A stretch of DNA of 64,000 nt. Source: Stappia sediminis. GTDB taxonomy: Bacteria > Pseudomonadota > Alphaproteobacteria > Rhizobiales > Stappiaceae. Under the pieces are notes generated by a model that did no database searches, was not told the origin of the DNA, and saw nothing but the letters and a program-made list of their open reading frames with translations. Location: assembly GCF_009826895.1 (NCBI RefSeq), contig NZ_WUMV01000001.1, positions 434,001 to 498,000 on the forward strand, read 5' to 3'. The translations under genes and the position numbers were made by a program. Every line of letters starts with the position of its first letter. Positions within the stretch are counted from its first letter, which is position 1. Of this stretch, positions 1 through 64,000 are shown one piece after another.

Positions 1-6
1 TGTTCA

Positions 7-45
7 CTGACGATTATTGACAATCGTCAGTTTCCAACAAATATG
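7..45 (+). promoter_or_regulatory. Palindromic operator overlapping a -35 element of the RND efflux operon
   Basis: CTGACGATT (7-15) and AATCGTCAG (22-30) form a perfect 9-bp inverted repeat with a 6-nt spacer. A consensus -35 hexamer TTGACA (17-22) lies inside it, followed after 17 nt by a poor A/T-rich -10 (about 40-45). The layout fits a TetR-type repressor blocking RNA polymerase; such a regulator would probably be divergent and lie left of the window. The dyad is seen directly; the regulator class is inferred. Confidence 0.6.
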
Positions 46-136
46 GGGGCAAAGAAATTCCGCCACGGCAAACAGGGAAGGGCGTTCGGCCCGTTGCAGC
101 CGCCGCCGCGGGATCGAACCGGATTGGATCTGCGTC

Positions 137-1323
137 ATGTCTTCGCCCCTGAACTGCCGTTTCGCCTCTTGCAAGGAAGGTTCCGCCGCCGGTTTCATCA
201 ACGCCCGGCGCAGGCGTATTGGCTGGACCGCAGCCGTGTTGGGGCTGGCGGTACTTGCCGCCGGCTGCCAGCCGGATGCCGCCGAACAGGCGGACGCTCC
301 GCTGGCTCCGCGCATCGTCTGGGCCGAGCAGGTCAAGCTTTCCGATGGCGTGGAGACGCAAAGCTTTACCGGTACCGTGCGCCCGCGCGTCGATGCGCCG
401 ATGGCGTTTCGTGTCGGCGGAAAGCTTGCCGAAAGGCTTGTCGATGTGGGTGACGAGGTCGCGAAGGGCGACGTTATTGGCCGCCTCGATGAGGGGGACT
501 ACCGGCACGGCCTGCGTGTTGCGATAGCGCAGGAAAAGGCGGCGGAAGCGGAGGCCGAACGTTCATCCGCCGATCTGGAGCGTGCCCGCGAACTCAAAGA
601 GAAGGGCCACGCCAGCACGGCTGTCTTCGACCGCGCGAAGGCAACGGCCAACGCCGCGCGCGAGGCGCTGGCGGCCGCGCGCGAGCGTCGCGCCTTGGCC
701 GAAAACGAGCTTGAATATGCCGTCCTGAAAGCCGATGCGGATGGCGTCGTGACCGGTGTTTCGGCTGAGCCGGGCGAAGTCGTCACCGCTGGCCAGCCCA
801 TCGTGCGCCTTGCCCGCACTGGTGAGCGGGAGGCGGCCATCGCCATCCCCGAAAGCCGCATTGGCGCTGTTCGCGGCGCGAAGGCCTGGGTCACGCTCTG
901 GGCGTTGCCGGGCAAGCGTTTCGACGCGGCTTTGCGCGAACTCTCGCCCGAAGCGGACCCTGCCGCGCGCACGTTCGACGCGCGCTTTTCGATAGACGAC
1001 CCTGAAGGGCAGGCGAGGCTCGGCATGACAGCGACGGTGCACATCGCGCGGGCCGATGTCGAAAAATCCTTCGTCGTGCCCCTTTCCGCGATCTGGTATC
1101 GCGGCGAGGCGGCTTTCGTCTGGCGTTCGAGCGAAGACCGTGCGGCTGTCGAAGCCGTTCCCGTTACCGTTCGCCGGCTTGACGAGGAGGTCGCCTATGT
1201 CGATGGCGGCCTGAAGCCCGGGGAGCTTGTCGCAAGCCTCGGCGTCCATCGTCTTGACGAAAACCTCGCTGTGCGCGTGGAAGAGCGCATGGCCGGCGAA
1301 GCCGTGAAGGTGGGGGCTTTGCG

Positions 1324-1327
<4 letters not shown>
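137..1327 (+). CDS. RND efflux periplasmic adaptor (membrane fusion lipoprotein)
   Basis: Adaptor that would link the inner-membrane RND pump encoded next to it to an outer-membrane channel. From the ATG at 137 the product is 396 residues: a basic stretch (RRRR, 24-27), a hydrophobic segment and a lipobox ending LAAGC (Cys44), then a lipoyl-like hairpin half (about 85-115), a coiled-coil hairpin rich in Ala/Glu/Arg (about 130-195), and beta-barrel and membrane-proximal domains. The reading frame is open back to 17, but that ATG lies inside the operator, so 137 is preferred. Its ribosome site is weak and the n-region is long, so the start is uncertain. The stop overlaps the pump start (ATGA). 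No outer-membrane factor gene follows. Confidence 0.85.
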
Positions 1328-4500
<3,173 letters not shown>

Positions 4501-4510
4501 GTCGGCTGGC

Positions 4511-5356
4511 CTATCCGGCGGGCACGATCCGCTGGCGCTGCTCGCCAAGGCCCTCGATGCCGAGCTTCATCGTGTCGCCGGGCTTCAGGTACTTTTGCGG
4601 AGACATGCCCATGCCGACCCCCGGCGGCGTGCCGGTGGTGATCACGTCGCCGGGCTCCAGCGACATTTGCCTGGAGAGATAGGAGATGATCTCGGCGACG
4701 GGGAAGATCATCGTCACCGTATTGCCCGCCTGCATGCGCTCGCCGTTGACGTCGAGCCAAAGGTCGAGTGTTTGCGGGTTGTCCAGTTCCTCTGTGGTGA
4801 CAAGCCATGGGCCGAGTGGGCCGAAGCCCGGCGCGCTCTTTCCCTTGATCCACTGTCCCGTGCCTTCAAGCTGCCAGGCGCGCTCGGAAATGTCGTTGCA
4901 GATCGTGTAGCCCGCCACATGGGAAAGGGCGTCGGCCTCGTCGACCTGCCATGCCCGCCGGCCGATGACGACGGCAAGCTCCACCTCCCAGTCGAGCTTG
5001 GTGATACCTGCATGATAGGCGATATCGTCGTCAGGCCCCGTGACGCAGCTTGGCGCCTTGGAAAAGACGACCGGCTCCGCGGGGATCGGCATGCCGGATT
5101 CCTCCGCGTGGTCGGCATAGTTGAGGCCGATGGCGATGAAGTGGCCGATGCGCGCCAGCGGCGCGCCGAAGCGTACCTCGTCTTCGACCGGGTAAAGGTC
5201 GGCGGGGTCGATCCTGGCGATCCTGCCGAGGGTGTGGTCATCGAGCGTAACGCCCGTGATATCGCTCAGGTGGTGGCTGAGATCGCGCAAAATGCCGTCG
5301 GCGTCGATCAGGCCCGGCTTCTCCGCGCCCTTCATGCCATAGCGCACAAGCTTCAT
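4511..5356 (-). CDS. Fumarylacetoacetate hydrolase family protein
   Basis: Metal-dependent C-C hydrolase, isomerase or decarboxylase of the FAH superfamily, 281 residues, the normal length for the single-domain 2-hydroxyhepta-2,4-diene-1,7-dioate isomerase / 2,4-diketo-3-deoxy-L-fuconate hydrolase group. The family core is seen in 'FSKAPSCVTGPDDDI' and 'LDWEVELAVVIGR' (the E-x-E metal ligands) and in the C-terminal 'PGDVITTGTPPGVGMG'. A strong AGGAGG lies 9 nt upstream of the ATG. It converges on the RND gene with only 10 bp between stops. The exact substrate cannot be read from sequence, and no other catabolic genes are adjacent. Confidence 0.88.
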   Translation of the reverse strand: MKLVRYGMKGAEKPGLIDADGILRDLSHHLSDITGVTLDDHTLGRIARIDPADLYPVEDEVRFGAPLARIGHFIAIGLNYADHAEESGMPIPAEPVVFSKAPSCVTGPDDDIAYHAGITKLDWEVELAVVIGRRAWQVDEADALSHVAGYTICNDISERAWQLEGTGQWIKGKSAPGFGPLGPWLVTTEELDNPQTLDLWLDVNGERMQAGNTVTMIFPVAEIISYLSRQMSLEPGDVITTGTPPGVGMGMSPQKYLKPGDTMKLGIEGLGEQRQRIVPAG

Positions 5357-5817
5357 CGGCGGGCCTCCTTCGTTGCTGCCCGTTCACCGGCCATTATCGC
5401 ACGGATGCACGGCGGAGATTCGGCGCTTCAGGCTGCGGAACGCGCCATGATCCATAATACTTTTTCGTGAGTGAATGTGGATTTCGTAAGGTAAGGTTGT
5501 GGCAGTTCTGCAACGTGATCCGGAAAAGGAAATCGTCTGCCCGCCTGTATAGAAATGCCTAAAAATTAAGCAATCGAGCATTGTTGCAGTGCAAACCACA
5601 GGTCTTGGCGTTTTATCCAAGGGATATATGACAATCGCAGGGCCGGTCAGGATATATATTCCGTTACGTAAAGTATTTGTTTGCCAATTTGGCCCATCAT
5701 TTCGCCGCCCGCGGCATGACAACTCCTAAATTGCATTGTGGCGGAACCTTGTGCAGGTTCGGGCAAACGAATTCAGCGCCCGCGTGTATCGGGCGCCGCG
5801 GGAGGATTGAAGGGCAA
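5357..5817. other. Intergenic region, no gene seen
   Basis: About 460 bp between two divergent genes, noticeably more A/T-rich than its flanks. The small frames here lack a credible ribosome site or recognisable protein. It presumably carries the promoters of both flanking genes, but I could not pick out a convincing -35/-10 pair. Confidence 0.6.
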
Positions 5818-7149
5818 ATGATGACGACGAAGACTTGGGCGAAACTTTCTGTTGCGGCGATTGCGCTCGCAGCGGTCAATGGCGAGGCTTTCGCCGGCTC
5901 TTTCGCCGTTCGCGAGCAGAGCGCGTATTACCAGGGCCTGTCCTTCGCGGGCAACGGCACCACCGGCCCGTCGATCTCCTCCATTTTCTGGAATCCGGCG
6001 ACGATCACGGGTGCGGGTGACGGCATCACCTTCGAATCCCACAACACCTTCATCATTCCGGATTCGGAAATCGATGGGCAGCTTACTGGAGCGCCTCTCG
6101 CCGGAATTCCGAGCAGCAATACGTCCAGTGGAGATATTGGCTCTGAAGCTTGGGTTCCGTCGACCTATCTGTCATACAAGGTGAATGAGGATATCTTCCT
6201 GGGCCTCGCGATCAATGCGCCTTTCGGTCTCGGAACGAAGCCGGATACGAATTGGGCCGGACAGTTCTATTCCCGCTCCTCGAACGCACTATCGATCAAC
6301 GCCAATCCGCTTGTTGGTTACAAGATCAACGAAAAGATCTCGGTCGCCGTTGGCCTTCAGGTTCAGTATTTCGACGTTTCGCTTAAAAGCGCTGTGCCGA
6401 GCGCAGCCCTTGGATTCCCTACTGGTGAACTGGAAGGTGATGATGTGGGCTTTGGGGCCACCGCAGGCGTTACCTTCAAGCCGACCGATGGCACGGAACT
6501 TGGTGTTGGCTACCGCTCGGCGATCTCGCACAAGCTTGATGGAGATTTCAATCTGCCGGCAGCGCTAGGCGGCTCGAGGCCTATCACGGCGAAGCTCATC
6601 CTGCCGGATTCAGTGACCTTTTCGTTCAAGCAGCGGGTAAATGAGAGCTTCCGCGTACTTGGTTCGGTCGAATGGACCAACTGGAGCCGCCTGACGGCGC
6701 CGAAAGTGATAAATTCCAACACCGGCGGTTTGGAACGTACTCTAGAATTCAACTACGATGACGGCTGGTTTTTCGCGCTCGGTGGCGAGTATGACTACAA
6801 TGAAGACCTGACGCTGCGCGCGGGCCTTGCTTATGAAATCTCGCCGATCGACGATGATATCCGTGGCACGCGCGTGCCGGACGCAGACCGATTCTGGTTG
6901 TCTGGCGGCTTGACCTATAACGTGAATGAGAATCTGGCATTCGATCTCGGCTATACGCACATTTTTCTGGAAGATGCCGATATCGATATTTCCGGCAATC
7001 ATCAGGACCTGATCACGCTTGGCGGTGTTTTCCCGCTGCCGTACAACGGCGAAGTTGAAACCAGCATTGACATTATCTCCGCTTCGGTTCGTTACCGCTG
7101 GGGCGGCCCGTCGAAGGATCGCGACTACGACACGACGCGCAAGTACTGA
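5818..7149 (+). CDS. OmpP1/FadL/TodX family outer-membrane channel
   Basis: Outer-membrane beta-barrel for uptake of long-chain fatty acids or other hydrophobic compounds, 443 residues. The signal peptide is residues 1-26, with cleavage expected after 'EAFA' so that the mature protein begins GSFAVREQ. The N-terminal hatch region carries the family NPA motif ('FWNPATI'), followed by alternating strand segments and a C-terminal barrel strand. The frame opens upstream at 5677, but the ATG at 5818 begins the signal peptide and has GGAGG about 12 nt upstream, so it is chosen. A strong hairpin terminator follows. Confidence 0.92.
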   Translation: MMTTKTWAKLSVAAIALAAVNGEAFAGSFAVREQSAYYQGLSFAGNGTTGPSISSIFWNPATITGAGDGITFESHNTFIIPDSEIDGQLTGAPLAGIPSSNTSSGDIGSEAWVPSTYLSYKVNEDIFLGLAINAPFGLGTKPDTNWAGQFYSRSSNALSINANPLVGYKINEKISVAVGLQVQYFDVSLKSAVPSAALGFPTGELEGDDVGFGATAGVTFKPTDGTELGVGYRSAISHKLDGDFNLPAALGGSRPITAKLILPDSVTFSFKQRVNESFRVLGSVEWTNWSRLTAPKVINSNTGGLERTLEFNYDDGWFFALGGEYDYNEDLTLRAGLAYEISPIDDDIRGTRVPDADRFWLSGGLTYNVNENLAFDLGYTHIFLEDADIDISGNHQDLITLGGVFPLPYNGEVETSIDIISASVRYRWGGPSKDRDYDTTRKY

Positions 7150-7173
7150 TTGGCGAAACGCCGGATCGACAGC

Positions 7174-7203
7174 AAAAAGGCCGGGAAACCCCGGCCTTTT
7201 TTC
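7174..7203 (+). terminator. Rho-independent terminator after the FadL-type gene
   Basis: GGCCGGG (7179-7185) and CCCGGCC (7190-7196) pair with a short loop and are followed by six T residues, 25 nt after the stop codon. A run of A residues precedes the stem. Confidence 0.9.
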
Positions 7204-7230
7204 GTTTGGGTTGGCCGCGATCATGCCGAA

Positions 7231-7754
7231 GCCGGCCGCGCACTCCCTCACCTCTCCCTTGAGGGAGAGGTCGGCGCGTCAGCGCCGGGCGAGGGTGCAA
7301 CGACCCCGCCCCATCGCCCACGCCGGCGATGCCACACAATTTGACACCCTCACCCTGTCCCTCTCCCTGAGGGAGAGGGGACGCAGGCTGCGCTTTCTTG
7401 CCATAGTCCCCAGAGCTTCAACACGGGAAGCGGCTCGATAATGTTGAGCGCCGGCCGCGCACTCCCTCACCTCTCCCTTGAGGGAGAGGTCGGCGCGTCA
7501 GCGCCGGGCGAGGGTGCAACGACCCCGCCCCATCGCCCACGCCGGCGATGCCACACAATTTGACACCCTCACCCTGTCCCTCTCCCTGAGGGAGAGGGGA
7601 CGCAGGCTGCGCTTTCTTGCCATAGTCCCCAGAGCTTCAACACGGGAAGCGGCTCGATAATGTTGAGCGCCGGCCGCGCACTCCCTCACCTCTCCCTTGA
7701 GGGAGAGGTCGGCGTGTCAGCGCCGGGTGAGGGTGCAACGGCCCCCCCATCGCC
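7231..7754. repeat. Tandem 219-bp intergenic repeat, two full copies and one partial
   Basis: Units start at 7231, 7450 and 7669, a spacing of exactly 219 bp. The first two units look identical by eye; the third stops after about 86 bp and carries substitutions. Each full unit contains two short palindromes built on CTCTCCCT/AGGGAGAG, separated by a stretch that also forms CGGCG-type pairings. The duplicated frames reported across this block (for example 60- and 63-residue frames in each unit) are by-products of the repeat, not genes. CCCTCACC/CTCTCCC palindromes of this kind are common intergenic elements in proteobacteria; the tandem triplication is unusual. Confidence 0.9.
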
Positions 7755-7791
7755 AATTGACGCATCCACCCCGCGCGCAGGTTCATTCCCC

Positions 7792-8571
7792 TCAGAACGC
7801 CGCCGGATAAAGCCCGCCGTCGACGAGGATGTTCTGCCCCGTCACATAGCCCGAATGCGCAGAGCAGTAGAACGCGCAGACGTGGCCGAACTCCGCTGCC
7901 GTGCCGAAGCGGCGCGCCGGAATTTCCGCCGCCTGATCGGCGCGAATATCCTCGATCGGACGTCCCGTCTGCGCGGCCGCGCGCTCGAAACCGCCGGTCA
8001 GCCTGTCGGTATCCATCTTGCCGGGCAGCACATTGTTGATGGTCACGTTCGTGCCCGCATATTGCCGGCACACGCCCGCCAGGAAAGCGGTAAGCCCGGC
8101 GCGCGCGCCGCTTGAAAGGTCGAGGCCCTCGATCGGCATTTTCACCGAAAGCGAGGTGATGTTGACGATCCGCCCGAAGCCGCGCTCCGCCATGCCGTCG
8201 GCCACGCGCTGAACCAGCTCGATGGGCGTCACCATGTTCTGCACCACGCCCTTCAGCATCGCCTCGCGGTCAAGCTCGCGGAAGTCCTTTCTGGGTGGCC
8301 CGCCGTTGTTGTTGACCAGGATGTCGGGATCGGGGCAGGCGGCAAGCAGCGCGTCCTGTCCCTCGCGTGTCGAAACGTCGGCGGCCACTGCCGTCACCTT
8401 CACGCCGTAACGCGCACGAATGTCTTCCGCCGTCTTCTCCAGCCGTTCGGCGTCAAGTCCGTTGATGACAAGCTCGCAACCGGCGTCGGCCAGCGCTTCG
8501 GCGCAGCCGCGCCCGAGCCCCCGGCTCGATGCGCAGACGATCGCCTTGCGCCCGGAAATCCCAAGATCCAT
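7792..8571 (-). CDS. SDR family protein lacking the YxxxK catalytic pair
   Basis: Short-chain dehydrogenase/reductase fold, 259 residues. The cofactor loop is present (ASSRGLG, 14-20), as are the 'NNNGGPP' segment (87-93) and the catalytic-position serine (Ser140 in 'VNITS'). Where Tyr and Lys should stand (Ser+13 and +17) the protein has Ser153 and Arg157 in 'LDLSSGAR'. This is seen in a known subset of SDR proteins often annotated as 3-oxoacyl-ACP reductase-like. It may therefore not be a classical oxidoreductase. A GAGGAGG ribosome site precedes the ATG. It stands alone between the repeat block and a divergent gene. Confidence 0.85.
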   Translation of the reverse strand: MDLGISGRKAIVCASSRGLGRGCAEALADAGCELVINGLDAERLEKTAEDIRARYGVKVTAVAADVSTREGQDALLAACPDPDILVNNNGGPPRKDFRELDREAMLKGVVQNMVTPIELVQRVADGMAERGFGRIVNITSLSVKMPIEGLDLSSGARAGLTAFLAGVCRQYAGTNVTINNVLPGKMDTDRLTGGFERAAAQTGRPIEDIRADQAAEIPARRFGTAAEFGHVCAFYCSAHSGYVTGQNILVDGGLYPAAF

Positions 8572-8905
8572 CTTTTCCTCCTCGATTTCATTTCAGGGGC
8601 TCAAAACCCCGTCGCGGTTCGGCTCCTAACTTGTCATGCAAGGGCGGGCGCGCAAGCCCGAATTCATGATTTTCAGGCCGGAAATACCATCCTGCGGGGT
8701 GGTCCTCGATTGCCACGATGATTCCGGAAAATGCCGTAACGGCTTCCAAATAGATGTCATTCGCGTTGGCGCCAGTCCGCCAGTCATTGTCCGGCGTGCT
8801 GGCGGGTTTGACTTTGGCCTTTGGCGAATTGCCCGGTTTCGACTGTCATATTCCTGATAACGGAATCGCGTTTAAAGCACGAAATCGTAGATCCGGAGAT
8901 GGCAA
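8572..8905. other. Intergenic region between divergent genes
   Basis: 334 bp with no supported gene. A TTGACT at 8808-8813 is the only -35-like hexamer noticed on the plus strand, and no matching -10 was found. Short frames here lack ribosome sites and family resemblance. Confidence 0.5.
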
Positions 8906-9709
8906 ATGACCGGGACGCCGGAACCCAAACACTACCGCGCGCTTTTCCTGTCGGATATTCATCTGGGAACGCGCGGCGCGCAGGCAGATCTTCTGCTCGA
9001 CTTCCTTCGCTACAATGACGCGGAGACGATCTATCTGGTCGGCGATATCGTGGACGGGTGGCGGTTGCGGCGTTCCTGGTACTGGCCGCAGGCGCATAAC
9101 GACGTGGTCCAGAAGCTCTTGCGAAAGAGCCGAAAGGGCGCGCGCATTATCTACACGCCCGGAAATCACGACGAGTTCCTGCGTGATTTTCTGGGCACGC
9201 ATTTCGGCGGCGTGAATGTGGTGGCGGATGCGATCCACACCACCGCCGACGGACGCGAATTCCTGGTCATCCACGGCGACCAGTTCGATGTCGTCGTGCG
9301 TCACGCCAGGTGGCTCGCCTTCTTCGGCGACTGGGCCTATGTCACCGCGCTGAACCTGAACACGGGGCTCAACGTCGTGCGCCGCAAGCTCGGGCTAACC
9401 TATTGGTCGCTGTCGGCCTGGGCGAAGCTGAAGGTCAAGAACGCGGTCAATTTCATCGGCAAGTTCGAGGAGACGCTGTCGGCGGAAGCGCGCCGGCGCG
9501 AGGTCGACGGCGTCATCTGCGGCCACATCCACCATGCCGCCGATCATTCGGACTTCGGCATCCACTACATCAATACCGGCGATTGGGTGGAAAGCTGCAC
9601 GGCGGTGGCCGAACACCACGACGGAACCTTCGAGGTGATCAGATGGGCCGACCGCCGGAAGCTGCCGGCCGTTGCGGAGAAGATCGGCAGCGCCCGGGCC
9701 GCCGCATGA
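8906..9709 (+). CDS. UDP-2,3-diacylglucosamine diphosphatase-like metallophosphoesterase
   Basis: Calcineurin-like phosphoesterase of the LpxH-related group, 267 residues. All metal-binding motifs are present in order: DIHLG (Asp17, His19), VGDIVD, GNHDEF, HGDQFD and GHIHHAADH. The gene ends in an ATGA overlap with a GT4 glycosyltransferase, so the two are translationally coupled. That pairing suggests an envelope lipid role, such as hydrolysis of a nucleotide-lipid followed by glycosyl transfer. Proteins of this size are usually LpxH homologues of uncertain substrate rather than the canonical enzyme (about 240 residues), so no symbol is given. Confidence 0.85.
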   Translation: MTGTPEPKHYRALFLSDIHLGTRGAQADLLLDFLRYNDAETIYLVGDIVDGWRLRRSWYWPQAHNDVVQKLLRKSRKGARIIYTPGNHDEFLRDFLGTHFGGVNVVADAIHTTADGREFLVIHGDQFDVVVRHARWLAFFGDWAYVTALNLNTGLNVVRRKLGLTYWSLSAWAKLKVKNAVNFIGKFEETLSAEARRREVDGVICGHIHHAADHSDFGIHYINTGDWVESCTAVAEHHDGTFEVIRWADRRKLPAVAEKIGSARAAA

Positions 9710-10740
9710 CATCCATCCTCATCGTGACGGATGCCTGGCGTCCGCAGATCAACGGCGTCGTCCGCTCGCTGGAGCGTACCGCCGAGGAGCTTGAGGGCAT
9801 GGACGTGCGGGTCGAGTTCCTGACGCCGCGCGCGTTTCGCACGCTCCCCTGTCCGACGTATCCGGAAATCCGCCTTTCGCTCGCCACGCCCGCGCGCATC
9901 CGGCGCATGATCGCGGATGCTGCCTGCGATCATCTCCACATCGCAACGGAAGGCCCACTCGGGCTGATGGCGGCGCGTATCGCGCGGCGGGATGGGCGCA
10001 TTTTCACGACCAGCTACCACACCCGCTTTCCGGAATATGTCTCGGCTCGCCTGCCGGTGCCGCTTTCCTGGTCCTACGGCTGGTTGAGGCGCTTTCACAA
10101 TTCCGGGCAGGGCTGCATGGTCGCGACCATGTCGCTTGAAAACGATCTGCAGGCACGCGGTTTCACCAATCTCATGCGCTGGTCGCGCGGGGTGGATCAT
10201 CACCTGTTCAAGCCGTATGAGGGGTCGGTGCTGCCGGAAAGCCTGCCGGGTCCGATCTTCATGTATGTGGGCCGTGTCGCGGTCGAGAAGAACATCGAGG
10301 CGTTCCTGTCCCTTTCGCTTCCCGGCACCAAGGTCGTGGTCGGCGGCGGTCCGCAGCTTGAGCGTCTGCGCCGCGAGCACCCGGACGTGCATTTCACCGG
10401 GGCGAAGGTGGGCGAGGAGCTTGCCCGCCACTACGCCAGCGCCGACGTTTTCGTCTTCCCCAGCCTGACGGATACCTTCGGCAACGTCCTTCTTGAAGCG
10501 CTTGCCTGCGGCGTACCTGTCGCCGCCTATCCCGTCATGGGGCCGCTCGACGTTATCGGGGACACGGGGGCCGGCGTGTTGAACGAGGATTTGCAGAAGG
10601 CGGCCCTTGCCGCGCTCGATGTCCCGCGCGAACATGCCCGTGAGGCCGCGCTCGGCTACACGTGGGCGGAAAGTGCGAGGCAGTTTCTCGACAACTGCGT
10701 GGCAGCCTACGATAATCGCAACGCGCGAAAGGCTGCATGA
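9706..10740 (+). CDS. GT4 family glycosyltransferase
   Basis: Retaining GT-B glycosyltransferase, 344 residues from the ATG at 9706. The N-terminal Rossmann domain opens with 'ILIVTDAWRPQINGVV', typical of the sulfoquinovosyl/mannosyl transferase (MgtA, SqdX-like) group. The C-terminal domain has 'YVGRVAVEKNIEAFL' and the donor-binding 'DTFGNVLLEALACGVPV' in the place of the E-x7-E motif, with Asp for the first Glu. The frame is open further upstream, but the overlap start is favoured because the domain begins exactly there and the ATGA coupling is classic. The likely acceptor is a membrane lipid; the sugar is unknown. Confidence 0.88.
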   Translation: MTSILIVTDAWRPQINGVVRSLERTAEELEGMDVRVEFLTPRAFRTLPCPTYPEIRLSLATPARIRRMIADAACDHLHIATEGPLGLMAARIARRDGRIFTTSYHTRFPEYVSARLPVPLSWSYGWLRRFHNSGQGCMVATMSLENDLQARGFTNLMRWSRGVDHHLFKPYEGSVLPESLPGPIFMYVGRVAVEKNIEAFLSLSLPGTKVVVGGGPQLERLRREHPDVHFTGAKVGEELARHYASADVFVFPSLTDTFGNVLLEALACGVPVAAYPVMGPLDVIGDTGAGVLNEDLQKAALAALDVPREHAREAALGYTWAESARQFLDNCVAAYDNRNARKAA

Positions 10741-10820
10741 CGCCCGAATTTGTCACCAGCGCAATATTGTTGTCCCGTCCTGACCGGACTCCTGATATTT
10801 GAACTGTCAGGAGATTTCGC

Positions 10821-11810
10821 ATGACCAAGCCACTCGACGCTCCCGTATTCGACGATATCCTTGCCGCGCGCGAGCGCATCTCGGGTGAGGCGGCAAGGAC
10901 GCCGCTTCTGCGCTCCGCCATTCTCGACGAGGTGACGGGCGGCAGCGTTCTGATCAAGCCGGAGGTGCTGCAACGCACCGGTTCGTTCAAGTTTCGCGGT
11001 GCCTTCAACCGCTTGTCGATGATCCCTCCAGAAGACCGTGCGAAGGGCGTCGTCGCCTGCTCGTCCGGCAACCATGCGCAAGGGGTTGCCGAGGCTGCGC
11101 GGATCATCGGCATGCCGGCGACGATCGTCATGCCGTCCAATGCGCCCGCTGTGAAAAAGGCCCGTACCGAGCGTTCGGGCGCCAAGGTGGTGGACTACGA
11201 GCGCGGGGTGGAAAATCGCGACGAGATCGCGGGCAGGATCGTTGCGGAAACCGGCGCGACCTTCATCCATCCCTATAACGATCCCGGCGTTATCGCGGGG
11301 CAGGGCACTGCGGGCGTTGAAATCGCCGAGCAGGCCGAGGCGCTCGGCCTTTTGCCCGAGGCGATGCTCACCTGTGCCGGCGGCGGCGGTCTGACGGCGG
11401 GCATTGCCCTTGCTCTTGAGCGTCTTCTGCCGGATTGCGCGGTCTTTCCGGTCGAGCCGGAAGGGTTCGATGACTACGCCCGTTCGCTGGAAGCGGGCCA
11501 TCGCGTTACCAATCCGGCCGCCGTCGGGTCGATTTGCGATGCGATCCTGACGGAAACGCCAGGCGATCTCGGTTTTGAGATCACGTCGCGCCGCGCAAAA
11601 CGCGGCCTTGTCGTGACCGACGAGGAAGCGCTGAGGGCCGTCGCCTTCGCCTTCAGGGAACTGAAGCTGGTGGTGGAACCCGGCGGGGCTGTTGCGCTAG
11701 CGGCACTTTTATCGGGCAAGCTCGACATTGCGGGAAAATGCGTCGCGATCATCCTGTCCGGTGGCAATATCGAGCCGGCGATGATGATGCGCGCCTTGGA
11801 AAGTGCTTGA
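10821..11810 (+). CDS. Threonine/serine dehydratase (PLP-dependent, no ACT domain)
   Basis: Fold-type II PLP enzyme, 329 residues, that would deaminate L-threonine or L-serine to 2-oxo acids, or racemise serine. The cofactor lysine is Lys57 in 'GSFKFRGAF'. 'SSGNHAQGVA' and the glycine-rich 'CAGGGGLTAG' phosphate loop follow in the standard order. The regulatory ACT domain of biosynthetic IlvA is missing, so this resembles catabolic threonine dehydratase or serine racemase. A CAGGAG ribosome site lies upstream. It converges on the cheZ-like gene with 5 bp between stops. Confidence 0.9.
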   Translation: MTKPLDAPVFDDILAARERISGEAARTPLLRSAILDEVTGGSVLIKPEVLQRTGSFKFRGAFNRLSMIPPEDRAKGVVACSSGNHAQGVAEAARIIGMPATIVMPSNAPAVKKARTERSGAKVVDYERGVENRDEIAGRIVAETGATFIHPYNDPGVIAGQGTAGVEIAEQAEALGLLPEAMLTCAGGGGLTAGIALALERLLPDCAVFPVEPEGFDDYARSLEAGHRVTNPAAVGSICDAILTETPGDLGFEITSRRAKRGLVVTDEEALRAVAFAFRELKLVVEPGGAVALAALLSGKLDIAGKCVAIILSGGNIEPAMMMRALESA

Positions 11811-11815
11811 ATTTT

Positions 11816-12994
11816 CTAACTGAAAAGCGACTGCCGCTCGCCGGGTGAAAGGCGGGCGAGTTCGTCTTCCGTCTCGTCGGTCATCGCGGCGGAAATGCGC
11901 TCCAGTTCCGCCTCCCAATCGCTGTCGGCGGCCGCTTCGCTTTCCTCCGCTTCAGCCTCTGCCTTTTCCGGCTTGCCTGCCTCCGCGGAAGTCGCGGGGC
12001 GGGCGAAAACATCCGCTTCCCCGTCGTCGGAATCGTCGAGCGCGGCATCGAAGTCGAACGCAGCCGCAGGGTCGCTGGCCGCCTTCAGCGCGTTCTCGCC
12101 GGTCTCGGTGACGGTGGCGAAAACGTCCGCCTTGAGGTCGTCCTCGTCTGACGTTGCGTCGCTTTCCTGTGCCAGTTCCCACGGGTCGATTTCGCCGTCG
12201 CTGGAACTTATGGCGTCGAATTCGCCGCCATTTGAACCTTTTCGGGCGCCTTTGGAATTCTCCTCGACGCCTTCGGCTTCTTCGCACTCGCTGTTCAGGA
12301 GCGCGTCGATCGTGTCCTGGTCCGTGCCCCGGCCCTCAAGCTGCGGGCCGTTCAGAAGATGCGCGTCCGGCCGGGTGTCCATCTTTATATCGGGGTCTTC
12401 GGCCTTGGCGCCTTCCATGCCCCAGATCTTGATCATCATATTGATCCGGGCCTCAAGATATTGAAGAACCTGGACAATCTTCTGGGTGCGCTGCCCGGTC
12501 AGGTCCTGGAAGGAGCAGGCCATGAAAATCTCGGTCGCCCGGCCGTCGATTTCGTCGCAGGCACCGTGGTCGCCGCCGTCTTCCTTCATCTGCCAGGCGA
12601 TTTCCTGGATCGCTTCGGCGGCGGCGAGAATTTCCTGCGTTGCCCCTTCCGTCTGCCTGACGATCGCGTCCAACTCGTCGGAAGCTTCCTGGAACCTGTT
12701 GCCGTATTCCGATTCATGCTTGATGTTGCCGATCTCGCGCTTGGTGCGTTCGATCGCTTCCTGCATGTCGGCGATGTCGATGCGGATCCGGTCGATGCTG
12801 GGCGTATGGCGGTCGCGGATCATGACCGTTTCGAGACGGGCGATCGCATCCAGCACCATCTGCGTTTCGGGCTTCTGGCTGCGCCTCAGGAACTCGTCCA
12901 GGAACCACCGTCCGCGAGACGAGCTTGAAAGAGCATCGCGCAGTGCCTCGAATTCGGCATCGGAGAGCGGGCTGGATGGTCCGTTCGCTGCCAT
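11816..12994 (-). CDS. cheZ: CheZ-family protein phosphatase
   Basis: Predicted CheY-P phosphatase, 392 residues, longer than the 214-residue E. coli enzyme because of an acidic, low-complexity C-terminal half (about 205-370). The catalytic signature is clear: 'FQDLTGQRTQKIVQVLQYLE' with Asp163 and Gln167 matching E. coli Asp143/Gln147. Helical segments on either side would form the four-helix bundle, and the C-terminal end ('DELARLSPGERQSLFS') could serve as the CheY-binding tail. No other che gene is near, although a chemoreceptor lies about 19 kb away. The ribosome site is weak. Confidence 0.8.
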   Translation of the reverse strand: MAANGPSSPLSDAEFEALRDALSSSSRGRWFLDEFLRRSQKPETQMVLDAIARLETVMIRDRHTPSIDRIRIDIADMQEAIERTKREIGNIKHESEYGNRFQEASDELDAIVRQTEGATQEILAAAEAIQEIAWQMKEDGGDHGACDEIDGRATEIFMACSFQDLTGQRTQKIVQVLQYLEARINMMIKIWGMEGAKAEDPDIKMDTRPDAHLLNGPQLEGRGTDQDTIDALLNSECEEAEGVEENSKGARKGSNGGEFDAISSSDGEIDPWELAQESDATSDEDDLKADVFATVTETGENALKAASDPAAAFDFDAALDDSDDGEADVFARPATSAEAGKPEKAEAEAEESEAAADSDWEAELERISAAMTDETEDELARLSPGERQSLFS

Positions 12995-13124
12995 GGTCGT
13001 AATCTCGGATCGTGAATCGGTCGGGCGGCTCGGCCCCGCGTCGGCAGGTCCTGCCGATAATGGTTAATCATCAAATCCTTAGAATCGGTTTAGATATGCG
13101 GCGCAATTCGGGAAAACGGCCTTC

Positions 13125-14276
13125 ATGAAAGACGCGACGCGAACGGGCGGTTTCTTCGCTGCTTACTTCTTCGGAATTGGCTTGTTTCTGCCGTTTTTTC
13201 CACTTCTTCTGTCGGCGAATGGCCACGGCCCGGCGGAAATCGGCACGCTTCTCGCGGTACCCATCGCCGTGCGCCTCGTCGCGAATCCGCTCATGACGAA
13301 TCTCGCCGACAGATTGCAGGCGACGAAAGGCTCAATCGTCATTTTCGCGGTCGTGTCGGCCATTTTGTTCCTCGTTCTTGTGAAACCGCTGGGTTTCTGG
13401 GCGACATTCTTCCTGCTTGCGCTCATTGCAGCTTTCTGGTCGCCGATCTTGCCTTTGAGTGACGCAATGGCGGTGAATCTCGTCCGCAAACGCCGGGGCG
13501 ATTACGGGCGGATGCGGCTTTGGGGGTCGATCGCCTTCGTGGTCGCAAACCTCGCCGGCGGAGTTCTGCTCCAGTATTTTAGCGCCAGCTGGCTTATCGG
13601 GGGTATCGTCGGCGGCCTGGTTGTGGTTTTCGCCCTTGCCGTCACGATGCCTGCCTGTGAAGGCGAGGAGACTGGCGGGGATAACTCAGGCGGAAGCGAC
13701 ACTTCCGTTCTCAAAAGCCCGGTCTTTCTTCTCTTCCTTGCCGCCGCCGGTCTCGTGCAGGCAAGCCATGCCGCCTATTACGGTTTCGGTTCTCTCTACT
13801 GGACGCAAAACGGCATCGCGGAAACGGCGGTCGGCGCGCTCTGGATGTTGGGCGTCGTCACGGAAATCCTGTTGTTTTACTTCGCAAGCCGCCTGCAAAG
13901 CCGGATTTCGCCGGTCGGCTTTCTGCTGATCGGTTCCGCGGCGGCGGTTCTCAGGTGGCTCCTGTTTCCCTTCGTGACGGATTTCGCGCTTATCGTGGTG
14001 CTTCAGGGGTTGCATGGCCTCACCTTCGGGGCAACGCATCTGGGTGCGGTGGGGCTGATCGCAAAGGCGGTTTCGAGCCGGCGGTCCGGTACGGGGCAGG
14101 GGCTGTTGTCGACTGCGGTCGGTGGCATGTCGGCGCTGGCAACCGCGGCGGCGGGCCCGCTATTCGGCTCCGATCCCGCTGCCGCGTTTCAACTCATGGC
14201 GGCCATGTCGGTTGCCGCATTCCTGCTGATCGCGGCCCTCAACCGGCCGCTTGGCAGGCTGCAATCGGCAAACTGA
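13125..14276 (+). CDS. MFS transporter, HcaT/LacY-like group
   Basis: Twelve-helix major facilitator of 383 residues. The start 'GGFFAAYFFGIGLFLPFFPLLLSANG' and the loop 'RRGDYGRMRLWGSIAFVVANLAGG' are typical of the 3-phenylpropionate transporter (HcaT-like) group of small MFS carriers. The substrate is not predictable. It converges on dgcA and is divergent from cheZ, so it appears monocistronic. Confidence 0.85.
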   Translation: MKDATRTGGFFAAYFFGIGLFLPFFPLLLSANGHGPAEIGTLLAVPIAVRLVANPLMTNLADRLQATKGSIVIFAVVSAILFLVLVKPLGFWATFFLLALIAAFWSPILPLSDAMAVNLVRKRRGDYGRMRLWGSIAFVVANLAGGVLLQYFSASWLIGGIVGGLVVVFALAVTMPACEGEETGGDNSGGSDTSVLKSPVFLLFLAAAGLVQASHAAYYGFGSLYWTQNGIAETAVGALWMLGVVTEILLFYFASRLQSRISPVGFLLIGSAAAVLRWLLFPFVTDFALIVVLQGLHGLTFGATHLGAVGLIAKAVSSRRSGTGQGLLSTAVGGMSALATAAAGPLFGSDPAAAFQLMAAMSVAAFLLIAALNRPLGRLQSAN

Positions 14277-14287
14277 GGCGCAATCAA

Positions 14288-15271
14288 TCAGCCCCAAAGT
14301 TCGCGTAACGGCGGCATGAGGGTGCTGCCCTCGAAGGAAAGCCCCGGCGTTCGGTCGCTTGAAAGCAGGAGAGGAGCGTCGAGATCGACGAAATCCGCGC
14401 CTTGCGCCGCGATCACGCCCGGCGCCATGGCAAGCGAGGTGCCAAGCATGCAGCCGACCATGACCTTGAAGCTTCGCGCCTTTGCCTCATCCACCATGAC
14501 GAGCGCCTCCGTCAGCCCGCCGGTCTTGTCGAGCTTGACGTTTACGGCATCGTAGCGTTCTTTCAATTCGCCGAGTTCCGCCGAAGTATGGGCGCTTTCA
14601 TCGGCGCAAATCGGGACGATCCGCTCTACGCGGGACAGAAGAAAGTCATCGCCCGCAGGCAGCGGCTGCTCAATCAGTTCCACTCCGGCGGATGCGCAAG
14701 CCGCGAGGTTTTTCTCGAATGTTTGCGCCGTCCACGCCTCGTTGGCATCAACGATCAGCCGAGCTTGCGGAGCGGCTGATCTTACCGCGGCAATGCGCTC
14801 CGGGTCGCCCTCGCCGGCAAGCTTCACCTTCAACAATGGGCGGGCTTTCGCCTTTTCGGCATCGCTCGCCATTTTCTCAGGCGTGCCGACGCTGATCGTG
14901 AAGGCCGTGACAAGTGGTGAAGGTTCCGCTCGTCCAAGCAGCGCGGAAACGCTTTTGCCCGCCCGTTTGGCTTCAATATCCCAGAGCGCGCAGTCGAGTG
15001 CGTTTCGCGCAGCACCCGCCGGCATTGCCATTTGCAGGCCCGCACGGTCGAGACCGTGGGCGAATTCCTTCGCCATGGTCTCGATATCGGCGATGACCCC
15101 GCTTACCGTTTCACCATAACGGGCGTAAGGCACGCATTCGCCGTGACCGATGCGCGTTCCCTCGCGAAGGGTAACGACGACGACATCCGCATGCGTGCGG
15201 CTGCCGCGCGAAATCGTGAAGCCGCCTTCTATCGGCCAGCTTTCGGCGACGACGGTCAATTCGATCGTCAT
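14288..15271 (-). CDS. dgcA: N-acetyl-D-glutamate racemase DgcA (dipeptide-epimerase family)
   Basis: Enolase-superfamily racemase/epimerase, 327 residues. The muconate-lactonizing subgroup signature is complete: 'LLKVKLAG' with the K-x-K catalytic lysine, metal ligands in 'VDANEAW', 'IEQPLP' and 'CADESA', and the opposite-face lysine in 'VNVKLDKTGG'. By itself it could be an L-Ala-D/L-Glu epimerase. The 4-nt overlap with a DUF1611 (DgcN) gene points to the D-glutamate catabolic pathway, in which DgcN acetylates D-Glu and DgcA racemises N-acetyl-D-Glu to the L form. Confidence 0.85.
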   Translation of the reverse strand: MTIELTVVAESWPIEGGFTISRGSRTHADVVVVTLREGTRIGHGECVPYARYGETVSGVIADIETMAKEFAHGLDRAGLQMAMPAGAARNALDCALWDIEAKRAGKSVSALLGRAEPSPLVTAFTISVGTPEKMASDAEKAKARPLLKVKLAGEGDPERIAAVRSAAPQARLIVDANEAWTAQTFEKNLAACASAGVELIEQPLPAGDDFLLSRVERIVPICADESAHTSAELGELKERYDAVNVKLDKTGGLTEALVMVDEAKARSFKVMVGCMLGTSLAMAPGVIAAQGADFVDLDAPLLLSSDRTPGLSFEGSTLMPPLRELWG

Positions 15272-16281
15272 GGGTTTCCAAACTCCTTGCCGATCCGCTC
15301 TACGATCGCTTCCACGCCGAAGCGAACGGGATCGGTGGCTGGAAGGTCGTGATCGACGGAGATCGTTTCGAGAAGCTTTCTTGCCTCATCCTCGCCCAGT
15401 GCCGCGGTATTGACGGCGATACCGACGCACCGGATCGCCGGGTTCGTCAGCCGGCCGCAGCGCACGGTTAGGTCGATCACGTCCTGAATCGACGGCAGTG
15501 GCGTCTGAACGCCTCGCATCGTCTTGCGCGTGGGCTCGTGACAGACGACGAAAGCGTCCGGCTGCGAGCCATGCAGGAGCCCAAGGGTAACACCCGCGAA
15601 AGACGGGTGATAGAGCGAACCTTGACCCTCGACCACATCCCAGTGAGCTTCATCCGCGTCCGGCGAAATCCATTCCGCGGCGCCGGAAATGAAATCGGCC
15701 ACCACCGCATCCAGCGCGACGCCGCGTCCGGAAATGAAGACGCCCGTTTGGCCCGTTGCGCGGAAATCGGCATCGAACCCTTGATCCCGCATACCTTTTT
15801 CAAGGGCGAGCGCGGCATATTTCTTGCCGACGGAACAGTCCGTGCCAACGGTCAGAAGGCGCTTTCCCGACCGCTTGGTCCCCTTGCCGGTGGAAAATCT
15901 CTCGGCCGAATGGCGTACATCGAAAAGCTTTCGCCCCGTGCGTGCCGCGGTATCGCGGATTGCCGGCACGTCCGACAGGCGCATGTGCAGCCCGCTTGCC
16001 ACATCCATACCGGCTTCGAGTGCCGCGACGATGGACTCCACCCAGTGATCCGGCAGCACGCCACCGGCGTTTACCGCGCCTACGATCATGGTTTTGGCGC
16101 CATTCGCCGCGGCTTCGCCGGGCGCCATGTCAGGGAGGTTCGCATCCGCGTTGCACCCGTAGAGACGATACTGGCCGACACACCATTCCTTGCGCCAGTC
16201 GACAATGCCGAGTCCCGTTTTCGCGGCAAGCGCGTCAGGCACGTCTCCCAGAAACAGCAGATAGGGATGATGGATTTCCAT
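15268..16281 (-). CDS. dgcN: D-glutamate N-acetyltransferase DgcN (DUF1611)
   Basis: 337-residue protein of the DUF1611 family, which has an N-terminal Rossmann-like domain and a C-terminal P-loop domain; 'TVGTDCSVGKKYAAL' is the phosphate-binding loop. The frame stays open to 16875, but the ATG at 16281 has AAGGAGA upstream and the family N-terminus ('MEIHHPYLLFLGD') begins there. The longer version would run antisense through the next gene. It is the first gene of a two-gene operon with dgcA and is divergent from the lipid-transport operon. The assignment rests on family knowledge; the enzyme activity is inferred from the pairing. Confidence 0.85.
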   Translation of the reverse strand: MEIHHPYLLFLGDVPDALAAKTGLGIVDWRKEWCVGQYRLYGCNADANLPDMAPGEAAANGAKTMIVGAVNAGGVLPDHWVESIVAALEAGMDVASGLHMRLSDVPAIRDTAARTGRKLFDVRHSAERFSTGKGTKRSGKRLLTVGTDCSVGKKYAALALEKGMRDQGFDADFRATGQTGVFISGRGVALDAVVADFISGAAEWISPDADEAHWDVVEGQGSLYHPSFAGVTLGLLHGSQPDAFVVCHEPTRKTMRGVQTPLPSIQDVIDLTVRCGRLTNPAIRCVGIAVNTAALGEDEARKLLETISVDHDLPATDPVRFGVEAIVERIGKEFGNP

Positions 16282-16411
16282 GGGCTGTCTCCTTGCCGCA
16301 ACGTCATGTAATTGAGTGTCAGGATACGATAGCCAAAGCACGCCGTCGTGTAGACGGTATCGATGCGGGTCAGGTATACGGGTCCATGGGGATTTGGGGC
16401 AAGAGGCGGCG

Positions 16412-17557
16412 ATGACCATCCACGCGGCGCGACCCGCGCCGACCTTGAGTACTGCGGTGGACGGCGAGAGGATGACGGTTGCCATTGGCGGCGGCTGGAC
16501 GATCCATGCCAGCCACGAGATGGAAGGTCTCGTCACCGGCCTGAAATCGGGTACCCCCGTTTTCATCACAATCGACCTGTCGGGCGTAACCCATCTCGAC
16601 ACGGCTGGCGCCTGGTTGATCCACCGCTTGCAGGGCGATTTCGAGTTCAAGGGCTCGCGGGTTGAACTCACGGGACTCAGCGACAAGTTCAGGTCGCTGG
16701 TGGGTGAAATCGAAAGCCACCACCCGCCAGCGTGGAAACCGCGCGTTCGCCGGCGTTCGATCGTGGGCCTGCTGGAAGCGACCGGCAGGCAGATGGCCGA
16801 AATCGGCAATGATATCGTCGCCGTCTGCCACATCGTCGGGTCGCTGGCGGTCGTTCTGTCCGGAATCCTGATCAATCCCCGGCGGCTAAGGGGTATTTCG
16901 GTCGCCGTTCAGTTCGACCGTTCATGCATTGGCGCCGTTCCCATCGTCGCGCTGATGAGCTTCCTGATCGGCGGCATCATTTCCCAGCAGGGCGGCTTCT
17001 ACCTGCGAACGTTCGGCGCGGATCTTTACGTGGTCGACCTTGCCGGCGTGCTGGTCCTGCGTGAAATCGGGGTTCTTCTGACGGCGATCATGGTCGCGGG
17101 CCGTTCCGGTTCGGCATTCACCGCGGAACTCGGTTCCATGAAGATGCGCGAGGAGATGGATGCGCTGCATGTCATCGGCCTCAGGGTAACGGAAGTTCTC
17201 ATTTTGCCGCGGCTGCTTGCGCTGATGATCGCCCTGCCGATCCTTGCGTTCATAGCCGACCTTGCGGCCCTTTTCGGCTCGGGCCTCGTGACATGGGCAT
17301 ATCTTGAAATCCCGCCGCAGATCTTCATGCAGCGGCTGAATGAAGCCGTCACCCTGCAAACGCTTTGGGTCGGCCTTCTCAAGGCGCCCTTCATGGCGAT
17401 GATCATTGCGCTTATCGCCTGCGTGGAAGGGCTGAAGGTTTCCGGATCCTCCGAATCGCTCGGCCTTCACACCACGCTTTCGGTGGTGAAGGCGATCTTC
17501 ATGGTGATCGTGGTCGATGGTATGTTCGCCATCTTCTTCGCATCTATCGGGGTTTGA
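16412..17557 (+). CDS. MlaE-family ABC transporter permease with N-terminal STAS domain
   Basis: Inner-membrane permease of an MCE/Mla-type lipid transporter, 381 residues. An N-terminal STAS-like domain (about 20-110; 'ITIDLSGVTHLDTAGAWLI') is followed by the MlaE core (about 150-381), opening with 'FDRSCIGAVPIVALMSFLIGG' and containing the conserved 'LREIGVLLTAIMVAGRSGSAFTAELG' split in two by the membrane. The frame is open to 16316; the ATG at 16412 follows AAGAGGCGG and is preferred. This is the first gene of a tightly spaced four-gene operon with ATPase, MCE protein and lipoprotein. Confidence 0.9.
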   Translation: MTIHAARPAPTLSTAVDGERMTVAIGGGWTIHASHEMEGLVTGLKSGTPVFITIDLSGVTHLDTAGAWLIHRLQGDFEFKGSRVELTGLSDKFRSLVGEIESHHPPAWKPRVRRRSIVGLLEATGRQMAEIGNDIVAVCHIVGSLAVVLSGILINPRRLRGISVAVQFDRSCIGAVPIVALMSFLIGGIISQQGGFYLRTFGADLYVVDLAGVLVLREIGVLLTAIMVAGRSGSAFTAELGSMKMREEMDALHVIGLRVTEVLILPRLLALMIALPILAFIADLAALFGSGLVTWAYLEIPPQIFMQRLNEAVTLQTLWVGLLKAPFMAMIIALIACVEGLKVSGSSESLGLHTTLSVVKAIFMVIVVDGMFAIFFASIGV

Positions 17558-17561
17558 GCTG

Positions 17562-18404
17562 ATGCGGGAAGGGGAAGGGGAAGGGGAAGGGGAAGGGGAA
17601 GGGGAAGGGCAGGTGTCGGGCGTCGGGGAGGAACGCAAGATCGCGGTTTTGAAAGCGCGCGGCGTCACGGTCGGCTTCGGTGAGACCCTCATCCTGGAAA
17701 ACCTCGACCTTGACGTCTATCGCAGCGAGATCCTGGGTTTCGTCGGCGGTTCCGGCACCGGCAAATCCGTTCTCATGCGCACGATCCTCGGACTTGTCGA
17801 AAAGCGTGCCGGAAAGATCGAGGTGTTCGGCGACGATCTGGACACCGCGACGGCGGACGAACGTGCCGCGATCGAGCGCCGCTGGGGCGTTCTTTTCCAG
17901 CAAGGAGCGCTGTTTTCCTCTCTCAACGTGCGCCAGAACATCCAGGTACCAATGCGCGAACACATGAACATGTCTCAGCGCTTGATGGATGAGATGGCGC
18001 TTTTGAAGCTGGAGATGGTCGGGTTGCCCCGCGATTCGGCCGAAAAGGCGCCTTCGGAGCTTTCCGGCGGCATGATCAAGCGCGCAAGCCTTGCCCGGGC
18101 GCTGGCGCTCGATCCGGATCTCGTCTTCCTGGACGAGCCGACATCGGGGCTCGATCCCATCGGCGCGGCCGCCTTCGACGATCTCATAGAACGGCTGCGG
18201 GACGCCTTGGGGCTCACGGTCTATATGGTCACCCATGACCTCGACAGCCTGCATTCCATTTGCGATCGCATCGCTGTATTAGGGGAGCGTCGGGTACTCG
18301 TCACGGGAACATTTGACGAAATGATGCAGGTGGACCAACCCTGGGTGAAATCGTACTTCAGGGGTGAGCGGGCCTTGCGTCGGGTGGAACAGGACGAGGT
18401 TTGA
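17562..18404 (+). CDS. ABC transporter ATP-binding protein of the MCE/Mla lipid system
   Basis: MlaF-type ATPase, 280 residues from the ATG at 17562. Walker A is GGSGTGKS, the signature is LSGGMIKRASLARAL, and Walker B is DLVFLDEPTSGLDP, followed by the switch histidine in 'MVTHDLDSL'. Residues 3-16 are seven Glu-Gly dipeptides encoded by a (GGGGAA)n run, after which the conserved domain begins. A GTG at 17613, right after this purine-rich run, is a plausible alternative start because the repeat itself resembles a string of Shine-Dalgarno sites. The ATG is 4 nt after the permease stop. Confidence 0.92.
   Translation: MREGEGEGEGEGEGEGQVSGVGEERKIAVLKARGVTVGFGETLILENLDLDVYRSEILGFVGGSGTGKSVLMRTILGLVEKRAGKIEVFGDDLDTATADERAAIERRWGVLFQQGALFSSLNVRQNIQVPMREHMNMSQRLMDEMALLKLEMVGLPRDSAEKAPSELSGGMIKRASLARALALDPDLVFLDEPTSGLDPIGAAAFDDLIERLRDALGLTVYMVTHDLDSLHSICDRIAVLGERRVLVTGTFDEMMQVDQPWVKSYFRGERALRRVEQDEV
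17567..17610 (+). repeat. (GGGGAA)7 hexanucleotide run at the start of the ATPase gene
   Basis: Seven GGGGAA-type units encode Glu-Gly repeats directly after the ATG. Each unit also contains GGAAGG/AAGGGG, which is complementary to the 3' end of 16S rRNA. The run could therefore act as a tunable ribosome-binding array for the in-frame GTG at 17613. Confidence 0.85.
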
Positions 18405-20300
18405 ATGGAGACCCGCGCCAATTACATCGCCATCGGCGCCTTTGTCTTTGCGATCATCATCGCAGCCTTCGTGTTCATCTATTGGCTGGGTGTCACGTCC
18501 AACGGCACCAAGAGCGTAAACATCAAGGTTATTTTCCCCGGCGCGGTGACCGGCCTGTCCACGGGCGGGCAGGTGCTCTACAACGGCATCAAGATCGGCG
18601 ATGTCGGCGCTTTGGAGTTCAATCCGCGCGATCCCAAGGTCGTGCTGGCGACGCTGCGCGTCAACCCCAACGCCCCGCTGCGCAAGGACACCAAGGCAAC
18701 GCTCGGATTTCAGGGTCTTACCGGGGTAGCCTATGTCGAGCTTTCGGGCGGCACGCCGGGCTCGCCATCGCTGTTCGAGACGGCGGACGACAAGGAACCT
18801 GTCCTGTATGCGGAACGTTCGGCTTTCGAGGATATCGTCGAAGGCGCACGCAACATTCTTGGCAAGGCGGACACCACTCTCGACACGATCGAGGAAGTGA
18901 TCGCCGGGAACCGGGACGAGATCGACCAGACGATCAAGAACATAAACCAGTTCTCCGAAGCGCTGGCCAAGAACTCCGACGGTGTCGACCAGTTCATGTC
19001 ATCGGTCGCCGACACCGGTGAGGCGTTGACGAAACTGTCGAACCGTCTTGAAGGCCTCGTGGCCAAGGCGGAAACGATCGTGGATGCCGTGCCGCCCGAA
19101 AAGATCACCTCGATCGTCAATGATACGGCCGAAATCGCCACGAAAATTTCCGAGGCTTCGAACGGGCTTTCGACGTTGATCGCCGACTCAAAGACGGCGG
19201 CGGAAGAATTGCAGAGCTTTACCGCAGGGCTCAACGAGAGCCTGAAGCAGGTCGATGCGGTGCTGGCCGAGGTCAAACCGGGAGATGTCCAGAAGATCGT
19301 TCAGGGCGTTTCACAATTCGCAGAAGTGCTCGACAACCGCAGCGCTGATATCGACAAGGTCGTCGCGTCCACGGCGGCGACGATGGAAAACGTCGAGAAG
19401 GTTTCAAAAACGCTTGGCGACCGGCAGGTCCAGATTGCTGAATTCATCGACAGCGCGGCCGCTGCAGGAGAACGCCTGAATTCGACGCTCGAGGAGGCGG
19501 GAAAGATCATCGCTACCGTCAATCCGCAAAGCGTGCAGGATATCGTCGATGGGGCGGCGAGCTTTTCCAAGGTGCTGAACGAGCGTCGCGGGGATATCGA
19601 CAGGGTGATCGCATCCGCCGCTTCGTCCATGGACAATATCGAGAAGGTTTCCAAAACGCTCGGGGACCGTGACGCGCAGATCGGCCAGATCGTAGACAAT
19701 GCCGCGCTCGTGGAAGAAAAGCTCGTCCAGTCGCTCGACGAGGCGAATCGCGTCTTGTCTGCCGTGAACTCGGACGAAGTCGCGCGGATCATTGCCTCGC
19801 TCGATACGCTGACATCCGATGTGGCGGGAAAAACCCAGACAATTTCAACGGCGATCGACGATGCTGGAAAGGCGGCAGCGAACATCCGCTCCTTCACCGG
19901 CGACATTGAAGGCCGCAAGCCCGATATCGACCAGATCATCACCAACGTGAACGAGCTTTCGAAGAACCTGAATGCCGCAAGCGTGAGAATTCAAGGCGTT
20001 ATCGACAAGGTTGACGGCATGGTGGCCGGCGATGGAGAGGGCTTCGTTTCCGAAGCGACGAAGGCTGCGGCCGCGATTCGCAAGGCGGCGGATATCCTGC
20101 AGGAAAACATCGGGCCGATCGCGAACGGCCTGAACAAGTTCGCCACGCGCGGATCGGCGGATTTCTCGGCCGCAATGGGCCAACTCAACAGGACCTTGGT
20201 GGAAATTCAGCGTGCAGTGGCTAATATCGACCGCGATCCGAGTCGCGTGATCTTCGGCGGATCGGATACACCGACATTCGGCGGGGCGAGGCGACGGTGA
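18405..20300 (+). CDS. MCE (MlaD-family) protein with long helical tail and 82-residue repeats
   Basis: Periplasmic, membrane-anchored substrate-binding subunit of the lipid transporter, 631 residues. A single N-terminal helix (about 8-28) precedes one MCE domain (about 38-118; 'FPGAVTGLSTGGQVLYNGIKIGDV'). The remaining 500 residues are predicted helical, with two tandem 82-residue units (DNA 19275-19520 and 19521-19766), both containing 'EKVSKTLGDR', plus degenerate flanking copies. MlaD itself is about 180 residues; the length here resembles tunnel-forming MCE proteins such as PqiB/YebT or mycobacterial Mce, but with one MCE domain. The ATG directly abuts the ATPase stop. Confidence 0.9.
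   Translation: METRANYIAIGAFVFAIIIAAFVFIYWLGVTSNGTKSVNIKVIFPGAVTGLSTGGQVLYNGIKIGDVGALEFNPRDPKVVLATLRVNPNAPLRKDTKATLGFQGLTGVAYVELSGGTPGSPSLFETADDKEPVLYAERSAFEDIVEGARNILGKADTTLDTIEEVIAGNRDEIDQTIKNINQFSEALAKNSDGVDQFMSSVADTGEALTKLSNRLEGLVAKAETIVDAVPPEKITSIVNDTAEIATKISEASNGLSTLIADSKTAAEELQSFTAGLNESLKQVDAVLAEVKPGDVQKIVQGVSQFAEVLDNRSADIDKVVASTAATMENVEKVSKTLGDRQVQIAEFIDSAAAAGERLNSTLEEAGKIIATVNPQSVQDIVDGAASFSKVLNERRGDIDRVIASAASSMDNIEKVSKTLGDRDAQIGQIVDNAALVEEKLVQSLDEANRVLSAVNSDEVARIIASLDTLTSDVAGKTQTISTAIDDAGKAAANIRSFTGDIEGRKPDIDQIITNVNELSKNLNAASVRIQGVIDKVDGMVAGDGEGFVSEATKAAAAIRKAADILQENIGPIANGLNKFATRGSADFSAAMGQLNRTLVEIQRAVANIDRDPSRVIFGGSDTPTFGGARRR
19275..19766 (+). repeat. Two tandem 246-bp coding repeats in the MCE gene
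   Basis: Each unit encodes 82 residues. They begin KPGDVQKIVQ and NPQSVQDIVD, share 'EKVSKTLGDR' at the same offset (41-50), and end IIATV and VLSAV. The third, diverged start ('NSDEVARIIAS') follows at 19767 in phase. Confidence 0.9.
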
Positions 20301-20953
20301 CAGCAAGGGCGTTTCGGGGCGAACGGGGCCGCATTCCGGCAGGCGAGGGGGATGGCAGGGGCGCGTGCCGCCGCGCCTTCCGTGTCGCTTTGGCGCTCGC
20401 GTTCGCCGCAGGGCTCGGCGCTTGCGCCAGCACCACGCCTTCCGCGCTATACGGCTTGAACGCGCCGCGCAGCGTGCAGGGCGCGGCAGCCCGCAGCAGC
20501 CGCCAGATACTTGTGCCGCAGCCTTCCGCGCTGCAAGCGCTTGATACGGTCAATATCGCCGTCGTCGATACCGGTCCGATCTACACCTATTTTCCGCGCG
20601 CGGCATGGTCGGACACGCTTCCGAAAGTCGTGCAGGCCAAGATCATCGAAACGCTGGAAAACACCGGGCGCCTTCGCGGTGTCGGGCGCCCGGGCGAGGG
20701 GCTACTGATCGATTACCAGCTCCAGACGGACCTGAGAGCCTTCGAGCTTCGCATCGACGGTCAGGACCGTGCCTATGTGGAAATCGCGGCACGGCTTCTC
20801 AACGACCGCACTGGAAGGGCGCAAGCCAGCCGCGTTTTCTCGGCTCAGGTTCCCTCGCGCGGCGTCAACGTGGATCAGGCGGTTGAAGCCATGAATGCCG
20901 CCGTGGACCAGGTGTTGAGCGAGATGGCGGCCTGGGTGCTGCGCCAGGTCTGA
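20297..20953 (+). CDS. ABC-type transport auxiliary lipoprotein (PqiC/DUF330-like)
   Basis: 218-residue lipoprotein completing the MCE lipid transporter, as PqiC-like proteins do. The lipobox is LGAC (Cys43) after a hydrophobic stretch. 'LYGLNAPRSV', 'ILVPQPSALQALDT', 'WSDTLPKVVQAKIIETLENTG' and 'LQTDLRAFEL' follow the ABC_trans_aux domain pattern. It starts with GTG overlapping the MCE stop (GTGA). The n-region is long (about 28 residues), so a later start is possible, but no in-frame ATG precedes the signal. It likely bridges the periplasm to an outer-membrane site. Confidence 0.83.
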   Translation: MTARAFRGERGRIPAGEGDGRGACRRAFRVALALAFAAGLGACASTTPSALYGLNAPRSVQGAAARSSRQILVPQPSALQALDTVNIAVVDTGPIYTYFPRAAWSDTLPKVVQAKIIETLENTGRLRGVGRPGEGLLIDYQLQTDLRAFELRIDGQDRAYVEIAARLLNDRTGRAQASRVFSAQVPSRGVNVDQAVEAMNAAVDQVLSEMAAWVLRQV

Positions 20954-21036
20954 GCCCTGATGGGGCGTTTCCCAGGGAAGCGTTCCAGAACCAATGAGTC
21001 CTGGCCGAACTGTCTTTTTCCTTGGTGAAATTGAAA

Positions 21037-21073
21037 GAAAAAGGGGCGCATCCGGCTGGATTGCGCCCCTTTT
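21037..21073. terminator. Bidirectional hairpin terminator after the lipid-transport operon
   Basis: AAAAAGGGGCGCA (about 21038-21050) pairs with TGCGCCCCTTTT (21062-21073). The T-run on the plus strand and the five A residues (T on the minus strand) would serve both converging transcripts. Confidence 0.85.
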
Positions 21074-21107
21074 CCTCATAGCGGTTGTGCGTCGCTATTG
21101 AATGAGG

Positions 21108-21140
21108 ATGAGGCCCTTGCCCGGAAGGCAAGGGCCTCAT
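21108..21140. terminator. Second hairpin between converging genes
   Basis: A 14-bp perfect stem ATGAGGCCCTTGCC / GGCAAGGGCCTCAT with a 5-nt loop sits 5 bp after the end of the large minus-strand gene. It lacks a good T-run, so it may be a processing or pause structure as much as a terminator. Confidence 0.6.
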
Positions 21141-21145
21141 TTCGA

Positions 21146-24100
21146 TCAGTCGAGCCTGCCGCTCGCATGCGCGAGCATCGTGTAGACCTTGCCGGTATCC
21201 GACGTCAGATAGGTCTGGCTCAGCATGCTGTCGCGGTCGTTGCGCGAAACCTGGGCAAGAAGCTGCTCGAAGTCGCGGATATAGCGGTCTACCGCGCCGC
21301 GGAATTCCGCGTCTCTTGCATACTTCTGGCGGATTTCGTCAAACGTCTGCTGCCCTTGAAGGGTGTAGAGCCGACGGGTGAACACGTGCCGTTCGCCGCG
21401 CTTGTAACGATCCCAGAGATCAAGGAAGGTCTCATGGTCGATCGCGCGGGCAATGTCCATCGACAGTGAATTGAGCGATTCAACCATGTGCAGCGGAGAG
21501 CGGCCGTTAGAGCCCGCGTCGACCTTCGGTGCCTCTTCCGCCGCCTCGTCGCGCGAGGCACGGCGAAGAAGGTCGCTCACCCAGCCGCGGCCCTGCGGTT
21601 GCAGCTCTTCCTGGCGGGGCTTTTCCAGGTCGCTCAGCGATACCTTGCGCGGCTCGGCACGTTCCTCACGAGGAGCGGCCGGAGCCTGGCTGGTCTGCGG
21701 CTGAGAGGAGGGCTGGCGCTCGCGCGCAGCCGGCTCGGCAGACGCATTGGGCGCGGAGCGGTTGGTGGCGGATGCCTGCTGCAACTGCGCCTTTTCGCCG
21801 GAACGCGACACGTCCAGCGAATTGGACTGCTTGGCAACGATATCCGACAGTTCGCCGAGTGCCCGCACCTGCTCGCTGACGATCTTGCGAAGCGCCGCGG
21901 TTGATTCCTCCGCCTCTTCGGGAAGATCCAGGATACCCTGCTTCAGCTCCGCGCGCGTAGCTTCGAGTTCGCGATGGACGTCCTTGGCGACATCGCGCAT
22001 GCGCGTCGTCGCTTCGGTGAAGCGTTCGGAAGCTTCTCCCAGCATCCGCGACATCTCGGTGACGATCTCGTCTTCCGCCGCCTTGATGGATTCGCGGGCC
22101 TTCTGCCCTTCGAGCCCGGCGGAACGGCGCATGGACTCGAACTGCTCGGTAATCGCCTGGGTCGCCCTTTCGGCGGCGGCGGCCAGCATCGTCGTCACTT
22201 CGCGGGTCTTGTCGTCCGCCGAATTCAGGGTTGCGGAAAGCTGGTCGGTGAAGCTGCGCATCAGGATGTCGACAGCTTCGGTTTTCGCGAGCAACGTATC
22301 GGCCACATCTTCGATCGCCGTACGGCGGTCGGCGATGCGCGAGGAAACGTTCGCATCCGTTTCCTCCAGCTTCCGAGCGGCGTCCGAAAGCTGGCGCCCC
22401 TGCTCCTCGAAGCGGTGGGCGAGGGCGGTGATATCCGCAAGCACCGTGTTGGAAACATCGCGCAGCAGGCCGACTTGCTGGTCGATCGTGCCGGTGGATG
22501 TATTCGTTTCCTGGACGGCGCGGTCGACGGCGGTCCGGAACTCGCCGGCGCTGCGCGACAGGCCGCTTTCGACCGTCGAAAGGTTGAGGCCGGCTTGCTC
22601 CAGAACCTCGCTGAGCGTCCCGTTTGCCTGGTTCAGCCGGTCGAGGATGCCGCTGATGTCTTCCTCCAGCCGCGCCTTTGTCGACTGCAGGACGTCGGCA
22701 GCCGAGTTGCTTCGCTCATCCAGCGAGTTGATGATGCTGTCGCCGGCTTCCACCAGGGCCCTGGTCGTTTCCAGCCCCTTGCGGGCGAAGTCGTCGGCGG
22801 TCTCGCGGCCCTTGACGGTGATCGCGTCGAGGATGGCCGAATGGACCTCTTCGACACGCACCGTGAGACTGCGAGCGCGCTCCTCGATCGTTTCGACGAG
22901 GACATTGCCGTCCGTCCCGATGAGCCTGGACATTTCCTCGGTCCGCTCGCCGAGCGACTTGTTGAGTTCATCCGCCTGGGAAAGCAGGTTGGCCGCCACC
23001 GCATGACCGCGTTGCGACAGCATGTCGGCTGCCTCGCGCACGGCTTCGGAAATGCGCCCGCGCACATCGTCCGTCTCGCCGGAGATGAGATTTCGGATTT
23101 CTTCCGTGGCACGGCCAAGGATCAGGCGGGCCTGTTCGCTCTCCGCCGACAGCGCGCCGGACAGTTCCGCGACCGTCCGCGACAGGTCGGTGCGGGCCTT
23201 TTCCGTCTCGCCGCCAAGCGAATCCGCCATTTCCGCGAGCGTTCCCACATACAGCGCACGTGCCTTCTCGCTTTCCGCGGCGAGGCTGCGGGCAGCCTCG
23301 TTGACGGCGGTGAAGACAAGATCGCGCACCTGCTGGCTTTCGCCGGAAAGGGCACTCGTCGCCTGCGTGATTGCATGGGTGATCGATTCCGCGGCCTTGG
23401 TGCTTTCGCCCTGCAGGACGCCTCGCGCCTCGCCAATGGAACCGAGGATGATCTCGCGCAGCCGGCCGCTTTCGCCGCCGAGTTTGTCGGTGGCTTCGTT
23501 CACGGACGTATCGATGATCATGCGCAGGCGGTCGCCTTCGCCGCCGAGGCGGCTGGTCGCATCGTTGATCGAAGCGTCCACAAGTTCGCGCAGCCTCTCG
23601 CCTTCGCCGGAGAGCGAGCCCGAAACCCGGTCGATCGTCTGCGAGGCGATGTCGATGACACCGGTGACGGCAACGCGTGCCTTCTCCGTTTCGGAGGACA
23701 GTGTGCCGGATATCGCGGCAAGGCGCTCGGACAGGATCTGCTCGAGCTTGCCGGCCCGGCTGTCGAGCGTTTCCGCCACCTCGAACACCTTCGCGCCGAG
23801 GGAGACGTTGATTTCCGCCACGCGATCGGCAAGCGAGTCCGTGAGTTCCTGGCTTTGCCGGGCAAGCACGGTGCCCGCGGCTTCGAGCCTTTCGTCGAGT
23901 GCGCTCGCCATTTCGTTCTGGCCCGCCACGAACGCGGAGGCGATTTCGCGGGTGCGGGCGATCAGCGTTTCGCTGATCTGGCGTCCGCGCGCATCGAGTG
24001 CCTGATCGATCCGCTCCGCGCCCGAAGACATGGTCTCGGCAAGATGCGTCGTCTTGTCCGTCAGGGCCGTCGCCGCATTCTCGACCTTCTCGCCGATCGA

Positions 24101-27082
24101 CTTTTCGAAGGTCGCCAGGTGCTGCTCGATGGACGTACCGATCTCGTCGGAGCGTCGCGTCAGGCTGCGACCGATCGATTCCGCGCGGTTTCCAAGGCTA
24201 GCGCCGACCTCGTCGACCTTGGCCGATAGATGCTCGGTGATCGCGTCGGTGCGGGTCTCAAGCACATTGGTGAGTGCCTGCGTCTTGCTTTCAAGCGCTT
24301 CGGCAAGAGCGGATGTGCGGCCTTCCAGGGCTTCCGAAAGGGCGTTGGTGCGTCCTTCGATCGCTTCGTTCAGGGTCGCGGTGCGCTCATGCATCGCCGC
24401 CTCGAAGGTGGCCGTGCGCTGGTTGAGCGTCATGTCCAGCGTCTCGATGCGCCCGTCGAGCGTCTCGCCAAGCGCGTTCGTACGCTCGCCAAGCGTGGAA
24501 TCGATTGCCTTTGCGCGGCTTTCAAGTGTCTCGTTGAGCGTCGACAGACGAGCACCGAACGTCTCGTCGATCGCCTGAACACGGCCTTCAAGCGTGCCAT
24601 CGAGCCTCGACAAGCGTGCATCGAAAGTTTCGTCGATCGCCCTTGAGCGGCTCTCCAGGGTTTCGTCGAGCGCCGAAAGACGGGCGCCGAATGTCTCGTC
24701 GATCGCCTGGGCGCGCCCTTCGAGCGTCCCGTCGAGTGTGGAAAGGCGTGCGTCGAAGGTTTCGTCGATCGTTCTTATGCGGCCGTCAAGCGTATCGTCG
24801 AGCCGCGTGAGGCGCATGTCGAAGGAATCGTCGATATGCGCGATACGGCTGTCGAGAGAAGTGGTCAGCGCGTTCGTGCGCTCGCCGAACTTCGTGTCGA
24901 TGTAATGGATGCGGCTGTCGAGCGTCTCTGCGATTGCGCTGTTGCGTTCGTCGAAGGCGGCGATCAGACGGTCGCCACGCTCGCCGACGATGCTTTCAAG
25001 CTGTTCGAGCCTCGTGCCGAGGCTCGCCTGCAGGACGTCGCTGCGATGTTCGAGAGTTCCGGTGAAACGCTCGCCCGCGGCGATGATTTCCTGGGAGGCC
25101 TTCGAACCGCGCGAACCGATGAGTTCCGCAAGATCGGTGCCGGTCTGGGCCAGTTTCTGTCCGATCGCGACCGTCTGCTCCGAAAGCGTGCCGGATATCT
25201 GGCCCGATGCGCTTTCCAGCGTGTCACGGAAGAGGTTGGTCTGGCCTTCGATAAGTTCGGCGATCTCCTTGCCGCGCAGGTTGAGGCGGTTGTCGAGCGT
25301 CTCGCCATTGATGGAAATCGCTTCGTGGATGCGCTCGCCGACCTGGTCGAGGCGGTTGGCAAGCTCCGTGCCGCGTACCGAGATAGTGTCGGTGAGGTTC
25401 GCCGCCGTTTCGTCGAGCTTCGTGGCGATTTCGCCGCCGCGCAGCGAAAGGTCGACAACGATGGACTCGCCGGTGCCGCGCAGGATTTCGGCCACTTCGC
25501 TCGTGCGGCTCGACAGGGTTTCGATAATCTCCGTACCCTTGTGCGCGATCGCGTGGGCGACATCCTCTCCGCGCCGGGAGATGCTGTCGACGACCTGCTC
25601 CCTCGTGGTGGAAAGGGATTGGTCGAGCGCGGTGACGCGGGTGTCGATCGTCGACATCAGGTTTTCGGTGCGCCCGGTGATCGTGTCGATCAGGCGTCCG
25701 CTCGTCAGCGACAGGTTGGAATTGATCTCCTCGCTGCGTTCGGTGATGGACTGCTCGACAGCCGCGCCCGTGGCGGCGATCTGGTCGGTCAGTTCCTTGC
25801 CGCGCACCGACAGGGCCTCGGTGAGGGAGGTCGATGTCGTCGACAGCGTATCGTTGATTTCCTGTCCGCGCTGCGAAAGCGTCTCGATGAAGCCGCTTGC
25901 GGTATTGGCGAAGCGGGAATTGATGTCGTCGCCGCGTGTCGCCAGCGTTTCCGTCAGTTCCGTGCTCGTACGGTTCATCGTGTCGACGAGTTCGGAGCCT
26001 GTGGAGGTCAGCCTTTCGACATAGTCGGAGCTGCGCGATGTCAGGCTGTCGATGAGCTCAGCGCCTGCCGCGTTGAAGGTCTCGGTGATGTTGGTCACGC
26101 GGGAATCGACGGTCGATGTCAGTTCTCCGACCCGATCCTCGATCGCATCGGTCAGCCGTGCGGTCGCCGCATCGACGGAATTGTCGAATTTCTGGGTCGT
26201 GGTGTCGAGCTGCTCGGCAAGGGCCTCATGCGCGCCCGCCAGCGCATCGCGCACGCGGTCGGCATTCGTGATGACCGCTTCGCGCTGCGTGACGAGTTCC
26301 TCGATCAGCGAGCGGATCTTGAGTTCGTTGTCATTGTAGGAACGCTCGAGCGAGGAAACCTCGTTGTGAACGAGAACCTCAAGCTCGCTGGCGCGTGCGA
26401 TCGCCCGCTCGATGCCGTCGCCCATGGCCGTGACCTCGCGGCGGATCGCCTGGCCGACACTGAGGATGGATTCCTTGGCGATGTCTTCCGGCTCGGCCAA
26501 GCGCAGTGCGACTTCCGTCATTCCGCGGGCGACGTTGCGCATTTCCTGGGCGCGCCAGATCATCATCGCCATGACCCAGAAGAAGACGATGGGAACACCG
26601 ACCGCGACCAGCGAAAGGACCAGCCCCGGCGCATTTGCGAGGTCGGCAAGGCTCGTGATGGTGGCGGCTTCCGCCTTGAAGGCGTTGAGGGCCAGCATGG
26701 TGCCGATCCCGCCCCAGATGGCGCTGAGCAGGAGGGCGATCCAGAATGGCGTCGAAGAAGGACGGCGCTGGAGCGAATAGATCAGGTTGCCGATGGAGCG
26801 GCGGTCGTCGTTGGCAGCGGAAGTCGGCCGCCCGCCACCACGCCCGCGGCGGCGGCGCTGCGCCTGCTGCGGGGCTTGTTCTTCGGCCGTTTCGCCAACG
26901 GCCGGCTTTTCCGCCTGTTTTTCCGCGTTTTCCGGTGCGCGGGCTTCGGGCGCGGTTTCGCTCGCGCTCGCTTCCGCCTCCTGCGATGTGTCGTCCGGTC
27001 CGCCGAAATCGATTTTCAGCGCTTCTTCCACAGCCGAAAGGGCCGCTTCCGCCGGATCTTTCATCTTCGGGGGATTTGCCAT
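21146..27082 (-). CDS. Giant GPR-like coiled-coil membrane protein (apolipoprotein-type hendecad repeats)
   Basis: 1978-residue protein. Residues 1-90 are acidic then Arg/Gly-rich. Two membrane helices follow (about 112-133 and 153-176), then a helical rod and a Gln/Pro-rich linker (about 1760-1860). The conserved globular C-terminus contains 'FTRRLYTLQGQQTFDEI'. From about residue 270 to 1490 the chain can be cut without a gap into roughly 110 units of exactly 11 residues. These first follow a pattern like LEGRTSALAEA and, from about residue 1160, a 22-residue double unit such as INDATSRLGGE. This is the architecture of Growth Pole Ring protein (about 2100 residues) in Agrobacterium, needed for polar growth, and of related apolipoprotein A/E-domain proteins in Hyphomicrobiales. 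A structural pole-organising role is inferred. Confidence 0.82.
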   Translation of the reverse strand: MANPPKMKDPAEAALSAVEEALKIDFGGPDDTSQEAEASASETAPEARAPENAEKQAEKPAVGETAEEQAPQQAQRRRRGRGGGRPTSAANDDRRSIGNLIYSLQRRPSSTPFWIALLLSAIWGGIGTMLALNAFKAEAATITSLADLANAPGLVLSLVAVGVPIVFFWVMAMMIWRAQEMRNVARGMTEVALRLAEPEDIAKESILSVGQAIRREVTAMGDGIERAIARASELEVLVHNEVSSLERSYNDNELKIRSLIEELVTQREAVITNADRVRDALAGAHEALAEQLDTTTQKFDNSVDAATARLTDAIEDRVGELTSTVDSRVTNITETFNAAGAELIDSLTSRSSDYVERLTSTGSELVDTMNRTSTELTETLATRGDDINSRFANTASGFIETLSQRGQEINDTLSTTSTSLTEALSVRGKELTDQIAATGAAVEQSITERSEEINSNLSLTSGRLIDTITGRTENLMSTIDTRVTALDQSLSTTREQVVDSISRRGEDVAHAIAHKGTEIIETLSSRTSEVAEILRGTGESIVVDLSLRGGEIATKLDETAANLTDTISVRGTELANRLDQVGERIHEAISINGETLDNRLNLRGKEIAELIEGQTNLFRDTLESASGQISGTLSEQTVAIGQKLAQTGTDLAELIGSRGSKASQEIIAAGERFTGTLEHRSDVLQASLGTRLEQLESIVGERGDRLIAAFDERNSAIAETLDSRIHYIDTKFGERTNALTTSLDSRIAHIDDSFDMRLTRLDDTLDGRIRTIDETFDARLSTLDGTLEGRAQAIDETFGARLSALDETLESRSRAIDETFDARLSRLDGTLEGRVQAIDETFGARLSTLNETLESRAKAIDSTLGERTNALGETLDGRIETLDMTLNQRTATFEAAMHERTATLNEAIEGRTNALSEALEGRTSALAEALESKTQALTNVLETRTDAITEHLSAKVDEVGASLGNRAESIGRSLTRRSDEIGTSIEQHLATFEKSIGEKVENAATALTDKTTHLAETMSSGAERIDQALDARGRQISETLIARTREIASAFVAGQNEMASALDERLEAAGTVLARQSQELTDSLADRVAEINVSLGAKVFEVAETLDSRAGKLEQILSERLAAISGTLSSETEKARVAVTGVIDIASQTIDRVSGSLSGEGERLRELVDASINDATSRLGGEGDRLRMIIDTSVNEATDKLGGESGRLREIILGSIGEARGVLQGESTKAAESITHAITQATSALSGESQQVRDLVFTAVNEAARSLAAESEKARALYVGTLAEMADSLGGETEKARTDLSRTVAELSGALSAESEQARLILGRATEEIRNLISGETDDVRGRISEAVREAADMLSQRGHAVAANLLSQADELNKSLGERTEEMSRLIGTDGNVLVETIEERARSLTVRVEEVHSAILDAITVKGRETADDFARKGLETTRALVEAGDSIINSLDERSNSAADVLQSTKARLEEDISGILDRLNQANGTLSEVLEQAGLNLSTVESGLSRSAGEFRTAVDRAVQETNTSTGTIDQQVGLLRDVSNTVLADITALAHRFEEQGRQLSDAARKLEETDANVSSRIADRRTAIEDVADTLLAKTEAVDILMRSFTDQLSATLNSADDKTREVTTMLAAAAERATQAITEQFESMRRSAGLEGQKARESIKAAEDEIVTEMSRMLGEASERFTEATTRMRDVAKDVHRELEATRAELKQGILDLPEEAEESTAALRKIVSEQVRALGELSDIVAKQSNSLDVSRSGEKAQLQQASATNRSAPNASAEPAARERQPSSQPQTSQAPAAPREERAEPRKVSLSDLEKPRQEELQPQGRGWVSDLLRRASRDEAAEEAPKVDAGSNGRSPLHMVESLNSLSMDIARAIDHETFLDLWDRYKRGERHVFTRRLYTLQGQQTFDEIRQKYARDAEFRGAVDRYIRDFEQLLAQVSRNDRDSMLSQTYLTSDTGKVYTMLAHASGRLD

Positions 27083-27351
27083 CTGTCGTTGCCTCGCGTC
27101 CGTACTCTCAACTCACCGGCCGCCGCAGCTTATATCGAGTCGCGCTGCGTGCCAGGGTGCGTCAAGGAAGTGTGCTCCAGAAGCTTACAGCCCTCAGGGG
27201 CCCCTTGAGAACACTATCCGGGTGGATCGCATTTGCGCATCTGTTGCCGCTTGCGCGCAAATACGATCATCCAGCCTTGCCGCATCACCATAGCTAATGA
27301 CACAATAACACCACCCTAACAAGGATTTGCGGCTGTCCCCGCAATGAGCAA

Positions 27352-27675
27352 ATGAGCAAAATCAAGGCGAAAATCGGGTCGAAGAGTGCATCTTCCGAAG
27401 TTGCTGCAAAAGCTTCGTCCAAGCCCTCGCCGACGCGCCGGTTGACGGCCGCGCAGCGTTCGTGGCTCGAGCGGGGCCTCGATCAGGCCGGAGGGAAGCT
27501 GCCCTTGTTCGATGTCGGGGGACGGGAAATTTCGCATAGAACGATCCGCGCCTGTATCGCCGCAGGCCTTGCAGAACCTTGGTTTTCCAACCCTATCAAG
27601 CCTGACTGGCTCGTCTGCCGGCTCACGGAAGAAGGCTATCGCGCGCTCGGCAAGGCACCCCCCGGCGATCTTTGA
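27352..27675 (+). CDS. Small conserved-looking hypothetical protein
   Basis: 107 residues: a basic, Ser/Lys/Ala-rich N-terminus (1-30) and a compact C-terminal domain starting 'RRLTAAQRSWLERGLDQAGGKLPLFD' in two pieces and containing 'ISHRTIRACIAAGLAEPWF' and 'CRLTEEGYRAL'. The end resembles a winged-helix or helix-turn-helix 'TEEGYRAL' tail, so a DNA-associated role is possible but unproven. The start ATG is preceded by an 8-bp direct repeat (ATGAGCAA twice, at 27344 and 27352); the first copy is out of frame. Function unknown. Confidence 0.65.
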   Translation: MSKIKAKIGSKSASSEVAAKASSKPSPTRRLTAAQRSWLERGLDQAGGKLPLFDVGGREISHRTIRACIAAGLAEPWFSNPIKPDWLVCRLTEEGYRALGKAPPGDL

Positions 27676-27775
27676 AAGACATCTCCTCCGATCGCAAATT
27701 CGTGGTGCGTCTGGCGTTAACTTTCAGCCTCGTAAAGGTTCGTTAACCTTAATATTTAGAAGTTGAATAATTGTG

Positions 27776-27791
27776 TTAACCAAAAAATAAC
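27776..27791 (+). promoter_or_regulatory. CtrA-like half-site pair upstream of the Hpt gene
   Basis: TTAA (27776-27779), a 7-nt gap, then ATAAC (27787-27791), close to the TTAA-N7-TTAAC consensus of the cell-cycle regulator CtrA. Two more GTTAAC sequences lie upstream (about 27716 and 27752). The region is generally A/T-rich, so chance matches are possible. Confidence 0.35.
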
Positions 27792-27967
27792 TTTCTTGAA
27801 AATCTTTCGCGAAATTCACTGCATAAGTGCCTTGCCTTAACTCGAATTTGGGTTAGAGGGGCCGACTCTCGATCTTCCCCTGCCGGCTTTGGGCGGTATT
27901 CGGAGCGTCGAGACCGCTCGACCGGACGGGACAATGGTTAACGACCGGCCTGACGGAAGGTGGCGAG

Positions 27968-28336
27968 ATGGCGCAAGCAGCGTTCGGCAATTCTGGCGAG
28001 ACGGAACGGGCTCCCGATGGAGCCGCGATCGACCTTGCACATCTGGCGCGGCATACGCTCGGCAACCGCAGCCTGGAGCGGGAGGTGCTGCGTCTGTTCG
28101 TAACCCAGGCCGAGATGGTGCTTGCGCGGCTGGAAGACACTCAACACGCAATGGTGATCCGCGAGCAGGCGCATACCATCAAGGGGTCTGCGCGCGGTAT
28201 CGGCGCATGGAAGGTAGCGCTTGCGGCCGAAGCCCTGCAGGACGACACGGCAAGCGGCACCGAAAGCGCGTTGATTGTCTTGAGAAAGGCCATCGAAGAG
28301 GCGAATGCCTTCATCGCCGATCTTCTGGGCGAATGA
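27968..28336 (+). CDS. Hpt (histidine phosphotransfer) domain protein
   Basis: 122-residue stand-alone phosphorelay protein. The phospho-accepting histidine is His69 in 'EQAHTIKGSARGIGAW', matching the HxxKGSA motif of Hpt domains, within a helical bundle spanning about residues 25-120. Stand-alone Hpt proteins shuttle phosphate between a hybrid kinase and a response regulator. No kinase is adjacent, so partners are unknown. A CtrA-like box lies upstream. Confidence 0.85.
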   Translation: MAQAAFGNSGETERAPDGAAIDLAHLARHTLGNRSLEREVLRLFVTQAEMVLARLEDTQHAMVIREQAHTIKGSARGIGAWKVALAAEALQDDTASGTESALIVLRKAIEEANAFIADLLGE

Positions 28337-28464
28337 GCGCCTGCCTCACTTACTGCACTGAAACCTTTGTCGAGCGCGCATTCCGTTTCTTCCCTTGACC
28401 TTTTCGGGCGAATGGCTATGTCGGTGGCAGTTCCTGTCTGTCACCTCTTCAAGTCTGCGAGCCC

Positions 28465-28785
28465 ATGCCGAAAATTACATATGTCGCGCCCGATGGAACC
28501 AAGAGCGAGATCGATGCGCCGGTCGGGTCCACCGTCATGGAAAATGCGGTTAAGAACATGGTCGACGGCATCGAGGCCGAGTGCGGCGGCGCCTGCGCCT
28601 GCGCGACATGTCATGTCTACGTGGACGATGCCTGGGCGGAGAAGATCGGCACGCCTCAAGCGATGGAAGAGGATATGCTCGACTTCGCCTACGACGTGCG
28701 CCCGACTTCGCGTCTGTCGTGCCAGATCAAGGTGAATGAAGAACTCGACGGCCTCGTCGTGCATATCCCGGAGCGCCAGGCCTGA
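28465..28785 (+). CDS. 2Fe-2S ferredoxin (adrenodoxin/putidaredoxin type)
   Basis: 106-residue electron carrier. Cluster ligands are Cys40, Cys46, Cys49 and Cys86 (C-x5-C-x2-C...C). An extra Cys44 lies within the loop, as is usual for this group. '[21 protein letters not shown]' is the vertebrate-type ferredoxin signature region. Such proteins feed cytochrome P450s, ring-hydroxylating oxygenases or Fe-S cluster assembly. No partner gene is next to it. Confidence 0.93.
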
Positions 28786-28800
28786 CGTCGAGGCTCCGCC

Positions 28801-30192
28801 TCATACGTTAAGCAGCAGGTATTCTCGTTCCCACGACGAAATCACCTTGTTGTAGAGCCGCCACTCCAGGCGTTTGACGTCCACGAAAGCGTCAACGAAG
28901 CGCTCGCCGAGGATCTCCCTCAGCGGCTTGCAGGTTTCGAGAACGCTCAGCGCTTCATGGATGTGCCAGGGCAGCGATACGCCAAGGGTATGCGCGTCCA
29001 CGTCCACGGCGGGCTCGGGCAAGCGTTTTTCCTCAAGCCCCAGCAACCCGCAGGCTAGTGTTGCCGCCATGGCGAGATAGGGGTTTGAATCCGCTCCGAT
29101 CACCCGGTTTTCGACGCGGCGCGCCTCGGGCGGCGAATCCGGTACCCTCAAGCCGCAGGTGCGGTTGTCACGTCCCCAGTGGACGTTGATCGGGGCGTCG
29201 GATTCAAGGCGAATGCGGCGGTAAGAATTCACGTTCGGGCAGAACAGGGACATCGCCGCCGGGATATAGGCCTGCAAACCGGCGATATAGTGCAGCAGCT
29301 CTTGCGAATCCGAACCATCCTCATTGGCGAAGATGTTCTTGCCGGTAGCGATGTCGATCACCGACTGGTGGATATGCGTCGCTGAGCCCGGCATGTCCTG
29401 ATGCGGCATGGCCATGAAGGTCGCGACCATGTCGAAGCGGCGCGCGGCCAGCCTTGCCGTACGCTTGAACAGGAACGTCTGGTCCGCGCGCTCTATCGGG
29501 TCGCCATGGCGAAAATTCATTTCAAGCTGTGCGGGCCCTGATTCATGAGCCATCGTCGCGATCTCGATGCGGCTTTTTTCGCAATATTCGTAGATCAGGT
29601 TGACGACATGGTCGAAATCGTTGGCGTGCTCGATGCCATAGGCCTGACGGCCGGATTCGCGCCGCCCCGATAGACCGTAAGGCACGGTCAGCGGCAGGTC
29701 GGGGTCGTCATTGCGACCCGTTAGGTAAAACTCCAGCTCAGGCGCCACGACCGGGCGAAGGCCTTTGTCCGCATAGCGTTCCAGAACGCTGCGAAGGACC
29801 TGACGGGGCGCGAAATCGACGGGCTTTTCGTCGATGAAGGACGAATCGCAGATCACCTGCGCGGTTGGCTCGTCGTACCAGGGTACGTAGCGCAGCGTTG
29901 CAATGTCGGGGACGGCGCGAATATCCCGGTCGAGCGGGTTCACGACGGCGGAATCGTCCGCCGTGTCGCCTGTAACGGCCTGGAAGAACAGGAATTCGGG
30001 AAGCCTGATGCCGTCCGCGATGACGCGGATGAAATCTTCCCGAGGAATGATCTTGCCACGCATCATGCCGTTCATATCCGGCACCATGCATTCCACTTCG
30101 TCGATACGAAGGGAACGAAGCCACTCGATGGCATCGCCGACAGAGGAAGGCCGGTGGGAGATGAGGTCTTCTGGCTTGCTGGCAGCGGGCAT
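28801..30192 (-). CDS. Glutamine synthetase family protein (gamma-glutamylpolyamine-synthetase-like)
   Basis: 463-residue GS-fold ligase. The beta-grasp domain contains 'VECMVPDMNGMMRGK', and the catalytic domain contains 'MAHESGPAQLEMNF', 'MPHQDMPGSATHIHQSV' and 'NRTCGLRVP'. Sequence style and length match PuuA/GlnT-like enzymes that attach glutamate to amines rather than GlnA. The Tyr adenylylation loop typical of GlnA-I is not obvious. GGAG lies 8 nt before the ATG. An MFS gene ends 95 bp upstream on the same strand, so they may form an amine uptake and utilisation unit. Confidence 0.85.
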   Translation of the reverse strand: MPAASKPEDLISHRPSSVGDAIEWLRSLRIDEVECMVPDMNGMMRGKIIPREDFIRVIADGIRLPEFLFFQAVTGDTADDSAVVNPLDRDIRAVPDIATLRYVPWYDEPTAQVICDSSFIDEKPVDFAPRQVLRSVLERYADKGLRPVVAPELEFYLTGRNDDPDLPLTVPYGLSGRRESGRQAYGIEHANDFDHVVNLIYEYCEKSRIEIATMAHESGPAQLEMNFRHGDPIERADQTFLFKRTARLAARRFDMVATFMAMPHQDMPGSATHIHQSVIDIATGKNIFANEDGSDSQELLHYIAGLQAYIPAAMSLFCPNVNSYRRIRLESDAPINVHWGRDNRTCGLRVPDSPPEARRVENRVIGADSNPYLAMAATLACGLLGLEEKRLPEPAVDVDAHTLGVSLPWHIHEALSVLETCKPLREILGERFVDAFVDVKRLEWRLYNKVISSWEREYLLLNV

Positions 30193-30287
30193 GGTCAGGC
30201 TCCGGAACGCGCGTTGCGAAAGGGCACGCGGGATCGTTTGAGGAAGCGTGATCCCGCCTGTCGCGTCAAGCGAATCCGGAGCGGGCC

Positions 30288-31511
30288 TTACTCGGCGGGT
30301 GCGGTGGCGGGCCGCCAGGGCAGGGCTACCTCGTTGCCTTCGCGCGGGGCGAGCGGCACGAGACGGGCGAGGAACAGGCTGATGCCCGCCATGCCGGCGC
30401 CGATGAGAAAGACCGCAGACGGCGAGATCAGCCAGATCAACCCGAATGCCGCCGGGATGAAGACCGCGGCAATATGGTTGATCGTAAAGGCGACGCCCGC
30501 TGTCGGAGCGATATCCGCCGGGTCCGCGATTTTCTGGAAGTAGGTCTTCATCGCGATCGCGATCGCGAAGAAGGCGTGGTCTATGACATACAGCGTGGCC
30601 GCAAGCGCCGCATTCGTCACGAAGGCATAGGTCGTGAAAACGCAGATCAGCCCGATGTACTCCACAGTCAACGCCCTGCGCTCGCCAAAGCGCATGATCA
30701 GTTTTCCGATTTTCGGAGCAAGCAGCATGTTGAAGACGCCGTTCAGCAGGAAAAGCCCGGCAACTTCATGAACATGGTAGCCGAAGCGTTCCACCATCAG
30801 AAAGCCTGCGAAGACGGTGAAGATCTGCCGGCGCGCGCCGCCCATGAAGGTCAGGGCGTAGTACAGCCAGTAGCGTTTCCTGAGCACCAGTTTCTTGCGT
30901 TGCGGCACGCCTTCGCGGAAATGCGGAAAGGCGATCACGAGAAAGCCCACGACGACGAGCGTCAGCGCCCCGGCGATCAGAAACACCGTCTCGAATGTGA
31001 GCTGGAAGGTCTGCCAGGCGATAAAGATGATGCCATAGGCGACCAGCTGCGCGAAAGCGCCGACGGCGATGATCTTGCCCATGCTGGCGGCCGCCGTCTC
31101 CTTCGGCAGCCACTGCAGCGAGAGCGACTGGTTCATCGTCTCGTAATAATGAAAGCCCACCGACATGACGAAGGTCGTGAAATAAAAGCCCCATGTCGTC
31201 GGGAAATAGCCGGTTGCTGCGACGCCCAGCCCGAGGAAGATCAAAGACACGAACGCAAGCGTCTGCTCGCGCATGACGAGAAGCAGATAGATCGCCGTGA
31301 ACGCAAGGAAGCCCGGAATCTCGCGGATCGACTGCTGGATGCCGATCTCGCGGCCCGTGAAGTCCAGTTCGTGAACCGCGAAATTGTTCATCAGGTTCCA
31401 CCATGCAGCAAATGAAAGCTGCATGGCGCCTGCCATGATCATCAGCATGACTGCTGGCGAACGCCAGCCTTTCGCCTGTGCCGGATCGGCGGAAGCGGTG
31501 AAATAGCTCAT
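30288..31511 (-). CDS. MFS transporter of unknown substrate
   Basis: 407 residues with about twelve predicted membrane helices, a short cytoplasmic N-terminus and a long central loop ('HFREGVPQRKKLVLRKRYW'). It lies upstream of the glutamine-synthetase-like gene on the same strand and is divergent from an AraC regulator gene, which is the usual arrangement for a regulator controlling the adjacent carrier. No family-specific substrate motif was recognised. Confidence 0.8.
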   Translation of the reverse strand: MSYFTASADPAQAKGWRSPAVMLMIMAGAMQLSFAAWWNLMNNFAVHELDFTGREIGIQQSIREIPGFLAFTAIYLLLVMREQTLAFVSLIFLGLGVAATGYFPTTWGFYFTTFVMSVGFHYYETMNQSLSLQWLPKETAAASMGKIIAVGAFAQLVAYGIIFIAWQTFQLTFETVFLIAGALTLVVVGFLVIAFPHFREGVPQRKKLVLRKRYWLYYALTFMGGARRQIFTVFAGFLMVERFGYHVHEVAGLFLLNGVFNMLLAPKIGKLIMRFGERRALTVEYIGLICVFTTYAFVTNAALAATLYVIDHAFFAIAIAMKTYFQKIADPADIAPTAGVAFTINHIAAVFIPAAFGLIWLISPSAVFLIGAGMAGISLFLARLVPLAPREGNEVALPWRPATAPAE

Positions 31512-31650
31512 TGTCCGGTCTTCTTCAGGTGGCCTCTGCGGTGGAGGCGCGAATTTAGGTGTTCGCGCTTATGTACCCCAAGTCCGTCTTGCGTGTTAGC
31601 GCCAATGTGCCATTTTATGTTGGTGAAACGACAAGATAGGCGGTTCCCCC

Positions 31651-32448
31651 ATGGGTACTTTACCGGCTGAACGCATCCACCCGGAACATTTCGAACGTCC
31701 CGACCAGGCCCACCCGGTGCCGGTCGTCGCTTACGCTTCGGACGACAGGGCAGGTTTCACGAGGGCACGTCACAGCCATCCGCGCGGTCAATTGCTTCAC
31801 ATTGTGTCGGGAAGCCTTACCGTCCTGACGGATTTCGGGACGTTCGTCGTGCCGCCGGAGCGCGCGGTCTGGATTCCGCCGTTCGTCGAGCATGAAACGC
31901 ATTATCCGATCAGGACCGCGCTTAGAACGCTTTACGTCAGGCCGGAGTTCGGGCCCGAGTTGCCGGAAAGGCCGGGCGTCATTCAAGTCACGCCGCTGTT
32001 GCGCGAGTTGATCCTGACTTTCATGGAAGGGCCGCGCGATTACGACGCTTCAGGTCCGGCCGGGCGTCTTGTCGCGGTCCTTCTCGATCAGATTTCCCAC
32101 CTGCCGGTTGCGCCGCTTCAGCTGTCGCTGCCGGTGTCCGGCCGCATGAGGGAGATCGCGGAGGCGATCATCAGGTGTCCCTCCAACATTCCGGCGCTGG
32201 GCGAGGCGGCAAGGTCATGTGCGTTGTCGCAGCGCTCCTTCGAGCGCCGCTTCTCCGGAGAAACCGGACTGAGCTACCGCTCCTGGTGCCGTCAGGCCAA
32301 GCTTTTTCGGGCGCTGGAGTTGCTCGCTGCCGGCCGCAGCGTGGGGGACGTGGCGCACAATCTCGGCTATGAGGGGCCGAGTGCGTTCGTCGCCACGTTC
32401 CGCAAGGCTTTCGGTGTAACTCCCGGGCGGTATTTCCAGAAAGTCTAG
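31651..32448 (+). CDS. AraC-family transcriptional regulator with cupin sensor domain
   Basis: 265 residues. The N-terminal cupin-type sensor (about 25-100: '[19 protein letters not shown]', 'WIPPFVEHE') is followed by a C-terminal double helix-turn-helix (about 165-262) ending '[24 protein letters not shown]', the AraC signature. It is probably the regulator of the divergent MFS/glutamine-synthetase-like pair, by position. Its TAG stop overlaps the stop of the converging chemoreceptor gene within the sequence CTAG. Confidence 0.9.
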
Positions 32449-34112
32449 GCGGCCCGGATCTCTTCAAAGAACCTGTCGACCAGGGACTTCAGCCGTGTGG
32501 AATTGTCGGCAAGATTTCCCGCGGCTCCCAGCAGCTCTCCGGCGCGGGTTTCTGTAACGGCGAAGCCGGCCGACACTTCCGTGATGCGAGTGCTCACGTT
32601 GCTGGTTCCCTCAGCGGCCTCCGTCACGTTGCGGGCGATCTCATTGGTCGCGGCACCTTGTTCTTCCACCGCGGCGGCCGCGGCAACCGCCGTCTCGTTG
32701 ATGCGCGAGACGATTTCCCCGACCGAGCGGATTGCCGTGGCGGCTTCACTCGAAACGGCCTGGATCTGCTGGATCTGCGTCTGGATTTCATCCGTTGCGT
32801 TAGCGGTTTGCGAAGCCAACCCCTTCACCTCCGTGGCCACCACGGCAAAGCCCTTTCCGGCTTCGCCCGCACGCGCGGCCTCGATCGTCGCGTTGAGGGC
32901 GAGAAGGTTCGTCTGTTCGGCGATATCGCTGATCAGGCTGCTTACGGTGCCGATTTTCTGCGCGGCGGTGACGAGGCCCTGAACGGTCTTGTCCGTCGTG
33001 GAGGTCAGTTCCTTCGCCTCGCCTGCAATGCGCATGGCGGATGACACGCGTTCGGACACCTCGCGGATCGATACCGACAGCTCGTCGGAAGCGGATGCGA
33101 CCGTCTGCACGTTATTGGTGGTCTGGCTCGCCGTCGCCGCTACGTCACTGGCGTTCGCGGAGCTTTTTTCCGCCGTCTCGTTCAGCGAATTGGCGGTCAT
33201 GTGAAGGTCTTCGGACGCCTTGGAGACATTGGCAAGGATCGCCTCGAGTTCCTCCGCAAAGCCGTTTATCAGCGTATCCACCTTCCTTGCCCGCTTTTCT
33301 CTCGCGGCTTGTTCGCCGGCTTGGTCCCGCTCAAGCTTAAGCCTTTCCAGGCCGTTTTCCTTGAAGACCTGCACGGATCCTGCCATGGCTCCAATCTCGT
33401 CGCTTCTGCCGGCGAACGGCACTTCGGTGTCCATGTTTCCCCTGGCGAGACCGCACATCGAATCTTCAAGTTCCTTGAGAGGTTTCAGCACTTTTCGCGC
33501 GACCGTGTGGAAGCTGAAGCCGATCAGCCCGAGGGCCAATACGCCGATAATCTGGATAAGCGTTATCGAGAAGTTCGAAGTCTGATTGGCGCTCATCGCC
33601 TCTTTCTGAGCGACCGATAGTTGCAGGTTTACGAGGCTGCCGACCGGTTCTCCGATCGGATCGATAACCTGATAGAGCTTGCCGTTGATGAAGGCGACGA
33701 GTGCGTCGCCGTCCTCGCGCTTGAAGATCGCGCGCAATTCGTCGATCGCCGATTGGGCGACCTTCGTCGCGGCTTCCGTCTCCTCGACCAAGGCTGCTTC
33801 CTCGGAAGTCAGGAACGTCGAGGTATAGGCACGCCATTTCTCATCAATGCGCGCGAGCGCTTCATCAAGATTCTCGCGCGCCTGCGCCCAGGTCAGGGCG
33901 CCGCTTCGCACCTTATGGCTCATATCCACGATATCGACGGCATAATGATCGGAAATCGATTTCAACTGCTCCAGAGGCACGACGCGGTCGGCGACGATGG
34001 TCCTGATGCTGTCATTGGTCTTTATGAGTGCAAGGCCGCTGATCAAGCCGATGATGATTACCGTCAGCGACATGAGACCAAGCGCCAGATAGAGCCTGAA
34101 ACGAATAGTCAT
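32445..34112 (-). CDS. Methyl-accepting chemotaxis protein
   Basis: 555-residue transmembrane chemoreceptor. TM1 is about 7-30. The periplasmic part (about 31-185) looks like a four-helix-bundle 4HB_MCP sensor ('[20 protein letters not shown]'). TM2 is about 188-210, followed by HAMP and a cytoplasmic hairpin whose tip carries '[18 protein letters not shown]' and '[13 protein letters not shown]'. The frame is open to 34328, but the ATG at 34112 has GGGGGA just upstream and begins the first membrane helix. No CheB/CheR-binding pentapeptide is apparent at the C-terminus. With the flagellar genes and CheZ it implies motile chemotaxis. Confidence 0.93.
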
Positions 34113-34557
34113 TGTTCCCCCAATTCGAAATGTCTTCGAGGCGTCGGCATTCGCGATCGCGGCAAACAGAAGGCCGGGCGTTTCAGGGAGATCGCTCTCC
34201 ATCTGGTTGAATTTGCGAATGTGGAAGCCGAGAACCCGCTTTTCTTCTCTATTGTTTTGTTCAGGATGCGTTCGGACCGTCGGATTTCCGGAGAAACCGG
34301 CGTCGATAGAATTTCGCCGAAAATGCATCTAATGGTTGTATTGATTAGAATGCCGATGGTAAAATTTCTGTTTCGCAATAGCCGGTTCGCTCGCTGCGAG
34401 TGATTTTTCCCTTCTGGCGGATGAGAAACACTGGCGAAATCCGCTTCACGGCCTTTCGGGACATCTGGGTTCGGAGATTTCGAGCCTCGCGAGCCTTGCA
34501 AGGGTCATGTCGCGCACATACTGTTTGCGCCGGTTATCCAAATCCGAGAGGACATTG
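34113..34557. other. Intergenic region between divergent chemoreceptor and MoxR genes
   Basis: About 445 bp with an A/T-rich centre (34250-34390). No frame has a ribosome site plus recognisable protein. Promoters for both genes are presumably here but were not resolved. Confidence 0.5.
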
Positions 34558-35403
34558 ATGCGCTTTGAAGGAACGGCCGATTACATTGCGACCGAGGATC
34601 TGAGGATTGCCGTGAATGCCGCAATCACGCTCGAAAGGCCGCTGCTCGTGAAGGGGGAGCCCGGGACCGGCAAGACGGTTCTGGCCCAGGAAGTGGCAAG
34701 TGCCATTGGCGCCCCGCTCATAGAATGGCATGTGAAATCGACGACCAAGGCGCAGCAGGGACTTTACGAATATGACGCCGTTTCGCGGCTGCGCGACAGC
34801 CAATTGGGCGATGAGCGCGTTCACGACATCAACAATTACATCAAGCATGGAAAGCTCTGGGAAGCATTCGTTTCTCCCGAGCGCCCGGTGCTTCTGATCG
34901 ACGAGATCGACAAGGCGGATATCGAGTTTCCCAACGACCTGCTCCTCGAACTCGATCGCATGCAGTTTCATGTCTATGAAACTGGCGAGACGGTTTCGGC
35001 AAGGCAGAGACCGATCGTGATGATCACCTCCAACAACGAGAAGGACCTGCCGGATGCCTTTTTGAGGCGGTGTTTCTTCCACTACATCAAGTTTCCCGAT
35101 GCCGAGACGATGGCCAGCATCGTCGACGTGCATTTCCCGGGTATCAAGGAGCGGCTCCTTCGCGAGGCGCTAAGAATATTCTTCGAAGTGCGCGATGTAC
35201 CGGGCCTGAAGAAAAAGCCCTCCACGTCGGAACTGCTCGACTGGATCAAGCTCCTATTGAACGAGGATATCGACGCAAGCCTGCTGAGCGAGCGCGATCC
35301 GAAGAAGCTGATACCGCCGCTTCATGGCGCATTATTGAAGAACGAGCAGGATGTGCATCTTTTCGAGCGGCTGGCGTTTCTTTCGCGCCGGGAAGCGCGT
35401 TAG
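34558..35403 (+). CDS. MoxR-family AAA+ ATPase
   Basis: 281-residue AAA+ chaperone-like ATPase. Walker A is GEPGTGKT (33-40), Walker B is VLLIDEIDKAD, sensor 1 is 'IVMITSNNEKDLPDAFLRRC', and the C-terminal lid is helical. MoxR proteins act with von Willebrand A-domain partners to assemble or remodel metalloenzymes and envelope complexes. A CoxE-like vWA gene lies four genes downstream on the same strand. The ATG at 34558 follows GAGAGGA; the frame extends to 34507 without a better site. Confidence 0.92.
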   Translation: MRFEGTADYIATEDLRIAVNAAITLERPLLVKGEPGTGKTVLAQEVASAIGAPLIEWHVKSTTKAQQGLYEYDAVSRLRDSQLGDERVHDINNYIKHGKLWEAFVSPERPVLLIDEIDKADIEFPNDLLLELDRMQFHVYETGETVSARQRPIVMITSNNEKDLPDAFLRRCFFHYIKFPDAETMASIVDVHFPGIKERLLREALRIFFEVRDVPGLKKKPSTSELLDWIKLLLNEDIDASLLSERDPKKLIPPLHGALLKNEQDVHLFERLAFLSRREAR

Positions 35404-35414
35404 GCCGTCCGCTG

Positions 35415-35963
35415 ATGCTGCGTGTCTCGAAAATCCTGCTTTCCGCCGTTTTGGCGCTCACGTTTTCGCCGTCGATGGCGGGTGCGCAGTCGATCTCGCC
35501 GCTCGACAACGCGCCGCTTGATTCCGGCTGGCAGATCGACCCGCATGGCATGCGTCACTACACCGGCCTTGTCTGCCGCGATCGCCTGGGGATGCTGACG
35601 AGGGTAAAGGTCCTGCCTGGCGGCATGGATACCATCGCAGGTTGCATCTATGCCACGCCGCAAGGGCTGTATGCGGTTTTGCGTTCGCACGAGAAAGGCG
35701 CGAGCGCTGCGGTTGCGGCAAATTTCGCCAAACGTTTTTCGGATGTCGGTTTCGAGCGCGTCAAGACGAGCGGGGCAGCGGCGTCCGGCCTCACATTTTC
35801 AACCGGCGAGAGGGAAACCGGTACGCGTTGCGAAACGCTTTGGCGCTTTACCGGCAACGAGCGCGACTACACCTTGTGGATGGCCTATACGCTGCCGGTA
35901 CAGGAGAGTGAAATCGGTCCGATCGTCGCCGCGATTATCGAAGAGATCGCAAAACGGGATTGA
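35415..35963 (+). CDS. Secreted hypothetical protein
   Basis: 182 residues with a clear signal peptide (1-24, cleavage after 'MAGA', mature start QSISPLDN). The mature part has three cysteines ('LVCRDRLG', 'IAGCIYAT', 'GTRCETLW') and no domain I recognise. The frame is open far upstream (35070), but that stretch overlaps the MoxR gene in another frame. The ATG at 35415 is 11 nt after the MoxR stop, indicating co-transcription. It is predicted to be periplasmic; function unknown. Confidence 0.75.
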   Translation: MLRVSKILLSAVLALTFSPSMAGAQSISPLDNAPLDSGWQIDPHGMRHYTGLVCRDRLGMLTRVKVLPGGMDTIAGCIYATPQGLYAVLRSHEKGASAAVAANFAKRFSDVGFERVKTSGAAASGLTFSTGERETGTRCETLWRFTGNERDYTLWMAYTLPVQESEIGPIVAAIIEEIAKRD

Positions 35964-36018
35964 CGAAGACAATTGTTGATCCTGTTGTCTTTTCAAAAGC
36001 CTGTTCGGAGGATGCGAC

Positions 36019-36564
36019 TTGAAAAGACTGCTCTTGCTCAGACATGCGAAATCGGACTGGAGCCAGCCGGACCTGGGTGATTTCGAGCGCACGCTCAATG
36101 ACCGGGGACGTCGGTCTGCGCCCTTGATGGGCAGGCATATCGCGGGCCATGCAATGCTGCCCGACAGGGTGCTTTGCTCCACGGCTCGGCGCGCGCGCGA
36201 AACGCTCAGCCTTCTCATTCCCTTTTTCGATCGGGAAATGGATATCCGGACGCTGCGCGGTCTCTATGACGCTTCGGAGGACGACTACCTCGAAATCATT
36301 CGCAAGTTTGGCGGATCGGCGAAAACCTTGATGGTGCTCGGCCACAATCCGGCGATGCAGGAGACCGCGCTAGGGTTGGCCGGCAATGGCAATCCGGAGT
36401 TGATCGAGGCGATTTCCGGGAAATTTCCCACCGCCGGTCTGGCAGTCATTGATTTCGAAGCGCCGGACTGGTCGGATATCGAGGCGAAGAGCGGCAGGGT
36501 CGTTGCTTTTTTCCGCCCGAAGGAAGTCGAGCAGACCGCGGATAACGAGAACGGCGAAGCCTGA
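36019..36564 (+). CDS. SixA-type histidine phosphatase
   Basis: 181-residue member of the histidine phosphatase superfamily. 'LLLLRHAKSDW' contains the catalytic RH (His9), and the acid and second-histidine regions appear in 'CSTARRARETL' and 'LGHNPAM'. SixA dephosphorylates phosphohistidine proteins such as Hpt domains or the nitrogen-PTS. The start is TTG at 36019 with GGAGG 7 nt upstream; the nearby ATG at 36012 is in another frame. It lies within the MoxR-to-vWA run. Confidence 0.87.
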   Translation: MKRLLLLRHAKSDWSQPDLGDFERTLNDRGRRSAPLMGRHIAGHAMLPDRVLCSTARRARETLSLLIPFFDREMDIRTLRGLYDASEDDYLEIIRKFGGSAKTLMVLGHNPAMQETALGLAGNGNPELIEAISGKFPTAGLAVIDFEAPDWSDIEAKSGRVVAFFRPKEVEQTADNENGEA

Positions 36565-36644
36565 AGTTACGCAGCGCGCCCGGCTTGCGAGTGTCTCCTG
36601 GACGTCTTACATCGGTTGTCGATATCACTTGATAGGGTAAGCCT

Positions 36645-38114
36645 TTGGCCCGCCGCCCGTTCCTTGCCCGCGTTGCCGACGAAGCCCGCTACGCGATCGA
36701 CAATCTGAGCGAGTACGCGACCGATCTTGCCGTGCCGACGGTGCGTCTCGGGGTTACGGGCCTTGCGCGTTCGGGAAAGACCGTCTTCATCTCGGCGCTG
36801 ATCCACAATCTCATGCATGGCGGGCGCCTGCCGTTGTTCGACGTAGCATCGTCAGGGAGGCTTGCGAAGGCGATGCTCGAGCCCCAGCCGGACGATGATG
36901 TTCCGCGCTTCGATGTCGAGGCGCATGTGGCCGCTCTGGTGGATGAACGTGTCTGGCCTGAATCCACGCGTCAGGTTTCCGAACTTCGCCTGACGATCGA
37001 GTATGAATCGGCTGAGTTCTTCTCACGCACCTTCGGGCGCGGGCGCCTTCATCTCGATATTGTGGACTATCCGGGAGAGTGGCTTCTGGACCTGCCGCTT
37101 CTCGACAAGGACTACCGGGAATTTTCGCAGGAAGCTCTCGCAACCGCGAACAAGGCGAACCGGCGAAATCTCGCAGTGGACTATCTTGCCTTGCTTGCGG
37201 GCGCCGACCCTGCGGCCGAAGCGCGGGAAAATACGGCGCGGGAGCTTTCGGCCGTCTATAGACGCTATCTGGCCGCTTGCCGGGCGGATGAACACTCCTT
37301 GTCCATGTTGCCGCCCGGTCGTTTTCTCATGCCCGGCGACCTGGAAGGATCGCCCGCATTGACATTCGCGCCTCTCGATATTGGCGAGGACGCGGGACCG
37401 TTTCGCCATGGTTCGCTTGCCGCGATGATGGAAAGGCGGTTCGAGGCCTATAAGACCCATGTGGTCAGGCCTTTTTTTCGCGACCATTTCGCGCGTCTGG
37501 ACCGGCAGATCGTTCTCGTTGACGCGCTGCATGCGCTTAATGCCGGGCCGTCCGCGCTTGCGGACCTCGAAGCGGCGCTGGGCGAGATCCTGACCGCGTT
37601 TCGCCCGGGCAGGGCGTCTTGGCTTTTCTCCGTGCTGTCCCGCCGCATAGACCGCATCCTTTTCGCCGCAACGAAGGCCGATCACCTGAACCGGGAGGAT
37701 CACGACCGGCTGGAGAATATTCTGGCCCGGCTTGTCGAACGTGGCGCGCGCCACGCAAAATTTCACGGGGCGGATGTCGAGGTCATGGCAATCGCCGCCG
37801 TGCGAGCGACCCGCGAGGCGAGCGTGAAAGCAAACGGCGACAAGCTTCCCGCGATCCTGGGCACGCCTTTGCCCGGCGAAGTCGTGGATGGCGAGACCTA
37901 CGACGGCGAGACCGAGATCGCGCTGTTTCCAGGCGACCTTCCGGACAACCTGGACGATCTGTTCGCGGGGGATGCCGTTTCGGCGCCGGACGTTCGGTTT
38001 GTGCGCTTTCGCCCGCCGAAGCTGGAGCGCACGGCGGAGGGTGTTTCGCTCTCGCTGCCGCACATTCGCCTTGACCGCGCCCTCCAGTTCCTGCTTGGAG
38101 ACCGCCTCGCATGA
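36645..38114 (+). CDS. ycjX: YcjX-family P-loop protein (DUF463)
   Basis: 489-residue putative GTPase/ATPase. The P-loop is GLARSGKT (39-46), followed by 'HLDIVDYPGEWLLDLPLL' as a likely switch/Walker B region, typical of DUF463. The start is TTG at 36645 with a weak AGGG upstream; no better in-frame start precedes the P-loop. The stop overlaps ycjF (ATGA). In E. coli ycjX-ycjF belong to the psp regulon downstream, so an envelope-stress role is possible but unproven here. Confidence 0.88.
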   Translation: MARRPFLARVADEARYAIDNLSEYATDLAVPTVRLGVTGLARSGKTVFISALIHNLMHGGRLPLFDVASSGRLAKAMLEPQPDDDVPRFDVEAHVAALVDERVWPESTRQVSELRLTIEYESAEFFSRTFGRGRLHLDIVDYPGEWLLDLPLLDKDYREFSQEALATANKANRRNLAVDYLALLAGADPAAEARENTARELSAVYRRYLAACRADEHSLSMLPPGRFLMPGDLEGSPALTFAPLDIGEDAGPFRHGSLAAMMERRFEAYKTHVVRPFFRDHFARLDRQIVLVDALHALNAGPSALADLEAALGEILTAFRPGRASWLFSVLSRRIDRILFAATKADHLNREDHDRLENILARLVERGARHAKFHGADVEVMAIAAVRATREASVKANGDKLPAILGTPLPGEVVDGETYDGETEIALFPGDLPDNLDDLFAGDAVSAPDVRFVRFRPPKLERTAEGVSLSLPHIRLDRALQFLLGDRLA

Positions 38115-39178
38115 CCAACCCTAAAAACGGCGCGTCTCCCCGGCGTAACCGCAAACCGACGGCGTTTCGTATCGACGACAGGCGTGTTCAGGAACCGTTG
38201 GAAGAAGCTGAAACGCTGGAGCGTGACAGGGCCCCCGTCGCCGGATCGCCCGCGGAAGCCGGGCCGAGGGTGGACCAGGCCAGGCGCTTTGGATGGGGCA
38301 AGCTCTTCGCGATCGGCGCGGGTGGGCTTTTGTCGCTCGGCTTCGGACTTGCGATAGATGCGCTCATCCGTGACCTGTTTACGCGAAACGACTGGCTCGG
38401 TTGGGCCGGGGTCGTGCTGGCAGCCATGGTCGCGCTTGGGCTTTTCGGACTTGCACTGCGCGAGATTGGCAGCCTCCTGAGGCTAAAGCGGATCGACGAA
38501 CTTCGCATGACGCTAGCCGAGGCTGCTGATGGCGACGACGAGAAACGCGCCCGGCAAGGGCTTGCGGAACTCATCCAGCTTTACAAGGCAAGGCCGGAAA
38601 CGGCGGCGGGCCGCAGGCAGTTGCGCGAGCACATGCGGGAGATAATCGATGGGCGCGATCTCGTTACCTTGGCTGAGCGCGATCTGTTGTCGCCTCTGGA
38701 TGCCAGGGCAAGACGTATCGTGACCGACAGCGCCAAGCGTGTTTCCGTCGTGACTGCCGTGTCGCCGCGCGCGATCGTCGATCTTCTTATGGTGCTCTAC
38801 GAGAATTTCCGTCTCATCCGCCGCCTGTCGGATCTATATGGCGGGCGCCCAGGCTTCCTCGGTTTTCTTCGCCTGTTCCGCAAGGTCGTGACACATCTGG
38901 CTGTTACAGGCGGAATGGCGGCGGGAGACAGCCTCGTTTCGCAGCTTCTTGGTCACGGTCTGGCGGCAAGGCTTTCGGCCCGCCTTGGCGAGGGGGTCGT
39001 CAACGGCCTCCTGACCGCCCGCATCGGCATCGCGGCGATAGACGTCTGCCGTCCGGCCCCGTTCGTCAGCGGGCGTGGGCCAACCGTTTCCGACGTCACG
39101 GCAGAGCTTTTCAGGTCCGATCCGCAAGCGAAGGCCCTGTTGGAGGAAGTGGAAAATGCCGGCGGCAAGGATGCTTGA
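38111..39178 (+). CDS. ycjF: YcjF-family membrane protein (TIGR01620/DUF697)
   Basis: 355 residues: a basic/acidic cytoplasmic N-terminus (1-58), two membrane helices (about 60-83 and 95-117), then a cytoplasmic helical DUF697 domain ('VSPRAIVDLLMVLYENFRLIRRLSDLYGG' in part). It is translationally coupled to ycjX by the 4-nt overlap, the standard pairing. It is thought to anchor or partner YcjX at the inner membrane. Confidence 0.87.
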   Translation: MTNPKNGASPRRNRKPTAFRIDDRRVQEPLEEAETLERDRAPVAGSPAEAGPRVDQARRFGWGKLFAIGAGGLLSLGFGLAIDALIRDLFTRNDWLGWAGVVLAAMVALGLFGLALREIGSLLRLKRIDELRMTLAEAADGDDEKRARQGLAELIQLYKARPETAAGRRQLREHMREIIDGRDLVTLAERDLLSPLDARARRIVTDSAKRVSVVTAVSPRAIVDLLMVLYENFRLIRRLSDLYGGRPGFLGFLRLFRKVVTHLAVTGGMAAGDSLVSQLLGHGLAARLSARLGEGVVNGLLTARIGIAAIDVCRPAPFVSGRGPTVSDVTAELFRSDPQAKALLEEVENAGGKDA

Positions 39179-39209
39179 GGGCGGGGGCAAGCCGGGATAG
39201 TTTGCGCTT

Positions 39210-40385
39210 ATGTTCATTACTTTCTTCGAAGCGCTTAAATCCGCCGGTCTCCCGGTTTCGCTGCGTGAGTATCTGACGCTGATGCGTGCGCTTGACGCCG
39301 ACCTCGCCGAGCGGCGGGTGGAGGATTTCTATTATCTCGCCCGCGCAAGCCTGGTGAAGGACGAGAGCAACCTCGACAAGTTCGACCGCGTTTTCGGCCA
39401 TGTTTTCAAGGGCCTCGACCTGATGAGCGAGGTCGAGACGGCGGAAATCCCGGAGGAATGGCTAAGGAAACTCGCCGAAAAACACCTGAGCGAAGAAGAA
39501 AAGGCCGAAATCGAGGCGCTGGGCGGCTGGGACAAGCTCATGGAGACGCTGAAGAAGCGTCTGGAAGAGCAAAAGGGCAGGCACCAGGGCGGTTCCAAGT
39601 GGATCGGAACGGCCGGAACCTCGCCTTTCGGCGCCTATGGCTACAATCCGGAAGGCATTCGCATCGGGCAGGACGAAAGCCGGCACCGGCGGGCGGTAAA
39701 GGTTTGGGATAAAAGGGAATTCAAGGATCTGGACGATACCGTCGAACTTGGCACGCGCAATATCAAGGTGGCCTTGAAAAGATTGCGAAAGTTCGCGCGC
39801 GAAGGTGCCGCAGAGGAACTGGATCTTGATGAAACGATCCGCTCGACCGCGCACAAGGGTTTGCTCGACATCAAGATGCGCCCGGAACGGCATAATACGG
39901 TAAAGGTGCTGTTATTCTTGGATATCGGCGGGTCGATGGACGACCATGTCCGGATCTGCGAGGAGCTATTCTCGGCTGCTCGCGGTGAATTCAAGGTGAT
40001 GGAGCATTTCTACTTTCACAATTGCCTCTATGAATTCGTGTGGAAGGAGAACCATCGCCGGCATTCGGAGCGCATCCCCACATGGGATGTGCTGCACAAG
40101 TATCCGCATGACTACAAGATCGTCTTCGTGGGTGATGCCTCGATGAGCCCTTATGAAATCGCCTATCCCGGCGGTTCCGTGGAGCATTGGAACGAAGAAG
40201 CGGGCGCGACCTGGCTAAAGCGGGTGGCCGAACTTTATCCGAAGACCGTCTGGCTCAATCCGGTGCGCGAAAAACACTGGGACTATACGCATTCCATCCA
40301 GATGATCCGCGAGCTGATGGGCGAGCGAATGTATCCGCTGACGATCGAGGGCCTTGAAGAGGCGATGAAGGAACTCGCGCGCTAA
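39210..40385 (+). CDS. vWA domain protein, CoxE-like MoxR partner
   Basis: 391 residues. The N-terminal half ('FFEALKSAGLPVSLREYLTLM') is typical of CoxE-like vWA proteins. The vWA domain begins 'KVLLFLDIGGSMDDHVRIC'. The MIDAS motif reads D238-I-G-G-S242, with Gly where the usual D-x-S-x-S has Ser, as also occurs in this subfamily. It would act with the MoxR ATPase encoded upstream. It ends the six-gene plus-strand run, and a hairpin lies downstream. Confidence 0.88.
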   Translation: MFITFFEALKSAGLPVSLREYLTLMRALDADLAERRVEDFYYLARASLVKDESNLDKFDRVFGHVFKGLDLMSEVETAEIPEEWLRKLAEKHLSEEEKAEIEALGGWDKLMETLKKRLEEQKGRHQGGSKWIGTAGTSPFGAYGYNPEGIRIGQDESRHRRAVKVWDKREFKDLDDTVELGTRNIKVALKRLRKFAREGAAEELDLDETIRSTAHKGLLDIKMRPERHNTVKVLLFLDIGGSMDDHVRICEELFSAARGEFKVMEHFYFHNCLYEFVWKENHRRHSERIPTWDVLHKYPHDYKIVFVGDASMSPYEIAYPGGSVEHWNEEAGATWLKRVAELYPKTVWLNPVREKHWDYTHSIQMIRELMGERMYPLTIEGLEEAMKELAR

Positions 40386-40400
40386 AGCGTCGAGGAGAAA

Positions 40401-40436
40401 GAAAAAAGGGGACGGCAGAATTCTCCGCCGCCCCCA
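40401..40436 (-). terminator. Terminator for the AhpD-like gene (minus strand), also near the vWA stop
   Basis: On the minus strand GGGGCGGC pairs with GCCGTCCCC (one bulge), followed by six T residues. It lies between converging genes. Confidence 0.75.
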
Positions 40437-40464
40437 AAAGGTGTTTTAGAAATCCGTTGCCGGA

Positions 40465-41007
40465 TCAGGCCGCGTCGGACTTCACGACCGGGAAATCGAT
40501 GTCGGTCTGTGCAACGTTGTTCACGTAGTTCGTGAAGATGTTGGCGACGACATTGGCGACGATCTCGACGACTTCGGCTTCGGTGATGCCGGCCTCGCGA
40601 GCGGCGGCCAGATCGGCGTCGGCAACGGAGCCGCGGTTCTCGACGATGGCGAGAGCGAGCGTCAGGATCGCCTGGAGGCGCGGGTCGGAGGACTTGCCGC
40701 GCAGGTGACCCGGGATTTCGGCTTCGTCAGCCTTGACCATCTTGGAAATGGCGGTGTGCGCGGAGGCGCAATAGTCGCACTTGTTGGCGCCGGCGACGGC
40801 AAGGGCGATCGCTTCGCGGGTCTTGATGTCGAAGCTGCCGCCGTTCAGGCCTTCGTTGAACTGAAGGAAGGAGCCGAGGACGGCCGGCTGGTTCGCGACC
40901 ACGCGGTAAAGGTTCGGCACCATGCCGACCTTGCTCTTGATCGCGCCGAAAAGCTCGGCGGCGGGGGCGGATGCGTTCTCGTCAGCGATCTGGTTGATAC
41001 GAGCCAT
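40465..41007 (-). CDS. Carboxymuconolactone decarboxylase/AhpD-like protein
   Basis: 180-residue helical protein with the AhpD-type active site C-x2-C-x3-H (Cys77, Cys80, His84 in 'NKCDYCASAHT'), implying a thiol peroxidase or alkylhydroperoxidase activity rather than decarboxylation. It is divergent from a TetR regulator gene, and the shared 180-bp gap holds a near-perfect palindrome, so it is probably that regulator's target. Its C-terminal half is Ala/Val-rich with helical repeats. Confidence 0.9.
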   Translation of the reverse strand: MARINQIADENASAPAAELFGAIKSKVGMVPNLYRVVANQPAVLGSFLQFNEGLNGGSFDIKTREAIALAVAGANKCDYCASAHTAISKMVKADEAEIPGHLRGKSSDPRLQAILTLALAIVENRGSVADADLAAAREAGITEAEVVEIVANVVANIFTNYVNNVAQTDIDFPVVKSDAA

Positions 41008-41094
41008 TGATAATCACCTTCATGTTGCAGACGGCGCGGGGTCTTGGGGGCCCGGCCGACTTTCGCGTGGGTAAGTGCATTCCGTCACCGGGTG

Positions 41095-41142
41095 TTGCCG
41101 CCGGCGACGCGCTTACATATAATGTTACGGACCGGTCAGTAA
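41095..41142 (+). promoter_or_regulatory. Sigma-70 promoter and TetR-type operator between divergent genes
   Basis: TTGCCG (41095-41100), a 17-nt spacer and a perfect TATAAT (41118-41123) point toward the TetR gene. Overlapping the start site is an 18-bp palindrome, TTACGGACCGGTCAGTAA (41125-41142), with one mismatched pair. Binding there would block both this promoter and one reading toward the AhpD-like gene, indicating autoregulation plus control of the neighbour. Confidence 0.75.
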
Positions 41143-41190
41143 ATAACAGCAAGCGGACTATCCGTTGAACAATCCGTGAAGGCATTCGTG

Positions 41191-41772
41191 ATGGCGCGCC
41201 CCAGAGCATTCGATCCCGAAGACGCACTGCTGAAAATCAAGGAGACCTTCTGGCGCCTCGGCTATGAGGGAACGTCGCTGCAGGATATCGAGGCGGCGAC
41301 GGAGCTCAAGAAGCAGAGCCTCTACCGCCTGTTCGGCGACAAGCGGAAGATGTATCTGGCAGCCCTCGAACACTACGAGGCGCATGAAGTGCGCACCGCG
41401 CTGAAAGCCCTTGAAAGGGAGGGGCCCGCGAGAGTGCGCTTCCGGGCGCTCTTTGACGAGATCGTGGAGGGAGCGATCGCATCCGGCGACCGCCGAGGCT
41501 GCTTCCTCTGCAACGCCTGCACCGACCAGGCGCAACTGGACGATGAGACGCGCAAGTTCGTTCGCAAGCAGCTGGAGGCGGCGCTTCAGGCTTTCGAAGA
41601 AGCTCTCTCGGCAGAGAAAGCATATGCCGGTAACGAGACGCTGAGGAAGGAGCAGGCAGCAGGGCTGATGGCGGCCTATTTCGGCCTCAGGGTGTTGATC
41701 AAGGGCGATATGCCGGAGAGCGTCCTACGCGGCGCTGCTGACGCAGCGATAGCTTCAATTTCAGCGAATTAA
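41191..41772 (+). CDS. TetR/AcrR-family transcriptional regulator
   Basis: 193 residues. The N-terminal helix-turn-helix is plain ('GYEGTSLQDIEAATELKKQSLYRLFGDKRKMY' region, about 24-56). The rest is a helical ligand-binding domain with a CNAC motif ('GCFLCNACTDQAQ') typical of the AcuR/YxaF-like group that senses electrophiles or small organics. ATG 41191 has GAAGG 8 nt upstream; the GTG at 41176 is an alternative. It is probably the repressor binding the palindrome just upstream. Confidence 0.9.
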   Translation: MARPRAFDPEDALLKIKETFWRLGYEGTSLQDIEAATELKKQSLYRLFGDKRKMYLAALEHYEAHEVRTALKALEREGPARVRFRALFDEIVEGAIASGDRRGCFLCNACTDQAQLDDETRKFVRKQLEAALQAFEEALSAEKAYAGNETLRKEQAAGLMAAYFGLRVLIKGDMPESVLRGAADAAIASISAN

Positions 41773-41909
41773 CGGCGAGTCCGAACGCCTTTTTGTTCCG
41801 GGAAATCTTTGCCGGGTGCAGGGTCAAAAACTGCCGAACCGGCAAAACCGGTCTGTCACATCATCCGTTTAACACTTTGTTTTCCATGAAATTCCGCCAG
41901 TTTCGGAAT

Positions 41910-41925
41910 TGGCATGGCGATTGCT
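41910..41925 (+). promoter_or_regulatory. Sigma-54 (-24/-12) promoter for flgE
   Basis: TGGCATGGCGATTGCT has GG and GC dinucleotides separated by exactly 10 nt, matching the RpoN consensus TGGCAC-N5-TTGC. It lies 84 nt before the flgE start. Near-identical elements precede flgF and flgI in this window. Confidence 0.75.
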
Positions 41926-42008
41926 CATCCATTGGCGACGGGATGACCGGGCATTCGTGCAGTGCTTGCATCCCACCGTTTTTCTGAAGTCCTTGATCGG
42001 AGGATCCA

Positions 42009-43697
42009 ATGGGTGTTTTTGGTGCACTGAACGCGGCGGTTTCCGGCCTTACGGCCCAGTCTTTCGCGCTTGAGAATATTTCCGGCAATATCGCCAACTC
42101 GTCGACGTACGGTTTCAAGCGGCTCGACACGTCGTTTTCGGACTTTGTAGGCGGCAGCAGCGGTTCGGCGACCAGCCAGCGGTCCGGCACGGTTACCGCC
42201 CAATCGCGCACGACCAACCATATTTCCGGCGATCCGCTTCAGTTCAACGATGAAGACACATATATCTCGATCGACGGGCCGGGCTATTTCGTCGTCGCGG
42301 AAAAGGTCGGTGACCGCGATGGCCAGCCGGTCTTCGGCGGCAACAATCTCTACACTCGCCGGGGCGATTTCGAGTTCGATAGCGCCGGCCGGTTGGTGAA
42401 CAAAGCCGGCTACTACCTGCAAGGACGGCCGATCGACCCGGAAACCGGCAATATTTCCGCCGGCGTTCCGGGTATCATCCAGGTCGACAACACGCTGATC
42501 CCGGCGGTGGCGACGACGCGCGTCTCGTTGACCGGTAACCTGCCGAAGGCGCCGGATGTATCTCAGAGCCCGCTCACGTTCTTCGAGCCGCTAAATGCGG
42601 CTGTAGGCGACAATCCCAATATTGCGGCTGGTACGGCTCTGGGCCAACAGTCGATCACGCAAGCCAATAGGGACCAATTTCTGGAGTCGAGCGTAGGCGG
42701 TGGCGTAATCACCGGCTACACGACGATCGGCGAGCCTGTAAACGCTCAGTTTCGCTGGGTGAAGACGCAAGATGCTGTTGAAGGAGCAACCTTGACTGGT
42801 GCTCCAGGAATCGATTGGACGGATGATGCAGCCGTTCGGGCCCTAAATGGGCAAAGTCTTACCGTGACAGCGGATAATGGAGATAACTTCACTTTCCCAT
42901 TCAATAATACGGATACAGCTGCAAAACATGTAACCGACCTCCAGGCAGCGGCTACAGCGGCTGGATTTACAGTAACTATCACGGCAGGCAGCTTTGAGAT
43001 CACGCGAAATGATGGGGTGAATTTCACAGTTGATGCTTCAAACGGGGCTGTGGCCAGTGCCACGGGAATCCCCGACAATACGCCTTCCCCGCCTTTCGCG
43101 GACACATGGGCGCTTTACTACAATACCAATTCCGACCCGCAAGCGGCGGGGGACGAGATCTGGGCAAAGGCCGGCGACTTCCAGTTCGACTCCAACGGCA
43201 ACCTCGCCTACCCGGCCGATGCCCTGCATACCGTAACGGACCTTACCGTCGACGGCACCAACCTCGGCAACATAACGCTTGATTTCTCGACGGGGCTTAC
43301 CCAGTTCGACACCGACGGCGTCGATACCCGCTTCAGCCAGAACGGCTTTCCGGCAGGCGAGGTGGTGAACACGGCCATCAGCGATTCCGGGCGATTGGTC
43401 GCCACCTATTCCAACGGACGTCAGCGCGACCTTTACGAAATCACGGTCGTGACCTTCCAGGGCGAAAACAGCCTGTCGCGCGGCGATGGCGGTGTCTTCG
43501 AAGAGACCAGCGAATCCGGGCCGCCGATCTTTGGCAACGGCGGCTCAATCCTCGGGCAGACGCTGGAAGGCTCCAACGTCGAGATCGCCGACGAATTCTC
43601 CAAGCTGATCGTCACCCAGCAAGCTTATTCCGCCAATACGCGGATCATCACCACAGCCGACGAACTGCTGCAGGAGACGATCAACATCGTCCGATAA
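42009..43697 (+). CDS. flgE: Flagellar hook protein FlgE
   Basis: 562 residues, longer than the 400-residue enteric hook protein. The N-terminal rod/hook signature is clear ('ALNAAVSGLTAQSFALENISGNIANSSTYGFKR' region), as are 'GPGYFVV' and the C-terminal 'EFSKLIVTQQAYSANTRIITTADELLQETINIVR' region. The centre (about residues 195-360; DNA 42600-43090) is A/T-richer and encodes a Thr/Ala/Asn-rich surface domain resembling a flagellin-IN-type insert. A GGAGG ribosome site lies 5 nt upstream. It heads flgE-flgK-flgL and is preceded by a sigma-54-type promoter. Confidence 0.95.
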   Translation: MGVFGALNAAVSGLTAQSFALENISGNIANSSTYGFKRLDTSFSDFVGGSSGSATSQRSGTVTAQSRTTNHISGDPLQFNDEDTYISIDGPGYFVVAEKVGDRDGQPVFGGNNLYTRRGDFEFDSAGRLVNKAGYYLQGRPIDPETGNISAGVPGIIQVDNTLIPAVATTRVSLTGNLPKAPDVSQSPLTFFEPLNAAVGDNPNIAAGTALGQQSITQANRDQFLESSVGGGVITGYTTIGEPVNAQFRWVKTQDAVEGATLTGAPGIDWTDDAAVRALNGQSLTVTADNGDNFTFPFNNTDTAAKHVTDLQAAATAAGFTVTITAGSFEITRNDGVNFTVDASNGAVASATGIPDNTPSPPFADTWALYYNTNSDPQAAGDEIWAKAGDFQFDSNGNLAYPADALHTVTDLTVDGTNLGNITLDFSTGLTQFDTDGVDTRFSQNGFPAGEVVNTAISDSGRLVATYSNGRQRDLYEITVVTFQGENSLSRGDGGVFEETSESGPPIFGNGGSILGQTLEGSNVEIADEFSKLIVTQQAYSANTRIITTADELLQETINIVR

Positions 43698-43706
43698 TCC
43701 ATAAAA

Positions 43707-43752
43707 GCTCCCGGCGCGAAATCGGGTAGCTCCTGAGCGCCGGGAGCCTTCT
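43707..43752 (+). terminator. Hairpin between flgE and flgK
   Basis: GCTCCCGGCGC (43707-43717) pairs with GCGCCGGGAGC (43737-43747), followed by CTTCTT. The T-run is weak, so it may attenuate rather than end transcription, letting hook protein exceed FlgK/FlgL. Confidence 0.55.
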
Positions 43753-43781
43753 TCGTTCATTTCAGGAAAGCGGGTACTCCA

Positions 43782-46373
43782 ATGGGATTGATTAGCGCCC
43801 TGAACACCGCCCTGGTCGGTTTGGGGGTGAACCAGCGGCAACTCGATGTTACGGCGTCGAACATCGCGAACGCCGACCGTGTCGGCTATACGCGCAAGGT
43901 CCTCAATACCTCCGCCGTCGTCGGTGGCGACGGGCAGGTTATCGGCACGCGGGTCGACGGGACATCGCGTTTGCTGAACGAACAGATCCAGGCTCAATAC
44001 CAGCAGTCGCTTTCCCAGCAGCAGTATTCAAGCGTCACTGCGGATTTCGCGCGCTATCTCGACAACCTGTTCGGCACGATTGCGGATCCGGGCTCTCTGG
44101 CCAACACAGCCAATGCGTTTTCCTCTTCGCTCGCCAATCTGGTGTCAACGCCGGAGGATTATCCAAGCCGCCTCGGCGTGGTCCAGGAAGCCTCGAAATT
44201 CGCAAGCAAGCTGAATTCGCTGTCAAGCCAGATCCAGGACCAGCGCCAGAGCATCGAATATGAGATCGCCGACTCCGTCGATCAGGTGAACATCATCCTC
44301 GAGCGTATCAAGGAGCTCGATAGCGATATCGTCTCACGCGAATCCGGCGGAACCAGTCCGGTGGAGCTTCTGGACGAGCGCGACCGCCTGGTGACGGAAC
44401 TTTCCGGCTATATCGACGTCAACGTCCAGCCGACGGAAATTGGCGGATTGCGAATTTCGACCGCAGGCGGGCTGCCGCTTTACGATGTCGACGTGTTCGA
44501 GCTGGAGTTCGATGCGCATGGCTCCATCGGCGCGACGTCGGTCTATAGCAAGGACCCGGACGAACGAGGCGTCGGCACCATCCGCATCACGACGGGCCAA
44601 GGGCCGGGCTACGATGTCCTGAGCCTTGGCGGGTTTAAGTCCGGCTCCATCGCGGCGCTCGTGGAAGCGCGCGACGAAACGCTGGTGGCGGCGCAACGCC
44701 AGCTTGACGAGCTGGCGGCGAACCTTGCCAGAACGCTCAGCACCCACACGGAACCGGCAACGGCCTATCCGGCAAGCCAGGTGCCGCCGAACGATTATCG
44801 GCCTGTATTGTCCGGTGTGGCGGATATCAGCGATCTGAAAGCTCTTCCGGCCGGAGAAGCAATTAACGTCAATGGAAAGTCCGTTACCATCGGCGCTGCG
44901 CTCAACGCTATCGCCGCCGTGCCATCCACTATCACACTCGACTCCGATGGCGACTACTTAGGCGACGATGCACTCATTCATAATCTGGATGGTGAATCTC
45001 TCGTTGTCAGAGACGAAATCACCGGCCAGACGACGTCCTTCCAATTTAACAACAGCGATGTTGTCGCGGATCAACTGCAGAATTTGCAAGATCAGCTCAA
45101 CCTGCAATTCACGGGCAATGCCGCATCGGGCATTTACACGGTTCAAGGAACCGACAACGGTATTGTCATCTCCGCGACCGATGGCCGGACATTCGAGCTG
45201 ACAACATCGGGTGACGACATCAACACCCAGCTCGGTGTCTCCAACGATCCATCGGCGCCAACCCTGTCCAGCAATGGTACGACTGAGCTTGAAGCGGCAG
45301 CCGCCGCACTTTCCCCGCTGCTCAGCGGACAGGACGTTACCGTCACTGCCGACAACACCACCGGCGAGTTGATCTTCTCAGGTACGGATCCCGACCCGCT
45401 GACGATCAGCGGGACGGATTCGACGCTGCAAGCGCTAGGCTTCGGCGACGGAACGGAGACGAGCTACACCGTCTTCAATCAGGTCGGCTTCGATTTTGAT
45501 CTCGATACGCTGGAGAACGGCGATAACTACACGTTCTCCGTCAAGGACCTGAATACGGGCCTTTCCAAGAACGTCACGATCTATCGAAGCGATGTGGCGG
45601 GCGAGCCGGCGATTACGAGCACGCGCGACCCGAACGACATCTACATCGGCATCGACTTCTCAAGCGGCGACTACGACGCAATATCCACCGCGATCAACGA
45701 TGCACTCGCCAATGATCCGCGCATTGCGGGATCGTTGCAGGCGGAAAACCTTGAGAGCGGAGGCACGCCGACCAGCGGCCTGAGGATATTCGCGGCGGAC
45801 GCCCGCGATCACCGCATCGAGGGCGCGGCGACGAATTATGCCGTCGGCGGGGCGGGGGAATTCGCCGACGCCCTGTCGCTTTTCACCGATACGGACGGCG
45901 CAACCTATACAGGGATTGTCGACGGACGGTCGACGATTGACGGTTTCGCGGGCCGTATCCAGATCAACCAGGAACTGGTGGACGATCCGGGACTGCTTGT
46001 CCAATACGCCGACGGGATCGCGAGCGGCGATCCATCCAGACCGCAGGCCCTGCTCGACAAGCTGAATAGCACCAAGGTCGCCTTTTCGACTTCGGCCAAG
46101 GTCGGCACCAATACATCGGTCTTCAAGGGATCGGCACTCGACTTCGTGACGACGGCCGTTTCCTACCACGCACGGAATTCGTCCCAGGCAGAAGCCGCCG
46201 CCGCTGGACAGGAAGTGGCCACCAACAACCTCAAGGCGCGCTTCGATTCATCGGCGAAAGTCGATGTCGACGAGGAATTGGGTCAGCTCATCCAGATCCA
46301 AAATTCCTACGCGGCGAACGCCCGTGTCCTGCAGGCCGTCAGAGAACTCTTCGAAACGCTGATCCGCATTTGA
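43782..46373 (+). CDS. flgK: Flagellar hook-associated protein FlgK (HAP1)
   Basis: 863 residues, against about 550 in E. coli. The D0/D1 ends are conserved: 'ALNTALVGLGVNQRQLDVTASNIANADRVGYTRK' near the start and 'VDEELGQLIQIQNSYAANARVLQAVRELFETLIRI' at the end. The middle (about 345-700) carries extra domains, including a flagellin-IN-like segment with 'QTTSFQFNNSDVVADQLQ'. It forms the hook-filament junction. The gene is 84 bp after flgE and 27 bp before flgL. Confidence 0.93.
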   Translation: MGLISALNTALVGLGVNQRQLDVTASNIANADRVGYTRKVLNTSAVVGGDGQVIGTRVDGTSRLLNEQIQAQYQQSLSQQQYSSVTADFARYLDNLFGTIADPGSLANTANAFSSSLANLVSTPEDYPSRLGVVQEASKFASKLNSLSSQIQDQRQSIEYEIADSVDQVNIILERIKELDSDIVSRESGGTSPVELLDERDRLVTELSGYIDVNVQPTEIGGLRISTAGGLPLYDVDVFELEFDAHGSIGATSVYSKDPDERGVGTIRITTGQGPGYDVLSLGGFKSGSIAALVEARDETLVAAQRQLDELAANLARTLSTHTEPATAYPASQVPPNDYRPVLSGVADISDLKALPAGEAINVNGKSVTIGAALNAIAAVPSTITLDSDGDYLGDDALIHNLDGESLVVRDEITGQTTSFQFNNSDVVADQLQNLQDQLNLQFTGNAASGIYTVQGTDNGIVISATDGRTFELTTSGDDINTQLGVSNDPSAPTLSSNGTTELEAAAAALSPLLSGQDVTVTADNTTGELIFSGTDPDPLTISGTDSTLQALGFGDGTETSYTVFNQVGFDFDLDTLENGDNYTFSVKDLNTGLSKNVTIYRSDVAGEPAITSTRDPNDIYIGIDFSSGDYDAISTAINDALANDPRIAGSLQAENLESGGTPTSGLRIFAADARDHRIEGAATNYAVGGAGEFADALSLFTDTDGATYTGIVDGRSTIDGFAGRIQINQELVDDPGLLVQYADGIASGDPSRPQALLDKLNSTKVAFSTSAKVGTNTSVFKGSALDFVTTAVSYHARNSSQAEAAAAGQEVATNNLKARFDSSAKVDVDEELGQLIQIQNSYAANARVLQAVRELFETLIRI

Positions 46374-46400
46374 GGGCAGGGGCGAGGTTAAGGAATTGCC

Positions 46401-47969
46401 ATGACCGTATTCAACTCGACATATTCGCTGCCGCCGCAGTTCAGTTATCTGACGAACTTGCGTTCTCAGTTCGATGAACTGCAGAGACAGCTTGCAACGG
46501 AAAGAAGGACCGACACCTATGGCGGGCTCGGTGGCAAGAGCGGGCTAGACCTGACGCTCAAGCAGCAGCGATCCGAGATCGGCGTCTATAAGGACACTAT
46601 CGACGTGGTCGACCTTCGGCTCAGCGTGCTGGACCGGACGAGCACGCGCCTTGAGGACCTGCGTATCGATTCAAAGGCGGCGGTGGACCCGAACGGGTTC
46701 GAACTGTTCACAAATGGCAGGACTTCATCCCAGACTGCCACGGAAATCCAGCTTCGGGACTTTATCGCCCAGCTGAACCAGAACGTGGGCGGACGCTATC
46801 TCTTTTCCGGCCGGGCGTCCGACAAGGCGCCGGTTCCAACTCTGGAGCGTATTCTGGAAGGTGACGCTGACGAAGCCGGACTCAAGCAGGTCATATCCGA
46901 GTACAACGCGGCAGATTTCGGCCCAGAGGTGAACCTGGGACCGGGTTATGAAAGCGCCCACCTTGGACGGCTTGAAACGGACCTCACCGGATCCGTGTTC
47001 ACCCTTTCGGAAGATGCCGCCGCAGGGGCGCATCCGTTCGGCCTCAAGCTCGCGAGCGTTCAGTCGGGATTAAGCAACGTCGGCGTTACGGACAACTACT
47101 CTTCGCCAGGCGCCAGCCCCCGTTCCGTGGAGCTCGATTTTACCGGTCAGCCGGAGCCCGGCGAAACGGTTCGCCTGTTCTTCACGCTGCCGGACGGCAC
47201 CGAACGCGAAATCCGTATCGGGGTTGAGGGCGAGACGCAGGATAATCCGGAATTCACGTTCCAGATCGGCGCGACCGCAAATGATACCGCCCTCAACTTC
47301 AAGGCGACCCTGGAGCGGGCGATCTCGACCGTCGCGAGAACCGATCTAAAGGCGGCCTCCACCGTTGTCGCGACGGAAAACTTCTTCGATACCGCTCCGC
47401 GGCTCGATGGCTCGTTCGGCCCGCAGCGCGTCCAGCCGGGACCGGGCGGGTTTGAAGACGCGACGGCGATCGCGACCGACGTCAACAATACGGTGAACTG
47501 GTATCAGGGCGAAAACGGCGCGGATTCGGCTCGGCGGACGACGACGGGAACGGTCGATGAGAACCTGACGGTAGACTATGGCGCCCGCGCGAACGAACGC
47601 GGCTACCGCGAAGTCGTGCAGTCTCTGGCGGCGTTCGTGGCTGCCGACTTCTCCGCGCAGCAGCCCGACAACCAGGATTTCTACAGCGCGCTTGCCGAAC
47701 GCCTCAACGGAACGCTGAGCCAGGGCGATGACGGAATTTCGGGCATCCGCCAGAACCACATCGAATTCGCGGCGGCCCAGACGGCCGCCAAGGCGGCGAA
47801 GGACCGCCACAAGATCGCCGATGCGACGATCGACGGTGTGGTGGCGGGCATCGAAGGCATTTCCAGCGAGGAAGTGGCGGCCAAACTCCTTCGGGTGCAA
47901 ACCGTGCTGCAATCCAGTTACCAGACGACGCGAATCGCCGCCGACCTGTCTTTGTCCAACTATTTATAA
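46401..47969 (+). CDS. flgL: Flagellar hook-associated protein FlgL (HAP3)
   Basis: 522 residues in the flagellin superfamily. The N-terminus ('FSYLTNLRSQFDELQRQLATERR') and C-terminus ('RHKIADATIDGVVAGIEGISSEEVAAKLL', 'SYQTTRIAADLSLSNYL') are HAP3-like coiled-coil segments, and 'GGRYLFSGRASDKAPV' is a usual FlgL motif. Larger than enteric FlgL (about 317) owing to a central domain. It is last in the flgEKL run and is followed by a hairpin terminator. Confidence 0.9.
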   Translation: MTVFNSTYSLPPQFSYLTNLRSQFDELQRQLATERRTDTYGGLGGKSGLDLTLKQQRSEIGVYKDTIDVVDLRLSVLDRTSTRLEDLRIDSKAAVDPNGFELFTNGRTSSQTATEIQLRDFIAQLNQNVGGRYLFSGRASDKAPVPTLERILEGDADEAGLKQVISEYNAADFGPEVNLGPGYESAHLGRLETDLTGSVFTLSEDAAAGAHPFGLKLASVQSGLSNVGVTDNYSSPGASPRSVELDFTGQPEPGETVRLFFTLPDGTEREIRIGVEGETQDNPEFTFQIGATANDTALNFKATLERAISTVARTDLKAASTVVATENFFDTAPRLDGSFGPQRVQPGPGGFEDATAIATDVNNTVNWYQGENGADSARRTTTGTVDENLTVDYGARANERGYREVVQSLAAFVAADFSAQQPDNQDFYSALAERLNGTLSQGDDGISGIRQNHIEFAAAQTAAKAAKDRHKIADATIDGVVAGIEGISSEEVAAKLLRVQTVLQSSYQTTRIAADLSLSNYL

Positions 47970-47992
47970 ATCAGGCGTTCAGCTTAAAAAGG

Positions 47993-48025
47993 AACGGCCG
48001 GAGCATCGTAATGTTCCGGCCGTTT
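47993..48025 (+). terminator. Terminator after flgL
   Basis: AACGGCCGGA (47993-48002) pairs with TCCGGCCGTT (48014-48023), followed by TTTT-like sequence, 23 nt beyond the stop codon. Confidence 0.85.
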
Positions 48026-48043
48026 TCGTATTTCATAAACCTG

Positions 48044-48073
48044 GAACAGAAAACGCCGGCCCGAGAGCCGGCG
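48044..48073 (-). terminator. Terminator after flaF (minus strand)
   Basis: On the minus strand CGCCGGC (48073-48067) pairs with GCCGGCG (48060-48054), followed by TTTTCTGTT. Confidence 0.8.
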
Positions 48074-48102
48074 AATTCGTTTTGTCGCGGGGGTGGGCGC
48101 TG

Positions 48103-48477
48103 TTACGCGCCGCGCAACCCCTGTGCGATGTTGCGATTGATCGAAACGAGTGTCCTGGCACGCTCCGGCTTGGGCTCGATCATCAGCTCTACGGTATGAC
48201 GGAGGATGAACGCGCCAAGCGCCCCCAGGTTGTCCTTCACGTCCTTTGGCAGCGGATTGTCTTCGCCCGTTGCGGAAGTCGACAGGATCGTCCAGAGGCG
48301 GCGATTGTAGGTCAGCGCATCGCGAAAGCTGCCGGTATCCGGATTTTCCTGATCCCAGTCGTCCATCGCCGTCTGGATCATCGCGGCTGCCCTCATCAGG
48401 AGCTGTGCCTCGAGCTCCCGCGGATTAACTGTGGTCTGGCTGGTCTTCTGATAAGCCGAGGCTGCAAGATTTTGCAT
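48103..48477 (-). CDS. flaF: Flagellar biosynthesis regulator FlaF
   Basis: 124-residue alphaproteobacterial FlaF, required for flagellin synthesis or secretion and acting opposite FlbT. Family landmarks are 'AASAYQKTSQTTVNPRELEAQLL', 'ALTYNRRLWTIL' and 'NLGALGAFILRHT'. Its start lies 53 nt inside the 3' end of flbT in a different frame, so translation is coupled. A terminator follows. Confidence 0.93.
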   Translation of the reverse strand: MQNLAASAYQKTSQTTVNPRELEAQLLMRAAAMIQTAMDDWDQENPDTGSFRDALTYNRRLWTILSTSATGEDNPLPKDVKDNLGALGAFILRHTVELMIEPKPERARTLVSINRNIAQGLRGA

Positions 48478-48853
48478 GCTCGATCAGCTCCTGTTCGTAT
48501 TTGACGAGATCCCTGGCGCGCTTCAACGCATGGTAGAGCGAGCCGGTTAAAATTTGCTGATTTATAGCATCCACATACGAGGCGGCACTTGGCGCCGCGT
48601 CGAGGAAATCACGGACGAGAGCGAAATAGATCTCTTTGTGGGCTAGGATATCCTTGTTGAGGTACATGAGCTGGACGGCAAGGTAGATCCGTCGCGCCGG
48701 CGTGGTCGCGGTATCGGCTGTGACGATGTCCTTCTCGCGAAGGATCGGTTCCTCACCCTCGATAAAAAAGGACGCCCGGTGATCGCCGTTCCGGATCACC
48801 GTGGAACCGATTACGATCCGCTCCTGCGGCTTAAGTTCGATCTTCAATGCCAT
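48425..48853 (-). CDS. flbT: Flagellin mRNA regulator FlbT
   Basis: 142-residue FlbT, an RNA-binding post-transcriptional regulator that destabilises flagellin mRNA in Caulobacter when the hook is unfinished. Typical segments: 'LKPQERIVIGSTVIRNGDHRASFFIEG' region, 'PILREKDI' and 'ARRIYLAVQLMYL'. The C-terminal 17 codons overlap flaF. It lies downstream of two flagellin genes on the same strand but is separated from them by a terminator, so it probably has its own promoter. Confidence 0.94.
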   Translation of the reverse strand: MALKIELKPQERIVIGSTVIRNGDHRASFFIEGEEPILREKDIVTADTATTPARRIYLAVQLMYLNKDILAHKEIYFALVRDFLDAAPSAASYVDAINQQILTGSLYHALKRARDLVKYEQELIEHAKSCSLGLSEDQPDHS

Positions 48854-48873
48854 GCATTGTTTCTATCATTTTA

Positions 48874-48902
48874 TGTATAAAAGTCAATTTACTATAGTGA
48901 AA
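48874..48902 (-). promoter_or_regulatory. Possible promoter for flbT-flaF
   Basis: On the minus strand TTTCAC, a 17-nt spacer and TATACA precede flbT, just after the flagellin terminator. The region is A/T-rich, so the match is only moderate evidence. Confidence 0.35.
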
Positions 48903-48934
48903 AAATAAAGGCGGCAGAAAATTCCGCCGCCTTT
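48900..48934 (-). terminator. Terminator after the first flagellin gene (minus strand)
   Basis: AAAGGCGGC / GCCGCCTTT stem (48907-48915 with 48926-48934), followed on the minus strand by ATTTTTTC. Confidence 0.85.
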
Positions 48935-48977
48935 GTGTTTTTTCTTAGTATTCGGCAAATATTGCCGATTGCATAGA

Positions 48978-50360
48978 TTAGAACAGTCGGAGGACCGCCT
49001 GATCCGCCTGCGAGGATAGCGACAGAGCCGTTGTGGAGAGCTGCTGCCTTGTCTGCAGGGCGAGAAGGTTCGCACCTTCCTCGTTGGTATCGGCAAGGAC
49101 AAGGTTATCCGCACCGATCTGCAACGTATTGACCAGATCCTTGGTGAAGTCCTGCCGGATGTTCACCGTGGTCAACTGGGAACCGAACTGCGATCCGGCT
49201 GTTCGTAGCGCCGTCAAGGCGTCGGCAAGCTGGTTGAGCTTGTCTTCCGCCTCATCATCGCCAAGGGTCGACGCCTGGGTCAGGCTCAGGCCGAAGGATG
49301 TCAGATCCTGCCCCGCAATTGTCAGCTCCGAGCGGCCTTCATCACGACGTTCGTTGAACGCAACCTTAAGTTCGGAATCTTCCGAATTGATGAGGTTGAC
49401 GCCGTTGAAGCTAGCGTCGGCGGCGAGCTCGTCGATCTGGGTCAGAATGTCGTTGAACTGATCGGCGAGATCGGCGTTGTCGGCTTCTCCGGCAGCTGCA
49501 TAGGCCGTCAGACTGAGGGTGTCGAATACGTCGCCGGTGACGCCCGGGGTAAACGAGCTGTCGATACCGCCCGGGTCGGTGGGATCGTTGCTCGTGCCCG
49601 CATCGGGGCCGTCGACGCCGTCAACATCGTAATTTGAACCGAATCCGAGCTTTGCGAAGGCGCTGGCCGGGTCGCTCTGGGTGGTGATGTCACCCGAAGC
49701 ACTGGGGGCGGGGCCGCTATCCGAACTGATCGTCAGGTTGAGTTCGTCGACGCCCTTGCCGGAGACCTCCAGACGGCCGTCGGAGGTGACGTCCGCCTTG
49801 GCGGCGCCCGAATTATTGATCTTGTCTACCAGGTCCTGAACCTTGGTGCCGTCGGTACCAACGGTGAAGGTTACGGTCGACGAAATGCCTGTCGAATTGT
49901 CGGTGGTCGTCAGTTCGATCGTGTCGCCGGCGCCGAAGCCAACGCCGGACACCAGGTCCGTGGCCAGAGCGCGTTCGCGCGCGGTCGGTTCGGTCTGGCC
50001 GCTGGAGTCGATACCGGCATTGCCCCGGATCAGGGTTTCCGTATCAGCATCCGTATTGGCCTGCTGGGCCTGACGGACCGTCGACTGGGCGCTTTCGACC
50101 AGCTTGGTGATCGCGGAGATACCGTTATCGGCGGCTTCCAGCGTCTGGATCGCGTTGCCGATGCCGTCGAGAAGGTTGGTCAGGTCACTGGCTCGCGACT
50201 GAAGGCCTTGCGAGGTGAAGAAGTTGGTCGGGTTGTCGAGGGCGGAGTTCACCTTCTTGCCGGTGGCAAGACGGTTCTGGGTTTCACCCAGAAGCTCGGC
50301 CGTGTTCTGAAGGGAAAGAAGGTTCTGGCGCACGCCAGCGGAGAGAGTAATGTCGGACAT
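48978..50360 (-). CDS. Flagellin (copy 1)
   Basis: 460-residue filament protein. D0/D1 ends: 'LSAGVRQNLLSLQNTAELL' and 'ANLLALQTRQQLSTTALSLSSQADQAVLRLF'. The central region (about 133-325) is Ser/Thr/Asp-rich, a typical surface-exposed domain. It is identical in residues 133-325 to the second flagellin, although the two differ at many positions in the N- and C-terminal thirds. No other flagellin-type gene was found. The gene has its own terminator and lies 206 bp downstream of copy 2. Confidence 0.95.
   Translation of the reverse strand: MSDITLSAGVRQNLLSLQNTAELLGETQNRLATGKKVNSALDNPTNFFTSQGLQSRASDLTNLLDGIGNAIQTLEAADNGISAITKLVESAQSTVRQAQQANTDADTETLIRGNAGIDSSGQTEPTARERALATDLVSGVGFGAGDTIELTTTDNSTGISSTVTFTVGTDGTKVQDLVDKINNSGAAKADVTSDGRLEVSGKGVDELNLTISSDSGPAPSASGDITTQSDPASAFAKLGFGSNYDVDGVDGPDAGTSNDPTDPGGIDSSFTPGVTGDVFDTLSLTAYAAAGEADNADLADQFNDILTQIDELAADASFNGVNLINSEDSELKVAFNERRDEGRSELTIAGQDLTSFGLSLTQASTLGDDEAEDKLNQLADALTALRTAGSQFGSQLTTVNIRQDFTKDLVNTLQIGADNLVLADTNEEGANLLALQTRQQLSTTALSLSSQADQAVLRLF
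49428..49951. repeat. Near-identical DNA block shared by the two flagellins (copy 1)
   Basis: About 524 bp that match 51017-51540 with no difference seen by eye, while the flanking coding DNA differs every few codons. Confidence 0.85.
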
Positions 50361-50512
50361 TTCCGATCCTTTCTAGGATGTTCCATTGTGACCGTCTCCT
50401 TCTGAGACGTGAGGACAGGATCGGTTGTGAAGCCTAATTTAAGGTTAACGAGTTCTTGTATCCGGACATCAGAACTAATTGATATGTTAAGGGAAAATTA
50501 CGTTGCGGAAAC

Positions 50513-50542
50513 AAAAAAGGGCGGCAATTGCTCGCCGCCCTT
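50513..50542 (-). terminator. Terminator after the second flagellin gene (minus strand)
   Basis: GGGCGGC pairs with GCCGCCC around a 7-nt loop, followed on the minus strand by TTTTTT. Confidence 0.9.
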
Positions 50543-50566
50543 GTGTCAAATTTTCTGTCTGCTGGA

Positions 50567-51949
50567 TTAAAGCAGCCGGAGAACCGCCTGATCGGCCTGA
50601 GACGCGAGAGACAGCGCCGTTGTCGACAAGGACTGCCTTGTCTGCAGAGCCAGAAGGTTGGCTCCTTCCTCGTTGGTATCGGCGAGGACAAGGTTATCCG
50701 CACCGGACTGCAGCGTGTTGATCAGGTCCTTTGTGAAATCCTCCCGAATGTTCACCGTGGTGAGCTGTGAACCGAACCGCGAGCTTGCGGAACGAAGAGA
50801 CGAAAGCGCATCAGACAATTGCGCGAGCTTGTCTTCCGCATCCTCCGCGCCAAGACTAGACGCCTGCGACAAACTCAACCCTGTGGATGTCAGGTCGACA
50901 CCGGCCAATGTGAGTTCAGAAGCGCCATCATCCCGACGTTCGTTGAACGCGACGGTGAGTTCGGAATCGCTGGAGTTGATGAGGTTGACGCCGTTGAAGC
51001 TAGCGTCAGCGGCAAGTTCGTCGATCTGGGTCAGAATGTCGTTGAACTGATCGGCGAGATCGGCGTTGTCGGCTTCTCCGGCAGCTGCATAGGCCGTCAG
51101 ACTGAGGGTGTCGAATACGTCGCCGGTGACGCCCGGGGTAAACGAGCTGTCGATACCGCCCGGGTCGGTGGGATCGTTGCTCGTGCCCGCATCGGGGCCG
51201 TCGACGCCGTCAACATCGTAATTTGAACCGAATCCGAGCTTTGCGAAGGCGCTGGCCGGGTCGCTCTGGGTGGTGATGTCACCCGAAGCACTGGGGGCGG
51301 GGCCGCTATCCGAACTGATCGTCAGGTTGAGTTCGTCGACGCCCTTGCCGGAGACCTCCAGACGGCCGTCGGAGGTGACGTCCGCCTTGGCGGCGCCCGA
51401 ATTATTGATCTTGTCTACCAGGTCCTGAACCTTGGTGCCGTCGGTACCAACGGTGAAGGTTACGGTCGACGAAATGCCTGTCGAATTGTCGGTGGTCGTC
51501 AGTTCGATCGTGTCGCCGGCGCCGAAGCCAACGCCGGACACAAGGTCCGTGTTCAGAGCGCGTTCGCGCGCGGTCGGTTCGGTCTGGCCGCTGGAGTCGA
51601 TGCCGGCATTGCCCCGGATAAGGGTTTCCGTCTCAGCATCCGTATTGGCCTGCTGGGCCTGACGCACCGTCGACTGGGCGCTTTCGACCAGCTTGGTGAT
51701 CGCGTTGATGCCCTTGTCGGCGGCTTCCAGCGTCTGGATCGCATTGCCGATGCCATCCAGCAAGCCGTTCAAGTCATTGCTGCGCGACTGCAGCGATTGC
51801 GAGGTGAAAAAGTTGGTCGGGTTGTCGAGGGCCGAGTTCACCTTCTTGCCGGTGGCAAGCTTGTTCTGGGTTGAACCGAGGAGATCGGCCGTGTTCTGAA
51901 GGGAAAGGAGATTCTGGCGCACGCCAGCGGAAAGTGTAATTCCTGACAT
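50567..51949 (-). CDS. Flagellin (copy 2)
   Basis: 460 residues, same length as copy 1. Differences cluster in residues 3-132 (for example SGITL, STQNKL, NDLNGLL) and 326-460 (SSDSELTV, DDGASELTLAGVDL, AEDAEDKLAQLSDALSSL), leaving the centre identical. The ends needed for filament packing have thus diverged while the exposed centre has not, which suggests recent gene conversion. A perfect dyad (52086-52108) lies upstream. No sigma-28- or sigma-54-like promoter was found for either flagellin. Confidence 0.95.
   Translation of the reverse strand: MSGITLSAGVRQNLLSLQNTADLLGSTQNKLATGKKVNSALDNPTNFFTSQSLQSRSNDLNGLLDGIGNAIQTLEAADKGINAITKLVESAQSTVRQAQQANTDAETETLIRGNAGIDSSGQTEPTARERALNTDLVSGVGFGAGDTIELTTTDNSTGISSTVTFTVGTDGTKVQDLVDKINNSGAAKADVTSDGRLEVSGKGVDELNLTISSDSGPAPSASGDITTQSDPASAFAKLGFGSNYDVDGVDGPDAGTSNDPTDPGGIDSSFTPGVTGDVFDTLSLTAYAAAGEADNADLADQFNDILTQIDELAADASFNGVNLINSSDSELTVAFNERRDDGASELTLAGVDLTSTGLSLSQASSLGAEDAEDKLAQLSDALSSLRSASSRFGSQLTTVNIREDFTKDLINTLQSGADNLVLADTNEEGANLLALQTRQSLSTTALSLASQADQAVLRLL
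51017..51540. repeat. Near-identical DNA block shared by the two flagellins (copy 2)
   Basis: Partner of 49428-49951, in direct orientation 1589 bp apart. Recombination between them would delete one gene and leave a hybrid. Confidence 0.85.
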
Positions 51950-52085
51950 AATATTACCATCCTGGTTTTGTCTGCAGCAACGAATTCGCGTTGCAATTCA
52001 GCAAACTAGAAGTGGTCAGGAAATGACTTGTAAAAATACTTGGTTAACATCAATAAAGGTAAACAAAGAGTATCTCGTGCAAAGG

Positions 52086-52108
52086 ATTAATTACGCAACG
52101 TAATTAAT
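52086..52108. promoter_or_regulatory. Perfect 10-bp dyad upstream of flagellin copy 2
   Basis: ATTAATTACG and CGTAATTAAT are separated by CAA. It lies about 140 bp before the flagellin start (minus strand) and 190 bp before the broken synthase gene (plus strand). The dyad is A/T-rich and without a T-run, so an operator is more likely than a terminator. The protein that binds it is unknown. Confidence 0.5.
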
Positions 52109-52300
52109 ATTGAGTTGGGCTGATCAGGGGAAAAAAGGAAAAGCACTCGCCGAATCGCTTGCAATCCTTAAAGACTGTAAATGTCGTATCAGGTCTTTGG
52201 CTCCCAGGGACAATCTGCGCCCCGATTGTACATAGAATTCGATTGTGGGATGAGATTATATCAGCCCCGCGACCAAGGTCGCAGGATAACGGAAGAATCC

Positions 52301-52454
52301 ATGACGCTTTTCAATTCAGGGCGTTGTTCGATCATCGCGGAGATTGGATTCAATCATAATGACAGTCTCGACCTTGCCCTTGAGATGATCCGGGCGGCTC
52401 GTCAGATCGGCTGAGATACTGTCAAATCACGATCTGTCGCGATGGTCCTTTTTC
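52301..52454 (+). pseudogene. Remnant of an N-acetylneuraminate/pseudaminate synthase gene (NeuB/PseI-like)
   Basis: An ATG with GGAAGA upstream opens 'CSIIAEIGFNHNDSLDLALEMIRAARQIG', the characteristic N-terminus of NeuB/PseI sugar-acid synthases, then hits TGA at 52412. In the same frame the match continues one codon later ('DTVK'), as if an Ala codon had become a stop. Beyond about 52430 the resemblance is lost; no other part of the gene (about 350 codons expected) is present. This is a decayed or truncated gene in low-GC DNA next to a flagellin glycosyltransferase candidate. Confidence 0.7.
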
Positions 52455-52883
52455 TATATGACAAACCGGCCCGCCGGAGAGGGCCTTGGGGCTTAGCGGA
52501 TACATCTCCCGTATGCGGTGCGACGACGCGGTTCCGACTGCAATCGATGCGCAGGCACCAAAAACACGGACTGGAAGACAAGCACAAACGAGCGGCTTCC
52601 ACCTAGAGCGCTTTTGGTGAAAGCGGGACCGCTTTTGTGATAAGAAATTGCTGCAGGATCAATATCTTGAGCATATCCTTGTCGCGAAATCCGATCGCGG
52701 ATTTGCGGGATATGCCCCGGCAACGGGATGCCCCATTGAGGACATCCGCGACTATACCCACTCGGGCCGAATTCAAGGAAAGTCCGGGAAAGAAACTTCC
52801 AATCGTTGGCGGACAGCCTCCCGTTGTCTGTTGGATACACAGAGTATTCCTATAACCGAAGCATTAATAGAGAGTACATGAAT
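52455..52883 (+). other. Gene-free, probably decayed DNA
   Basis: About 430 bp with only short frames on either strand and no family resemblance, for example a 77-codon plus-strand frame from 52648 with 'SDRGFAGYAPATGCP'. It probably represents debris of the same locus as the truncated synthase gene. Confidence 0.45.
52600..52660. repeat. Possible palindromic intergenic element remnant
   Basis: CTAGAGCGCTTTT followed by GTGAAAGCGGGACCGCTTT forms nested GCGCTTT/AAAGCG pairings, in the style of the short palindromic elements found between genes in rhizobial genomes. Only one copy is in the window, so the repeat nature cannot be shown here. Confidence 0.35.
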
Positions 52884-54689
52884 TCACATACTCAATAATT
52901 TTCCATGAAGTTTTGTAGCTAATGTAGAAAAGCTTTCGTCATGATCAACCAGGTAATAAGTTGTATTACTATACCAAATACGGTTCTCCTCTCCAAGCAG
53001 AGCATAGGACGGTCGTCCAAATTCCCATGTAGGTACACCCAGCGAGCCGGCAAGATCCGCAACCGCGCCACTCGACGTGATGACCAGATCCAAGCGAGAA
53101 ATAAGCGCAGCGACCGTGGCAAGATCATTAAAATGATCTATATCGTCAAAATCGTATAAGTTATTCACCCCCAGCGAGCGTACTCTTTCGATTTCCGGCG
53201 CCCGATCATTCGTATACTGCAGGCTAACAAAATCGCAGTTATCCAATCGCAATATATCCAGGAAATCCTCGAGTCTTGCAGAGTTGATTTTGCGGGAACC
53301 CTTCGTATTTGAGCTGCGCCAGGCTATCCCGATTTTTTTTCGGGAGCCATTCAATGGCATACGCTTTTTTATTTTCAGTACAATGGAATCATCGGGCATT
53401 AGATGATGTTTATTTTTTGGAAAATCAGACTTATTCTTCCTGAAATACATTGGGAGGCTGCCAACAGGCAGCTCGTAATCATACATCTGGCCTTGACCAA
53501 GCAACGCCCGTTGTAATTCTAGATTTTGTGATGTGAATTTTATATTTGGAAAGTTGTGAGACAGCAGTGGTATGAGTTTTTCTCGGCATAATACGGTGAT
53601 GTTGCCAGCTATTTCGCTTAATTCATTGAAAATCGAGGAAAAAGTGATGGTGTCACCAACCCCCTGATCCTCCCAGAGTAATATGTTTTTTCCGGTTAAG
53701 TCTTCTCCTTGCCAGCGTGGATACCTGAATTTTCTTTCAGCGACACCGGTGCCTGGAACGTTGAAGCGAAGCTCGGTCAGCTTCCAACCGGCCTCCAGAT
53801 TGCCGAGGGCTAGTTGGACATATCCCATCGTCAGGGATATCTCTTCCGAATGCGGAAATGCCTTCAACAGGCGAGTAAGTATTTTTTCAGCTTCATCATA
53901 TTTGCCAAGGCGGTAAAGGGTTTTTGCTTTTCCATAGTGTAAAAAATGCGCTTCTGGATATTGCTCCAGCGCGCTGTTTAGAAGATCGAGTGAGCTATGA
54001 AATTGACCGTCCGACAACATCGAACTGGACAATTTGCTCATCGTTAATGCGGTGTCCTTACCGTCAAAATACGGCAATTGGTGGAGAAGAAAATCTGTTG
54101 CCTCTTTATTTAAGTCCTGCTTGGATAAGATATCGACGATAAGGAACGTCGCTTCAAGATGATCGGGTTTTTGAGATAATATATATTCACAAAGCTTCTG
54201 CGCTTCCTCGATTTGCTTCGCCTCATGCAAGGCTTCGGCAAAATTATGCATTATATCGAAATCATCTGGATTTGCGCGAACCGCTTCCTGATAAGTCTTG
54301 AGTGAATCGACTATATTTCCAACTGATTTGAGGCTGTTGGCGTATCTCTTCAATAGAACGGGATTGCCCGGGTTCTTTTCGAGGCCTGCTTTGCACCAAT
54401 TCGCGACGGCTTCCTGATCATTCAGTTCGGCGAATGCGTCTGCGAGGTTTGCATAAACAAATTTATCCTCGTAGCCGTTATTTACAGCATTCTCAAAGCA
54501 ATCTATTGCTGTGTGGGTGAAATCCTCTTTGAGATAACAGAGCCCAAGAAAGTTATAGGCAGCGCCGTTGCCAGGCTCCTTACGTATTATTTCTTGGTAT
54601 ATTTCCGAAGCTTCATCGATCTTGCCAGATTTTTGAAGAAGAACGGCTTTTTTGAATAATTTTAGATTGGCCGGTGATGAAGAGAGCAT
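52884..54689 (-). CDS. TPR-glycosyltransferase, FlmG-like candidate for flagellin glycosylation
   Basis: 601 residues from the ATG at 54689; a TTG at 54716 is an alternative. Residues about 1-290 are tetratricopeptide repeats ('DEASEIYQEIIRKEPGNGAAYNFLGLCY' and successors). The C-terminal half is a GT-B-like domain ('ILLWEDQGVGDTITF', 'KIGIAWRSSNTKGS', 'VITSSGAVADLAGSLGVPTW'). This order matches FlmG of Caulobacter, which binds flagellin by its TPRs and adds pseudaminic acid. GC content is far lower than its neighbours, indicating transfer. The location between flagellins and flgI, beside a broken nonulosonate synthase, supports a flagellin substrate by inference. Confidence 0.8.
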   Translation of the reverse strand: MLSSSPANLKLFKKAVLLQKSGKIDEASEIYQEIIRKEPGNGAAYNFLGLCYLKEDFTHTAIDCFENAVNNGYEDKFVYANLADAFAELNDQEAVANWCKAGLEKNPGNPVLLKRYANSLKSVGNIVDSLKTYQEAVRANPDDFDIMHNFAEALHEAKQIEEAQKLCEYILSQKPDHLEATFLIVDILSKQDLNKEATDFLLHQLPYFDGKDTALTMSKLSSSMLSDGQFHSSLDLLNSALEQYPEAHFLHYGKAKTLYRLGKYDEAEKILTRLLKAFPHSEEISLTMGYVQLALGNLEAGWKLTELRFNVPGTGVAERKFRYPRWQGEDLTGKNILLWEDQGVGDTITFSSIFNELSEIAGNITVLCREKLIPLLSHNFPNIKFTSQNLELQRALLGQGQMYDYELPVGSLPMYFRKNKSDFPKNKHHLMPDDSIVLKIKKRMPLNGSRKKIGIAWRSSNTKGSRKINSARLEDFLDILRLDNCDFVSLQYTNDRAPEIERVRSLGVNNLYDFDDIDHFNDLATVAALISRLDLVITSSGAVADLAGSLGVPTWEFGRPSYALLGEENRIWYSNTTYYLVDHDESFSTLATKLHGKLLSM

Positions 54690-54803
54690 TCCATTGAATC
54701 CATATCTAGTCAGCAAATGGATTTATAACTGATTCGATATGGCGAAGAGGGGGGCAAACACCGGATTGTGTATATGTCGCGCGGTAGTGGGCCGCACTGT
54801 TCG

Positions 54804-55190
54804 TCAGACAATCTTGTTCAAGCCGAGCCCTGATAGATCGACGTTGGAAGATGTGGCCAAAGCACGCCGAAGATGTAGCAGTGTCTCGCCCCAGCTCTCC
54901 GGGCGGGGATCGTCGGATCGTAGCGCGAAGGTTGCGTAAGCGTGGGCGGGTGACCGGCGGTCATCATCGCTCCCGCCTTCTCCCGGCTCGCCGTCTTCGT
55001 CTTTTCGCGCTCGTCCGTCCGGTCGCTTCGGCTTTGCGTTGTTGGAGGGCTTTTCGGCTCTTTGGCTGGCGGGAACGGCCTGCGAGACGGGAAGGGCAGT
55101 AGCGGATACGGGTGCACTCGGGGCGGCAGGCTCACGCGCGACAGCGGCGGCGAGCTGAAAAAGCGGCGGGCGAGCGGCGCTGAAATCCAT
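54804..55190 (-). CDS. Hypothetical Pro/Ala-rich protein, end of the flgI operon
   Basis: 128 residues from the ATG at 55190, chosen for the AGGAGA 8 nt upstream; the frame extends to 55235. The first two thirds are low-complexity (Ala/Pro, then charged 'GRARKDEDGEPGEGGSDDD'). The C-terminus ('SWGETLLHLRRALATSSNVDLSGLGLNKIV') is more ordered. No domain was recognised. Its position after the FlgN-like gene on the same strand suggests a flagellar accessory role, but it could be spurious. Confidence 0.5.
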   Translation of the reverse strand: MDFSAARPPLFQLAAAVAREPAAPSAPVSATALPVSQAVPASQRAEKPSNNAKPKRPDGRARKDEDGEPGEGGSDDDRRSPAHAYATFALRSDDPRPESWGETLLHLRRALATSSNVDLSGLGLNKIV

Positions 55191-55421
55191 CCTTCCTTCT
55201 CCTGACATGGCGGGCTGCCTTGAAAGGAAGGACATTGGGAAGCGGAAATGACCCGCAGGTTACGGAAACCTTTAGAGTTTTAACGATCCCGGCGATATCT
55301 CCCGTTCTGGGGCGACAGGGCGCCGGCAATGGTTACGCGAGGCTTTCAGTGATCTCAGAAAGCAAGGAGCCGCGGACTTTCGCCCGCGGCCCCTCGATGC
55401 GCTCTAGTGGAACGTTCAGCG

Positions 55422-55919
55422 TCAAAGAGACTGATTGACGGTCAGTCCGTCGATTGGCTTTGGCTTTTCGGGCTTGGAGCCGTTCGGCCCATAGGTCTTC
55501 GCTGAGGATTTGGCGCCTGCGCCCTCGGCCACTTTTCGCAAAAGCCCATCCGCGACTTCCCGCGCCGTCGCGAGGACCGCCAGGTTGATGCGCAGGATCG
55601 GCTGGAATTCGCCATGCTTGAGATGAAGCGCTTCAACAGCGCCCGGCGCCAGATTGCCGAGCGCGACCGAATTATCGCGAACATAGGTCATGCCGCGCAT
55701 ATAGATGCTGATAAGGTCCGCCTTCAGGGGCTGCAACTCGCCGGCCTCGGCAAGCTTGCCTTCGCGCACGAGCGCGGTTTCATGTTCGATCGTACGCAGG
55801 AGTTCCGACATGGCTTCATTGAGCCGGGCGCAGACCGCCTCGGCCGCTTTCCTGTCGGCGATCCTCGCCCCGAAAAACTCGGGCGCGCGCTCGGCGATCG
55901 ACTTGTAGGACAGGCTCAT
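55422..55919 (-). CDS. flgN: FlgN-like flagellar export chaperone
   Basis: 165 residues, mostly helical in the first 135: 'AVCARLNEAMSELLRTIEHETALVREGKLAEAGELQPLKADL' region and a second long helix, as in FlgN chaperones for FlgK/FlgL. The C-terminus is a Lys/Pro/Ser-rich tail. It begins 2 bp after the flgJ stop, so it is in the flgI-flgJ operon, a usual place for alphaproteobacterial FlgN-like genes. Family assignment is by general pattern. Confidence 0.65.
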   Translation of the reverse strand: MSLSYKSIAERAPEFFGARIADRKAAEAVCARLNEAMSELLRTIEHETALVREGKLAEAGELQPLKADLISIYMRGMTYVRDNSVALGNLAPGAVEALHLKHGEFQPILRINLAVLATAREVADGLLRKVAEGAGAKSSAKTYGPNGSKPEKPKPIDGLTVNQSL

Positions 55920-55921
55920 GA

Positions 55922-56251
55922 TCAGTTGGTCTCCTGCAGTGCGATGAGTTCACGTTTCACGGAATCGGCAATGCCGATGCCGCCGGATTGAGCGATCGTC
56001 TTGGAGTATTCCTCGACCAGCATGCCGCGCCAGGCTTCAGAGCCGGTGCCGTTGCCCCAGGCGCCGCCTTCTTCAAGGCCCGTGAACATGGATTCGAGCA
56101 TGGTGTTGAGGAATACCGCCTCAAATTCCCGCGCAGCTTCGTCGATGCTTTTCGTGCCGTTGGCGGTGAAGGCCGACGTGCGCAGACCCTCGAAGGGCGA
56201 ATTTTGCTGAGCGCCCGCAAGCGCGTTCGAAAGCTGAAGGTCGCTCATCAA
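55922..56251 (-). CDS. flgJ: Rod-binding protein, FlgJ N-terminal-domain type
   Basis: 109 residues containing only the rod-binding domain of FlgJ ('EAAREFEAVFLNTMLESMF', 'WRGMLVEEYSKTIAQSGGIGIADSV'). The peptidoglycan-hydrolase half of enteric FlgJ is absent, as usual in alphaproteobacteria. Its start overlaps the flgI stop (ATGA). Confidence 0.9.
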   Translation of the reverse strand: MMSDLQLSNALAGAQQNSPFEGLRTSAFTANGTKSIDEAAREFEAVFLNTMLESMFTGLEEGGAWGNGTGSEAWRGMLVEEYSKTIAQSGGIGIADSVKRELIALQETN

Positions 56252-57363
56252 AGCACCTCGATCTCGGCCTGAAGGGCGCCTGCCGCCTTGATCGCCTGAA
56301 GAATGGAAATCAGGTCGCGTGGGCCGATGCCGAGCGCGTTCAGGCCGTTGACGAGTTGCTGAAGGGTGACGGTCTCGGGAACGACTCCAAGCTGGTTGCC
56401 GCTTTCGTCATCGACCTGAACATCGGTGCGTGGGACGATCGCGGTTTCCCCGTTTGAAAAGGGGAGGGGCTGGGAGACCTCCGGCGTTTCGGCGATGCGC
56501 ACGGTAAGGTTTCCTTGCGCAACGGCAACGGTGGAAACGCGCACGTTCTGGCCCATGACGATGATGCCGGAGTTTTCGTCGATCACCACGCGGGCCGGCA
56601 GGTCCGGCTCGATGACGAGCTGTTCGATGTCGGTCAGAAGGTCGACGATGTTTCCGTCGAAATCACGCGGCAGGGTGATGTTCACGGTGGCCGGATCGAG
56701 CGGTTCCGCCGTGGGAAGGCCTATCAGCTCGTTGATGGAAAGCGCGATGCGCCGGCTGGTGGTGAGGTCCGGGTTGCGAAGCGCAAGGCGAAGGCTTGTC
56801 ATGGAGGCGAGCCTGAATTCGATCTCGCGCTCCACCAGGGCGCCGTTGGCAATGCGGCCCGAAGTGGGAACGCCGCGCACGATGGAAGCGGCTTGACCCG
56901 CGGCGGAAAAGCCGCCGATCGCGACCGGTCCCTGGGCGATGGCATAAACCTCGCCGTCGGCGCCCAGGAGCGGTGTTACGAGAAGCGTGCCGCCTTGCAG
57001 GCTTTCGGAGTCGCCGAGCGCGCTCACCGAAACGTCGATGCGCGTGCCGTGGGTGGAAAATGCCGGGAGGTTCGCGGTCACCATCACGGCGGCAACATTT
57101 TCCGTGTTGAGGTCGAAACCGCGCGTGTTGACGCCGAGCCGTTCCAGCATGGCCTGCAGGCTTTGCCGGGTGAAGGGAGCGTTGCGCAGGGAATCGCCCG
57201 TACCCTGTAGCCCGACAACCAGGCCGTAGCCGATCAACTGGTTGTCTCGGATCCCCTCGAAATCGGCGATATCCTTGATACGCGAGGCGGATGATGCCGG
57301 TACAGCAAGGAGCGTCAGGGCAAATATCGACAAGAACGTGCGTAGGAGGAAATTGGACCGCAT
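56248..57363 (-). CDS. flgI: Flagellar P-ring protein FlgI
   Basis: 371 residues, normal for the family. A signal peptide of about 25 residues (cleavage near 'PASSA') precedes the mature FlgI core: '[31 protein letters not shown]' region, '[12 protein letters not shown]', '[13 protein letters not shown]' and '[39 protein letters not shown]' region. It assembles the periplasmic P-ring. First gene of the minus-strand flgI-flgJ-flgN-like operon, behind a sigma-54-type promoter and divergent from fliX. Confidence 0.96.
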   Translation of the reverse strand: [371 protein letters not shown]

Positions 57364-57404
57364 GGGGCTTCCGTTCCGCGTTGAAATTGTGTTGCGGACA
57401 CTGA

Positions 57405-57420
57405 AGCGAATGTCGTGCCA
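57405..57420 (-). promoter_or_regulatory. Sigma-54 (-24/-12) promoter for flgI
   Basis: On the minus strand TGGCACGACATTCGCT has the full TGGCAC -24 box and GC exactly 10 nt after GG. It lies 41 nt before the flgI start. Confidence 0.75.
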
Positions 57421-57526
57421 AGTTCAGCCCTTAGCTGTGCCTATTCCATAATGCCTTGAAATATATGGTGTAAACGGGGTCATGACCAATCTTTCTCGCA
57501 TTTCGCCACCGTCAGGCGGGCAAAAA

Positions 57527-57542
57527 TTACCCGCCAATTAAC
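57527..57542 (+). promoter_or_regulatory. CtrA-like site upstream of fliX
   Basis: TTAC-N7-TTAAC differs from the CtrA consensus TTAA-N7-TTAAC at one base. It overlaps a 13-bp sequence, GCAAAAATTACCC (57520-57532), that recurs upstream of fliL (63619-63631). Confidence 0.6.
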
Positions 57543-57613
57543 GAAGGATTTACCAAGACGGAAAATTATGTCCGCAAGCGGTCGGATGCAGGCCCGCAGG
57601 ATGAGCATGTGAA

Positions 57614-58042
57614 ATGCGGATATCGGGATTCCAGAGTCTTTCTTCCACACAAGCCAAGGCCTCGGCGCGAAGGCGCCCGGCAAGCGGAAGCGCTTTTGCG
57701 CCAACGGTTTCGGATGAGACGGCGCAAGCCGCTCCCGCACCCTCGGCTGGAGGCGGGGCGACGGTGACGAGTTTGAGCGCGGTCCTTGCGCTGCAGTCGG
57801 TGGAGGATGCGACGAGCGGACGCAAACGTGCGTTGCGCCACGGAAACGACCTTCTCGACGCACTTGAAAATCTGAAAGTGGAATTGCTGGGCGGAAAAGT
57901 GGCCGCCGACCGGTTGGAACGCCTTATGGCCATGCTGAAGAGCCGGCGTCCCGGCGACGACGCGGACGTGGAAGCGGTGGTTGACGAAATCGAGTTGCGG
58001 GCCCGTGTGGAACTTGCGAAATTGGGCCGATTCGCAGACTGA
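57614..58042 (+). CDS. fliX: Flagellar assembly regulator FliX
   Basis: 142 residues. The variable N-terminus is Ser/Ala-rich; the conserved C-terminal domain includes 'ALQSVEDATSGRKRALRHGNDLLDALENLKVELLGG' region and ends 'VEAVVDEIELRARVELAKLG'. In Caulobacter FliX couples basal-body assembly to FlbD and sigma-54 activity. The divergent flgI arrangement is as in that organism. The ribosome site is weak. Confidence 0.9.
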   Translation: MRISGFQSLSSTQAKASARRRPASGSAFAPTVSDETAQAAPAPSAGGGATVTSLSAVLALQSVEDATSGRKRALRHGNDLLDALENLKVELLGGKVAADRLERLMAMLKSRRPGDDADVEAVVDEIELRARVELAKLGRFAD

Positions 58043-58133
58043 TCCGTGGATAAATTGACACACTTCACGGCGGTTTTCGCTAACCATCTGACGCAATAAA
58101 GTTTTTTGTTACGGAAAATTCACCATCACAAGA

Positions 58134-58162
58134 TTGTCGTTGGCAATGCCTGCGGCTATATT
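58134..58162 (+). promoter_or_regulatory. Sigma-70 promoter for dksA
   Basis: TTGTCG, a 17-nt spacer and TATATT lie about 32 nt upstream of the dksA start. Confidence 0.65.
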
Positions 58163-58194
58163 CCGACGCGCCTTAAAGGTAGCCGGAGTTGGAT

Positions 58195-58611
58195 ATGACG
58201 GTGGATATTGCAGCCGACTATCGTCCCACGGTGGACGAACCGTTCATGAATGATCGGCAACGCGAATATTTTCGCAGGAAACTGCTGTCCTGGAAGGAAG
58301 ATATCTTGAAGGAAAGCCGCGAAACGCTGGCGAATCTTCAGGAAGAAAACCAAAACCACCCCGATTTCGCGGATCGCGCGTCGTCCGAAACCGATCGTTC
58401 GATCGAACTGAGGGCCCGCGATAGACAACGCAAGCTCATCGCCAAAATCGATGCCGCACTCGAACGAATCGAAGACGGTTCGTACGGTTATTGTGAAGAA
58501 ACCGGCGAACCCATCTCGGTCAAGCGGCTCGATGCGCGCCCGATCGCGACGCTTTCCCTGGAAGCGCAGGAAGCGCACGAACGGCGTGAAAAGGTCTATC
58601 GGGACGATTGA
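58195..58611 (+). CDS. dksA: DksA/TraR-family RNA polymerase-binding factor
   Basis: 138 residues from the ATG at 58195 (CGGAG upstream; TTG 58189 is less likely). The coiled-coil hairpin spans about 20-95 and its tip carries the acidic residues ('DRASSETDRS'). The zinc-finger region 'GYCEETGEPISVKRLDARPIATLSLEAQEAHER' (in part) keeps a single cysteine; the other three Zn ligands are replaced. This is typical of alphaproteobacterial DksA that works without zinc. It mediates the stringent response with ppGpp. Confidence 0.93.
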   Translation: MTVDIAADYRPTVDEPFMNDRQREYFRRKLLSWKEDILKESRETLANLQEENQNHPDFADRASSETDRSIELRARDRQRKLIAKIDAALERIEDGSYGYCEETGEPISVKRLDARPIATLSLEAQEAHERREKVYRDD

Positions 58612-58640
58612 ACGAGACTTGTTCGCCGAACTCGGCCGAG

Positions 58641-58667
58641 CGCGGGCACCAAGTGCCCGCGTTTTTT
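58641..58667 (+). terminator. Terminator after dksA
   Basis: CGCGGGCAC / GTGCCCGCG 9-bp stem with a CAA loop and six T residues. Confidence 0.92.
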
Positions 58668-58836
58668 GTATCCGGACGCATTTCCGCAGTTGACCGCGCA
58701 GGATTTCCGGGTGCGGCGGGAGGTAATGCGGCGGAGACCGCATTTCGATTGTTTTGGTTTGATGCGGTTCACGTTCGGTAAGTATTTTGATTTAAGGTGA
58801 TCGGACAAAACGAACAAAAATATCCGGTCGCTGGCG

Positions 58837-60012
58837 ATGGATGAAATTTGTATCTTGTCTGATAAACCTTCGGGCGCATCAGTCGTCGCGAAGATGATTG
58901 ATCAGGTGTACTCCTCCGAAGTGCATCCCATCGCCATGACGACGGCAGACGACCTGGCCGATGCTCCGGCTGTGGTCTTTTCTCTCGGAAACCTCGGTCC
59001 CTTCGAAATCCGACAGATCAGAGCGCTTTGCGGGCAGACGGAAATCTGCCGGAAGTCGATCTTCGCGATCCGCGCGCGATCCGAGCGCGCGCGAGCCATG
59101 CAGGCCGAGGCCTTCGGCTTCAGGCGAGTCGTATTTCTGGAGGATGGCCCTCAGGCCGTCCAGGATGCGATCACGGCGATCTTCGAGGACGAATACAAGG
59201 CGGCGCTTGAGGAATTCGCACCGCTTTCGGCGGAAGCCTTCCTTGCAGGCAGCAGAGCGCTCGCCGCGATCGGCTGCGAACTCAGGCGGCTCAAGCCGGT
59301 GCGCATTTCGCGCGTTGCGCCGGGTGCGGAAAAGATCTCGAACGCCATACGTACCGAAGGGGTGGGCGAGCTTGTGAAGGCGGTCAACCTGCACCACGAT
59401 CCCACCTGCCGCCACTCCATCGCGGTGGCTGGCTACGCGGTTGCCCTCGGTCAGGCGCTGGACCTTGCCGAGGAAGACCTCCGGCTTCTGGCGATGGCCG
59501 GCCTGCTGCACGATCTGGGCAAGATGCTGATACCCGTAAGCCTCCTCGACAAAGCGGGCCGCCTTGATTACGGAGATATTGCCCGGATCAGGCAACATCC
59601 GGAGCTGGGTGCGAAAATTCTGCGAATGCAGGGCGGCGTGGAGCCGGCGGTGGTGCGTGCCGTACGCTCCCACCATGAATATCTGGACGGCAGCGGCTAT
59701 CCCTTCGGCCTCAAGGGGGAACGGATTTCGCCGCTAAGCCGGATGCTGACGATTGCCGATATTTTCACTGCGTTGACGGAAAGGCGCGCCTACAAACCGG
59801 AGAAGTCGCCCTCCGAGGCGATCGCGATCATGGCCGGAATGGCAGGCCGCAAGATCGATGCGGGGCTGCTTGCGGTTTTTCGCTCCGCTGTGCTCAATAC
59901 CGCCTTCGCGAGGCGCCACCCGCCGCCCAAATCGCCGGGCCGCCCGGTGCTGAAGGAGGGCATTCACCCTCTCAGGCCGGATGTGGGAAAGCCCCGCTGG
60001 ACAGTCGCCTGA
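58837..60012 (+). CDS. HD-GYP domain protein (putative cyclic-di-GMP phosphodiesterase)
   Basis: 391 residues. The first 130 resemble a degenerate receiver-like domain without clear phospho-acceptor. The HD-GYP domain (about 185-350) has HDLGK, 'HPELGAKIL' and HHEYLDGSGYP, the complete signature for c-di-GMP hydrolysis. Location between fliX/dksA and flgH suggests control of motility by c-di-GMP. A strong terminator follows. The ribosome site upstream is unremarkable. Confidence 0.9.
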   Translation: MDEICILSDKPSGASVVAKMIDQVYSSEVHPIAMTTADDLADAPAVVFSLGNLGPFEIRQIRALCGQTEICRKSIFAIRARSERARAMQAEAFGFRRVVFLEDGPQAVQDAITAIFEDEYKAALEEFAPLSAEAFLAGSRALAAIGCELRRLKPVRISRVAPGAEKISNAIRTEGVGELVKAVNLHHDPTCRHSIAVAGYAVALGQALDLAEEDLRLLAMAGLLHDLGKMLIPVSLLDKAGRLDYGDIARIRQHPELGAKILRMQGGVEPAVVRAVRSHHEYLDGSGYPFGLKGERISPLSRMLTIADIFTALTERRAYKPEKSPSEAIAIMAGMAGRKIDAGLLAVFRSAVLNTAFARRHPPPKSPGRPVLKEGIHPLRPDVGKPRWTVA

Positions 60013-60041
60013 AATCTTGACCGTTCGATATCCGAAAAAAG

Positions 60042-60087
60042 AACCGGCATGGCGAGCCGGGGAGCGGGCGCCATGCCGGTTTTTTGC
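60042..60087 (+). terminator. Terminator after the HD-GYP gene
   Basis: AACCGGCATGGCG (60042-60054) pairs with CGCCATGCCGGTT (60070-60082), followed by TTTT, with a 15-nt loop. Confidence 0.85.
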
Positions 60088-60172
60088 CGTTCTTGCGGGG
60101 GAGCGTCGGAACGGCGGGGGGAGAGGCGCCGCCGCCGGAACCTTGCCGGCGGCGGGCAATATGGGTGCAGGG

Positions 60173-60925
60173 TCAGAACGGAAGCACGATATCGAGGACC
60201 TGCTGGCCGTAGGCCGGCTGCTGGAAGTCCGTGATCTGGCCGCGCCCGCCGTAACCGATGCGCGCTTCCGCGATCTTGTCGCTTTCGATCGTGTTGTTGG
60301 AGGAAATATCCTCCGGCCGGACCACGCCGGCGACGATCAATTCGCGCACCTCGTAGTTCACGCGGACTTCCTGACGCCCTTCGATCACCATGTTGCCGTT
60401 CGGCAGAACCTGGGTGACGACGGCCGCCACCGTGGTGCGAAGCCGCTCTTCGCGGTCCACCGAGCCCGAGCCACGGAAGCGCGATGTCCCCTCGGTGGTC
60501 GCAAGGTCGCTGGCGCTCGATCCCGCGGGAAGGAAGATCGTGTCGATCGCATTCCCCAGCGCACCGCTGACGCCGTTGGTATCGGAGCCCTCACGCTCGC
60601 GTTCCGTCTCGTTGTCGAATTCCGCGCGGTCGGAAATGGTCACCAGGACGGTCAGGATGTCGCCGACGTTGCTGGCGCGCTGGTCCTCGAAGAAGGCGCG
60701 GGCGCCGGACCGCCACAGCGAGTTGTTGTTGTAGTGAACCGGTACAGGCGTCGGCAGCGGCATGCGCACCGGACGGTAGCCCGGCATCGTCGTCGGGTCC
60801 TGGATCGCGGTAAGGACCGGCTGCTTGCCGACGTTCGCAATCCGGTCCGCGGCGCCGCATCCCGCGGCGGTCAGGCCGAGTGCGATCACGGCGAAGGTTC
60901 TGAGAATTGAAAACGTACGAGACAT
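60173..60925 (-). CDS. flgH: Flagellar L-ring lipoprotein FlgH
   Basis: 250 residues. The lipobox TAAGC gives Cys23. Core segments: 'SLWRSGARAFFEDQRASNVGDILTVLVTI' region, 'RFRGSGSVDREERLRTTVAAVVTQVLPNGNMVIEG' region and 'SDKIAEARIGYGGRGQITDFQQPAYGQQVLDIVLPF' region. It forms the outer-membrane bushing. ATG overlaps the flgA stop by one base (TGATG). Last gene of flgF-flgG-flgA-flgH. Confidence 0.95.
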   Translation of the reverse strand: MSRTFSILRTFAVIALGLTAAGCGAADRIANVGKQPVLTAIQDPTTMPGYRPVRMPLPTPVPVHYNNNSLWRSGARAFFEDQRASNVGDILTVLVTISDRAEFDNETEREREGSDTNGVSGALGNAIDTIFLPAGSSASDLATTEGTSRFRGSGSVDREERLRTTVAAVVTQVLPNGNMVIEGRQEVRVNYEVRELIVAGVVRPEDISSNNTIESDKIAEARIGYGGRGQITDFQQPAYGQQVLDIVLPF

Positions 60926-61890
60926 CAGCGTGCCTCCTCAAGGCTGGCGATCCGCCGAAAACCGGCGTCGACCACGACGCGGCCACGGGAAACGACGGTG
61001 GCTGAAACGGTGCGGCGGGACTGAAGGTTGATGATGTCCACGATATCGCCCTTGCCCCCTTGCGCGATGGCCTGACCTTGGGCGGTCAGCGTCATGCCCG
61101 GAACCTTGTAGATGAGGGTGACCTTGTCTCCCCGCCCGACGAGCACCGGCGGCTGAAGATCGGCTGTCTGCAGCGGAGCTGCCGGGCGAAGGCCGCGTTT
61201 TGCGGCAAGGCCGACGGCTTCTTCAAGGTCGGTGATCATCCGCTCCGTCACGCGGTTGCGCGGCAGCTTCATGATCGTCAGGTCGCCCTTCGAGATGACC
61301 GTGCCGCGATCGATCCGCTCCGCCGGTGCATAGACCTCGACATATTCGATCGCCTTGCCGCGAAGCCGGATGGTTTCATTCGTCGTCCCGCTCGAAAGCA
61401 AGATGGAAACATCGAGCCGGCCTGTCTCGGCCTGCCAGACAAGATTTTCGATCGCGACCGGTTCGGAAGCGGCGGGGTCGGCGAAGCGGGTGCCGGAAAA
61501 GCCGGAAAGGGAAAGCTCTATATCGGCGGTTTCAAGATACGGATTGCGCCGGATGAGTTCGGCGCGAACCTCATCCTCTATGCGCAGGGCATCGATGCGT
61601 GTGGCATCGCGCCGCACATAGACCTGGGTGAGCCCGTCGGTCGTGGCTTGCTTATATCCCGCATCGCGCGCGCGGTTCGCCACGAGGTCCGCCGGCACGC
61701 TGCCGCCGGTGCCGAGATCCGGCGCACGGAAAAGAGGTGCGTCGGCAAAACGGCCCGCATCGGGATAGAAATCGCCGATTGTGACAATGTCGCGTGCCAC
61801 CACCACTTCGGAACGAAGCGGCGCATCGGCAAGCGCGCTTGCAAGGCCAAGGGCGCTGGAAAGTGCGAAAGCGGCGAGGCGTTTCAGCAT
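60925..61890 (-). CDS. flgA: Flagellar P-ring assembly protein FlgA
   Basis: 321 residues, somewhat longer than enteric FlgA (219). Signal peptide about 1-21 (cleavage after 'SALA'), followed by an N-terminal extension with 'IVTIGDFYPDAG'. The SAF-type C-terminal domain contains 'RIDRGTVISKGDLTIMKLPRN' region and 'VQGQAI/LQSRRTV'-like strands. It chaperones FlgI in the periplasm. Position between flgG and flgH matches the Caulobacter flgF operon (there called flaD). Confidence 0.9.
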   Translation of the reverse strand: MLKRLAAFALSSALGLASALADAPLRSEVVVARDIVTIGDFYPDAGRFADAPLFRAPDLGTGGSVPADLVANRARDAGYKQATTDGLTQVYVRRDATRIDALRIEDEVRAELIRRNPYLETADIELSLSGFSGTRFADPAASEPVAIENLVWQAETGRLDVSILLSSGTTNETIRLRGKAIEYVEVYAPAERIDRGTVISKGDLTIMKLPRNRVTERMITDLEEAVGLAAKRGLRPAAPLQTADLQPPVLVGRGDKVTLIYKVPGMTLTAQGQAIAQGGKGDIVDIINLQSRRTVSATVVSRGRVVVDAGFRRIASLEEAR

Positions 61891-61903
61891 GATCGCGCCT
61901 CCC

Positions 61904-62686
61904 TTAGCGAAGCTGCGACACGGTGGAGGACATTTCGTCCGCCGCCTGGATGATGCGCGAATTCATCTCATACGCGCGCTGCGCGGCGATCAGGTCGGAA
62001 ATCTCCGTCACCGCCTCAACGTTCGAAGCCTCCAGATGCTTGTGCTGCAGGTCTCCGAAGCCCGGGTCGCGCGGGTTGCCGACGAGCGCGGCACCGCTTG
62101 ATGGCGTTTCGAGGAAGAGGTTGTCGCCGATCGCCTCAAGGCCCGACTTGTTAATAAAGCGTGCAAGCTGGATCTGGCCGATTTCCTGAACGTCGCCGTT
62201 GGCGTTTACCACCTGAACGACACCCTCGGCGTTGACCGTGATGTCGCGGCTGTCCTCCGGCAGGACGATCCCCGGCTGTATGGGATAGCCGTCGACGGTC
62301 GTAAGCTGGCCGTTCGCATCCCTCTGGAAGGAACCGTCACGCGTATAGGCGGTATCGCCGCTTGGAAGCTCGATCTGGAAGAAACCTTCGCCACGGATCG
62401 CGACGTCGGTATCCTTGCCGGTCGGAGTCACGGTGCCTTGCGTCAGGATGCGCGCGGTGGCCGCCGTCTTCACGCCCGAACCGATCTGCACGCCTGTCGG
62501 CACGATGGTGCCCGTGTCCGATGTTGCGGTGCCGACGCGGCGCTGGTTCTGGTAGAGAAGGTCCTGAAAATCGGCGCGCTGGCGCTTGTAACCCGTGGTT
62601 CTGAGGTTGGCCACGTTGTTCGAAATGACTTCAACGTTCAGTTCCTGCGCCCGCATTCCGGTGGCTGCGATGTGTAAGGCTTTCAT
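61904..62686 (-). CDS. flgG: Flagellar distal rod protein FlgG
   Basis: 260 residues, normal length. N-terminal rod motif 'ALHIAATGMRAQELNVEVISNNVANLRTTGYKR' region, central 'TYTRDGSFQRD'-like segment, and C-terminal 'SNVEAVTEISDLIAAQRAYEMNSRIIQAADEM' region. Forms the distal rod. Spaced 26 bp from flgF and 13 bp from flgA. Confidence 0.96.
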   Translation of the reverse strand: MKALHIAATGMRAQELNVEVISNNVANLRTTGYKRQRADFQDLLYQNQRRVGTATSDTGTIVPTGVQIGSGVKTAATARILTQGTVTPTGKDTDVAIRGEGFFQIELPSGDTAYTRDGSFQRDANGQLTTVDGYPIQPGIVLPEDSRDITVNAEGVVQVVNANGDVQEIGQIQLARFINKSGLEAIGDNLFLETPSSGAALVGNPRDPGFGDLQHKHLEASNVEAVTEISDLIAAQRAYEMNSRIIQAADEMSSTVSQLR

Positions 62687-62712
62687 GGTGTTTCAAACTC
62701 CTGTCGTGCGGC

Positions 62713-63450
62713 TCAGGCGCGGATGGTGCCAAGTTCCTCGATCGCTTTTCGCGAGAGGTCATCGCCGTCGGAAATCATCTTGGAAACGGCCTGGTAGCTG
62801 CGGGTGATCTCGATCATGCGGGTGACTTCAACGACGCCCTGAACGTTGGAGCGTTCTATCGTGCCTTGCGTCAGACGCGGGTTCGGAACGGGTTCCGCAT
62901 CCTCACCCTGAAACAGGTTCTCGCCGATGCGGTCGAGGTCTTGCGGATCTTCGAAGTTAACAAGGCGCAGCTTGCCCTTCTCGCCAAGTTCGGTGGAAAC
63001 GGTTCCGTCATCGGCGATAGAAATCGCGCCGTCCTCGGGCGCGAATTGCAGCGGGCCGCCGTCGCCCAGGACAGGTTTGCCGTCCGCGGTGACGAGCTGG
63101 CCGTCATTATTCAAATGGAAGGCGCCGTTACGGGTATACGCTTCGCCATCCTCCGTCTCGACCACGAAGAAACCTTCGCCGCCGATAGCGATGTCAAGCG
63201 GATTGCCGGTCTGTGTGAAGGCGCCCTGGCTCTGGTCGTAGATCGACTTGTAGTCGACCACGTAAGAGAGGGTCTTGTCCTGGCCCTGGAACTCGGAAGC
63301 TTCCGCGACAGGCATCAAATATTCTTCGAAAAGAATCGATTGGCTCTTGTAGCCTGTGGTGTTGATGTTGGCGATGTTGTTGGCGACGACGTCGAGCTGG
63401 TTGCGAAGGGTCGTCTGCCGCGACAGGCCGATAAGAAGTGCGTTCTCCAT
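62713..63450 (-). CDS. flgF: Flagellar proximal rod protein FlgF
   Basis: 245 residues. 'SRQTTLRNQLDVVANNIANINTTGYK' region at the start, 'GEGFFVVETEDGEAYTRNGAF' in the middle, and 'IERSNVQGVVEVTRMIEITRSYQAVSKMI' region at the end. First gene of the minus-strand rod/ring operon; preceded by a sigma-54-type promoter and divergent from fliL. Confidence 0.95.
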   Translation of the reverse strand: MENALLIGLSRQTTLRNQLDVVANNIANINTTGYKSQSILFEEYLMPVAEASEFQGQDKTLSYVVDYKSIYDQSQGAFTQTGNPLDIAIGGEGFFVVETEDGEAYTRNGAFHLNNDGQLVTADGKPVLGDGGPLQFAPEDGAISIADDGTVSTELGEKGKLRLVNFEDPQDLDRIGENLFQGEDAEPVPNPRLTQGTIERSNVQGVVEVTRMIEITRSYQAVSKMISDGDDLSRKAIEELGTIRA

Positions 63451-63517
63451 AATAAACCGTTCCTTGTGCTCCCCGGTGAGCGCCCGGTCTCCCCAGACAA
63501 GCGCTCGTTAACCATGA

Positions 63518-63533
63518 AGCATGTGCCATGCCA
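63518..63533 (-). promoter_or_regulatory. Sigma-54 (-24/-12) promoter for flgF-flgG-flgA-flgH
   Basis: On the minus strand TGGCATGGCACATGCT has GG and GC 10 nt apart and shares TGGCATGGC with the flgE element. It lies 67 nt before flgF. Confidence 0.75.
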
Positions 63534-63646
63534 ATTTATAACCATTTGAAATCATTGATATAAATCTCTAAATGATAATCACCGCAGGCAGATATGTCCG
63601 CGCAGGCTGTGCCGGGCGGCAAAAATTACCCACTTCATGCGAATGG

Positions 63647-63673
63647 TTAATGGCTCGGTAACCACTCGTTAAC
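63647..63673 (+). promoter_or_regulatory. Phased CtrA-like sites upstream of fliL
   Basis: TTAA (63647), GTAA (63658) and TTAAC (63669) are spaced by exactly 7 nt each, giving two overlapping near-consensus TTAA-N7-TTAA sites 55-80 nt before the fliL start. The same 13-bp sequence found before fliX (GCAAAAATTACCC) lies just upstream at 63619-63631. Confidence 0.6.
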
Positions 63674-63728
63674 CATTGCCACCATAGATTTGTCCCTGCG
63701 GAGGGCTCAATCAGTCGGCGGGGGTTGG

Positions 63729-64000
63729 ATGACTGCGGAAGCGGATGCGGTAGAACCTGGCCAGGAACAGGAAGGTTCCGCGCCGGGCGGCGGCAAGAGG
63801 AAGAAGATCGCCCTGATGGGTGGCGGTGCCGCCATCTTGTTGGCGATTGTCGGCGCGGCAATTTATTTTATTTCCGACGGCTCTTCGTTCAGCGGCGCCG
63901 GAGGGGCGGGCGTCGACCCGCAAACCCAAAAGCCCGTTGTCTTTTACGATCTGCCGGAAATGACGGTGAACCTGTCGACTGACGGCCGAGCCACCTATTT
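63729..64000 (+). CDS. fliL: Flagellar basal-body-associated protein FliL (3' end outside the window)
   Basis: The first 90 codons are present; the gene continues past the window edge. A short cytoplasmic N-terminus with 'GGGKRKKIALMGGG' is followed by one membrane helix (about 34-51) and the periplasmic start 'KPVVFYDLPEMTVNLSTDGRATY', the usual FliL opening. FliL surrounds stators and supports motor torque. fliM normally follows. Confidence 0.88.
   Translation, partial: MTAEADAVEPGQEQEGSAPGGGKRKKIALMGGGAAILLAIVGAAIYFISDGSSFSGAGGAGVDPQTQKPVVFYDLPEMTVNLSTDGRATY

Follow-up and report, generated by a model that had tools for sequence, protein, structure and literature searches.

The window (the whole 64,000-nt stretch of DNA that was analysed) carries, on the minus strand, an open reading frame starting with ATG and encoding a protein of 1978 aa (21146..27082), an orthologue of gpr/rgsE. 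Its convergent neighbour, on the plus strand, is an MCE-type lipid transport operon (16316..20953), in which Pfam searches distinguished genes encoding (i) MlaE (16316-17557), (ii) an ABC ATPase (17517-18404), (iii) an MlaD/MCE protein (18405-20300), and (iv) an ABC_trans_aux lipoprotein (20297-20953). Among 20 loci sampled across 19 families, 12 have all four MCE genes convergent and downstream of gpr (at a distance of about 5.7 kb in one case), and MlaE, MCE and lipoprotein genes were each found in 49 of 80 named Rhizobiaceae loci. The gpr flank of an Agrobacterium tumefaciens metagenome-assembled genome (MAG) yielded none of the latter three, and that of Sinorhizobium meliloti gave an ATPase-like match only.

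The following parts, all encoded on the minus strand, were distinguished in the protein: (i) from the sequence, a Pro/Ala/Glu-rich and presumably disordered N-terminal head (residues 1-90; 26813..27082), sharing with its relatives a start motif like DPAEAALSAVEEAL and showing small indels among them; (ii) a conserved N-domain (residues 85-270; 26273..26830), for which alignment and an AlphaFold2 model (mean pLDDT 85.9, pTM 0.43) predict a two-helix membrane hairpin (estimated limits about 111-134 and 152-180) followed by a nearly continuous helix; (iii) block 1 of a hendecad array (residues 268-1151; 23630..26281), with 80.4 hendecads in a single phase; (iv) block 2 (residues 1152-1486; 22625..23629), with 30.5 hendecads arranged as 22-residue GGE/SGE double units, both blocks being delimited by a cyclic HMM and by phase; (v) a coil of drifting phase and mixed heptads and hendecads (residues 1487-1720; 21923..22624; HMM and phase), with a period of about 3.56-3.62; (vi) a Pro-rich linker (residues 1721-1850; 21533..21922), where prolines resume at 1721 and relatives differ by small indels; and (vii) a conserved C-terminal domain (residues 1851-1978; 21149..21532), predicted to be helical from alignments and an AlphaFold2 model (pLDDT 78.6, pTM 0.66). 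Foldseek comparison of the two domain models with the PDB returned nothing at E <= 0.001, nor did a profile search of solved structures identify relatives of the N- and C-domains (best E 0.16 and 0.07, respectively).

In agreement with the original prediction, the gene is a Hyphomicrobiales orthologue of GPR/RgsE. The N-domain was matched in 157 of 158 homologous ORFs (the window's own included) and the C-domain in all 158, the latter partly by construction, as the homologues were fetched with the C-domain. The sole N-domain miss, L045, is a shorter ORF without that part. The matching ORFs include those of the A. tumefaciens MAG and S. meliloti, both aligned in the N-domain and both having hendecad periodicity. 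Within a sample of 297 genomes of the order, each carries at least one conserved end: the C-domain occurs in 291 and the N-domain in the remaining six (6/6). A long helical body lies between the ends. Three loci gave no ORF under the end-motif filter (L025, L089 and L150); the pair and array statistics omit L045 (short ORF) and L034, L029 and L039 (misplaced anchor), all four of which stay in the mod-11 table, and L030, which has almost no array, stands outside the array statistics. The polar ring, the membrane anchoring and the essential C terminus of GPR are taken from the literature, which reports a polar localisation for A. tumefaciens and S. meliloti as well as B. abortus (PMC8262873, PMC7327166, PMC9938171) and describes two N-terminal transmembrane helices in GPR/RgsE (PMC8262873, PMC7327166). 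A requirement for rod shape also belongs to the description of GPR/RgsE.

The array (residues 268-1486 of 1978) comprises about 111 eleven-residue units, in good agreement with the previously proposed 110 units between about residues 270 and 1490; likewise, units such as LEGRTSALAEA are followed by the expected 22-residue GGE/SGE double units. Identity at lags 11 and 22 is 0.21 and 0.29 (residues 271-1250), compared with 0.04-0.12 at the other lags of up to 69 (multiples of 11 excluded), and the autocorrelation of hydrophobicity at lags 11 and 22 is 0.44 and 0.46 (residues 201-1750). Of 111 units, 103 have I, L, V, M or F at position 7 of an 11-grid, as do 89 of 110 at position 11, while the coherent amplitude at frequency 3/11 reaches 193.7 (maximum among 5000 shuffles, 43.7). 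A hydrophobic period of 11/3, which marks hendecad coiled coils, thus persists over many units. Proline is absent from residue 199 to 1720, and the 1223-residue array also lacks Cys and Trp.

The phase is not uniform along this length. The cyclic 11-state HMM (applied to 64 of the 81 available proteins, 17 being left out by a filter) splits the array into two in-phase blocks four states apart (268-1151 and 1152-1486), and near residues 1128-1161 the 3/11 component changes its local phase from about -122 to about -88 degrees, which rotates the seam of block 2 by approximately 33 degrees relative to block 1. On a fixed 11-grid the shift is difficult to spot, because position 7 stays hydrophobic and the other core positions alone move; the fixed-grid reading of 110 units with no break was rejected in favour of the two blocks. 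Of the original claim that the array lacks a single insertion or deletion, the long in-phase blocks stand, but not the absence of any shift, one being located near residue 1151. Beyond about residue 1490 the phase drifts. In 145 of 153 arrays at least half of the 132-aa segments have a period of 3.64-3.695 (against 7% of segments when the window array was shuffled 200 times). Not every array consists of pure hendecads, given that in eight proteins of one genus (f22/g62) most of the array has a period of about 3.62. The HMM jumps in these proteins and in the C-terminal coil are read as heptads mixed with hendecads, not as indels, because jumps of 4 or 8 mod 11 correspond to one or two heptads.

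Array length is far from fixed, ranging from 563 to 2130 residues across 153 proteins; the anchor distance, for instance, is 1240 in Shinella pollutisoli, with a short array, and 1808 in Rhizobium lemnae, with a long one. The proposed selection against any length change proved wrong, since 31 of the 44 close pairs (array identity >= 0.80; 60,538 array residues) differ in the length between anchors; what is avoided is out-of-phase change. Among the 52 array gaps of these pairs, 34 are multiples of 11, 50 measure 11a, 11a+7 or 11a+14 residues (0, 7 or 3 mod 11), and none is of 10 aa or less, whereas in the flanking disordered parts of the same proteins (14,661 residues) gaps of that size make up 134 of 138 (gaps at the extreme N-terminal end left out). 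Four other gap-cost settings gave 49-60 array gaps, of which 0-6 were small and 47-53 seam-preserving. The folded N- and C-domains likewise have few small gaps (0 and 2); hence the absence of small gaps is by itself ordinary and becomes informative when combined with frequent large changes. Only two of the 52 length changes fall in the first quarter of the array. Small array gaps number 14 of 72 in distant pairs (identity 0.60-0.80, n = 13); in all 75 pairs, 120 of 426 array gaps are small and 193 are multiples of 11, counts that may include alignment splits. At the DNA level, a tandem repeat with a period of 66 bp (22 aa; about 69-70% matches) was found at 24501..24835 on the minus strand, near both 22-aa length differences from the same-genus protein L003 (residues 770 and 835), and is a trace of array growth.

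That tandem repeat also bears on a different explanation, in which length differences in multiples of 11 would be a mere by-product of recombination between DNA repeats, with no selection on phase. Consistent with it, inserted segments (first member of each pair, n = 31) resemble the adjacent segment with a median of 77% DNA identity (range 52-97%; best of several placements, without a shuffled control), and in 117 of 153 arrays identity peaks at a lag that is a multiple of 22. Such recombination accounts for the large in-phase steps but not for the scarcity of small indels in close pairs, where substitution-scaled arithmetic (134 small flank gaps; substitution fractions of 0.119 and 0.088 in the two flanks and 0.069 in the array) leads one to expect about 400 small array gaps, against none seen (0-6 under the other gap costs). 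Moreover, steps of 18, 29, 36 and 40 residues (11a+7b) keep the seam too. We thus regard the by-product explanation as quite unlikely. In the published classification, the array would be an apolipoprotein-like, lipid-binding amphipathic helix lying on, or sequestering, the membrane lipid of the growth pole; Zupan et al. favour a lipid role (PMC8262873). This classification agrees with a PF01442 score of 266 bits for the whole protein, with a phmmer match to human apolipoprotein A-IV in the PDB (E 1.1e-5, without a shuffled control), and with the convergence of the gene on the MCE operon in many families. Controls with 440-aa array pieces (cut-off 90 bits) nevertheless weaken the Pfam argument. 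Residues 711-1150 of the window protein score 120.3 bits, their reversal 127.4 bits and four column shuffles 113.8, 105.9, 112.7 and 108.4 bits, and three full shuffles gave no match. The corresponding values for the real piece, its reversal and a column shuffle are 59.4, 66.4 and 60.5 bits in the A. tumefaciens MAG and 94.2, 87.4 and 91.3 bits in S. meliloti, again with no match for a full shuffle. As reversed and column-shuffled pieces score about as high as real ones, the match does not testify to homology over and above the position-wise composition at period 11, and apolipoprotein homology was rejected for these pieces. The match behind the apolipoprotein label appears to stem from the repeat rhythm alone; in the tested pieces it needs only that rhythm and composition, and one heptad-type relative from the same family gave no match. 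In addition, just 25% of array residues are I, L, V, M, F, Y or W, forming a narrow stripe that takes up about two positions of each unit. The net charge of the array (-86) does not discriminate by itself; apolipoproteins can be acidic too. Taken together, an apolipoprotein-like function of the array seems unlikely.

The long helical part could also be viewed as the tail of an ion-driven motor of the TolQ/MotA/ZorA kind. NCBIfam ZorA models match the array (best 1.4e-11, below their cut-offs), two-hybrid assays showed an interaction of RgsE with TolQ (PMC7327166), and ZorA likewise has a long cytoplasmic tail (PMC11890865). The ZorA matches, however, are confined to the repeat part, and a column-shuffled array matches ZorA_1 as well, with 33.3 bits against 24.8 bits for the real piece; ZorA_3 and ZorA2 match the real piece weakly, and for the column shuffle neither is listed. 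The genome encodes two MotA_ExbB-family proteins, judged by their neighbours to be one of TolQ type and one of MotA type, to which hhalign related the N-domain with probabilities of 0.14 and 0.15% only; MotA_ExbB was also absent among the matches listed (25 of 59 families) in a Pfam search with the N-domain. On the strength of the hhalign result, the repeat-only matches and the shuffled-array match, a relation to ZorA, TolQ or MotA was rejected, and we find the motor explanation hardly credible.

We consider it probable that the protein is a membrane-anchored, nearly straight hendecad coiled-coil rod that changes length in seam-preserving steps and serves as a spacer or scaffold. The two membrane helices would anchor it in the inner membrane; behind them an in-register, homo-oligomeric hendecad coil, rather than a lipid-bound helix, would reach into the cytoplasm and pass into the mixed heptad/hendecad coil, the flexible Pro-rich linker and the conserved helical C-terminal domain. 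If fully helical, the approximately 111 units would span about 180 nm (1223 x 0.15 nm), as originally calculated, and the diameter of about 200 nm quoted with it for the Agrobacterium GPR ring is that given in PMC8262873. At the growing pole, the rigid rod would hold the C-terminal domain, with anything bound to it, at a defined distance from the anchor. Length would change when DNA units, most often of 33, 66 or 132 bp, are duplicated in tandem or lost, and since a single hydrophobic seam has to run unbroken through all chains, mainly whole-hendecad (or heptad) indels would be tolerated.

Such a phase-locked rod offers a new reading of published 20-residue deletions. In A. tumefaciens, deletion A-IV-4cc was the worst of all in merodiploids and partly functional alone (PMC8262873). 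By calculation, with 98.2 degrees for each residue, the seam is rotated by 164 degrees over 20 residues, which should harm mixed oligomers more than pure ones; we count this phenotype as pointing to an in-register homomer. A second 20-aa deletion, A-IV-1cc, complemented well (PMC8262873), and loss of register is therefore not always severe. Zupan et al. argue from foci just 50 nm wide that the protein must fold back on itself (PMC8262873). The Gly content of the array (89 of 1223 residues) is unusual for a rigid rod and counts against one.

A further proposal, which we regard as rather improbable, is that the array acts as an evolvable ruler, its length determining how far the growth-pole ring reaches or how wide it is and being tuned between species by tandem duplication, one or two hendecads (1.65 or 3.3 nm) at a time, with the first quarter nearly length-frozen. 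With genome size as a proxy for size, array length showed no significant correlation in 79 genomes (rho 0.18; L045 left out; L034, L029 and L039 kept) or within families (rho 0.22); the means of 21 families gave 0.71 and a first set of 36 gave 0.62, all four values being uncorrected for the tree. GPR plays a central part in the one-sided growth of a large bacterial order, and the long helical portion of the protein has previously been read as apolipoprotein. A phase-locked hendecad rod whose length evolves by whole repeat steps is a testable replacement for that picture, and the natural length variants provide material for studying whether a polar structure takes its size from a protein rod.

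Hendecad families have reportedly been mapped over all proteomes by Martinez-Goikoetxea and Lupas (J Struct Biol 2023), who are said to stress hendecad amplification and whose survey may already contain GPR. Among the matches listed in our literature search, no title or abstract start joined hendecads with GPR, and the main text of PMC8262873 contains neither "hendecad" nor "repeat". Long hendecad coiled-coil rods are known in the DivIVA-like superfamily from Scy and FilP of Streptomyces: as described in PMC9858780, Scy is a rod of more than 1000 residues built almost entirely of hendecads, the FilP/Scy group has extended hendecads in lengths from below 200 to above 1000 residues, and FilP is graded towards the cell poles. 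That text gives Scy and FilP a DivIVA-like N-terminal motif and Ala-rich dimeric cores, in contrast to the membrane hairpin and the mostly Leu/Ile/Val/Phe central core of the window protein, and DivIVA was absent among the 14 families listed in a Pfam search with the whole protein. The likeness to Scy is best taken as analogy, not membership, the two being set apart by description. Like the window protein, ZorA of Zorya systems continues from membrane helices into a long helical tail in the cytoplasm, but the membrane part of the window protein shows no relation to the MotA_ExbB-family proteins of its own genome. Apolipoproteins A1, A4 and E (PF01442) have in common with the array an amphipathic helix of period 11/22, scored above the cut-off by the Pfam model; unlike them, the array lacks proline, and the protein far exceeds the 250-400 residues of lipid-transport apolipoproteins (PMC8262873). 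The closest counterparts are GPR of A. tumefaciens (Atu1348, 2115 aa) and RgsE of S. meliloti (SMc00190, 2089 aa), which share the membrane hairpin, the long helical body and the C-terminal domain. In this comparison, drawn with the sequences of the A. tumefaciens MAG and S. meliloti 4H41, the anchor distance of 1367 residues in the window protein compares with 1456 and 1353, respectively, and the window array is the purer one, with 100% of 132-aa segments hendecad-like versus 89 and 81%.

The minus-strand ORF spanning 21146-27082 codes for a protein of 1978 residues, with a conserved membrane-hairpin domain (N-domain; residues 85-270) and a conserved helical C-terminal domain (C-domain; residues 1851-1978). 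Homologous ORFs were retrieved by the C-domain and then examined for the N-domain, which was matched in 157 of 158 (window protein counted in); the C-domain is present in 291 of the 297 genomes sampled from the Rhizobiales/Hyphomicrobiales, and all six genomes lacking it have the N-domain. The named relatives include those of an Agrobacterium tumefaciens MAG (locus L141) and Sinorhizobium meliloti 4H41 (locus L158), the latter with an ORF of 2094 aa counted from the first ATG (2089 aa reported for RgsE; PMC7327166). Judged by these sequence matches, the protein is an orthologue of GPR/RgsE, which bears out the original prediction of a GPR-like protein; GPR/RgsE localizes to the growing pole and is required for rod shape (PMC8262873, PMC7327166, PMC9938171). 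In three loci of families f21 and f34 (L217, L218 and L219), the N-domain is retained together with a hendecad-like array, and the C-domain search gave no match.

The central part (residues 268-1486) is an array of 11-residue units (hendecads), in which lag identity is 0.21 at 11 and 0.29 at 22, compared with 0.04-0.12 at non-multiples of 11, and hydrophobicity has a component of amplitude 193.7 at frequency 3/11 (maximum over 5000 shuffles, 43.7). Proline is absent between residues 199 and 1720, the array contains neither Cys nor Trp, and a 66-bp tandem is still detectable in the DNA. A cyclic 11-state HMM, trained on this protein and 63 homologues, split the array into blocks of 80.4 and 30.5 units whose phases lie four states apart, and the model-free phase agrees, rotating by about 33 degrees near residue 1151. 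The array, described originally as unbroken, is therefore continuous in period and contains one register change. If fully helical, it would be about 180 nm long. Long open frames lie antisense to gpr (21974-24229, plus strand, 751 aa; 24836-27208, plus strand, 790 aa) and recur in some homologues (e.g., 1707 aa in locus L216); they probably stem from the codon usage of the repeats.

A hendecad body is the rule in the order: the median period over 153 arrays is 3.665, and in 145 of them at least half of the 132-residue windows have a period of 3.64-3.695 (a range reached by 7% of windows in shuffles of the S. sediminis array). The eight exceptions (L013, L052-L058) all belong to one genus (g62 of family f22) and have most of the array at about 3.62, with super-repeats of 29, 36 and 94 residues in the two inspected (L013 and L054). 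Identity peaks at a lag divisible by 11 in 131 of the 153 arrays and by 22 in 117. Among 192 genomes sampled from the Alphaproteobacteria, the N-domain was found in 29 (S. sediminis, two others of its order and 26 from elsewhere in the class); 16 of these 26 were examined, and all have the C-domain, in proteins of 691-1979 residues with coil periods mostly of 3.54-3.64 (heptad or mixed). The family plan thus consists of conserved ends and a coil variable in type and length, and a long array of pure hendecads seems to be a derived state of this order.

Selection against any length change, as first proposed, is contradicted by close relatives: array length is not fixed and changes stepwise. Anchor-to-anchor distances in 158 related, not independent, proteins are strongly uneven modulo 11 (chi2/df 9.6) and not uneven modulo 7, 9 or 13 (1.0-1.1), with values of 2.1-3.0 for moduli 8, 10, 12 and 14, and 5.6 for 22. 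Seventy-five disjoint nearest pairs were compared, 44 of them close (array identity at least 0.80). The close pairs have 52 gaps in 60,538 array residues, all longer than 10 residues. Of these, 34 are multiples of 11, and 50 leave a remainder of 0, 3 or 7 on division by 11, corresponding to complete hendecads alone (0) or with two (3) or one (7) added heptads. Their disordered head and linker have 138 gaps in 14,661 residues, 134 of at most 10 residues and one a multiple of 11. Four other gap-cost settings gave 0-6 small gaps among 49-60 in these arrays, and in an alignment-free check the anchor distance was unequal in 31 of the 44 pairs, in 18 by multiples of 11. At identities of 0.60-0.80 (13 pairs), 14 of 72 array gaps are small and 41 are multiples of 11; over all 75 pairs (identity down to 24%) 120 of 426 are of at most 10 residues and 193 are divisible by 11; part of the small gaps in distant pairs may be alignment splits. 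Thirty-one inserts share a median DNA identity of 77% (range 52-97%; no shuffled control) with a neighbouring segment. Length changes are rare in the first array quarter (2, 30, 12 and 8 events per successive quarter).

The apolipoprotein name of GPR rests on Pfam family PF01442 and on BLAST matches to human apolipoprotein A-IV (PMC8262873). Against PF01442 (cut-off 90 bits), a 440-residue piece of the S. sediminis array scored 120.3 bits, 127.4 when reversed, and 113.8, 105.9, 112.7 and 108.4 when each of the 11 columns was shuffled separately; three full shuffles matched nothing in Pfam. The corresponding real, reversed and column-shuffled scores were 94.2, 87.4 and 91.3 for S. meliloti and 59.4, 66.4 and 60.5 for the A. 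tumefaciens MAG, neither matching after full shuffling. Since reversed and column-shuffled pieces score like real ones, composition by position at period 11 accounts for the match, which gives no support to common ancestry with apolipoproteins. The control covers the Pfam match as evidence of homology, not the separate pairwise match to A-IV, and it does not exclude lipid binding. A ZorA match also arises on the column-shuffled array, and a ZorA/MotA relation was rejected, as profile comparison found no relation between the membrane part and the two MotA_ExbB-family proteins of the genome.

A lipid transport operon of MCE/Mla type (16316-20953) is convergent with gpr, as in 12 of 20 loci checked (19 families of the order). 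MlaE, MCE and lipoprotein were each found in 49 of 80 named Rhizobiaceae loci; the gpr flank of the A. tumefaciens MAG gave no match to any of the three, and that of S. meliloti only an ATPase-like match. Convergent genes are not co-transcribed, and the neighbourhood may reflect function or merely conserved order. Where the ABC ATPase ORF begins, a GGGAAG microsatellite (17566-17609; 7.3 copies, 100% matches) codes for an EGEGEG run; either the true start is a later one or the repeat may be a slippage site. A 219-bp tandem repeat (2.4 copies, 98% matches) lies at 7231-7754.

The order of parts is a disordered head, membrane hairpin, long helix (AlphaFold2 pLDDT 85.9, pTM 0.43), array, mixed coil, Pro-rich linker and helical C-domain (pLDDT 78.6). 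At 3.667 residues per turn, hendecads approach the 3.63 of a free helix (PMC9858780), and the coil is for this reason almost straight. In the simplest reading, the protein is probably a membrane-anchored spacer or scaffold rod, in which the hairpin would provide the anchor and the array the spacer or scaffold. Chains would assemble as an in-register homo-oligomer, and a register break would disturb mixed assemblies. Published internal deletions comprise 20 residues (elsewhere given as 21) or regions spanning 263 and 346 residues (PMC8262873), none of these lengths being a multiple of 11. The 20-residue deletion A-IV-4cc, dominant-negative yet partly self-sufficient (PMC8262873), fits a register break within such an oligomer; the milder A-IV-1cc (PMC8262873) fits less well. 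In Agrobacterium, removing 221 or 332 residues from the C terminus strongly blocked complementation (PMC8262873). The same source puts an extended helix of 1700 residues at 600 nm, whereas 0.15 nm per residue makes it about 255 nm. The boldest reading, that array length controls ring size, is speculative and improbable.

Novelty appears to lie in the failure of the apolipoprotein match under control, in length evolution that keeps the phase, and in how the deletion data are read as a result; no paper among the matches listed joins hendecads and GPR, a scope that excludes the main 2023 hendecad survey. The GPR protein and its polar role are already known, as are long hendecad rods near growing poles, namely the Streptomyces coiled-coil proteins Scy/FilP, which GPR resembles by analogy only.
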